This document shows, piece after piece, positions 1-29,771 of a stretch of 29,771 nt of DNA. Where the stretch lies: the IMG/VR virus record IMGVR_UViG_3300006990_000113, positions 1 to 29,771 of that record. One strand, written 5' to 3'. Both the position numbers and the translations under genes were made by a program. This DNA comes from a virus. How positions within the stretch are numbered: position 1 is the first letter of the stretch; each line of letters starts with the position of its first letter. Below the pieces are notes generated by a model. It did not search any database. It had not been told where the DNA came from and saw nothing but the letters and a program-made list of their open reading frames with translations.

Positions 1-290
1 CAGATGGGGTAGAAGTGAAGACCAATTGCGTTGGAGGATGGGACAACTGCACCAGAGATGATGTTGTTTCCATACATGAGTGAACCAGCGACTGGTTCGC
101 GGATGCCGTCGATATCGACAGGAGGTGCTGCTACGAAAGCAACGATGAAGCAGATGGTTGCCGCCAACAGTGTTGGGATCATCAGTACACCGAACCAACC
201 AACATACAAACGGTTGTTGGTGGAGGTGACCCACTCGCAGAACGATTCCCACGAGGAAGTTGATTGTTGTTGTCTTGAAAGCGTGGACAT
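1..290 (-). CDS. psbA: Photosystem II D1 protein (5' part, runs off left edge)
   Basis: This encodes the N-terminal 96 residues of D1, the PSII reaction-centre core protein that binds pigments and turns over fastest under light. The translation starts MSTLSRQQQ and carries the D1 signature stretches [30 protein letters not shown] and [18 protein letters not shown], which include the first transmembrane helix. Cyanophage copies are known to keep photosynthesis running during infection. No intron or frameshift appears in the visible part; the C-terminal part lies outside the window. The start is the ATG at 288-290. There is no Shine-Dalgarno match just before it; the preceding bases are CCCTTTTTTAAA. 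A sigma70 promoter about 150 bases upstream and a leader hairpin are listed separately. Confidence 0.98.
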
Positions 291-338
291 TTTAAAAAAG
301 GGTTAGGTATGAGTGCAGGGAAACACTAGTAAATTATT

Positions 339-361
339 CCTGTCTCACCCTCAGAGGCAGG
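339..361 (-). other. Hairpin in the psbA leader
   Basis: An 8-bp stem (339-346 with 354-361, one G-U pair) closes a 7-base loop. It lies within the roughly 140-base untranslated leader between the psbA promoter and the psbA start. It is not followed by a U-run, so it is not a standard terminator. Inference: it could affect message stability or translation of psbA, whose start lacks a visible Shine-Dalgarno sequence. Confidence 0.45.
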
Positions 362-437
362 TATGAAAGACTGTTGTTTAGACACGCTGTTTAGTCTTGG
401 TAAGGCGTGTTGTGTGTCGTTTTGTAACGACTCATAT

Positions 438-466
438 AATATATAGGCATTATCCGATTTTGTCAA
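438..466 (-). promoter_or_regulatory. Sigma70-type promoter for psbA
   Basis: Read on the minus strand there is a perfect -35 box TTGACA (461-466), a 17-base spacer, and a -10 box TATATT (438-443). The expected start site is near 431, giving a leader of about 140 bases before psbA. The -35 box and spacer overlap the last codons of the upstream 95-aa gene. The same architecture occurs at four other places in the window. Confidence 0.8.
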
Positions 467-737
467 CCCCTTCCTGCTGAACCAGTTCGTAATCTGTCCC
501 CTGATCTGTCTCGATCAACCAGGACTGGAAGGCATCATAGACGATTCGGAATGCCTCAGGGGCACCCTTGCCTTCTGTGAACTGACTCAACATGCCTTGA
601 CATGCACCGCTGGATGTGTAGTCATGACAGAATTCATATACTTTTCTATCAATCTGACACCCATGCATGACAAGGGCGGCTAAACAAAAGCGCCTATCAT
701 CTAGGCGCTCAGGATTGTATCTCCAATCTTCAATCAT
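450..737 (-). CDS. Hypothetical cyanophage protein, 95 aa
   Basis: A small acidic soluble protein that starts MIEDWRYNPERLDDRR and has four cysteines. I do not recognise a domain. The ATG at 735-737 is preferred over an in-frame TTG at 747-749 because it overlaps the stop of the upstream 53-aa gene as ATGA, the usual coupling in this genome. It is the last gene before the psbA promoter. No membrane segment or signal peptide is visible. Confidence 0.7.
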   Translation of the reverse strand: MIEDWRYNPERLDDRRFCLAALVMHGCQIDRKVYEFCHDYTSSGACQGMLSQFTEGKGAPEAFRIVYDAFQSWLIETDQGTDYELVQQEGVDKIG

Positions 738-895
738 AGTGATACACAACGTAGTTCTTTTTTACAGGTGGGAGAGATACTCATTCGTGAGCAGAGATAA
801 ATGTAAAACTCTGCCTTGATTCTAGTGAGATTATTGTAGTGTTTCAATCTGATCCATCTACCATTCAAATTAAATTCTAATGCGTATCTCTCCAT
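734..895 (-). CDS. Small hypothetical protein, 53 aa
   Basis: An open frame in the gap between hli and the 95-aa gene. It begins MERYALEFNLNGRW, is basic and aromatic, and ends with a Cys/Lys-rich tail. Its TGA at 734-736 overlaps the ATG of the next gene (735-737) as ATGA, the main reason to accept it. It fills an otherwise unexplained gap of about 190 bases. The Shine-Dalgarno is weak. No family recognised. Confidence 0.55.
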   Translation of the reverse strand: MERYALEFNLNGRWIRLKHYNNLTRIKAEFYIYLCSRMSISPTCKKELRCVSL

Positions 896-925
896 TGATC
901 TGCGTTCAACACAGATTTATTTAGT

Positions 926-1033
926 TTACCAGATACCAGGGATAACCTGTCCTGTCAGTGCATATGCACCGAGTGCTGCGATGACTCCGAGCATTGCTGC
1001 CCATCCATTAATGCGTTCTGCTTTTTCGTTCAT
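926..1033 (-). CDS. hli: High-light-inducible protein, very short (35 aa)
   Basis: The translation is a single-helix chlorophyll-binding (Hlip/SCP) protein. It has a short charged N-terminus MNEKAER, the core INGWAAMLGVIAALGAYA, and the C-terminal TGQVIPGIW tail typical of cyanobacterial and cyanophage Hlips. Such proteins bind chlorophyll and carotenoid in the thylakoid membrane and dissipate excess energy near PSII. The Glu (residue 6), Asn (9) and Gly (16) of the Chl-binding motif are present. Position 11 is Trp where many Hlips have Arg, a variant I also associate with short Hlips. The ATG (1031-1033) overlaps the peroxiredoxin TGA as ATGA, so the two genes are translationally coupled. 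Confidence 0.9.
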   Translation of the reverse strand: MNEKAERINGWAAMLGVIAALGAYALTGQVIPGIW

Positions 1034-1518
1034 TGTTCTTTAAGATAATTGAGTACGGTTTGTGGAGATGATACAGAGTAGGGATCTGCGGGGCAGAGTC
1101 CTACCTTACCAGGTTCTTCAAAGATCCTTTCAATCTCACCATTATTTACTACCATGGCATAGCGCCATGATCGATATCCAAAACCAAAGTTTGCTTTGTT
1201 CACTGCCATTCCCATGGCGCTAGTGAACTCACATGCTCCGTCTGGTATTGGTTTTACGTTACGAACTTTGACTTGACTGAACCAGTTGTTCATTACAAAG
1301 GAATCGTTAACAGATATACAGTACACTTCGTTAACATACTTCATGAACTCAGGGTAGAGTTCATCGTATTGTGGAAGTTGTTGTGTAGTACAAGTAGGTG
1401 TGAATGCACCAGGCAGTGAGAACGCCACACACCGCTTACGATCGAAGAGATGGTGGGTATCAATGTCTACCCAGGTTGCACCTTTACTGTATTTGAAAGT
1501 TACCTCAGGCAGGAACAT
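1030..1518 (-). CDS. Peroxiredoxin (Prx5-like/redoxin family)
   Basis: A 162-aa thiol peroxidase that would reduce H2O2 or organic peroxides. The peroxidatic-cysteine motif PGAFTPTC is at residues 36-43 (Cys43), followed by TTQQLPQY. The family segment SVNDSFVMNNW (about 69-79) and a C-terminal DPYSVSSPQTVLNYL segment fit the Prx5/AhpE-like thioredoxin fold at normal length. The start at 1518 is chosen because an AGGAG lies about 8 bases upstream; a longer frame to 1551 would overlap the neighbour further. It overlaps hli downstream by four bases. Inference: it scavenges reactive oxygen produced when photosynthesis is kept running, fitting with psbA and hli. Confidence 0.88.
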   Translation of the reverse strand: MFLPEVTFKYSKGATWVDIDTHHLFDRKRCVAFSLPGAFTPTCTTQQLPQYDELYPEFMKYVNEVYCISVNDSFVMNNWFSQVKVRNVKPIPDGACEFTSAMGMAVNKANFGFGYRSWRYAMVVNNGEIERIFEEPGKVGLCPADPYSVSSPQTVLNYLKEQ

Positions 1519-1855
1519 CTTTGTTCTCCTCAGTAACTTCCCAAGAACCACCTACACCACCTTCCATGTTAACAACAATGTCTGGTGTCTTTGAGTGATG
1601 TGGTTCGTGAGGTCTGTCCATAGGTTGAGACTTGGTGTCGTCATTCCTGGACAGATTCTTGATCACAATGAAGGCATCCTTATTGTACTTGCGAGTACCG
1701 TAAGGGGTTGCCCACTTCTTATTGTATTCTTCACCTTGGTGGATGCCAGAGATAACAGTTCCTCCAACCTCAACCACGATGTTATCATGCCTCACATCCC
1801 ATCCGAGAGCAGCAACTGTCTCGATCAGGGACTCTTCTGTATAAGTTTGTTGCAT
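1505..1855 (-). CDS. Hypothetical cyanophage protein, 116 aa
   Basis: A soluble protein beginning MQQTYTEESLIETVAALGWD and ending in a Gly-rich, acidic tail. A central Lys/Tyr-rich stretch (about residues 42-70) is followed by a His/Pro-rich linker. I recognise no domain. It starts one base inside the stop of the preceding hli gene (TAATG) and overlaps the peroxiredoxin start by 14 bases, so it belongs to the same hli - unknown - peroxiredoxin - hli transcription unit started by the promoter at 2102-2130. Confidence 0.8.
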   Translation of the reverse strand: MQQTYTEESLIETVAALGWDVRHDNIVVEVGGTVISGIHQGEEYNKKWATPYGTRKYNKDAFIVIKNLSRNDDTKSQPMDRPHEPHHSKTPDIVVNMEGGVGGSWEVTEENKDVPA

Positions 1856-2073
1856 TAGAAACCAAAGATACCAAAGAAAAATACACTACCACTGGCAGCA
1901 TACGAAGTTATTGCAGCAACAAATCCTAACATAGCGACACGTCCATTCAGTTTTTCTGCACGTTCGGCATAGGTTTCGTAACCATAGCGTTCCGCTTCGG
2001 TTGGGTCAATATACATACGGGGTTCAGTTGCCCACATGTTTTGCTGGCCACGGTCGTTAGAAGTAACAGTCAT
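1855..2073 (-). CDS. hli: High-light-inducible protein (72 aa)
   Basis: A cyanophage Hlip with a 36-residue soluble N-terminus, the Chl-binding signature AEKLNGRVAMLGF (about residues 39-51, with Glu40, Asn43, Arg45, Met48), then one hydrophobic helix ending SVFFFGIFGF. It should sit in thylakoid membranes and protect the photosystems. It is the first gene after the promoter at 2102-2130, so it is probably expressed early, and it is coupled to the 116-aa gene through TAATG. Confidence 0.93.
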   Translation of the reverse strand: MTVTSNDRGQQNMWATEPRMYIDPTEAERYGYETYAERAEKLNGRVAMLGFVAAITSYAASGSVFFFGIFGF

Positions 2074-2101
2074 GAGTCTGTAAAGTTATGTAACAGGTCA
2101 T

Positions 2102-2130
2102 ACTATATAGGATTTGTTAAGATTTGTCAA
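2102..2130 (-). promoter_or_regulatory. Sigma70-type promoter ahead of the hli/peroxiredoxin unit
   Basis: Minus strand: -35 TTGACA (2125-2130), 17-base spacer, -10 TATAGT (2102-2107). The expected start site is near 2095, about 22 bases before the hli ATG at 2073. The -35 overlaps the stop codon region of the upstream gene ending at 2127, so this promoter starts a new unit inside a packed cluster. Confidence 0.8.
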
Positions 2131-2414
2131 CCAAACGAGATCACGTCTTGACCAGGAGTGTTGATTTCAATGTTGCCTGCTGCTGCAACAGTGTCATTCA
2201 GATTAAAATTAATATAATCTGATGTACTGAGTCCTAGATCCTGAGTGAAGGCACTTGTAGCGCCTCCTGGAATCCTCTCAGTGATGGTTTGGAGACCTTG
2301 ATAGTGTCGCCATACCTCAGTGAGATCATTACGATTGAACGTAGGATCATCAATTGCTGCTTTCAACGCAGACCGCAAGGCAGTCACTGCGTTATCAAAT
2401 TCATTTCGAGTCAT
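2127..2414 (-). CDS. Hypothetical cyanophage protein, 95 aa
   Basis: Begins MTRNEFDNAVTALRSALKAA, an amphipathic helix-rich N-terminal half, followed by a Thr/Asn/Gly-rich C-terminal half ending DVISFG. No recognised domain, no membrane segment. The ATG at 2412-2414 overlaps the stop of the upstream gene by four bases (ATGA). Function unknown. Confidence 0.75.
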   Translation of the reverse strand: MTRNEFDNAVTALRSALKAAIDDPTFNRNDLTEVWRHYQGLQTITERIPGGATSAFTQDLGLSTSDYINFNLNDTVAAAGNIEINTPGQDVISFG

Positions 2415-2671
2415 AATGCGTCAGTGTTGTAAGATTTTACATTGTCCCTACGATAGCAAGGAACTCCATCAGGATCTAACCACTTGGTATACTCGAAGTC
2501 TTCCATTGCTGTGTCAATCTGCATTGCATTATCACACAGGTACATGTCTTTGTACTTTCCTGTGTATGAATCTGCTTTCTGGATACGATAATCCCTGAAA
2601 CCATTTTCTAGAATGCCACAATCTACATAGCGATAAGGAAATCGTTCGAGCAGGACTGTGAGTTTTGTCAT
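2411..2671 (-). CDS. Hypothetical cyanophage protein, 86 aa
   Basis: Soluble protein beginning MTKLTVLLERFPYRYVDCG, rich in Tyr and Asp, ending in a basic and polar tail. The frame extends upstream to a GTG at 2708-2710, but neither start has a clear Shine-Dalgarno; I prefer the ATG at 2671. It is coupled to the next gene through ATGA and follows the 2OG oxygenase closely. No family recognised. Confidence 0.7.
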   Translation of the reverse strand: MTKLTVLLERFPYRYVDCGILENGFRDYRIQKADSYTGKYKDMYLCDNAMQIDTAMEDFEYTKWLDPDGVPCYRRDNVKSYNTDAL

Positions 2672-2711
2672 GGATCGGGTGACGTGTGGGACGTGGACTA
2701 ATGATAGCACC

Positions 2712-3332
2712 TTATAGGAAATGGTACCACCCTGTTGCGATCAGTTTCTCTGATGTGTCAGATTTGCGACCCCTATGGGTGAAGGTCCAGTCGCTAGGCC
2801 AGATGACAGTCATCCCTTTCTCAGCAGGGACATATAAATCTTGATGGAACCATTCAGTACCACCATCAGGTACGTCATTAAGGTATGTCATCCAGACGAG
2901 GTGTCTGTAAGTATTAGATCTACTTGACGACTGCCTTTCACAGTGCCACATGTGGTAACCACCACCAGGTTTATAGTATTGAAGATTGAAGAACTCTTCC
3001 ATCTTCCAGACGTTTGTCTTGGAACAAAGAGGGAAGTGATCGACATAGTTATTCACTATACGATTCACTTCCCCAGTGAAATCACGAACCCTGCTATCAG
3101 TGATTCCAATAAAGACAGGGTTGTCTATGGAATCTTTGATAGCAGTGTTTACCATGCCACCACCATTGTCATCAATTGTTTCCCCAGGCCACTTCTCAAA
3201 GATAGTTTGAGTATGATAAAAGTCAACGATGCCATCAATAACGCTCTCGTCAATCTTCTCTTTGTAGATAAAATCGGTACGAGGATTCGCTATTCGGCCA
3301 TCATACAGTATAGGTTCTGGGTTCAGTTTCAT
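2712..3332 (-). CDS. 2OG-Fe(II) oxygenase, prolyl 4-hydroxylase-like (206 aa)
   Basis: A predicted Fe(II)/2-oxoglutarate dioxygenase, which couples decarboxylation of 2-oxoglutarate to hydroxylation of a substrate. The double-stranded beta-helix core is visible: the KPGGGYHMWHCE segment (about 121-132) supplies an H-x-E metal pair (His130, Glu132), VWMTYLNDVPDGGTEWF is the typical central strand, and TFTHRG (His186) supplies the distal histidine. A basic residue near the C-terminus (about 196) could bind 2-oxoglutarate. The first motif is H-x-E rather than the commoner H-x-D. The substrate is unknown; it could be a phage or host protein. It directly follows the 69-aa gene with no gap. Confidence 0.85.
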   Translation of the reverse strand: MKLNPEPILYDGRIANPRTDFIYKEKIDESVIDGIVDFYHTQTIFEKWPGETIDDNGGGMVNTAIKDSIDNPVFIGITDSRVRDFTGEVNRIVNNYVDHFPLCSKTNVWKMEEFFNLQYYKPGGGYHMWHCERQSSSRSNTYRHLVWMTYLNDVPDGGTEWFHQDLYVPAEKGMTVIWPSDWTFTHRGRKSDTSEKLIATGWYHFL

Positions 3333-3542
3333 TTAAACAAGTACATTGTCTGCTATAAGGTGGTCAATAAGGTAGGCATAATCTTCTTCAACATCTGATC
3401 CAAAGAACCTGACTCCTTTATTTTCATAAAAGCGACAGACTTGTGAGAACAGATGCGGATACTGGATTTCCAAGGAGATGTCTCCGTTGGCAGCATCGCG
3501 AAGGATTTGCAAAGAGTTTGCAAATCTAGATTGGATCGTCAT
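3333..3542 (-). CDS. Hypothetical protein, 69 aa
   Basis: Begins MTIQSRFANSLQILRDAANG and is mostly helical and acidic. It abuts the 2OG oxygenase start and is the first gene downstream of the tRNA-Arg. No recognisable domain. Kept because its frame is clean and it fills the space between tRNA and oxygenase. Confidence 0.65.
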   Translation of the reverse strand: MTIQSRFANSLQILRDAANGDISLEIQYPHLFSQVCRFYENKGVRFFGSDVEEDYAYLIDHLIADNVLV

Positions 3543-3573
3543 GATCGTCTCTCTCCTACTTATTCTACTGTGT

Positions 3574-3592
3574 TCGGGGGGCGTAACCCCGA
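3574..3592 (-). other. GC-rich hairpin directly 3' of the tRNA
   Basis: A 6-bp stem (TCGGGG at 3574-3579 with CCCCGA at 3587-3592) with a 7-base loop begins at the base after the tRNA discriminator. There is no U-run, so it is unlikely to be a complete intrinsic terminator. Inference: a 3'-processing or stability element for the tRNA precursor. Confidence 0.4.
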
Positions 3593-3666
<74 letters not shown>

Positions 3667-3669
3667 ATG

Positions 3670-4188
3670 TTAACGCCAAGCGGGACCCTGGATCCATCCT
3701 ACAAGGGATAGACGGGTGCCTGAGGTCACAGGAGCAACCATGTGTGGGTCATCCGAATGGAAGAACACCATGTATGCTGACTTTAATGGGACTGCCTGAT
3801 TGATTAGATGAAACTCACCACCTTCAAAGTTATCATTCAGTAGAAGAGTGAATGATATCTTACGAATCTTCTGGTCATTCCTCTTGAAGGGATGCCATTC
3901 AGATTCATCTTGGTGCCAATCATAACGATGACCTTCACTATACTTTGTCACCTGCAAGGGTTCAACAAAGTCTAGATCGAAAAACCAGTTCGCTGCTTCA
4001 TTCACACGAGTAGCATAAGACATCACAATATCATAGAGTGCCTGAGAATCAATGAAGGCGACTTCACATTCTCTAACGTTCTCTATTTCTGTTGTCTTAA
4101 AGTTCTTGTGTTCTGAAACTATTTGATTGATCTGTTCAAACTCATCATCAGTCAGTTCGACAGTGACATAACGATCACGGTAGTTCAT
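3670..4188 (-). CDS. 2OG-Fe(II) oxygenase, PKHD-type (172 aa)
   Basis: Predicted Fe(II)/2-oxoglutarate hydroxylase of the PKHD/PiuC-like group. The metal site reads HRYDWHQDESEW (His92, Asp94) and DPHMVAPVTSGTRLSLVGW, giving His149 and the 2-oxoglutarate-binding Arg159 with the typical spacing of ten. The strand KISFTLLLNDNFEGGEF is the core family strand. The ATG at 4186-4188 is chosen because longer in-frame starts would run further into the 46-aa gene upstream. It ends three bases before the tRNA-Arg. Substrate unknown. Confidence 0.9.
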   Translation of the reverse strand: MNYRDRYVTVELTDDEFEQINQIVSEHKNFKTTEIENVRECEVAFIDSQALYDIVMSYATRVNEAANWFFDLDFVEPLQVTKYSEGHRYDWHQDESEWHPFKRNDQKIRKISFTLLLNDNFEGGEFHLINQAVPLKSAYMVFFHSDDPHMVAPVTSGTRLSLVGWIQGPAWR

Positions 4189-4315
4189 AGATGGATTTAA
4201 TTCTTTCGTTAACTGCATGTGCTGACAGTTCAGCACCCTGCTCCACATGCTCATGGAGTTCGTCAATCAGAAGTTCTAACATGTAGAAATCTTCTGAGTC
4301 AAGATAGTCATCCAT
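4175..4315 (-). CDS. Small acidic hypothetical protein, 46 aa
   Basis: Begins MDDYLDSEDFYMLELLIDEL and is helical and acidic. It lies directly downstream of a strong sigma70 promoter (4343-4371) and overlaps the PKHD oxygenase start by 14 bases. An AGAG stands upstream of the ATG. No known domain. The promoter, overlap and clean frame support a real gene. Confidence 0.6.
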   Translation of the reverse strand: MDDYLDSEDFYMLELLIDELHEHVEQGAELSAHAVNERIKSIYELP

Positions 4316-4342
4316 GGTTTGCTCTAAGTCCAGAACTCTATT

Positions 4343-4371
4343 AATATATAGCAGGACAAAGGCGTTGTCAA
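4343..4371 (-). promoter_or_regulatory. Sigma70-type promoter ahead of the 46-aa gene, oxygenase and tRNA
   Basis: Minus strand: -35 TTGACA (4366-4371), 17-base spacer, -10 TATATT (4343-4348). It fills the gap between two 2OG oxygenase genes and should drive 4315 to at least 3333, including tRNA-Arg. Same layout as the psbA promoter. Confidence 0.8.
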
Positions 4372-4376
4372 GAGGT

Positions 4377-4967
4377 CTAGGACGGTTGTGGACGTGGCAT
4401 AATCTTGTGTGGTGTCATCTCTTTACCCATGATGTTGAAAGAAATGATAGTGCGAGACACATCAGTGAAGTTAGGTTCCTGCATGTGTGGTAAGTATGAT
4501 GGAAAGAATACACAGTCACCTTCCTTTACATCAGGCATGTAGTCCACTACCTCACCGTTGATGTAGTTATGAAAGGGTGCGAAGAACGTAGTTGCTTTAT
4601 GAACCTCAGGATTGAAATCAAGATACAATACACCAGTGATTCCCACAGGTCCATGGTTATGTACCCCATGAAACTTACCATTCTTGGTAGTCTGATGCCA
4701 CATTGCTACAATCTTTCTGATGTCCAGAGGGTAATCAGTCTGCATCTCATCTAGAATTGGTTCTAAACAGTCTAATACATCCCAATAATACTTGGGCATC
4801 AACTTCTTACCAACTAACTCGTGGTAATCTGTATCCATCTCATGCAGATTCAGACGACCACCAGTGATGTGTGCTTGTGGACTATTCTCATTACACTGTT
4901 CCAGTAGGATAGGTTTCCACTTGTCCCAGTCAGGAACTTTGAAAGACTCAATTGGGATTGTAAACAT
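4377..4967 (-). CDS. Putative 2OG-Fe(II) oxygenase (PF13759-like), 196 aa
   Basis: A third dioxygenase, from a different subfamily. The signature HGVHNHGPVGITGVLYLDF (residues 100-118) and the second half GDCVFFPSYLPHMQEPN...SRTIISFN (His161, Arg172) match the pattern I know for the 'putative 2OG-Fe(II) oxygenase' family: an H-x-H-like first site, a distal His, then Arg followed by iSFN. The start at 4967 is preferred, overlapping the nuclease gene by 20 bases. The longer frame to 5015 adds a Leu run that would lie deep inside the nuclease gene. Substrate unknown. Confidence 0.8.
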   Translation of the reverse strand: MFTIPIESFKVPDWDKWKPILLEQCNENSPQAHITGGRLNLHEMDTDYHELVGKKLMPKYYWDVLDCLEPILDEMQTDYPLDIRKIVAMWHQTTKNGKFHGVHNHGPVGITGVLYLDFNPEVHKATTFFAPFHNYINGEVVDYMPDVKEGDCVFFPSYLPHMQEPNFTDVSRTIISFNIMGKEMTPHKIMPRPQPS

Positions 4968-5286
4968 TTTTAATAAACCATTCGGCATCAACAACAGCAA
5001 GAGGTTTCTTTCCATTCTTTTTCATGAAAAGAATAGGAGTATTATCTCCTGAGTTTGCACACGCTTGATCGTATGCATCATATACATTAAGTTTCTCTAC
5101 ATTCTTACACTCGATACTGAATGGAAACTTCTGTCTAGCATCTCGTGCCATCATAATGTCTTCACCACCAGCACCCATGCTACGAGACTCAATGTCTTCG
5201 GGATGAATATCTCTATGCTCAATGAGCATATCTCTCACCCACTGCTGGAACCTACGTCCCTTTGCTTTCGCGCTCTGTGGCCTCAT
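4948..5286 (-). CDS. Small PD-(D/E)XK-type nuclease (112 aa)
   Basis: A basic N-terminus (MRPQSAKAKGRRFQQWVRD) is followed by SMGAGGEDIMMA (Asp43) and FSIECKNVEKLN (Glu59-x-Lys61), the D...ExK catalytic arrangement of small PD-(D/E)XK enzymes such as Holliday-junction resolvases and VRR-type nucleases. A distal Gln/Ala segment AYDQACANSG is also typical of resolvases. Length fits a single minimal nuclease domain. It overlaps both neighbours (20 and 35 bases). Likely role, by inference: structure-specific cleavage in recombination or host DNA breakdown. Confidence 0.65.
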   Translation of the reverse strand: MRPQSAKAKGRRFQQWVRDMLIEHRDIHPEDIESRSMGAGGEDIMMARDARQKFPFSIECKNVEKLNVYDAYDQACANSGDNTPILFMKKNGKKPLAVVDAEWFIKNVYNPN

Positions 5287-5485
5287 AATGTTTCTTGTAC
5301 TTAAAGTATATTTTGTAGTAGCGGTTACACGCTTCTCTTATATACTTATAATCCTCAGAGTCGGTCCCATCTGGGGGAAGAGCACTGAGGATTGCACAAC
5401 ACCCCTCCATCTCTGAGATCAATCTGAGATATACGGTGGGGTGTAAGTTATCGGAATCTATATTCCACTGAGGTTTAATCGGCAT
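5252..5485 (-). CDS. Hypothetical protein, 77 aa
   Basis: Begins MPIKPQWNIDSDNLHPTVYL and ends in a basic, Tyr/Lys-rich helix (NRYYKIYFKYKKHYEATER). The ATG at 5483-5485 is preferred: the longer frame to 5572 would overlap the 53-aa gene almost completely. Overlaps the nuclease start by 35 bases and the upstream gene end by 11. No family recognised. Confidence 0.7.
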   Translation of the reverse strand: MPIKPQWNIDSDNLHPTVYLRLISEMEGCCAILSALPPDGTDSEDYKYIREACNRYYKIYFKYKKHYEATERESKGT

Positions 5486-5636
5486 AACCATCATCGTCAT
5501 CACCAAGACGATACCCAATCTGTGGTTCTGATGGTTGCACTGTGTAACGTTGGGGATCTTCCTTGATGGCATCTTCTAGACTGATTGCTAGAAGTTTAAG
5601 GTTATGAGCAATTGCTTTTACCTTATCGTAATTCAT
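5475..5636 (-). CDS. Small hypothetical protein, 53 aa
   Basis: Begins MNYDKVKAIAHNLKLLAISL and ends with an Asp-rich tail (RLGDDDDGYAD). The ATG at 5634-5636 overlaps the talC stop as ATGA, and GGAG lies seven bases upstream, so this is a well-supported start. No domain recognised. Confidence 0.7.
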   Translation of the reverse strand: MNYDKVKAIAHNLKLLAISLEDAIKEDPQRYTVQPSEPQIGYRLGDDDDGYAD

Positions 5637-6304
5637 TCATCCTCCGTAGTGATAAAACGTTGTACCTCTGCCCAGTCTTTCTCAAACTGAGTAAGTCCTT
5701 CACGAGTAAGGACATGATCATACATCTTCCAGAATACCTTGGGTGGCATCGTAACTACATTAGCACCATACAGGAAGCAACGGGAGACATGATGTACATC
5801 TCTTAATGATGCAGCCAGTATCTGTGTGTCAATGCGATGAGTAGCATACACACCAGCAATCGCACGTACAAGTTCTACTCCACTCACACTGTTGTCGTTA
5901 CATCTTCCCACAAAGGGTGACACATACTTAGCACCTGCCTTAGCAGCAAGGATTGCCTGTGCCGTAGAGAAGATAAGAGTTACATTTACATCAATTTCAT
6001 TATCAGAAAGAGTCTTACATGCTTTAAGACCTTCTACATTGCAAGGAACTTTGATTGTAATGTTTGGATTGATCTGAATATAAGTATCTGCCATCGCTAG
6101 CATCTCTTCTGCTGTTGATCCAGATACTTCTGCTGAGATAGATGATGTCCAAGGGAACATATCTGAGATCTCTTCTAATACTTCTTCGGGATCTCGCCCT
6201 GCTCTGAGCATCAACGTAGGGTTAGTAGTCACACCATCGATAAGACCAGTCTCTACTGCTCTCTCGATTTCATTAGCATCACTACTATCCAAAAAGATTT
6301 TCAT
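5633..6304 (-). CDS. talC: Transaldolase-like protein TalC (223 aa)
   Basis: Transaldolase of the short TalC/fructose-6-phosphate aldolase type, acting in the pentose phosphate pathway. In cyanophages it is thought to pull host carbon towards NADPH and ribose for nucleotides. MKIFLDSSDANEIERAVETG, the TTNPTL motif (26-31), the Schiff-base lysine in ITIKVPCN (Lys85, same number as in E. coli FSA) and the C-terminal VVTMPPKVFWKM stretch are all visible. Start at 6304: an AAGG lies five bases upstream; an ATG at 6307 is also possible. A longer frame to 6583 is excluded because it crosses a terminator and another gene. Confidence 0.95.
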   Translation of the reverse strand: MKIFLDSSDANEIERAVETGLIDGVTTNPTLMLRAGRDPEEVLEEISDMFPWTSSISAEVSGSTAEEMLAMADTYIQINPNITIKVPCNVEGLKACKTLSDNEIDVNVTLIFSTAQAILAAKAGAKYVSPFVGRCNDNSVSGVELVRAIAGVYATHRIDTQILAASLRDVHHVSRCFLYGANVVTMPPKVFWKMYDHVLTREGLTQFEKDWAEVQRFITTEDE

Positions 6305-6325
6305 CATAACCTTAATAATTGTAAG

Positions 6326-6348
6326 AAAAAAGGACCCATGTGGGTCCT
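6326..6348 (-). terminator. Intrinsic terminator
   Basis: On the minus strand a perfect AGGACCC/GGGTCCT stem (7-8 bp) with a tiny loop is followed by TTTTTT. It ends the transcript of the 50- and 54-aa genes, so talC needs readthrough or its own start; no promoter is obvious in the 20 bases before talC. Confidence 0.85.
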
Positions 6349-6362
6349 GGTATTCAATTCGT

Positions 6363-6515
6363 TCAAGCAGTTTTGGTGTCAGGTACAATCTTGCGACTGA
6401 CTCTGGTCCCGCGATACATGAGATCAAATCTTTGCTTGGCAGTTTGCTCAGCAATGACCTTCTCTTTGTACTGCTCGGTGTCGTATGCGACACCACGGTA
6501 AGTGACTTGTGCCAT
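6363..6515 (-). CDS. Small DUF4278-like protein, 50 aa
   Basis: The N-terminus MAQVTYRGVAYDTEQY resembles the short cyanobacterial DUF4278 motif (xLTYRGxxY), followed by a basic helix ending RKIVPDTKTA. AGGAG lies seven bases before the ATG at 6515 and a strong terminator follows the stop. Function of the family is unknown to me; it is common in cyanobacteria and their phages. Confidence 0.75.
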   Translation of the reverse strand: MAQVTYRGVAYDTEQYKEKVIAEQTAKQRFDLMYRGTRVSRKIVPDTKTA

Positions 6516-6555
6516 GGATTTACTCCTGAAAGTGAGGTGGTTAGACCCCGTTCCT

Positions 6556-6720
6556 TCAATCGTATGCGTCCCATGGGTAGCAATCAGGTGTTGATTCCTT
6601 CATGACCTCAATCAATTCCACCTTATACTCAGGAGGAATGTTCTCATTTGTTCTCATCCGAAACATGATTGCATCGGCCTGAGCGCAAGTGAGTGATGTA
6701 TAGAATAATAGTTCTATCAT
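6556..6720 (-). CDS. Small hypothetical cyanophage protein, 54 aa
   Basis: Begins MIELLFYTSLTCAQADAIMF, then RMRTNENIPPEYKVEL and ends STPDCYPWDAYD. The hydrophobic start followed by TCAQAD suggests a possible export or membrane signal, with two cysteines that could pair. I recall similar short proteins in other cyanomyoviruses but know no function. It is the first gene downstream of the promoter cluster at 6796-6824. Confidence 0.65.
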   Translation of the reverse strand: MIELLFYTSLTCAQADAIMFRMRTNENIPPEYKVELIEVMKESTPDCYPWDAYD

Positions 6721-6795
6721 GGGATGAACGGCTCCGTTCCGCGATTTACTTGCGCCAATCAGGATATAGAGTCCTGATCAGTGAACGATAGGTAC

Positions 6796-6824
6796 AGTGT
6801 ACCTCATAATATTTATAATGTCAA
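6796..6824 (-). promoter_or_regulatory. Sigma70-type promoter downstream of nrdB
   Basis: Minus strand: -35 TTGACA (6819-6824), 17-base spacer, -10 TACACT (6796-6801). It should drive the 54- and 50-aa genes up to the terminator at 6326. The -10 box is part of the small palindrome GGTACACTGTACC (6791-6803), which could be an operator. A T4 late box lies inside the spacer. Confidence 0.6.
6810..6817 (-). promoter_or_regulatory. T4-type late promoter box
   Basis: Exact TATAAATA on the minus strand, the box recognised by the T4 late sigma (gp55). Here it sits inside the spacer of the sigma70 promoter at 6796-6824, so the same gap could fire early and late. Expected late start site near 6801, leader about 80 bases. 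Confidence 0.6.
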
Positions 6825-6959
6825 GTCTCTTTTTCGCATCCTTGTGCCTGGTCGCCTAAGATCTTTCTTCAAATCGTTTAAGAATTTGATGTGATCCCCA
6901 ACAGACCTGACAGGGTTGGAGGGGATTCTCTTCTTACGCTTCCACGACTTCTTACTCAA
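6813..6959 (-). CDS. Possible small basic protein, 48 aa (TTG start)
   Basis: An open frame starting at a TTG (6957-6959) that overlaps the nrdB stop as TTGA. It reads MSKKSWKRKKRIPSNPVRSV and continues to a Lys/Arg-rich end. The composition and the stop-start overlap look genuine, and the frame fills the gap between nrdB and the promoter. The TTG start and lack of a Shine-Dalgarno keep this tentative. If real it may bind nucleic acid, judging only by charge. Confidence 0.4.
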   Translation of the reverse strand: MSKKSWKRKKRIPSNPVRSVGDHIKFLNDLKKDLRRPGTRMRKRDLTL

Positions 6960-8092
6960 AGTTGGAAGTCAGCAAACGTAGCACTCTCAACATCTTGCTT
7001 GATGCCACCGACCACATAGGATTCAATCTCAGTCTCCTGTGGAGCGTTCTGCTGACCCTTAGAGTTCAACCAGTGCTCAGTCCATGGGAGTGGATTGTTC
7101 TTAGCAGGGATATCGAACATGGGTTCGAGACCAATAGACTTCATACGACGGTTAGCGATCCACTCAACGTACTGTGAGAGTAGTCTCTCGTTCAGTCCGA
7201 TCATAGAACCTTCTTTGAATAAGAAGTTCGCCCACTCTTTCTCTTCGGTCACTGCCTCAGCAAACATCTGACGAACAGTTTCTTTCTCCTCTAATGCAAT
7301 CTCTTGCATCTCGGGATCATCACCATCCTTCCACTTCTTCAAGATCTTCTGAGTCAGAACGAGGTGCTGTGACTCATCCCTGGCAATAAGGGAGATAATT
7401 TTTGCTGAACCTTCCATGAGTTTAAGTTCACCAAAAGCAAAACTACAAGCAAAAGAAACATAGAACCGTATACCTTCAAGGATGTTAACATTAGCAATCG
7501 CCAGGTAGAGTTTACGTTTCAGATCCCTTAGTGTCTCATCACGGCAAGGAGATCCTTCCCAATGTGACGACCACATGTCACCCTCTGCCCATGAACCTAC
7601 GGCATTTAGGAATACATCATATGCTTTGGTAACAGACTTGGCACGTCTAAGGATTTGTGGTTCATCCAATGTAGTATCCAGAACAATAGAAGGGTCAGGA
7701 TATACATTCTTAATGATGTGTGTATAGGAACGAGAATGAATCTGTTCCATGAACTGCCACACACCCATGGCACCTTCCAGTTCTGGTAGAGAACAGTATG
7801 GTGAGAATGCCATACCAGGTCCACGACCTTGTACAGAATCTAGAAGGATCTGATACTTCAAGTTAGAAGTATAGATGTGTTGTTGCTGTGGGTTAAGAGT
7901 TTTGTAGTCTACTCTATCTTTTTGTAGTGATACTTCTTCGGGTCTCCAAAAGTATCCGAGTTGTGTCTGAGTTAGTTTATCAAAATCAGGATACTTGAAC
8001 TCAGCATACTGCTGCATACCTAACGGTGCTCCGAAGAACATCGGTTGTTTTTTAGTGTCAACTTTCCTGCTGTTGAAGACTGTGACTCCCAT
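6956..8092 (-). CDS. nrdB: Ribonucleotide reductase class Ia, beta subunit
   Basis: The 378-aa radical-generating subunit that partners NrdA to reduce ribonucleotides for phage DNA synthesis. Di-iron and radical residues are visible: FMEQIHSRSY (Glu116, His119 and the radical Tyr123, one position from E. coli numbering), NILEGIRFYVSF (second-helix Glu) and ARDESQHL (Glu and His ligands). The start at 8092 (MGVTVFNSRKVD) is chosen because GGAG lies six bases upstream. The longer ATG at 8125 has no Shine-Dalgarno and would lie inside the intercalated gene. The C-terminus ends ESATFADFQL, the tail that docks on NrdA. Confidence 0.95.
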   Translation of the reverse strand: MGVTVFNSRKVDTKKQPMFFGAPLGMQQYAEFKYPDFDKLTQTQLGYFWRPEEVSLQKDRVDYKTLNPQQQHIYTSNLKYQILLDSVQGRGPGMAFSPYCSLPELEGAMGVWQFMEQIHSRSYTHIIKNVYPDPSIVLDTTLDEPQILRRAKSVTKAYDVFLNAVGSWAEGDMWSSHWEGSPCRDETLRDLKRKLYLAIANVNILEGIRFYVSFACSFAFGELKLMEGSAKIISLIARDESQHLVLTQKILKKWKDGDDPEMQEIALEEKETVRQMFAEAVTEEKEWANFLFKEGSMIGLNERLLSQYVEWIANRRMKSIGLEPMFDIPAKNNPLPWTEHWLNSKGQQNAPQETEIESYVVGGIKQDVESATFADFQL

Positions 8093-8240
8093 TCTCTGCT
8101 CCGTATGTTCCGTAGTTTGTGACATAATTTAAAAATGAATTTATCCTTGGAGGGAAGTCCAAAGACTCGCAGACTGCAAGGTAGGACTCGAAGTCCTCTT
8201 GCAGTTCTACACATAACGTGATAGTGATTTCCTTAGACAT
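8058..8240 (-). CDS. Small protein between nrdA and nrdB, 60 aa
   Basis: Begins MSKEITITLCVELQEDFESY and continues with LDFPPRINSFLNYVTNYGTYG. Its ATG (8238-8240) lies in the last codons of nrdA and its end overlaps the nrdB start by 35 bases. Nearly all of the nrdA-nrdB gap is this frame. No domain recognised. Position suggests co-expression with the reductase; a regulatory role is only a guess. Confidence 0.6.
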   Translation of the reverse strand: MSKEITITLCVELQEDFESYLAVCESLDFPPRINSFLNYVTNYGTYGAENGSHSLQQQES

Positions 8241-10530
8241 TGCAGGCGTCACACTCAGACTCATCGCCACTCAAAATGTCATCGACAAGAGCATTGAGTT
8301 TCTGTTCCGTGTCATCGGTGTCTTCATCCTTCTTATTATCATAAGTGTTCTGATAGTAAGATGTCTTCCACCCATACTTGTACGTGGTTAAGAAGTCTTG
8401 TGCCATCACAGACACAGGAATCTCATTGTCATTGAACTGGGTAGGATTGTATGACCAGTTACCACTGATCGCCTGATCGAAGAACTTCTGCATCACTGCA
8501 ACAATACGAATGTAACCTGCGTTAGAAGGCATATCCCACAGCAGTGTGTAGTTGTTCTTTAATGAATTATATTGTGGAACAATCTGTTTAAGAGGTCCCT
8601 TCTTTGATTTTTTAATGGACAGGTAGTCGCGAGGTGGTTCGATTCCATTGGTTGCATTTGACACAACGGAACTACTTTCCGATGGCATCTGTGCTGACAA
8701 TGTTGAGTGCCTAAGACCGTGGGCGGCGATAGATGCTCTAAGACTTTCCCAATCATAATTGTACTCTGGTGCTGCTAGTTCGTCAACCTCCTGTTTATAT
8801 GTATCGATAGGTAGAATTCCATCATGATACTTAGTACGTTCGTATCCATCACATGCTCCCTTCTCCTTAGCGATCTGATTAGATGCTTTCAGAAGGTTGT
8901 ACTGAAACGCTTCGGTGAGTTTATGAACTTCCGTGTATGCATCAGGGTTGTCATACTTTAATCCACGTTTTGCTAGGTAATGTGCCAGACCGATGAATCC
9001 AATGCCCAGAGAGCGGCGTGAGAGGGTGCTACGACGTGCTGCTTCCACAGGATAGTCTTGATAGTCAATCAATTCTTCAAGACCACGAACAGCAAGGTCA
9101 GCAAGGTCTTCCATCTCATCAAGATCACGTAGTTTTCCTACGTTGATTGCAGATAGAATACACAATGCAATCTCACCACCATCATCATCGATATGATTAA
9201 TAGGATCAGTAGGTAGTGTGATCTCTTGACACAGGTTAGACATGTTCACCTTATCCTTGAAGGATGAGTGTGAGTTGCAGTGATCAAGATTCATCAGATA
9301 GATACGACCAGTCTCTGCTCTCTCCTTCAAGATGTTAAGGATCAGTTCTTGCGCTCCCACAGACTTTCTCTCAATGGACTCGTCTCGTTCATATTGTAGG
9401 TAGAGATCATCGAATGCATCAGTACCAAAAGCATCATAGAGACCAGGCACATTATTAGGAGAGAATAACGTAATAGATTCATTTCTAATAAATCTCTCAT
9501 AGAATATTTTACTTAACTGAATAGAGTAATCAAGTTTACGTACTCTATTATCTTCTGTACCCTTGTTATTTTTAAGAACAAGGATGTCTTCTATTTCTTG
9601 GTGCCAGATTGGGAAGTGTACTGTTGCCGATCCACCGCGAATGCCATTTTGAGTACAGCATCTGACAGTGCTTTCAAACTTTTTGAGGAATGGAATAACA
9701 CCTGTGTGTTGAACTTCTCCACCTCGGATCTTAGCGTTGATTCCACGGATTCTGCCTGCGTTGATACCGATTCCTGCACGTTGAGCAACATAGTAGCCAA
9801 TCGCCATGTCACTAGAAAAGATACTATCGAGGGTGTCATCGACATCAACAAGAACACAGCTAGCAAATTGTCGAAGTGGAGTTCGCACCCCTGCCATGAT
9901 AGGTGTGGGAATGTTGATTTGGTGCTTGCTGATTGCGTTGTAGTATCTTCTGACATAATCTAACCTGATGTCCTGTGAGTATGGTGCAAACAACGTTGCA
10001 GCAATCAACATGTACATGAACTGAGGTGTCTCATACACTTGACCGCTGCTACGATCTTGTACAAGATATTTATCAGTTACCTGTCTTAGACCAGCATATG
10101 TAAACAAGTAATCACGATCGTGGTCAACATAACTATCGAGAATGTCCCACTCTTCTTCTGAATATGATTCAAGAACAGTAGCATCATACACACCCAGCAC
10201 TACACCACGTTGAATCTGCTCATACAGATGAGGATGCCCTTCTGGATGCCCATTGTATACAGACTTACGAAGACTGAATAGGAGTAGACGTGCAGCAACG
10301 AACTGATAGTTAGGAGCATCCAGAGAGATCAAATCATTAGCAGACTTGATAAGAATCTCTTGGATGTCTGCTGTCGCAATACCATCAAAGAACTGCAAGT
10401 TAGCATTCATCTCAACTTGACTTTCAGATACACCTGCAAGGTCCTTACAAGCATGTTCAACCATCACATGAATCTTATTGAGATCTAGATCTGCAACAAC
10501 TCCATCTCTTTTTACTACTGTCGTGCTCAT
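8233..10530 (-). CDS. nrdA: Ribonucleotide reductase class Ia, alpha subunit
   Basis: The 765-aa catalytic subunit. Seen: an N-terminal ATP-cone-like start (STTVVKRDGVVADLDLNKIH), the active-site Cys in FASCVLVDVDD, the radical-site loop NLDHCNSHSS with nearby NLCQEITLPT, ALCILSAINVGKL, the paired tyrosines in GWKTSYYQNTYD that relay the radical, and the C-terminal redox pair ECDACNV. Full length for the family. The ATG at 10528-10530 overlaps the primase stop as ATGA. Works with NrdB; supplies dNTPs for replication genes further along the strand. Confidence 0.97.
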   Translation of the reverse strand: MSTTVVKRDGVVADLDLNKIHVMVEHACKDLAGVSESQVEMNANLQFFDGIATADIQEILIKSANDLISLDAPNYQFVAARLLLFSLRKSVYNGHPEGHPHLYEQIQRGVVLGVYDATVLESYSEEEWDILDSYVDHDRDYLFTYAGLRQVTDKYLVQDRSSGQVYETPQFMYMLIAATLFAPYSQDIRLDYVRRYYNAISKHQINIPTPIMAGVRTPLRQFASCVLVDVDDTLDSIFSSDMAIGYYVAQRAGIGINAGRIRGINAKIRGGEVQHTGVIPFLKKFESTVRCCTQNGIRGGSATVHFPIWHQEIEDILVLKNNKGTEDNRVRKLDYSIQLSKIFYERFIRNESITLFSPNNVPGLYDAFGTDAFDDLYLQYERDESIERKSVGAQELILNILKERAETGRIYLMNLDHCNSHSSFKDKVNMSNLCQEITLPTDPINHIDDDGGEIALCILSAINVGKLRDLDEMEDLADLAVRGLEELIDYQDYPVEAARRSTLSRRSLGIGFIGLAHYLAKRGLKYDNPDAYTEVHKLTEAFQYNLLKASNQIAKEKGACDGYERTKYHDGILPIDTYKQEVDELAAPEYNYDWESLRASIAAHGLRHSTLSAQMPSESSSVVSNATNGIEPPRDYLSIKKSKKGPLKQIVPQYNSLKNNYTLLWDMPSNAGYIRIVAVMQKFFDQAISGNWSYNPTQFNDNEIPVSVMAQDFLTTYKYGWKTSYYQNTYDNKKDEDTDDTEQKLNALVDDILSGDESECDACNV

Positions 10531-11516
10531 ACTTTTTTCCAATCTGTAAGTTTAAGTTTTGCTTGTAACCCTTGATAGGTGTTGCCTTTTATTATAGCAC
10601 TGGGGTCAAGTCCTTTCAGTACCATATCATTGATATCTTTTTGTTTAATTGTATTTGGCCATATTACTACTGGGTCTCCCTGATCAACAGTTCTCTGCAT
10701 TCTCTCAACAATCTGTCGGTTCCTTGGTTCGTTGTCGAAAACCCAGACCCTAGATCGATAAGGTAGAGAGCGGTGGTCAACATCGCTACCACACATAGCA
10801 ACAGAGTTGGTAATGAAAGTGGAGTCGAATGGTCCTTCCGTGACATAAACTGTTTCCTCAGGATTAATATTATTTTGACCGAATAGTTTTAAACGATCTT
10901 CAAACATCACGGTGATGTATCGTAACGTGCTAGTTGGTGCCAAAGATCTACCCTGGATACCAAACCAAGTACCGTCCTCGCCAATGAGAGGGATAATAAT
11001 TCTAGGTCTATCGTTTTGCAAGGATTCAAACGTTTGTTTCTGAGTGTTAACCCATCGTTTGAACTTATCTGCATAGTAAAAACATCCTATCTTCTCCTCA
11101 GGAATCAAACGATCTAGTAGATACTTCTTTGCGAGATGTTCATTATTTAGGTCTTTGATATTTACCAAACCTGATGTAGGTTTCTTAGCGAAGCGTGGTT
11201 TACTAGAAGGCACGACAACCTTAGCAACAGTTGTTGCTTTGCCAGTGGCATTGTTTCTATACTTCTCTAACTGGTACTCTGAGTACGTGTTAGGATCTTG
11301 ATCTTTTAGGAAGTTGGCAAGCGTCCTACCCATGCCACAGTTGTGACACTTGAAGACCATGCGTTGCTTCATGACAAAAAAGTATCCTCTCGCTTTGTTC
11401 TTATGCTTAGAGGAGTCCCCACAGTAGGGGCATCTAAAATTATATAGCCCGTCCTTGACCTTCTTGAACTTCTCCAACCGCCAACTCATTCTGTTGACGT
11501 AAATCTCGTCCAGCAT
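10527..11516 (-). CDS. 61: DNA primase gp61
   Basis: T4 gp61-type primase (329 aa), which makes RNA primers and works with gp41 helicase at the fork. A zinc ribbon is formed by CPYC (Cys29, Cys32) and CHNC (Cys57, Cys60) with KARGYFF between them. A TOPRIM domain follows: VYVTEGPFDSTFI (Glu227) and VWVFDNEPRNRQ (Asp261). The start at 11516 overlaps the upstream gene by 77 bases; an internal ATG at 11489 would still keep the zinc ribbon. Coupled to nrdA by ATGA. Confidence 0.93.
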   Translation of the reverse strand: MLDEIYVNRMSWRLEKFKKVKDGLYNFRCPYCGDSSKHKNKARGYFFVMKQRMVFKCHNCGMGRTLANFLKDQDPNTYSEYQLEKYRNNATGKATTVAKVVVPSSKPRFAKKPTSGLVNIKDLNNEHLAKKYLLDRLIPEEKIGCFYYADKFKRWVNTQKQTFESLQNDRPRIIIPLIGEDGTWFGIQGRSLAPTSTLRYITVMFEDRLKLFGQNNINPEETVYVTEGPFDSTFITNSVAMCGSDVDHRSLPYRSRVWVFDNEPRNRQIVERMQRTVDQGDPVVIWPNTIKQKDINDMVLKGLDPSAIIKGNTYQGLQAKLKLTDWKKV

Positions 11517-11904
11517 CAGTCATGCCCAGTACCGTGGTACCTACCATAGCAGATGAATCACTAGGTGTCAATGATCTGAGCAGTGCTTGACCTGGCACAC
11601 TGACAAGGAATGAGATGACAGCAAGTCCACCAAAGATGGACCACATCTTTTTCTCCATCATCCTGAGTCTCTCATCTACAAGACGAATGTCTCTCTCACA
11701 ACCTTTCTTGATTGTGTCACACTCTTTGGTGAGATCTGAATGAAGTCTATCGATTTTCTCAAATAGAATTCCATCAACTTCACCCTGTGTAGATAGTTTT
11801 TCGTTATGTACTGCAAGCAACTGCCCCATCTTGACGCTGTTGTCTTGCAATGAATCAACTACCTTTTCTAGTCTTTCTAGAATTGCTGAGTTAATGTCCG
11901 CCAT
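11440..11904 (-). CDS. Coiled-coil membrane protein, 154 aa
   Basis: The first 85 residues are a heptad-like, charged helix (LERLEKVVDSLQDNSV onward), followed by one hydrophobic segment SIFGGLAVISFLVSVPG (about 88-104) and a polar C-terminal tail. This topology, a long coiled coil with one transmembrane helix, is seen in phage holin accessory or inner-membrane proteins, but I cannot assign it. Its last 25 codons overlap the primase start in another frame. Confidence 0.7.
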   Translation of the reverse strand: MADINSAILERLEKVVDSLQDNSVKMGQLLAVHNEKLSTQGEVDGILFEKIDRLHSDLTKECDTIKKGCERDIRLVDERLRMMEKKMWSIFGGLAVISFLVSVPGQALLRSLTPSDSSAMVGTTVLGMTDAGRDLRQQNELAVGEVQEGQGRAI

Positions 11905-11909
11905 GTATT

Positions 11910-12281
11910 TTACATTCCTAACGCTTGTTGTCGTTTATCCCAATAAAACTTAATAACTTGGTTAGGATAAAGTCTCGTGACTTTAAACTTCTTCGCCATC
12001 TCTGGACGATAGATCTTTCTCAGTTCAATTTTAACTTGTGATTCTGACTTACCATATAGGATGAAGTCAGTCTGTCCATCTTCAAACGACACTCTGAATG
12101 GTAGATAGTTCTTATCTTGTACATGTTCAGTCGTGAGCATCTGATCGACACTCTTCTCAAACTTCCTCTTCTTCACTTTACGTTTGGTTAAACGTGTAAT
12201 GCCAGGAGGTTCGTGTGATGGGGGTAGTGCAGTCTCTGCACCAGTACCAACTGAATTAGTAGGAGCGTCTTCGTTAATCAC
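11910..12281 (-). CDS. Hypothetical cyanophage protein, 123 aa
   Basis: A Pro/Gly-rich disordered N-terminus (about 1-28), a basic stretch RLTKRKVKKRKFEKSV, then a compact domain with FRVSFEDGQTDFILYGKS and a basic end VTRLYPNQVIKFYWDKRQQ. Coupled to the upstream gene via ATGA. Probably a small DNA- or protein-binding protein by charge; no family recognised. Confidence 0.75.
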   Translation of the reverse strand: MINEDAPTNSVGTGAETALPPSHEPPGITRLTKRKVKKRKFEKSVDQMLTTEHVQDKNYLPFRVSFEDGQTDFILYGKSESQVKIELRKIYRPEMAKKFKVTRLYPNQVIKFYWDKRQQALGM

Positions 12282-12646
12282 AGGTCTTCTAGTATCTGTT
12301 TTGCTAGATCATCAACGGGAACATCTGCAAGACTACCACCGCTAGATGGATAACGGTTTAAGTATATTATAAAAGTCTTCAAGATAGACCAGTATTCCCT
12401 TTCAAGTTTGTACATTAACAGAGGTAATGTACCATCACCGAACACATTATATAGGATAATCATGTGGTTCAATATTAAGTTTGTACGCAAAACCCCCGTG
12501 CTCAGGTACCGTTTGAGTAATCTTTTAAGATACTTAAACTTCTTCATGTCTTCCATGAAGTCGTCAACGGTAACTGAGTGGGGGTTTTCGTAATACTTAA
12601 TAGCAAACATTAAATGATTGCTTTCGTTTAGTTCATCAAATCTCAT
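12278..12646 (-). CDS. Conserved hypothetical phage protein, 122 aa
   Basis: An all-helical protein beginning MRFDELNESNHLMFAIKYY with the segment GVLRTNLILNHMIILYNVFG. It resembles a family I have seen in T4-like marine phages next to replication genes, without known function. The C-terminus overlaps the next gene (ATGA). No membrane topology despite the hydrophobic helices. Confidence 0.75.
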   Translation of the reverse strand: MRFDELNESNHLMFAIKYYENPHSVTVDDFMEDMKKFKYLKRLLKRYLSTGVLRTNLILNHMIILYNVFGDGTLPLLMYKLEREYWSILKTFIIYLNRYPSSGGSLADVPVDDLAKQILEDL

Positions 12647-12662
12647 AACAAAGTGTCAGTTT

Positions 12663-13484
12663 TTAACTACCGAAGGTCAGTGTTGCTGCACCATCGGTGA
12701 TCACCTCTTCTGTACCGCCAGCAGACGTAATCTTGACGCGATACTTGTTGCCGTCCAGAGTGTCGCCAGCGAGACCACTGTAAGCAAGAGTTGCGGTCGT
12801 GAAGTCTGCATAGGTGATGCCAGTGTCAAGGGAAGCAGAGATGTTAGTCCAACGCTTACCGCTTGCTGTCTGACGTTGCCAGACGTATGCAAGAGCACCA
12901 GGTGTGCCTGTGGTGGAGGTGGTAAGAGTAAACGTACCAGCGCCAGAGGAAGATGTAGAAGCAGCAGGTTGTGCAGTAACAGTTACAGCAGATGCCACGT
13001 CGGCAACCACAGTATCGTCAGCGTCATCACCAGCAGCGGCAGCAGTAGCATGGACGAATGCTAAGCACTCTGCCTTATGCTTGGTGTCACCAGCAGCAGT
13101 GGTGTATGTGCGATACAACCACCAACCAGGACTATTGATACCACGAGACTTGTTCTCAGCGAGCACCATCTCAGTAGTGTCAACGAACACGAGATCGTAT
13201 GCGTTGCTGTCACCACCCTTAATAACGAACTCAGCAACTGCCTTAGGAGCAGTCCTGCGGACAGCACCAGCGAGAGCAGCATCAGTGCTACCTGCATATG
13301 CTTTGTGCAATTCAACTGTGGTGGTGCTTGTCACTTGCTTAACAATGTAAGCAACACTGGATAGTTCCAGAATGTCACCTACGACTACGGTGTCTGCTGC
13401 ATTCTTCGTAACAGTGGCGTCACCATTGGTGACCGCTACGTTGTTCGCGAAAGTTGCGGCATCAATTTTTCCAAATACAGCCAT
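12663..13484 (-). CDS. Virion structural protein with C-terminal Ig-like domain (273 aa)
   Basis: The N-terminal part (MAVFGKIDAATFANNVAVT, to about residue 160) looks like a conserved cyanophage head or tail decoration protein. The C-terminal part, about 165-273, has the pattern of a bacterial/phage Ig-like domain: FTLTTSTTGTPGALAYVWQ, then KRWTNIS, then GNKYRVKITSAGG. The composition is rich in Ala, Thr and Val with almost no Cys, typical of capsid decoration proteins. It has its own T4 late box 36 bases upstream and GAGAG before the ATG, so it is probably made late and abundantly. Confidence 0.8.
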   Translation of the reverse strand: MAVFGKIDAATFANNVAVTNGDATVTKNAADTVVVGDILELSSVAYIVKQVTSTTTVELHKAYAGSTDAALAGAVRRTAPKAVAEFVIKGGDSNAYDLVFVDTTEMVLAENKSRGINSPGWWLYRTYTTAAGDTKHKAECLAFVHATAAAAGDDADDTVVADVASAVTVTAQPAASTSSSGAGTFTLTTSTTGTPGALAYVWQRQTASGKRWTNISASLDTGITYADFTTATLAYSGLAGDTLDGNKYRVKITSAGGTEEVITDGAATLTFGS

Positions 13485-13519
13485 TGTTCTCTCTTAATTG
13501 AAGGGTTTGTCCTATAACT

Positions 13520-13527
13520 TATTTATA
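13520..13527 (-). promoter_or_regulatory. T4-type late promoter for the Ig-like structural gene
   Basis: Exact TATAAATA on the minus strand, about 36 bases upstream of the ATG at 13484 and directly after an intrinsic terminator. Expected start near 13511, giving a leader of about 27 bases. Together they insulate the structural gene from the unit upstream. Confidence 0.8.
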
Positions 13528-13537
13528 AAAAGAAAGA

Positions 13538-13558
13538 GACCGACCCAAGGGATCAGTC
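13538..13558 (-). terminator. Intrinsic terminator after the 67-aa gene
   Basis: Minus strand: GACTGATCC pairs with GGGTCGGTC (9 bp, including G-U pairs) around a CTT loop, followed by TCTTTCTTTTT. The stem starts inside the stop region of the 67-aa gene and ends the unit that comes down from 19.8 kb. Confidence 0.75.
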
Positions 13559-13756
13559 TTCTTCGCGAGCAGCGATTGCTTTGGTTACAACTTCGAGAAG
13601 TTGATCGTCCATGTCAGTCTTGGTTAACTTAACTGCCTTAGCAAGAATAACAAGACAGATCTCAACAAGTTTCTCACCCAGTTCTTCATTGTCAGGCACC
13701 TTAGCAACAGCGTCAGAGATAATTTTCTTCGCTAGTGGGAGTAAAAATCCAAGCAT
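13553..13756 (-). CDS. Hypothetical cyanophage protein, 67 aa
   Basis: Helical protein beginning MLGFLLPLAKKIISDAVAKV with an amphipathic N-terminus that could touch a membrane or another virion protein, then a charged helix and acidic tail. Similar short proteins occur beside structural genes in cyanomyoviruses. The stop lies within the terminator stem. No Shine-Dalgarno; a perfect palindrome lies 10-23 bases upstream of the ATG. Confidence 0.75.
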   Translation of the reverse strand: MLGFLLPLAKKIISDAVAKVPDNEELGEKLVEICLVILAKAVKLTKTDMDDQLLEVVTKAIAAREED

Positions 13757-13765
13757 GGTTTATAC

Positions 13766-13779
13766 GAGTAACGTTACTC
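13766..13779. promoter_or_regulatory. 14-bp perfect palindrome upstream of the 67-aa gene
   Basis: GAGTAACGTTACTC reads the same on both strands and lies between the 76-aa and 67-aa genes. A TATAGA-like box (13779-13784, minus strand) adjoins it, but without a good -35. It could be an operator or an RNA hairpin near the ribosome binding region. Confidence 0.35.
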
Positions 13780-13787
13780 TATATAGG

Positions 13788-14018
13788 CTAATCTGCTGTG
13801 AACTTTTTATCTTTCATGTAACCCCACTTACCTTTATGAAGGGCGCGTACACCTTTACTAGTCTTAGTAGGAGCATCATCAGGTTTCTTCACAAAGTCTT
13901 TGTAACGCTTGCCATATTTCATGCGAGCGTCTTGTTCTTTGTGCTTCTCAGCATCAGATGCTCTCTTCTTCATATACTTCTTATCAGAAAGGATTGAAGA
14001 AGAGATTTCGTTAATCAC
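13788..14018 (-). CDS. Small Lys-rich structural-type protein, 76 aa
   Basis: Begins MINEISSSILSDKKYMKKRA and is dominated by Lys, Arg and Asp, with no hydrophobic core. Coupled to the upstream gene by ATGA, and similar in composition to the next two genes, suggesting a set of basic internal virion or DNA-associated proteins. No domain recognised. Confidence 0.75.
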   Translation of the reverse strand: MINEISSSILSDKKYMKKRASDAEKHKEQDARMKYGKRYKDFVKKPDDAPTKTSKGVRALHKGKWGYMKDKKFTAD

Positions 14019-14398
14019 TTAGAACTCTTGCCAGCGGCCTTGTCGTCATGATCCTGAGTCATCTGCATCATCTTCTGCTTCATGCGATCCTTTGCTTTCT
14101 TTTTAGCATCGGAGTCATCCACCTTAGCAGCAGCGGGTGCTTCACACTCTTCTTTCTTAACGTCTTGACCTGGTTCATACCACTTGCCATCACCATCAGA
14201 ATCCTGCCAACGCTTACCTGCCTTGGCGGCCTTGATGTTCTTCGCTTTCTTCTTAGCGGATTCTCTGAGAGACTCCACCTCGTTACGAACAATTTTTCTT
14301 AGTGATTCGGACATGAGATCTTCCTTCTTAGGGTTGATAATTACGTTACCTTTCTTCTGAGTGGTAGTAATGTTTTGTTTGACTTGATCGGTCTTCAT
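14015..14398 (-). CDS. Basic protein with DxDxDG loop, 127 aa
   Basis: A Lys/Ala-rich protein containing GKRWQDSDGDGKWYEP (about residues 61-76). The DxDxDG core with an acidic residue a few positions on resembles an EF-hand or dockerin-type calcium loop. The flanks are charged helices (SLRKIVRNEVESLRESAKKK and a Lys/Met-rich end). The same short motif recurs in virion proteins of cyanophages as I remember them. Probably structural; overlaps both neighbours by ATGA. Confidence 0.75.
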   Translation of the reverse strand: MKTDQVKQNITTTQKKGNVIINPKKEDLMSESLRKIVRNEVESLRESAKKKAKNIKAAKAGKRWQDSDGDGKWYEPGQDVKKEECEAPAAAKVDDSDAKKKAKDRMKQKMMQMTQDHDDKAAGKSSK

Positions 14399-15927
14399 TG
14401 ATCGAGACCCATTTCAGAACGCCATGAATATGTATTCTCTTCTCCCATGCGTCTTGCTACGCCACGAGCACCACGGGAAACTGAACGAGCAACGCCGCCC
14501 ACAACTTTCTTGATACCAGACTTAATTTTATCACGCAGTCTAGTGCGTGGTTCACTGCTAGAACTACTGGAACTTCCACTGTTGTTGCTAGTAGAACCAG
14601 AGGAATCGGATGATGTAGAACTACTACCACCTGATGTAGAACTACCTTGGGATCCACGCTCGTAACCTTTCTTGAAGTTACTAGCAGCGCCCTTAGCAGC
14701 ACGACCAGCAGCACCAGCAGCATACCCAGCACCCTTAGATGCAGCAGAACCTGCTTTTTTGAGACCAGACTTAACAGCAGATCCAGCAGACTTCAATGCT
14801 GCTTTCATCTTCTCGCGTCGTGCTCCGACCTCAGGTTTTGCCTCAGGTTTCTTATCACCAAGACGCTTACGTGCCTCAGCACCAGCATCTCTACCAGCAC
14901 TCTGACCTTGACCAGAAGAAGCAGATGCTTTGTCCTTCAAGCGAAGAGCGTTGACCTTAGCAGGACTGGTGACCTCAGTCAGCAGATCGATACCATCTAG
15001 GATCTCAAAGGTTTCTTGAAGATCTTCGATGTCGAGTTCGTTAAGTGCCTCTACACAGATGTCATGCAGTTCTTCAAACGTATAGTCATCGAATGCTTCA
15101 TCAAGAATAATCTCATTGACGAGTGCATCAAACTCTTCGTTCTTCTTTTTGAGTGCTGCCTTACGGAAAGTAAGATCCGTGCGACTGCCGCTGTCCATCT
15201 TGCCCTGACTCTGTGGTTTCTTAGAACCACCAGCAGGTTGAGGACCAGCATCACTACCAGTTCTTCTGCCCTGAGCATACTTAGATCCACTGGACTTAGA
15301 GTCACCAGAGATCATCTTACCAGCATCGGAACGACCGTCCTGATACTGCTTCTCAGTCTGACCGTGCTTACCCTTGTAGAGTTCGTCAATCTGATCCTCT
15401 TCCTTCACGCAGTTAGGAACTTCCTTACCACCTTTCTTCTTAGTACCCTTTGCCTTATATCCATCCCAACATGTAGAAGCACCAACGTTCTTACGTGCCG
15501 ACTTCATACCCTCAACCATCTGGTTGTGGAGATCATCGATATCAATCCACTCCCTCTGCATATTCAAACCGATATCTTCGGGTGCCTTAGCAGTCTTCTC
15601 GCCTTTCTTACCGACAACAGAATAACGACCATCAGACTTCTTGCCTGTGATCACCATAGACTGACCACCTTGTGAGATCACTCTACCGATATTACGATCA
15701 TCTTTGAACTTACCTTTGTTCTTAGTGATCAGATCTTTTTCGATAGGGAACCCAGCGTATCCTTCTACGACTTCTTCGTGCGAGTCGATAATCTCTTCGA
15801 CTGTGGTAACTGCGGATCGAAGACGAGCGGTGGGTGCCTGCTTACCTTCCTTCACGCAGTCGAGAATTGTGCGCTGTTCTAACAGGGAGAACCCCATTAG
15901 TGCAGCACTAACCTTGATATCCAGCAT
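14395..15927 (-). CDS. Large low-complexity virion-type protein (510 aa)
   Basis: Modular. An N-terminal part starts MLDIKVSAALMGFSLLEQRT. The motif TCWDGYKAKGTKKKGGKEVP is one I associate with many cyanophage virion proteins. An acidic helical part follows (DYTFEELHDICVEALNELDI), then a histone-H1-like Lys/Ala stretch (SAGSAVKSGLKKAGSAASKG), a Ser-rich spacer and an Arg-rich end (GVARSVSRGARGVARRMG). Start at 15927; a longer frame would add an odd Ile/Phe segment and overlap the next gene's end. Likely packaged with DNA or part of the head core. Confidence 0.75.
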   Translation of the reverse strand: MLDIKVSAALMGFSLLEQRTILDCVKEGKQAPTARLRSAVTTVEEIIDSHEEVVEGYAGFPIEKDLITKNKGKFKDDRNIGRVISQGGQSMVITGKKSDGRYSVVGKKGEKTAKAPEDIGLNMQREWIDIDDLHNQMVEGMKSARKNVGASTCWDGYKAKGTKKKGGKEVPNCVKEEDQIDELYKGKHGQTEKQYQDGRSDAGKMISGDSKSSGSKYAQGRRTGSDAGPQPAGGSKKPQSQGKMDSGSRTDLTFRKAALKKKNEEFDALVNEIILDEAFDDYTFEELHDICVEALNELDIEDLQETFEILDGIDLLTEVTSPAKVNALRLKDKASASSGQGQSAGRDAGAEARKRLGDKKPEAKPEVGARREKMKAALKSAGSAVKSGLKKAGSAASKGAGYAAGAAGRAAKGAASNFKKGYERGSQGSSTSGGSSSTSSDSSGSTSNNSGSSSSSSSEPRTRLRDKIKSGIKKVVGGVARSVSRGARGVARRMGEENTYSWRSEMGLDQ

Positions 15928-15949
15928 TGATCTAGGGAAAAGTATAGTA

Positions 15950-16996
15950 TTATTTATTGGAAATAGACTTTTGATTCTTGACGAACTCACTGAACTTCTT
16001 CATTTCCTGCCCAGGAGTCATGTTCTGAACCGCTTGTCTGTACTTGTCGGTACCAACTTTCCAGTCATTACCACTACCATCGTCGGCAGAATGATTGGAT
16101 TGGTTGTCACTTACTTCACTAATATCCTGCAACCAAGTGCGGTGTTCAGTGCCGTCAGGCATCTGCATGATGACATAGTTAGTACCTCGGTGAGCAACTG
16201 TGCCACGCATACCACTGTCGTCATGCTCTACAACTGCACCAACCTTAAAGATGTGATCTAGCATATAATGATCTCGGAATGCTGCAAAGTCTAGCACAGG
16301 TGCATACTCCCAGACAGATTCCTTAACCTCTGCTTTCTTCTTAGCAGGTGCTTTCTTCTTCTCAGGTGGTTTCATGCCGTCAACGACATGTTGCATCATC
16401 TCCTTGCTCTTCTTATAACCACCAGATCCAGCATGGAATGCGTCGTGGTTACCACCTTGTGCATGTTTTCTCATCTCACTGGCGGATAGTTTCTCTACTT
16501 CATCCTCACTGTCAGGGTTACGAGCACCAGCAGATTTGATATTGATAGACTTGAAGTCGTAATGCTTACCGTTGTACTTCGATGTCAGATTCTCAAACTC
16601 TTTGACACGATCATCACCAACAACCATAGTGACATGCTCATGACCCTCATCATGTAGGTCACGTAGGATGTCAAAGATATTTCTATGCTGCTCAGAGTTC
16701 TGAATAGCATCCTTGTGGTTCTTAAACATGCCACGCATGTGTTCAATCTTCTGCTCAGGGTGCAGAGGATTCTTCTTATGATCTTGTGTTCTAGAAGGAT
16801 AGATCCGATAGTTACCAGAGTCACCAGCATGTGACTTGACAGCATCCATCAACTTACCATGACCAGCATGGGGAGGGTTGAACCTACCGAAAGTGATGGC
16901 AACATGCTTGTCTATTACCTCATTCTTCTTCTTAGAAGATGATGCTTTCTTGGCAACAGCGGCTGCTGCTTCGATAATGAACTGACGAAACCTCAT
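15950..16996 (-). CDS. HxGH nucleotidyltransferase (cytidylyltransferase-like) with extra C-terminal region (348 aa)
   Basis: The N-terminal half is a Rossmann-type nucleotidyltransferase: VAITFGRFNPPHAGHGKLMD with HAGH (43-46), VTMVVGDDR (about 122-130) and the second nucleotide-binding motif KLSASEMRK (169-177, the SxxxxR of this fold). Such domains join a nucleotide to a phosphate-bearing substrate (NMNAT, PPAT, CTP-transferases). After a Lys/Pro/Ala linker (about 212-228) comes a second domain with a KOW/SH3-like strand pattern (FKVGAVVEHDDSGMRGTVAH, then TNYVIMQMPDGTEHRTW). Start at 16996, coupled by ATGA to the ligase-like gene. Substrate unknown. Confidence 0.8.
   Translation of the reverse strand: MRFRQFIIEAAAAVAKKASSSKKKNEVIDKHVAITFGRFNPPHAGHGKLMDAVKSHAGDSGNYRIYPSRTQDHKKNPLHPEQKIEHMRGMFKNHKDAIQNSEQHRNIFDILRDLHDEGHEHVTMVVGDDRVKEFENLTSKYNGKHYDFKSINIKSAGARNPDSEDEVEKLSASEMRKHAQGGNHDAFHAGSGGYKKSKEMMQHVVDGMKPPEKKKAPAKKKAEVKESVWEYAPVLDFAAFRDHYMLDHIFKVGAVVEHDDSGMRGTVAHRGTNYVIMQMPDGTEHRTWLQDISEVSDNQSNHSADDGSGNDWKVGTDKYRQAVQNMTPGQEMKKFSEFVKNQKSISNK
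15951..15958 (-). promoter_or_regulatory. Weak late-promoter-like box
   Basis: AATAAATA on the minus strand differs from TATAAATA at one position and lies 24 bases before the 510-aa gene start. It overlaps the last codons of the HxGH nucleotidyltransferase gene. Could give extra late expression of the structural genes. Confidence 0.3.
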
Positions 16997-18189
16997 TTGC
17001 CCCAATCTTTTGCTACGGTAAAGTTTGCACGAGAGAATTCAAGTCTATCAACAAGTTTGACTGCCATGCCATCCTTGATGGCCACAAATCCTTCTGGACT
17101 AGTGACTTTGTATCCTTTCTCATCTTCTAGAAATGTACCAACACCCTCAATTTTTTTGAGGCGTTCGATGATCTGCTTCTTAGCGTTAATGAGATTCATA
17201 AATCCTCCCAAAGCAGCATAGATTACAGACTTATCACTATTTAGTTGTTTTAGTGCCTCCTCTTTTTTCTTTTCCCAGTTTTCCTTTGCCTTAGGCGTCT
17301 TCACACCTTCCACTTTCAATGCATATCTAGACTCAACAAAGGTTTTGAACTGAACCAACATCTGCGATGAACTAGTAGGCATCTTACCTGACTTGATCAC
17401 TTGGTTGAAATAAATCTTAAACAAACCAGCAGTTCCCATACCCTTAGTAGTACCACCGATCTCATTCAAGAACTTCCTAGATGAATCCAAGTTGCGCTTC
17501 GCAGTTCTCATACTCATGTTGAGTTTGTTCATCTCACCAGCACTGAGGTTTGCAATGCCGTTGGTATTGGTGAAGTCTGATGAGAATACTGCCACATCAG
17601 ACACACCTTGAAGACCAGAAACATTAACACCAAAACCAGCAGACATTTCAGCAAGAGTCTGACCAGTGTACTTAGTATGAAATACAATACCAACCGTAGA
17701 CTTACCTACCTTGCCACCCATCTCGGTTGCTTTCTCTACACAGTAAGTAATAGTATTAGGTTTGAACTTGTAGCATCTCTTGCCACCCATAGTAACCAGT
17801 GGTGGTGTCTCTGTATACAGAAGATCTCCTTGGATCACACCAGTGATAGGCAACTTTGATAGGTAATCGTATGCAGCAACCAACTTAGGATGCACACCAG
17901 TGCCGCCATACCATAGGTCAATCTCTTCATGGGAGTAGCATACCTTAGGTTCAGTCTTAGCAAAGACAGACTTGGTTCCAACAAAGAACATGTCCGTCTC
18001 AGGGTCTATGCCACAGATGATAGCAGGAGCACCGTCCCACTTCACAGTAACCTTAGTATTACCACCACCACTACCAGTGGTCAGCATACCTTTTAGACCC
18101 TCCAAGAATGCAAGTGCATTCTGAGCGCCAGCATAACCATTGTTGAAGATGTCATCTTCTAGGTGTTCGAGGTGTGTGTTCTTACTCAT
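16993..18189 (-). CDS. KxDG ligase-like nucleotidyltransferase (398 aa)
   Basis: Carries the order of motifs found in DNA/RNA ligases and capping enzymes: VKWDGAPA (Lys50, nucleotidyl-lysine motif I), VIQGDLLYT (119-126, motif III-like), TVGIVFHTKY (165-174), and near the end SPEGFVAIKDGMAVKLV with EGFV (366-369, motif IV) and Lys378 (motif V). A long helical insert separates the two halves. From memory such cyanophage proteins are annotated only as a DUF (DUF6267, not verified). By inference it may form a lysine-AMP/GMP intermediate and seal or modify a nucleic acid or small molecule. Overlaps both neighbours by ATGA. Confidence 0.7.
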   Translation of the reverse strand: MSKNTHLEHLEDDIFNNGYAGAQNALAFLEGLKGMLTTGSGGGNTKVTVKWDGAPAIICGIDPETDMFFVGTKSVFAKTEPKVCYSHEEIDLWYGGTGVHPKLVAAYDYLSKLPITGVIQGDLLYTETPPLVTMGGKRCYKFKPNTITYCVEKATEMGGKVGKSTVGIVFHTKYTGQTLAEMSAGFGVNVSGLQGVSDVAVFSSDFTNTNGIANLSAGEMNKLNMSMRTAKRNLDSSRKFLNEIGGTTKGMGTAGLFKIYFNQVIKSGKMPTSSSQMLVQFKTFVESRYALKVEGVKTPKAKENWEKKKEEALKQLNSDKSVIYAALGGFMNLINAKKQIIERLKKIEGVGTFLEDEKGYKVTSPEGFVAIKDGMAVKLVDRLEFSRANFTVAKDWGK

Positions 18190-19526
18190 GGTTGTACTCC
18201 GACTTTATCGCGGTAAGGGTTGCCAATAGATGATTTCTCTCTGAGGTGATACTGGTCTGTGGGTTTGAGGTTGTTCTTCAAGTGGTTTTCCATGTAGAAG
18301 ACTGGCATTCCTTTGTTCGTAGCGAACTTGTAGTAGGTGACCTCCTTCATAACAAAGTGCTCAATGACCTCACGATACACCAGGTCACCATCCTTGCTGA
18401 TCTTTCGTAACATCATTTGACAGATGAGAGAGGCGATGCCAACTTTGCCACTACTGTGCTTGGGTGCTTCCCAGTAGTCCTTAGCATCATTATAATACAT
18501 CTCTGCCAGTTTCAACCAGGAGGCTTGTGCCGCTTTGACATCTGATTCCTTAGGGTCACCACCCTTCACCATAGCATCAATGTTTTTGACCACCTCTGTG
18601 GGTAATTTTGTCTTTAATTTAAGGTCCTTAGCAATCAATTCCAGTGCAAGGAAAGAACCATCCTTCACTTTGTTCTCAGCAAGAACTTGTAAGATCTTAA
18701 ACTCAATAGTCTTCTTATATTTCTCAACCCAATCATCTTTCTTACCATCAATCTGTTTCTTATTGATAAGAGAAATAATATCCTGAGGTTTGACTACGTT
18801 AGTTGTCTTACTGATCTTCTTAACGGAGAAGGGGTATGATGTATTTTCCTCATCAAATATAACAAAGTCAATCAGTGGTTCATTACCCGCAGCAGGTAGG
18901 AATACCTGTGCATTATTCTTATTTAACCTACCATACCCTAGTTTATCTAAGTCAGCAGCACCACGTTCCAATACACATAGTGGAGCAGTAATCTCAGAGA
19001 AATCTTTCTCCACGTTATTCATAATATCAATGTATTCTGATGCTGCTAAGTCTGCATATGCTTTAAGTAGTTCCTTCTTCTCAGTAGCACCATGCTCCAT
19101 ACAAAAATCTGTTAGTTCAATTAGATACTCTTTGATTACCAGTTGAAGATCATCCCTTTTGTTAATAGCAGCGATGACTTTCTTATAGTAAGTATCAAAA
19201 GACATCTTAGTATCCATAGGAATGTCAAACGCCTGAGGTTTTAACTCGGGCATCTTCTTCTTACCTGTGGCAGACCTAGGTTTACCTAACAAAGGAGTAG
19301 AGATCCACCCCGACTTGTCATTCTGATACAAGACTTCTATTCTGGCCTGGTAGTTACCACCTTTGATGGGTTTAACATGAACACCATCACCCTTAGCGAT
19401 AACTCCTACCTTTGTTTTACTCTTAGCACCATCGTATACAACGATCTCTTTCTTAGATACAATCTCAAATCCTTTTTGGTAATGACGTTTGTAGTCATCC
19501 CATGCTTCTTTAATCGATCTTGCCAT
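18186..19526 (-). CDS. 446-aa protein, SH3-like start and possible nuclease core
   Basis: The N-terminus (about 25-80) has an SH3-like beta pattern: KEIVVYDGAKSKTKVG, KGDGVHVKPIKGG, then IEVLYQNDKSGWIS. The middle contains ERGAADLDKLGYG and FLPAAGNEPLIDFVIF, then YPFSVKK: an Asp (220) followed sixteen residues on by S-V-Lys (236), the spacing of restriction-type PD-(D/E)XK sites. The C-terminal half is helical with no recognised domain. Its stop overlaps the ligase-like start (ATGA), so three potential nucleic-acid enzymes are co-translated. Nuclease activity is an inference; the family is unknown to me. Confidence 0.7.
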   Translation of the reverse strand: MARSIKEAWDDYKRHYQKGFEIVSKKEIVVYDGAKSKTKVGVIAKGDGVHVKPIKGGNYQARIEVLYQNDKSGWISTPLLGKPRSATGKKKMPELKPQAFDIPMDTKMSFDTYYKKVIAAINKRDDLQLVIKEYLIELTDFCMEHGATEKKELLKAYADLAASEYIDIMNNVEKDFSEITAPLCVLERGAADLDKLGYGRLNKNNAQVFLPAAGNEPLIDFVIFDEENTSYPFSVKKISKTTNVVKPQDIISLINKKQIDGKKDDWVEKYKKTIEFKILQVLAENKVKDGSFLALELIAKDLKLKTKLPTEVVKNIDAMVKGGDPKESDVKAAQASWLKLAEMYYNDAKDYWEAPKHSSGKVGIASLICQMMLRKISKDGDLVYREVIEHFVMKEVTYYKFATNKGMPVFYMENHLKNNLKPTDQYHLREKSSIGNPYRDKVGVQP

Positions 19527-19734
19527 CTTCTAGGCACTGATTATCCAAACTATTTAGATAATCTTTTTCATTCTGATATGGCGTTTCTTTCCCAGTCCAC
19601 AGTTTATATCCCTGCACTAACTCTGGTAGCAACCACTGGTCCACTCGATAGCAGTGCTTCCAGTTGACAGGTTGAGCACAACCAACAACTACAACAATAA
19701 AGAATGCTCGCAAGTGGATCCAAAGTGATAGCAT
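19510..19734 (-). CDS. Small putative lipoprotein, 74 aa
   Basis: A signal-like start (MLSLWIHLRAFFIVVVVGCAQ) with a lipobox-like VVGC (Cys19) suggests export and lipid attachment. The rest is a polar, Trp/Tyr-rich chain ending CLEDGKID. The ATG shares a base with the previous stop (TGATG) and it overlaps the 446-aa gene by 17 bases. It might be a spanin-type or superinfection protein, but nothing specific supports either. Confidence 0.6.
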   Translation of the reverse strand: MLSLWIHLRAFFIVVVVGCAQPVNWKHCYRVDQWLLPELVQGYKLWTGKETPYQNEKDYLNSLDNQCLEDGKID

Positions 19735-19856
19735 CAGCGGTTACCGAACCTCTTATCCATTTGCAATTTAACGTAATACATCCCCAAGATCCAGACGGAG
19801 AAGAGGAACCCCTCCCCGTATGACATGGAGTTCCAAGCGTGTACTGCTCCGTCCAT
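19734..19856 (-). CDS. Tiny membrane protein, 40 aa
   Basis: Reads MDGAVHAWNSMSYGEGFLF and then a hydrophobic stretch SVWILGMYYVKL ending in a basic tail MDKRFGNR, a single-span membrane peptide. It overlaps mazG (TGATG) and the next gene (TGATG), so it is translated as part of the chain. The tidy overlaps on both sides support it. Confidence 0.65.
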   Translation of the reverse strand: MDGAVHAWNSMSYGEGFLFSVWILGMYYVKLQMDKRFGNR

Positions 19857-20527
19857 CAGATGTCACCTTCCACACGGTTCTCAGACTCTTCGATAGAGAA
19901 ACTACCTTCGGAGTAACGTGCAGCAAGTTTCAGAGAGTTGACATACAGAACATGATCAAAGGTCACATCTAGTGCATGACATGCTTGTGCTGCATACCAT
20001 AGAATGTCACCAAGTTCTTTGACGAGATGTTCTTTGTTAGCATCATTCCAGGGTTTGCCTTGGAACTTCAACTTCTTCACAATCTCTGCGAACTCACCTG
20101 ACTCAGCAGTCAGACCAGCAGCAGCGGTGTCAAGACGAGCGATGTTACAACCATCTTCATGGAGTTGACGAAGACGTTCGATGTATGCAACCTGATCCTT
20201 GCTTGGTTTGGAGCAGGTATCATCAGCAAAGTGCAGATACTTATCAAGATCCACACGGAAACGTTCTTCTTTCTTCTTATTCTTTTCTGCTTCCTTCTCT
20301 TTGATCTTCTCAGCAGTCACCCATGCATTGAAACCCTTCTTATTGATGAAATCCTCAGGAGTTTTAGGAGTATCCTCCTGCATGTCTTCAAGTTTATCCT
20401 GCATACCGTCCTTGATATCTTGGGCAGTATTGGAAAGTTTCTCTGCTGCTGCTGATGCAGCATCATTACCCTCAAAGTTGACGTTAACGTCGTTGTCGCG
20501 GGATCTTTTGTTAGCGGAGTCGGTCAT
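19856..20527 (-). CDS. mazG: MazG-type nucleotide pyrophosphohydrolase with long N-terminal extension (223 aa)
   Basis: The C-terminal 110 residues hold the all-alpha NTP-PPase site: TAESGEFAEIVKK (Glu142, Glu145, Glu148) and VKELGDILWYAA (Glu171, Asp174). MazG hydrolyses (d)NTPs. In cyanophages it has been proposed to alter ppGpp levels or recycle host nucleotides. The first ~95 residues are an extra charged, disordered to coiled segment (KLEDMQEDTPKTPEDF, then EKIKEKEAEKNKKKEERF) not needed for catalysis. Start at 20527 by ATGA overlap with the helicase stop. Confidence 0.88.
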   Translation of the reverse strand: MTDSANKRSRDNDVNVNFEGNDAASAAAEKLSNTAQDIKDGMQDKLEDMQEDTPKTPEDFINKKGFNAWVTAEKIKEKEAEKNKKKEERFRVDLDKYLHFADDTCSKPSKDQVAYIERLRQLHEDGCNIARLDTAAAGLTAESGEFAEIVKKLKFQGKPWNDANKEHLVKELGDILWYAAQACHALDVTFDHVLYVNSLKLAARYSEGSFSIEESENRVEGDI

Positions 20528-21906
20528 ACGTGCCAAGTGTCAAATTTACTTTGTGTTTTTGTTTCAAGGAACTTGTCCTCAATGCCCTGACCAGAGTCAA
20601 GGATGTTGTCTTGTTCAGACTGATCACAATCATACAGTCTCATCTTCGCTCTGTCAATACCTATGATGAAACGTTTGTTCATTGTCGGATCATTGTATCT
20701 ATTCTTCAATTGTTTGACCATGATCTGACCTGTTGCTTCCAAATCCTCAGTAGAGATGAGAGCAAACATCAAGTCAGCAGTGGCAGGAAGACCAAATGAT
20801 TCTGATGTGTCAGTAAGATCAACATCAGAGTTACCATAACCAGACCTAGTGGTCTGTGTAGCAGTCATGATAGGTACATCCATCTCAACAGCAAGACCAC
20901 GTAGTTCTTCTGCAATACCTTTGATGAAAGTATAGGAGTTCACCACAGCATTCTTGTAACGTGCAGAGGCACAGATGTTTAGGTAGTCAATGAAGATGAT
21001 ATCAGGAGCGAAACCACGCTTCATACTCAGTTCATTCAAGAGAGACTTGAAGTGATTGACGTGAGCAGATGCAGTAGGGTATTCCTTAATCACTAAGCGA
21101 CCTTGGGTCTGCTTAGCAATCTTATCTACTTTTGTTCGGAACTGTTGTTTGGTGAAGAGAGGGTCTGAGAGTTGCTTGATGTTGATGTCCAGGAGGTTGG
21201 CGTCAATTCGTTCAGCAATCTTCTCCTCTGCCATTTCAAGTGTAATATAGAGTACGTTCCTGCCTTGCAAGAGGGCGGCACTAGCCATATGGCACATGAA
21301 TAGACTTTTCCCGACACCCGTTCCAGCAAGAGCGACATTGAGAGTCTTGCGAGGCAAACCACCTTTTGTGATTTTGTTGAAATATTCGAGATCAAAGGGA
21401 ATCTTGTCGTGCGTTTGGTGGTAAAAATCATAGCGGTCGTCGGAGTCTAGTAAGTAATCATGTCCCACAGTATCATCAAAGCATGTACCTAATGCTTCTG
21501 CCATGATGTGGGGAATGGCATCTTTGGTGCGAGTCTTGTCTTGACCATCAGCAATCTTAATAGACTCCATCAGTGCAAGATAGATCGAACGTTCTTTACA
21601 CCACTTCTCAGTAGTATTCAGTAACCATTCATCATTATATTGTGTGTCATCAATCCTGGTATCAAGGAATGATTCGATATCTTTTACGATATCCTCACTC
21701 AAATCTCGTCGCTTTTCGATCTCAATTTTGAGAGCAGTAGTCTCAGGAATAGTATTGTATTCCGTTACATAATCATTTATCTGATGAAACAATACCTGGT
21801 GTGGTTGGTGATCAAAGTATTCATCTTTTAGGAAAGGGAGTACAGATCTACAATAGTTTTCATCACGTATAAGTTTGCTGAGAGCAATTTCTTCAATCTT
21901 TTGCAT
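20524..21906 (-). CDS. 41: Replicative helicase gp41 (DnaB family)
   Basis: A 460-aa hexameric fork helicase of the DnaB/gp41 type. The RecA-like core has Walker A GTGVGKS (195-201), a LEM motif at YITLEMAEEK (about 220), Walker B PDIIFIDYLNI (about 301-311) and the sensor MTATQTTRSGYG. An N-terminal helical domain precedes it. Unwinds DNA ahead of gp43 and activates primase gp61, also in the window. Begins right at the end of the 2OG oxygenase gene (shared base) and is coupled to mazG. Confidence 0.95.
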   Translation of the reverse strand: MQKIEEIALSKLIRDENYCRSVLPFLKDEYFDHQPHQVLFHQINDYVTEYNTIPETTALKIEIEKRRDLSEDIVKDIESFLDTRIDDTQYNDEWLLNTTEKWCKERSIYLALMESIKIADGQDKTRTKDAIPHIMAEALGTCFDDTVGHDYLLDSDDRYDFYHQTHDKIPFDLEYFNKITKGGLPRKTLNVALAGTGVGKSLFMCHMASAALLQGRNVLYITLEMAEEKIAERIDANLLDINIKQLSDPLFTKQQFRTKVDKIAKQTQGRLVIKEYPTASAHVNHFKSLLNELSMKRGFAPDIIFIDYLNICASARYKNAVVNSYTFIKGIAEELRGLAVEMDVPIMTATQTTRSGYGNSDVDLTDTSESFGLPATADLMFALISTEDLEATGQIMVKQLKNRYNDPTMNKRFIIGIDRAKMRLYDCDQSEQDNILDSGQGIEDKFLETKTQSKFDTWHV

Positions 21907-22469
21907 TAAATGTAGTGTAGATAGGTACCAATGATATGTTTATTTTGTTTCAATGGTGGTAGTCCTGCATGAGGATAGGTCCATGTGGGTGGGAACACCA
22001 GGCATCGACCTGCTACTGGTTTAATTTTGATTCCCAACTTAGTAAACCACGTTTCGCCACCCTCGTCAACATCATTCAGATAGAAGAACAATGCAAGGAA
22101 CCTTCTAGCACTGCTGTGGTCACCAACATCAACGTGAGGATCAAAACGATCATCATCTTCTGCAATGTACTTCTTCAAACGAATCTGTTCAAGTGCATTC
22201 TCTGCTGGCCATGCTTCTCTACTACCAGTGTCTTCCATATACCTTTCAGACACATCTTTGATTGATTCAATCAGACGATTGTGAACCTTACCCCAGATAG
22301 AATCAGGATTGTTCTGAGCATAGTCAGTCACATTGAACTGATGGAACTGTGGACGACCTTCACGGTCCCAGTATTCCCACTGAACATCTCTGGAAGACTC
22401 CATGATGTTCTTCACAAGATTCTCATCAAGAACATTATCATATGTTCTGATGTAGTGATCATGCTCCAT
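21906..22469 (-). CDS. 2OG-Fe(II) oxygenase between gp41 and uvsX (187 aa)
   Basis: Fourth oxygenase in the window, prolyl-4-hydroxylase-like. Metal residues are in [19 protein letters not shown] (His112, Asp114) and [12 protein letters not shown] (His167). The 2-oxoglutarate side chain is probably Lys177 ([12 protein letters not shown]) rather than Arg, as in true P4Hs. [19 protein letters not shown] is the signature core strand. The ATG at 22469 overlaps the uvsX end by 11 bases. The location inside the replication operon suggests an early role; the substrate is unknown. Confidence 0.9.
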
Positions 22470-23472
22470 AACTGAACTCCTTTTGTGCGACTTCATCTAG
22501 TGCTTGCATTACTTCTGGGGTGAAATACTTCTCAGGATCTTTGAGAATCTGTTTAGAATAAAGAGAAACGCCCCCCATCTTATAACGGTTACCCACACGC
22601 TCGAAGACTCCGTGCTTCTCACCCAGTTCCAGTAGTCCATAATACTTGTCAAGTCCACGCTCGTCATAAAATAGGCGTGTCTCAATTTTGGCATTCTCCT
22701 TAGTGAATCGTGACTTCTTGGTTTCGCATTTGATGATGTTGCCGATCACCTCTTTACCATCCTTCTCCTTAGACTTAGACAAGAATATAATAGACGATGC
22801 AGCGTACTTCAAACCACTACCACCACCCATTTCTTTCATTGGCACATAGGCACCGATGACATCATAGGTGTGATTGGTAACGATCATAGGTACATTCGCC
22901 TTACCAAGTTTCAGTGTGAGTACACGGAAGATAGACTTCACGATCTGAGAGCGAGTCATGTCACGAGTCTCAGAACCTGCCTCAGCATCTGTGACTTCTT
23001 TGGTAGTTGATAGCATACCAAGTGAGTCTAGACAGAACATCAGAGGTTTACGATCCTCAGGTTTCTGTTCTAGATACTTATCGACAATCTTGATTGCCTG
23101 TGTACGAAACTCTTGCACTGTAACAACAGGAACAATCATCATACGTCTTGAATCGATACCACGACTCTCGATCATGTCACGAGAGATTGCAGACTCGGAC
23201 TCAAAATATATGCATCCAGCATCTGGATCAGAATCAAGGAAATTACGAACGATAGCGAGAGTAAAAAAAGTCTTTCCCGTGCTTGATTCACCAGCAATAG
23301 CCGTAATCTTATTGGAAGGAACACCACCAAAAAGAGACCCACTAACAACGGCGTTAAATAGATAGCAACCAGTATCAACGAAAGATGCAACATCGCCAGC
23401 AGCAACCCCTTCGTTAACAATACCAGCATACTCATTGCCGATCTCCTTTACTACATCATTAAGAAAACTCAT
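22459..23472 (-). CDS. uvsX: RecA-like recombinase UvsX
   Basis: The 337-aa strand-exchange protein of T4-like phages, used in recombination-dependent replication and repair. Walker A GESSTGKT (61-68), the YFESE glutamate (about 96-99), Walker [12 protein letters not shown] and the loop region [20 protein letters not shown] are visible. Full length. Its ATG overlaps the gp43 stop as ATGA, so the two are coupled. Confidence 0.96.
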
Positions 23473-25970
23473 CCGAATAAAAACTCCAAAGTGTTACGTT
23501 GTTCTGTGGACCATCCTACCGTCGTCAGTATAACACGGACTGGACGTAAGAAGGACTTCTCAAATTGTTCATCATAATCTATCGATGAATGGACATTAAA
23601 CTCTTTGGGTAGAGTCTGGAAGAATGAGATAACATTCTCACCAATCCTGTTTGGTTTACGTAGATAGATGTACTTGATCTTCTCACCCTCCTGAATCAGA
23701 GGATACTTGTGAGTGAGATTTAATTTCTTGCAATAGTGATTGTATAGCAAGGAACCTCTGACATGCATAGGACATCCAGAACCATAGATGTTCCTAGGTG
23801 AAGAGAATTTATTTATGTTATTACATCCACGAGGGAATGCAATATCTTCAAGAGGGAGACTTTCAAACTTACGTCTGAACTGTGCAATATACTTCTGGAT
23901 ATCTGCTTCTGTACCATTCATAACAACATTAAGTGCTTCCTTAATTGCAGTACGACATGGTGCAGGTGTAGAAGACTTGACTGCTTCGATACCCATGATC
24001 TTTAACTTAGGTTTCTCATACCTAACACCCTCACTGTCCCATACATTGAGCAGGTATCGTTTCTTTGCAGTCCAGATACCACGATCAGCGATGTTCTCTC
24101 GCTTCATTTGCATCTTTTGATCATATGCCGAAACATACGACGCCAGGTTTTGATACGATTGTTCAATAAAAGGTTCCAGTTTCTCCTGACAGATCTTGTC
24201 AAGTAGGGAAACAGTTGCTGCTTTATCGTCAGACTTACCACTAAGAAATTTAGTAACAAGAGGTCCAAGATTAAGATAGATTGAATCGGTGTCAGATGCA
24301 ATGACATAATCTACCCCCTCAGTTTGCAATATTTTATTTAGGTATCCGTTGACATCGGATTCGATCCATCGAATCGAGACTTGCCCCGAGAGAGTAATCG
24401 CCTCAGCATTTGCCAGATTGAAGTATCGGAAGTATTGGTTTCCGATGGCACCATAGGCACTGTTGAGTTGGATCTTTCTTGCCATTTGGATATTGGTGTA
24501 TCTTGCAATATCCTTTTGTAGTGCCACGGTTTCCTTAGGTGTGGTGGCATTTTCAAGAGACTGCTTAGCGTGAAGCATTCTCTTCTTGTATATGGTCCGT
24601 TCATCGTAGATCCTTTGCATCATTTCAGGTAGGAAACCATGTATATCTTTACGGTACTGAGCACCGTTGGCACACACAGCATACTCTCCACTGATCTCAA
24701 CCTCTTTGTTCAGCAGTTTGTCAACAGACACCGATGGGTGACGCCTCTCAACCAGAGTTTCTGGTGAGATGTTGTACTGCATGATGAGATGAGGGTACAG
24801 AGAGTTAAGGTCAAAGGACACCACCCAGTCGTAAGCACCTGGTATGGGTTCTTTAACATACGCACCAGCATACTGATCATTCTTTTGTGTACTGATCTTA
24901 GGTGGGACCACAATGTTACGCTTCTTCAAGTCATTGTAGATGAGGGTGTCCCACATCCTGACCTGAGAATAGACATCACTGAGGTTAACCTTAGCGTCAT
25001 ACGCAAGAGTTAATGCCAGTTCGATGAGTTTCATCTTGTCTTCTAGACGGTCAACGAGTTCCACGTCAACGATGTTGTACTCAACAAACTTTTGCCAGTC
25101 TTTTGTATAGAACTCTTTGAAGTTCTGGTATTCACTGTGATCAATCTTTGCTTGACCCAGTTCTACATTTGCAATGTGATCTAGACGATAAGATTCTTGT
25201 GCAGAATAAGTGAACTTCTTGTACAGATCTAAGTAATCTAGAATCGTGACACCATTGATTTCATATGAGATGTGCTTACGACCCATCATCTCAATTTCAC
25301 GTTCCATCACACGGTTCCAGGGGGAGAGACCTTTCTTCCAAGTCTCTCCTAGCACCCGCTCAAATCGACGACAGATGTAAGGAATATCATACAGGTTGCA
25401 GTTCCAACCAGTGATAATATCAGGAGTGTTTTGAGACCACCAAGCATGAAAGTCTTCCAACATATCCACTTCCTTCCAAAAGACACGATACTCTGTGTCC
25501 TTCGGTGTAAATTCCCTCGTACCCCAAGTTATCACCTCCTTGGTAGCAAGATTCTTCATAGTAATACAAAGTATCTCTTCTTGACACGCCTCTACTGAGG
25601 GGAATCCATTGTCACAACCAACTTCGATGTCAATCGTATAGATCTTCATCGCGTTCATATCGAAACGAATCTCATCAGGGAACTTGTCAGCGATGAATTG
25701 ATACACGAATCTGTCATACCCATGCACTTCTAACCCATCAACGTCAGTATACTTCTCGATAAACTTTCGAGCATCCCTAGCACCATCAAAGTGTTTAGGG
25801 TGAGCATACCTACCATCAAGAGTCTTATACTTAGACTCCTTGGTTTGGTTGTTGGGAACGAAGTACAGGGTAGGACGGCATTTCTCTCGGTACTCAACGG
25901 GTTCACCGTTGTTGTATCCCCGATACAGGATAACATCACCGAGTAGAATCACATCCGTGTAAAACTGCAT
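23469..25970 (-). CDS. 43: DNA polymerase gp43 (family B)
   Basis: The 833-aa replicative polymerase with 3'-5' exonuclease. Exo I is YTIDIEVG (about 112), Exo II is [12 protein letters not shown] (about 188) and Exo III is [12 protein letters not shown] (about 299). Polymerase motif A is [12 protein letters not shown] (about 386), motif B is [14 protein letters not shown] (about 500) and motif C is ASDTDSIYL (about 560). The C-terminus NTLEFLFG matches the T4 gp43 sliding-clamp binding tail. All catalytic acids appear present. The ATG at 25970 joins the upstream stop as TGATG, ruling out the TTG one codon earlier. Confidence 0.98.
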
Positions 25971-26212
25971 CAACTAACCATCGATTTATACTTGCCCACC
26001 AGAGCGGCAGACGGATCTAGTATAGTAAAGATCAGGTCAGAAGTCAAGAACACGTCTCGCTGATCTGTGTGCAGAGGGAACTCACTGAGTTCACCATCAG
26101 GAGAGACACGAAAGCAATCTTCAATCAGTAGACTCGGTTCCTCGTCCAGTTCCGTCAGTTTCCCCAGCAGGTACGTGCTCGGATCGTTCTTCAACAACAG
26201 TAATTTCAGCAT
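25970..26212 (-). CDS. Sm-like protein, shorter of two (80 aa)
   Basis: The pattern YLLGKLTELDEEPSLLIEDC, then ELSEFPLHTDQRDVFLTSD and LIFTILDPS fits the five-strand Sm/LSm fold: two short motifs separated by a variable loop. Sm-like proteins bind RNA or assemble in rings. From memory, a crystal structure of an Sm-like protein of putative cyanophage origin has been reported. Start at 26212 overlaps the longer Sm-like gene by 92 bases in another frame; the stop is shared with the gp43 start (TGATG). Confidence 0.65.
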   Translation of the reverse strand: MLKLLLLKNDPSTYLLGKLTELDEEPSLLIEDCFRVSPDGELSEFPLHTDQRDVFLTSDLIFTILDPSAALVGKYKSMVS

Positions 26213-26534
26213 CGGTGGCAATTAGTTCGTTATATTTTTCGATCAGTTGATCGATAGGGTTGTAAATGAAAGTGACAGAGGGAATAGGAATGTAAATATG
26301 TGAGTTCTTAGAGAACGGTACATATGCAGTGAACTCCATATCAATGGTATCAAGAGTCTTAGGTGACTCCTGCAAGGATGGTTCTTCAAAAAGATTATGC
26401 TTCTCTTGAATCACCACAGTGTAAGGTTTTTCTAACTTGTATGCTAGTGGTGGACCTTCCTTGCTATCACGCATTTCATACACATCAGCGATTACGTCCT
26501 CGCCGTTTTGCATTCTTACGATTCTTACGCTCAT
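26121..26534 (-). CDS. Sm-like protein, longer of two (137 aa)
   Basis: Starts MSVRIVRMQNGEDVIADVYE, the KL(V)xTGEDIIAxV-type opening I know from phage Sm-like proteins. It continues KLEKPYTVVIQEKH, MEFTAYVPFSKNSHIYIPIP and VTFIYNPIDQLIEKYNEL, the second Sm motif with a helical end. The last ~30 residues are a Glu/Gly/Thr-rich tail that overlaps the next gene's 5' end. Probably works with its neighbour, maybe as RNA-binding rings near replication. Confidence 0.65.
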   Translation of the reverse strand: MSVRIVRMQNGEDVIADVYEMRDSKEGPPLAYKLEKPYTVVIQEKHNLFEEPSLQESPKTLDTIDMEFTAYVPFSKNSHIYIPIPSVTFIYNPIDQLIEKYNELIATDAEITVVEERSEHVPAGETDGTGRGTESTD

Positions 26535-26727
26535 AGTCTTTCTCCATCAATTGTTCATAAGTGTACTTTACCATATCAGTAAAGGCACGTCTAGCAGTAA
26601 TGTTTTTAGTATCTGCTAAGACGTGAACGTACTGCATAAAGTGATCCATATCCTCAGGGGATAGATCAAGAGTGAGGGTCTCACTCTTTTCTGCGTATGC
26701 AGGACACAGGTTAACATACATGTTCAT
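26485..26727 (-). CDS. Hypothetical protein, 80 aa
   Basis: A central helical part (LTLDLSPEDMDHFMQYVHVL, then TARRAFTDMVKYTYEQLMEK) with a very basic tail RKNRKNAKRRGRNR, suggesting nucleic-acid contact. GAGG lies six bases before the ATG at 26727. It overlaps the Sm-like gene by 50 bases and follows a terminator, so it starts the gp43 unit. No promoter box is clear here. Confidence 0.7.
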   Translation of the reverse strand: MNMYVNLCPAYAEKSETLTLDLSPEDMDHFMQYVHVLADTKNITARRAFTDMVKYTYEQLMEKDYERKNRKNAKRRGRNR

Positions 26728-26740
26728 GATTTACCTCAAA

Positions 26741-26767
26741 CAAAAAGAGACCCCATGAGGTCTCTTT
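26741..26767 (-). terminator. Intrinsic terminator upstream of the polymerase unit
   Basis: Minus strand: AAAGAGACC pairs with GGTCTCTTT (9 bp), six-base loop, then TTTTTG. It ends the hsp20/73-aa transcript and separates it from the Sm-like/gp43 unit. Confidence 0.85.
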
Positions 26768-26789
26768 GGTTGTACATTATATAGGTTGA

Positions 26790-27011
26790 TTAGTAGTCCA
26801 TGTTTCCACCATAACTGACACAGATCTTTTTATTTTCTGCTGATGATCTACACCACTGTCTTACGTAAGCGTCTGCATCCTTAGTCATTGTGAAGTGAGC
26901 ATGGTTATGTAATGCTCCGATTGTAATCAAAATTCCAATCGTAATCAGATTATAGTGTGTCGCTGGATGGCACACTATCACTTTCAGGTAGTGCAGAATT
27001 TTTGATTTCAT
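26790..27011 (-). CDS. Small membrane protein, 73 aa
   Basis: Begins MKSKILHYLKVIVC, has one hydrophobic span NLITIGILITIGALHNHAHF (about 21-40), then a soluble tail with two Cys (RQWCRSSAENKKICVSYGG). AAGG stands three bases before the ATG. Its first 62 bases overlap the end of hsp20 in another frame; a shorter start is possible. Followed by a strong terminator. No family recognised. Confidence 0.6.
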   Translation of the reverse strand: MKSKILHYLKVIVCHPATHYNLITIGILITIGALHNHAHFTMTKDADAYVRQWCRSSAENKKICVSYGGNMDY

Positions 27012-27444
27012 AAACCTTCAACTTCTGATGGTCAGGGATGATCTTCTGCAATTCTATCACAAGCAATCCATTTGTAAACGCGACTGTACCGATCTCCACA
27101 TCATCTGAAAGGTTGAACCCCCTAGCAAATGTCCTAGTGCTGACACCCCTATGCAGATACTCATCTTCACCCTTTGCTTTTGGTGAGATGGATCTAATCA
27201 GCAGTACATTTGACTCAGTGGTTACTTCCACCTCCTCTGGTGCCCATCCAGCAAGTGCCATTTCGATACGCCACTTGATGTTTGATTCCCTCACCAGATT
27301 ATATGGTGGATATGCCTCATTGACACTACCCATTCCATATGAATGTAACCTATACATAACATCGTCTAACCCGACGCTATATTTCTCAACCGCATCCACT
27401 ACGGCATTAAGATCTTTATGAGAAAACTTCCTCAATCCAGTCAT
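26950..27444 (-). CDS. hsp20: Small heat-shock protein Hsp20
   Basis: A 164-aa alpha-crystallin chaperone. The core (about 45-147) reads YNLVRESNIKWRIEMALAG, then LLIRSISPKAKGEDEYLHRG, RTFARGFNLSDDVEIGTV and NGLLVIELQKIIP, with the conserved GxL of the family. It holds unfolded proteins; conserved in cyanomyoviruses and possibly used in capsid assembly. Start at 27444 with AGGAG seven bases upstream. A T4 late box 58 bases upstream indicates late expression. Confidence 0.95.
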   Translation of the reverse strand: MTGLRKFSHKDLNAVVDAVEKYSVGLDDVMYRLHSYGMGSVNEAYPPYNLVRESNIKWRIEMALAGWAPEEVEVTTESNVLLIRSISPKAKGEDEYLHRGVSTRTFARGFNLSDDVEIGTVAFTNGLLVIELQKIIPDHQKLKVYEIKNSALPESDSVPSSDTL

Positions 27445-27501
27445 GTAACTACTCCTTTTAAAGCGAGATTGTATTGTGTGATCCCCGAAGGCAATCAAAT
27501 T

Positions 27502-27509
27502 TATTTATA
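27502..27509 (-). promoter_or_regulatory. T4-type late promoter for hsp20
   Basis: Exact TATAAATA on the minus strand, just downstream of a terminator and 58 bases before the hsp20 ATG. Expected start near 27493; leader about 50 bases. Confidence 0.8.
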
Positions 27510-27515
27510 ACAAAC

Positions 27516-27544
27516 AAAAAAAATACGGGGTGGTGAACCCCGTA
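27516..27544 (-). terminator. Intrinsic terminator after the 112-aa gene
   Basis: Minus strand: TACGGGG pairs with CCCCGTA (7 bp) around TTCACCA, followed by eight T. It closes the 112-aa gene unit, and the late box for hsp20 follows within a few bases. Confidence 0.92.
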
Positions 27545-27548
27545 CTTA

Positions 27549-27887
27549 TCATGCAACTCGCTCTACCATATACCCATGTTCGCGACGATCAGCGTTGAAA
27601 CGCTTGGTGGTTTTCCACTTCCTACCATGTAGCATAGTTTTAGGTGGCGTTGCAGGGCGTCCTTTGCCTTCATCCCAGTCGGACTTAGAAACTGGTTTCC
27701 AGAACCAGTCACCAATGCCATAGGAATCATCGATCCAAGGATAAGAGAACCCACGACCACGAGTCTCTGCCTGAATCATAGACTGACGCAGACGCTCGTT
27801 GCCCCTTACATACGCAAACTTAGCAGTAATCGGGTTTGGATCTGTGGAATCGGTTGCTGTAAATAGGTTTGTGGGTGTTGCTGTCAT
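27549..27887 (-). CDS. Hypothetical cyanophage protein, 112 aa
   Basis: Soluble protein with a Thr-rich start (MTATPTNLFTATDSTDPNPI), a central RGRGFSYPWIDDSYGIGDWF segment and a basic end RKWKTTKRFNADRREHGYMV. It stands alone between a consensus sigma70 promoter (27915-27943) and a strong terminator (27516-27544), so it is a one-gene, probably early, unit. Such isolated early genes in phages often act on host functions; that is inference. Confidence 0.8.
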   Translation of the reverse strand: MTATPTNLFTATDSTDPNPITAKFAYVRGNERLRQSMIQAETRGRGFSYPWIDDSYGIGDWFWKPVSKSDWDEGKGRPATPPKTMLHGRKWKTTKRFNADRREHGYMVERVA

Positions 27888-27914
27888 GTGATATTAGGTG
27901 TTTTTGACCCTCGT

Positions 27915-27943
27915 ATTATACGTAGTTACAAAGGACCTGTCAA
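27915..27943 (-). promoter_or_regulatory. Consensus sigma70 promoter for the 112-aa gene
   Basis: Minus strand: TTGACA (27938-27943), exactly 17 bases, TATAAT (27915-27920): both boxes perfect. Expected start near 27908, leader about 20 bases. It lies in the divergent gap shared with the plus-strand genes. Confidence 0.9.
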
Positions 27944-27955
27944 GGGGACAAAAGA

Positions 27956-27963
27956 CCTAAATA
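27956..27963 (+). promoter_or_regulatory. Possible late-type box for the plus-strand island
   Basis: CCTAAATA matches six of eight positions of TATAAATA and lies 24 bases before the first plus-strand ATG (27988). No sigma70 pair with good spacing is visible on the plus strand in this gap. Weak. Confidence 0.3.
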
Positions 27964-27987
27964 GAACTAGTTCCTACGATCGAGACG

Positions 27988-28482
27988 ATGAAGAAATTTC
28001 TTCCTCTCGTTATGCTTCTGATGACCGCGAGCGTTGCTAACGCTGGTGGACTTGTATCAAAACATGCCGCAAGTGTTCAACTAACTGTGGACTCGGCAAG
28101 AACGCAGGCAACTAGAATCGGTTCATCGTTTAGTATTTCAGGATCAAATATTGATACCACGGACGGAACGACCGCCCATACAGTATCTGCTGGTACTATC
28201 ACCTCTGGTGTATACAGTCCTGGCACTATCTCTGCAACACAGGACACAGCAGGTTCGGCCTTCTCGTTTAGTCAGTCATACACACAGGCTGATGCAGTTC
28301 CATCTGCTGCCCCTACTGTGGGTGACGTTCCTAACTTCTCAAACACTACTTCTTACACTGCTGGAACAGCAGGATCCCTAGCAGGTACTGTGACATCTGC
28401 TGGATTGATCACCGTGACGGCTGGTGGCGCAGGCACGACGGCAACAGGACAATACGTGAGTGAGATCACGGTAATTGACTGA
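27988..28482 (+). CDS. Secreted or virion protein with signal peptide (164 aa)
   Basis: A clear Sec signal MKKFLPLVMLLMTASVANAG (cleavage after ANA, about residue 19), then a Ser/Thr/Gly/Ala-rich, beta-prone chain without Cys: VQLTVDSARTQATRIGSSFS, then GSAFSFSQSYTQADAVPSAA. It reads like an envelope-exported or tail-related protein. The next gene shows the same G-x-AF-x-F...Y pattern, so the two look paralogous. No known enzymatic domain. Confidence 0.75.
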   Translation: MKKFLPLVMLLMTASVANAGGLVSKHAASVQLTVDSARTQATRIGSSFSISGSNIDTTDGTTAHTVSAGTITSGVYSPGTISATQDTAGSAFSFSQSYTQADAVPSAAPTVGDVPNFSNTTSYTAGTAGSLAGTVTSAGLITVTAGGAGTTATGQYVSEITVID

Positions 28483-28490
28483 GGTTAGCA

Positions 28491-28928
28491 ATGAAGAATA
28501 CGATTATCTCGTGTGCGATCGTTGCGGTGGGTGCAAGTGTCACACTTGTTCCTGCCCAGGCGGTCCCCGTGGTCCCAAACTTCACCCAGGGGTCAATGAC
28601 GAGCCACACGGAGACAACACAGACGATAACTGAGTCTATAAATAGCATGGACTACAACACTGGGTATCAGTATTCTGCTACTGGTTCTGGTGTATCTGCA
28701 TCTGGAAACCTCTCACCAGGAACAGGTGCTAGTAATGTAACTATTGACGGAGTGACTTCTTCATGGACAGGAGTGAACAACAGACCGACGTTTACACAAA
28801 CAACACCTGGCGCAGCGTTTCAGTTTACAGAAACTTATCAAGGCCCAGGTCTCTCGAATCAAACAATTATAAACAGAACAACAGAGGTTACAAGCATAAC
28901 CGATACCACAAGTATCTTCTCGCAGTAA
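28491..28928 (+). CDS. Second signal-peptide protein (145 aa)
   Basis: Signal MKNTIISCAIVAVGASVTLV with likely cleavage at AQA, then Thr/Ser-rich beta-prone sequence including TPGAAFQFTETYQGPG, similar in pattern to the preceding protein. GAGG lies about six bases before the ATG. Its 3' part overlaps the next frame by 166 bases. Likely exported through the host inner membrane; function unknown. Confidence 0.75.
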   Translation: MKNTIISCAIVAVGASVTLVPAQAVPVVPNFTQGSMTSHTETTQTITESINSMDYNTGYQYSATGSGVSASGNLSPGTGASNVTIDGVTSSWTGVNNRPTFTQTTPGAAFQFTETYQGPGLSNQTIINRTTEVTSITDTTSIFSQ

Positions 28929-29644
28929 CACTTTTATTTGCTAATCCTTCTTATGCTGAAACTGTTGGTGGTGTGTCTGCTACTGCTTCTCCTGTGGCTA
29001 ATAGTTCAGGCTCCGTTACAAACCAAGCCATACAAGTCCTTCAAGGACCTTACATTACAAACACATACGGAAGTGGTATACAATGTCAGGGTCCCACTCG
29101 CAACTTCACCCCCTATGTAACAGGATCTGCTTCGGCATCTAAACCATACGAACCATACTTCAATGATCCTGTGTACGATATCAGTGATCTAAATGAAGAT
29201 GGTTTGATTGATAATCCTGGTGATATATTGTTCCATAAAAGAACACGTACTGGACAGAAAGATAATTATAGTTTAGGTGTAGGGTTCTCTATGACATGGA
29301 GTACACCCATTGATAAGAAGTTGCAGGACCAATGTAAGGAAGCAGCAGCAGCAAGTATTGATTTGCTACAACAAACTGCTGCCAATAAAAGATTGGACTT
29401 TGAGATTGCAAGATTAAAAAATTGTGGATCTCTTATGAAGGAAGGAATCATGTTCCACCCCAAGAGTCCTTATTATAAAATATGTGCGGATGTCGTGGTG
29501 ATGAATGTCAACCAGATCAAAGACCACAGACACACTATCCCTTCGGTTTCAGTGCCTCCCGAAGAGTCCGAATCGCAAGATTCCTCTGACGCTGCTCCAA
29601 ACGACGTTCGTTTACAGACGGTACCTTACTCTCCTTCCCCCTGA
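28763..29644 (+). CDS. Third exported protein; start uncertain (up to 293 aa)
   Basis: The mature region begins at a signal-like KYLLAVTLLFANPSYAET (about 49-66 of this frame). It continues with SGSVTNQAIQVLQGPYITNT, a Cys-bearing GSGIQCQGPTRNF segment, an SDLNEDGLIDNPGD loop that looks like a Ca-binding DxxxDG site, and a helical region (QDQCKEAAAASIDLLQQTAA). No ATG, GTG or TTG lies near the signal; the only canonical in-frame start is 28763, inside the previous gene, which would put 48 polar residues before the signal. The frame is certain, the start is not. Confidence 0.7.
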   Translation: MDRSEQQTDVYTNNTWRSVSVYRNLSRPRSLESNNYKQNNRGYKHNRYHKYLLAVTLLFANPSYAETVGGVSATASPVANSSGSVTNQAIQVLQGPYITNTYGSGIQCQGPTRNFTPYVTGSASASKPYEPYFNDPVYDISDLNEDGLIDNPGDILFHKRTRTGQKDNYSLGVGFSMTWSTPIDKKLQDQCKEAAAASIDLLQQTAANKRLDFEIARLKNCGSLMKEGIMFHPKSPYYKICADVVVMNVNQIKDHRHTIPSVSVPPEESESQDSSDAAPNDVRLQTVPYSPSP

Positions 29645-29771
29645 GTTTAGCAATCTTTTTAATAACTTTCTTAACCGTTGGTTTGACTACTTTCAATAGT
29701 AAGTCTGCCAGCGGTTTTGCTAATAGTGCTGATGTAGTAGCGATGACAGCAATGCCACCCACGGATGCTAC
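29535..29771 (-). CDS. Small membrane-anchored basic protein (runs to right edge)
   Basis: The frame stays open to the window edge. A GTG at 29762 is one possible start, or it begins beyond the window. It reads GGIAVIATTSALLAKPLADL (one hydrophobic segment), then a Lys-rich helix VVKPTVKKVIKKIAKLRGKE and an Arg-rich end. It converges with the plus-strand 293-aa gene and overlaps its last 110 bases on the opposite strand. No family recognised. Confidence 0.55.
   Translation of the reverse strand, partial: VASVGGIAVIATTSALLAKPLADLLLKVVKPTVKKVIKKIAKLRGKESKVPSVNERRLEQRQRNLAIRTLREALKPKG

Follow-up and report, generated by a model that had tools for sequence, protein, structure and literature searches.

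Genes C, B, and A of a T4-like cyanophage contig, named here in reading order, may make up a module of nucleic-acid enzymes in marine T4-like phages, at least part of which would be delivered with the virion, as the internal head proteins of T4 are. We hold the chances of this reading to be about even. The trio proved to be larger than first thought, consisting of a conserved pair, B and A, and a hypervariable nuclease-like slot that is occupied here by C. The window is the whole stretch of DNA analyzed, the 29,771 nt of IMGVR_UViG_3300006990_000113.

Gene layout and neighborhood

All three genes are on the minus strand, as seen in Table 1. Their products are 446 (C), 398 (B), and 348 (A) aa long when A is counted from the ATG at 16996; an alternative TTG start is possible for A at 17005. 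The original prediction described three consecutive genes joined by ATGA overlaps, and both junctions do read ATGA. It also placed the trio directly upstream of a virion-type gene, which agrees with gene D being Lys/Ala/Ser-rich and having an S-SZBM1 counterpart, _139, in the published virion list. The accompanying statement that the trio is not in the replication operon was wrong, since the genes are located inside the replication cluster, after uvsX, the gp41 helicase, and MazG and before the gp61 primase and nrdA.

A late-promoter-like site, NATAAATA (motif from PMC2984593), was found just before gene D and again before a head-protein gene (13520-13526, minus strand). The site closest to C on its upstream side is within the polymerase gene (23810-23816, minus strand). 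The window contains 7 of these sites compared to 4.06 expected, and 13 of 100 shuffles reached 7; therefore, single sites are weak evidence.

Table 1. Features of the trio and of the adjoining gene D in the window
Feature	Position	Strand	Evidence
Gene C, SH3b-like N-terminal domain and PD-(D/E)XK-like domain, slot gene	18186..19526	-	446 aa; motif, fold
C residues 18-87, bacterial SH3-like domain	19266..19475	-	VIA-align Z 7.8 to 2evr, rmsd 2.9, 65 aligned
C residues 220-236, D…SVK catalytic-type signature, DFVIFDEENTSYPFSVK	18819..18869	-	conserved residues in alignment
ATGA overlap, C stop / B start	18186..18189	-	sequence
Gene B, DUF6267, predicted ligase-type nucleotidyltransferase fold	16993..18189	-	PF19782 E 7.7e-127; fold Z 8.4 to 6vt1
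B residues 50-53, KWDG, nucleotidyltransferase motif I	18031..18042	-	sequence motif, alignment
B residues 366-382, EGFVAI … KLVDR, motifs IV and V	17044..17094	-	sequence motif, alignment
ATGA overlap, B stop / A start	16993..16996	-	sequence
Gene A, (H/T)xGH nucleotidyltransferase with leader	15950..16996	-	PF01467 E 1.1e-7; phrog_395 E 4.2e-89
A residues 1-9, MRFRQFIIE, capsid-targeting-like leader	16970..16996	-	leader signature
A residues 36-46, FGRFNPPHAGH	16859..16891	-	sequence motif
A residues 253-292, C-terminal stretch inside phrog_4808 match	16121..16240	-	PHROGs match
Late-promoter-like site NATAAATA	15951..15957	-	motif search; motif from PMC2984593
Gene D, Lys/Ala/Ser-rich virion-type protein	14395..15927	-	start at 15927; S-SZBM1 counterpart

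The conserved pair

The motifs originally claimed for the trio (HxGH in A, KxDG in B, and an SH3-like start with a PD-(D/E)XK-like core in C) are present and conserved. The three enzyme types were supported as well, A by Pfam, B by motifs and fold, and C by motif and weakly by fold.

In Pfam, B belongs to DUF6267 (PF19782), a family of unknown function. Among the 164 B proteins of 280 aa or more, KxDG and the K of motif V were each kept in 163, and the motif III acid and the EG of motif IV in all 164; these motifs are invariant columns in a 42-row alignment. Structure predictions covered C and B of the window. With the predicted fold of B, 48 of the best 50 VIA matches listed were RNA or DNA ligases, RNA ligases being first, and the best match (6vt1, rmsd 3.8, 182 aligned) had a Z of 8.4, which is near the background level of the tool. 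Identity to the listed RNA ligases was 9-14%. Foldseek alone gave no significant PDB match for the model (best ligase 1xdn, E 1.3), a PDB sequence search with the B profile gave a best E of 0.045, read as chance, and the Pfam ligase families PF01068, PF01653, and PF09414 did not match B at E up to 1, leaving DUF6267 only. Judged from its motifs and modeled fold, B is very likely a covalent nucleotidyltransferase. It has in common with the ATP-dependent RNA ligases (Naegleria RNA ligase, T4 Rnl1, Rnl2, TbREL1, and Trl1) the nucleotidyltransferase fold, KxDG, an acidic motif III, and the EG and K motifs. In contrast to them, B matches neither PF09414 nor a DNA ligase family, has a helical insertion before motif IV in the model, and has almost nothing past motif V. 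The chain stops 16 residues beyond motif V and so shows no C-terminal OB domain. B matched 467 of 50,697 phage records and is T4-GC71 in the T4-like gene clusters of cyanophages, where annotations assign it no function.

For A, membership in the (H/T)xGH nucleotidyltransferases is supported by Pfam. GRxNPP[HTS]xGH was kept in 133 of 138 A proteins, and A of the window also carries an LSASEMR motif. The C-terminal stretch appeared KOW/SH3-like by eye. A matched 528 of the 50,697 records, has been termed a cyanophage core protein in print, and is the cyanophage 'cytitidyltransferase' (T4-GC190) of T4-like gene clusters. A PDB sequence search gave a best E of 0.83, read as chance. The best NCBIfam matches were NMN/NaMN adenylyltransferases, all far under cut-off (TIGR00482, 24.3 compared to 112.45 bits), and no NMNAT equivalog cut-off in NCBIfam was reached. 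A shares (H/T)xGH and SxTxxR-type motifs with NadM, NadD, and NadR, but differs from these in its scores far under the curated cut-offs, its head leader, its extra C-terminal stretch, and its fusion to B in S-PM2.

These matches could mean that A is an NMNAT for NAD supply, delivered early to restore host NAD, with B and C as unrelated passengers. The authors of PMC9602691 and PMC10665884 read A in this way, and HIGH-type NMNATs are present in jumbo phages according to the available text on them. However, A falls short of every NMNAT family cut-off, no nicotinamide phosphoribosyltransferase was noticed by eye among the translated ORFs of the window, and a stand-alone metabolic role leaves the fusion and adjacency of B and A unexplained. 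We consider this reading, with early NAD supply by A and two unrelated passengers, unlikely.

Head leader and virion detection

A begins with a short leader that resembles the T4 capsid-targeting sequence. The leader signature was found on 112 of 119 A proteins compared to 29 of 868 control ORFs, which include neighbors that may themselves be packaged. In S-SZBM1, 1 of 152 other ORFs had the signature, no more than the 4 of 152 obtained with shuffled starts, and a single leader match is therefore of little weight. B (starting MSKNTHLEHLED) and C (starting MARSIKEAWDD) of the window were negative for the leader. Among the close relatives at loci L001-L233, 8 of 135 B proteins, 1 of 64 C-like proteins, and 3 of 117 slot proteins carried it. 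In MAG contigs, which were taken as phage from gene content and hold relatives outside cyanophages, it was found on 16 of 32 B and 7 of 19 slot proteins.

The original prediction had the set delivered with the virion. This is supported for A, which the available virion data report in purified virions of S-SM1, S-SZBM1, S-CREM2, and S-SCSM1. It is also supported for a single slot protein, gp282 of S-SCSM1, which has a virion record. It was not supported for B: B and C are absent from the published S-SZBM1 list of 30 virion proteins, and B is without a virion label in S-SCSM1 and among the S-CREM2 rows listed. A was not detected in S-PM2 virions in the available text of PMC3037559, nor does the accessible part of the S-CREM1 report name it as one of the 14 virion proteins. 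The S-CREM2 authors cautioned that proteins of this kind might have been carried over into the CsCl fraction. The virion lists of four phages and the leader support delivery of A with the head, and the non-detections in S-PM2 and S-CREM1 slightly lower our estimate; on balance, A is probably delivered in this manner.

A short N-terminal leader ending in E is common to T4 IPI, IPII, IPIII, and Alt and to A, as well as to B and some slot proteins in relatives. T4 internal head proteins are packaged in the head, and the available text of PMC3012670 describes the T-even cargo as diverse, with only the leader conserved. The internal proteins in that text are small defense proteins, whereas here a nucleotidyltransferase, a predicted ligase fold, and nuclease-type proteins are encoded together.

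The hypervariable slot

The position of C is a hypervariable slot, with 17 families in 123 neighbor genes. Slot genes share the strand of B, often end at or overlap its start, and are seldom missing (6 of 135 loci without an ORF; 7 of 135 at contig edges). The family can change despite a near-identical B, as seen in 4 of 54 pairs at B identity of at least 95% and 8 of 57 pairs at 90-95%. A D…[SEQ]xK signature was found in 15 of 17 slot families compared to 8 of 58 control families, from which 8 families homologous to slot genes had been removed; this comparison is not blind since the signature was written after the sequences had been viewed. A looser signature gave 16 of 17 compared to 15 of 58. 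When the longest member of each family was used, 14 of 17 carried the signature (shuffle mean 4.8, maximum 11) and 16 of 17 the loose one (shuffle mean 6.9, maximum 12). When the MAG contigs were included, 16 of 21 families with a length of at least 170 aa were positive. The five negative families are 178-245 aa long and may be other genes. In profile-profile comparisons of slot families, one pair exceeded 90% probability in one run and two did in another. The motif lysine coincided in 5 of 136 family pairs compared to 0.07 expected, and two of the five are the clear homologues. Pfam gave nothing over cut-off for the slot proteins of relatives, and no PADLOC defense family matched better than E 0.0028 among 10 proteins scanned. 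From the signature, the slot families are likely to be mostly nucleases.

In C of the window, D220, S234, and K236 were invariant over 25 sequences, down to 22% identity. In the PD-(D/E)XK core, S may stand in for the acid. The C model matched the restriction enzyme MspI at a Z of 5.0 (196 aligned, rmsd 5.8), which is weak and below the level that stands out. C matched no Pfam family over cut-off, no PHROGs entry at E 0.01, and no PADLOC entry at E 1, and the best E in a PDB search with its profile was 0.047, read as chance. The model also matched an SH3b domain. For the assignment of C as a PD-(D/E)XK-like nuclease-type protein, the motif gives support and the fold weak support. The D…(S/E)xK signature is shared by C, most slot families, and PD-(D/E)XK restriction endonucleases such as MspI, but C has no sequence match, has an SH3b domain in front, and has no methyltransferase gene directly beside it.

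Two further ideas about C were dropped. MspI recognizes CCGG, and C was considered as the cause of a CCGG shortage. Contigs of slot families 0 (2 vs 365), 5, 9, and 12 had no or almost no CCGG, those of families 1, 3, and 4 avoided it only in part (41/99, 19/63, and 11/54), and heterotroph-type contigs did not avoid it (110/119); the shortage thus follows phage group more than slot family. Genome-wide base modification by A and B, with C as the cognate nuclease, was dropped since a review finds no evidence of modified bases in cyanomyoviruses.

The extreme turnover of slot families could also arise if selfish endonucleases of the homing type inserted preferentially at this site, next to a B-A pair with which they have no connection. 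T4-like phages, including cyanophages, do carry homing endonucleases according to the available text of PMC3037559. However, the shared strand and the frequent overlap with the B start do not fit this explanation well, nor does a slot that is seldom empty. In addition, one slot protein was recorded in a virion, and the head leader on 7 of 19 MAG-contig slot proteins would be needless for a selfish element. We find a homing hotspot quite improbable.

Linkage across relatives

Adjacency was counted in contigs found through B relatives of two types, those of the window and of Syn9, and at named phage loci, and thus stand-alone short B is under-sampled. A was directly downstream for 109 of 135 distinct B proteins and fused in one, S-PM2d138, a single B-A protein with a C-like gene adjoining. 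PHROG 455 spans B and A. The expected co-occurrence was frequent in T4-like cyanophages, but S-CREM2, S-SCSM1, and ACG-2014f have a short B placed far from A, so that separated genes, which would count against the linkage, do occur in a minority of the genomes examined. No slot gene was recognized beside A or B in S-CREM2. In the MAG contigs, A was directly next to B for only 5 of 33 B genes, and 13 of 33 had intervening genes. Record-by-record listings cover 60 of the 467 records for B, 60 of the 528 for A, and 40 of 317 in a third listing. The cyanophage annotations seen do not describe the slot, the leader, or a link among the three genes.

Another possible explanation is that B supplies the ligase that T4-like cyanophages are missing and takes the place of T4 gp30 in replication or recombination, with C and A as neighbors that have separate tasks (C a nuclease for host DNA breakdown or recombination, A in nucleotide metabolism). 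The trio does lie between gp41-MazG and gp61-nrdA, and a review describes cyanomyoviruses as being without the g30 ligase and also without denA, denB, and ndd. The three Pfam ligase families were unmatched in all six Kyanoviridae genomes tested, while B is found in its 467 records, can stand apart from A, and is mostly without the leader in cyanophages. However, B is closer to RNA ligases than to DNA ligases and shows no OB domain, the leader on half of the MAG-contig B proteins points to the head, and the slot variability is unlike a replication enzyme. This explanation is possible, but we doubt it.

Some relatives have an adenylate kinase, a zeta/AAA_33-type P-loop kinase, or a HAD-like phosphatase between or beside B and A, and some have a weak Pol-beta domain fused to A. 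Two of these proteins, the L236 kinase and the L256 phosphatase, bear the leader signature. Such genes, along with RNA ligases as the best fold matches of B, would suit an RNA end-repair kit against host tRNA- or RNA-cutting defenses, in which sealing would fall to B, the healing or extension of ends to A and the extra enzymes, and trimming, or some role other than that of a DNA nuclease, to the slot protein. However, the extra genes were not seen beside the trio in the window or in the annotated surroundings of S-WAM1, S-SZBM1, Syn9, S-RSM4, S-PM2, and S-SM1, and a hypervariable nuclease slot is not obviously needed by a repair kit. RNA repair seems to us an improbable account of the trio.

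Proposed mechanism and implications

In the virion-delivered module that we propose, the N-terminal leader, of the T4 capsid-targeting kind, would carry A into the prohead, where the prohead protease may cut the leader. The slot would hold one of many interchangeable PD-(D/E)XK-type nucleases, with cutting suggested by signature and position. On entry, this nuclease would break host or rival nucleic acid, its specificity being swapped under an arms race. B would self-adenylate through the KxDG lysine, as its motifs and fold suggest, and would join or adenylate ends, so that the nucleic acid of the phage is protected or repaired. A might supply or recycle a nucleotide cofactor, for example by converting NMN and ATP to NAD; we infer this role purely from its NMNAT-like motifs and the fusion to B in S-PM2. 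The joint cutting, adenylating, and sealing or tagging function originally suggested is still an inference. That the three proteins act together on one substrate has somewhat less than an even chance, and the cut-and-seal scheme as written is tentative. Similarly speculative is a polymorphic head-delivered nuclease system, in which the ligase-fold/nucleotidyltransferase pair would serve interchangeable PD-(D/E)XK effectors, injected to break down or reprogram the nucleic acid of hosts or rivals while the phage's own is sealed.

Although B and A occur widely among sequenced marine T4-like phages, no tested function was found for either. A review describes T4-like cyanophages as missing both a ligase and host-DNA nucleases, and the predicted ligase fold of B and the nuclease-like slot are relevant to these two gaps. 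If such a polymorphic system exists, it would be the phage equivalent of restriction-modification or of polymorphic toxins, and would give cyanophages an as yet undescribed machinery for breaking host DNA and for ligation, which they had been said not to possess. Injection of the set, if it occurs, would broaden the T4 internal proteins from small defense proteins to a kit of several nucleic-acid enzymes that turns over in an arms race.

The trio lies within a replication gene cluster

The window is the whole virus record of 29,771 bases, and the record is likely a fragment. Most of its long genes are on the minus strand, where the reading order was DNA polymerase gp43, uvsX, and a 2OG-Fe oxygenase (these three named from gene order against S-WAM1 and S-SZBM1), gp41 helicase, MazG, a small ORF, and then C (SH3-like and PD-(D/E)XK-like domains), B (DUF6267), and A (nucleotidyltransferase). 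A is followed by D, a Lys/Ala/Ser-rich protein, and then by small genes, a head protein (phrog_613), gp61 primase, nrdA, and nrdB. The nearest named relatives of the trio, S-WAM1 and S-SZBM1, both Kyanoviridae, have the same gene order with C, B, and A adjoining. The ATGA overlaps described in the original prediction were found at both junctions (C/B and B/A), and every motif claimed for the three proteins was found in the window sequence. The trio had also been placed outside the replication operon; gene order shows that it is embedded within the replication cluster. Right after A and before D stands NATAAATA, which resembles a late promoter (motif from the available text of PMC2984593). Since the 7 such sites in the window are not clearly more than chance (4.06 expected), the promoter argument is one of position only.

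The MazG gene (window 19856-20536) encodes 226 aa, of which roughly the first 100 form a charged extension that no family matches over the cut-off. S-WAM1 and S-SZBM1 likewise encode a long MazG, but in Syn9, S-PM2, and S-SM1 the protein has only 133-135 aa.

Coordinates of the trio and of related genes in fetched loci (L-numbers)
Feature	Location	Strand	Remark
C	window 18186-19526	minus	start of trio
B	window 16993-18189	minus	middle of trio
A	window 15950-16996	minus	end of trio; from ATG
Gene between B and A	L236:1239-2511
Gene between B and A	L237:5797-7066
Gene between B and A	L238:6194-7451
Gene between B and A	L256:6445-7053
Gene between B and A	L319:6718-7380
Pol-beta-type	L310:8013-8726		S-CREM2 gp156
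Pol-beta-type	L236:2512-4989		weak domain before A
Short B	L318:3998-4882
Short B	L315:2391-3278
Short B	L316:4001-4906
Short B	L317:3998-4906

B resembles nucleotidyltransferases of the ligase type

B matches Pfam DUF6267 across nearly its full length (E 7.7e-127), a name for which a full-text search of open-licence papers found no paper, and B-type matches occur in 467 phage records. An alignment of 42 relatives showed K50, D52, G53, Q120, D122, E366, G367, V369, K378, and R382, among others, to be invariant. Over 164 proteins, KxDG was kept in 163, the QxD-type motif in 164, EG in 164, and the KxxDR-type motif in 163. Foldseek with the AlphaFold model of B (mean pLDDT 84) gave no significant match. 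A second structural search had Naegleria RNA ligase 6vt1 at the top (Z 8.4, rmsd 3.8, 182 aligned; the tool itself cautions that background can reach Z near 8), followed by T4 Rnl1, TbREL1, T4 Rnl2, tRNA ligase Trl1, an archaeal RNA ligase, and DNA ligases, and only 2 of the 50 listed matches are non-ligases. Because the matches converge on one superfamily and the motifs agree, the predicted ligase-type nucleotidyltransferase fold of B is persuasive.

A ligase-type B could also serve replication as the replacement of an absent gp30 ligase. This is a serious rival explanation, since ligase families were not found in any of 6 Kyanoviridae genomes and the available text of PMC2984593 notes that g30 is missing from cyanomyoviruses. 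The same text has cyanomyoviruses without the host-DNA functions denA, denB, and ndd.

A is a conserved nucleotidyltransferase with a leader-like start

A matches PF01467 (E 1.1e-7) and PHROG 395 "cytidyltransferase" (E 4.2e-89). The best NCBIfam direction is that of NMN/NaMN adenylyltransferases, and its score is far under the cut-off (24.3 bits vs 112.45), so NMN and NaMN are no more than candidate substrates. A-type matches were found in 528 of 50,697 phage records; those listed are mostly T4-like cyanophages, with some large enterobacteria and Pseudomonas phages. GRxNPP[HTS]xGH is kept in 133 of 138 A proteins.

The C-terminal stretch of A (window 16121-16240) resembles separate small genes of S-RSM4 and S-PM2 (L186:8730-8984; L188:9306-9581). 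The annotation of these small genes, either "ribonucleotide reductase alpha subunit" or "possible cytitidyltransferase", looks mistaken.

In the window, A starts with MRFRQFIIE. Phage T4 has a capsid-targeting leader sequence and a prohead protease rule. The T4-type leader is 10 residues long, is removed by the prohead protease, and can bring foreign proteins into the head, according to the available text of PMC3012670, PMC10229621, and PMC5694885. For loci L001-L233, the leader signature M-x(0-5)-[FYL]-x2-[FYIL]-[LIVFAT]-x-E was found in 112 of the 119 distinct A proteins compared to 29/868 control ORFs (8/868 with shuffled starts). On the MAG contigs, the counts were 11 of 19 A proteins compared to 18/220 control ORFs (3/220 shuffled), these controls including the L236 adenylate kinase and L256 phosphatase described below. 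The A of S-SZBM1 has the signature, as does 1 of its 152 other ORFs of at least 100 aa. A single match has little weight because shuffled S-SZBM1 starts give 4/152, and the case that A carries a leader thus rests on conservation across A proteins.

A is reported in purified virions of relatives

Published virion proteomics detected A in S-SM1 as T4-GC190 (available text of PMC3037559), the cluster number carried by its A gene; in S-SZBM1 as _140, with 2 peptides (Table 1, PMC9146016); in S-CREM2 as ORF154, with 3 unique peptides (available text of PMC10665884, whose authors consider carry-over in the CsCl fraction possible); and in S-SCSM1 as ORF91 (available text of PMC9602691). Detection of an A-type enzyme in S-CBWM1 virions is cited in the available portions of the published texts on A in virions. 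In S-PM2, whose A forms one protein with B and lacks the leader at its start, the available text of PMC3037559 has the A-type protein as not detected, and that of PMC9964418 names no A-type enzyme among the 14 virion proteins of S-CREM1.

Virion delivery of the whole trio, as originally proposed, was partly borne out: A of four relatives is in published virion lists and one slot protein (the slot usually being the position just before B) is recorded as a virion protein, but B and C are absent from the 30 virion proteins of S-SZBM1 (Table 1, PMC9146016). The slot protein, S-SCSM1 gp282, is directly before A, has the record entry "virion protein", and is 43.7% identical to slot family 3 over 449 residues. 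The leader is rare on cyanophage-type B and C. On MAG contigs, it was found in 16 of 32 B proteins (the B of L238 starts MYSFKQYLNEAKNTH) and 7 of 19 slot proteins.

Some non-cyanophage marine phages have a further enzyme gene between B and A, which may be an adenylate kinase, a kinase of the zeta/AAA_33 type, or a HAD-like phosphatase. The L236 adenylate kinase (PF00406, E 1.9e-37) and the L256 phosphatase have the leader signature. Also on the MAG contigs are a P-loop kinase of the zeta/AAA_33 type and an A protein fused at its front to a Pol-beta domain that matches weakly, under the cut-off. S-CREM2 gp156 is a Pol-beta-type nucleotidyltransferase (Pfam 21.4 vs cut-off 21) and is in that phage's virion list (available text of PMC10665884).

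C belongs to a variable slot

C first seemed a rare gene because only 4 phage records match it. Yet almost every B gene has a neighbour immediately before it, though of differing families: upstream of 135 distinct B genes in fetched loci were 56 C-like ORFs, 66 other ORFs, 7 contig edges, and 6 with none. The 122 neighbours and the S-PM2 gene (123 proteins) form 17 families with no blastp link between them at E 1e-4. Residue D then [SEQ]xK was found in 15/17 slot families vs 8/58 control families, and a looser signature in 16/17 vs 15/58; the signature was defined after the sequences had been seen, and the family counts are not blind. Two families have the canonical ExK (FELK and LEVK).

In the structure model of C (mean pLDDT 88), residues 18-87 match bacterial SH3-like domains (Z up to 7.8), and residues 134-446 weakly match restriction endonuclease MspI (Z 5.0), the only one of 50 listed matches wholly outside the SH3-like domain. 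Against viral models, Foldseek matched C to S-PM2 T4-GC841 (E 7.7e-12), whose gene adjoins the S-PM2 B-A fusion, and to a protein of Agrobacterium phage Atu_ph07.

Of 2666 phage pairs with B 60-70% identical, 769 had the same slot family, as did 157 of 170 pairs with B 80-90% identical, yet 4 of 54 pairs differed despite B being at least 95% identical; the counts are of pairs and so do not represent independent events. Some slot families were found both in cyanophages and in MAG contigs resembling other phages, several of them recurring in this way, which suggests that slot genes may be exchanged.

As a separate observation, T4-like cyanophages have few or no CCGG sites: 0 vs 20.8 expected in the window (1-29771), 0/155 observed/expected in S-SZBM1, 0/168 in S-WAM1, 1/138 in Syn9, 0/128 in S-RSM4, and 0/88 in S-PM2 (first 180 kb for S-WAM1, S-RSM4, and S-PM2). 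Pooled cyanophage contigs gave 46/733 vs 110/119 for heterotroph-type contigs (loci L270-L273, L274-L309). The window is likewise poor in AGCT (2 vs 74.5).

The module is common and can break up

Downstream of the 135 distinct B genes, A was adjoining in 109, fused in 1, beyond a gap in 4, and not found in 9, with 12 at an edge; for 33 MAG-contig B genes, these counts were 5 adjoining, 13 gap, 12 none, and 3 edge. PHROG 455 is a B-A profile, and S-PM2d138 is a single B-A protein. The survey of co-occurrence was mixed. S-WAM1, S-SZBM1, Syn9, S-RSM4, and S-SM1 keep the three genes side by side, but the genes are separated in three others: A is ~65 kb from B in S-CREM2, with no slot gene recognised beside either; in the S-SCSM1 record the slot gene adjoins A at 87-90 kb and a short B is at 221 kb; and in the listed ACG-2014f isolates a short B is at 39-45 kb and A at 136-141 kb. 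Melnitz and HTVC008M have extra genes between B and A. No A was annotated within about 3.5 kb of the S-SM2 short B, found within 8 kb of the Vibrio phage 2.275 B, or seen by eye among ORFs of at least 170 aa within 5 kb of the Pseudoalteromonas phage XG4 B. The module is therefore common yet able to break up.

Several cyanophages have a short B protein (294-302 aa) whose gene is not near A and often lies amid runs of small hypothetical genes.

Proposed working of the module

Virion detection of A and an NMNAT guess for A are already published. Our search of open-licence papers found no report of the B ligase fold, the nuclease slot, the leaders, or the three-gene link. The nearest known kind to the C-B-A module is the T4 internal head protein. 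We infer cutting, sealing, and cofactor supply: the slot protein would cut nucleic acid, B would form a lysyl-nucleotide and then join or tag the ends, and A would make or recycle the cofactor. The reading that we favour is that an arms-race nuclease is injected together with a pair of proteins that seals ends.
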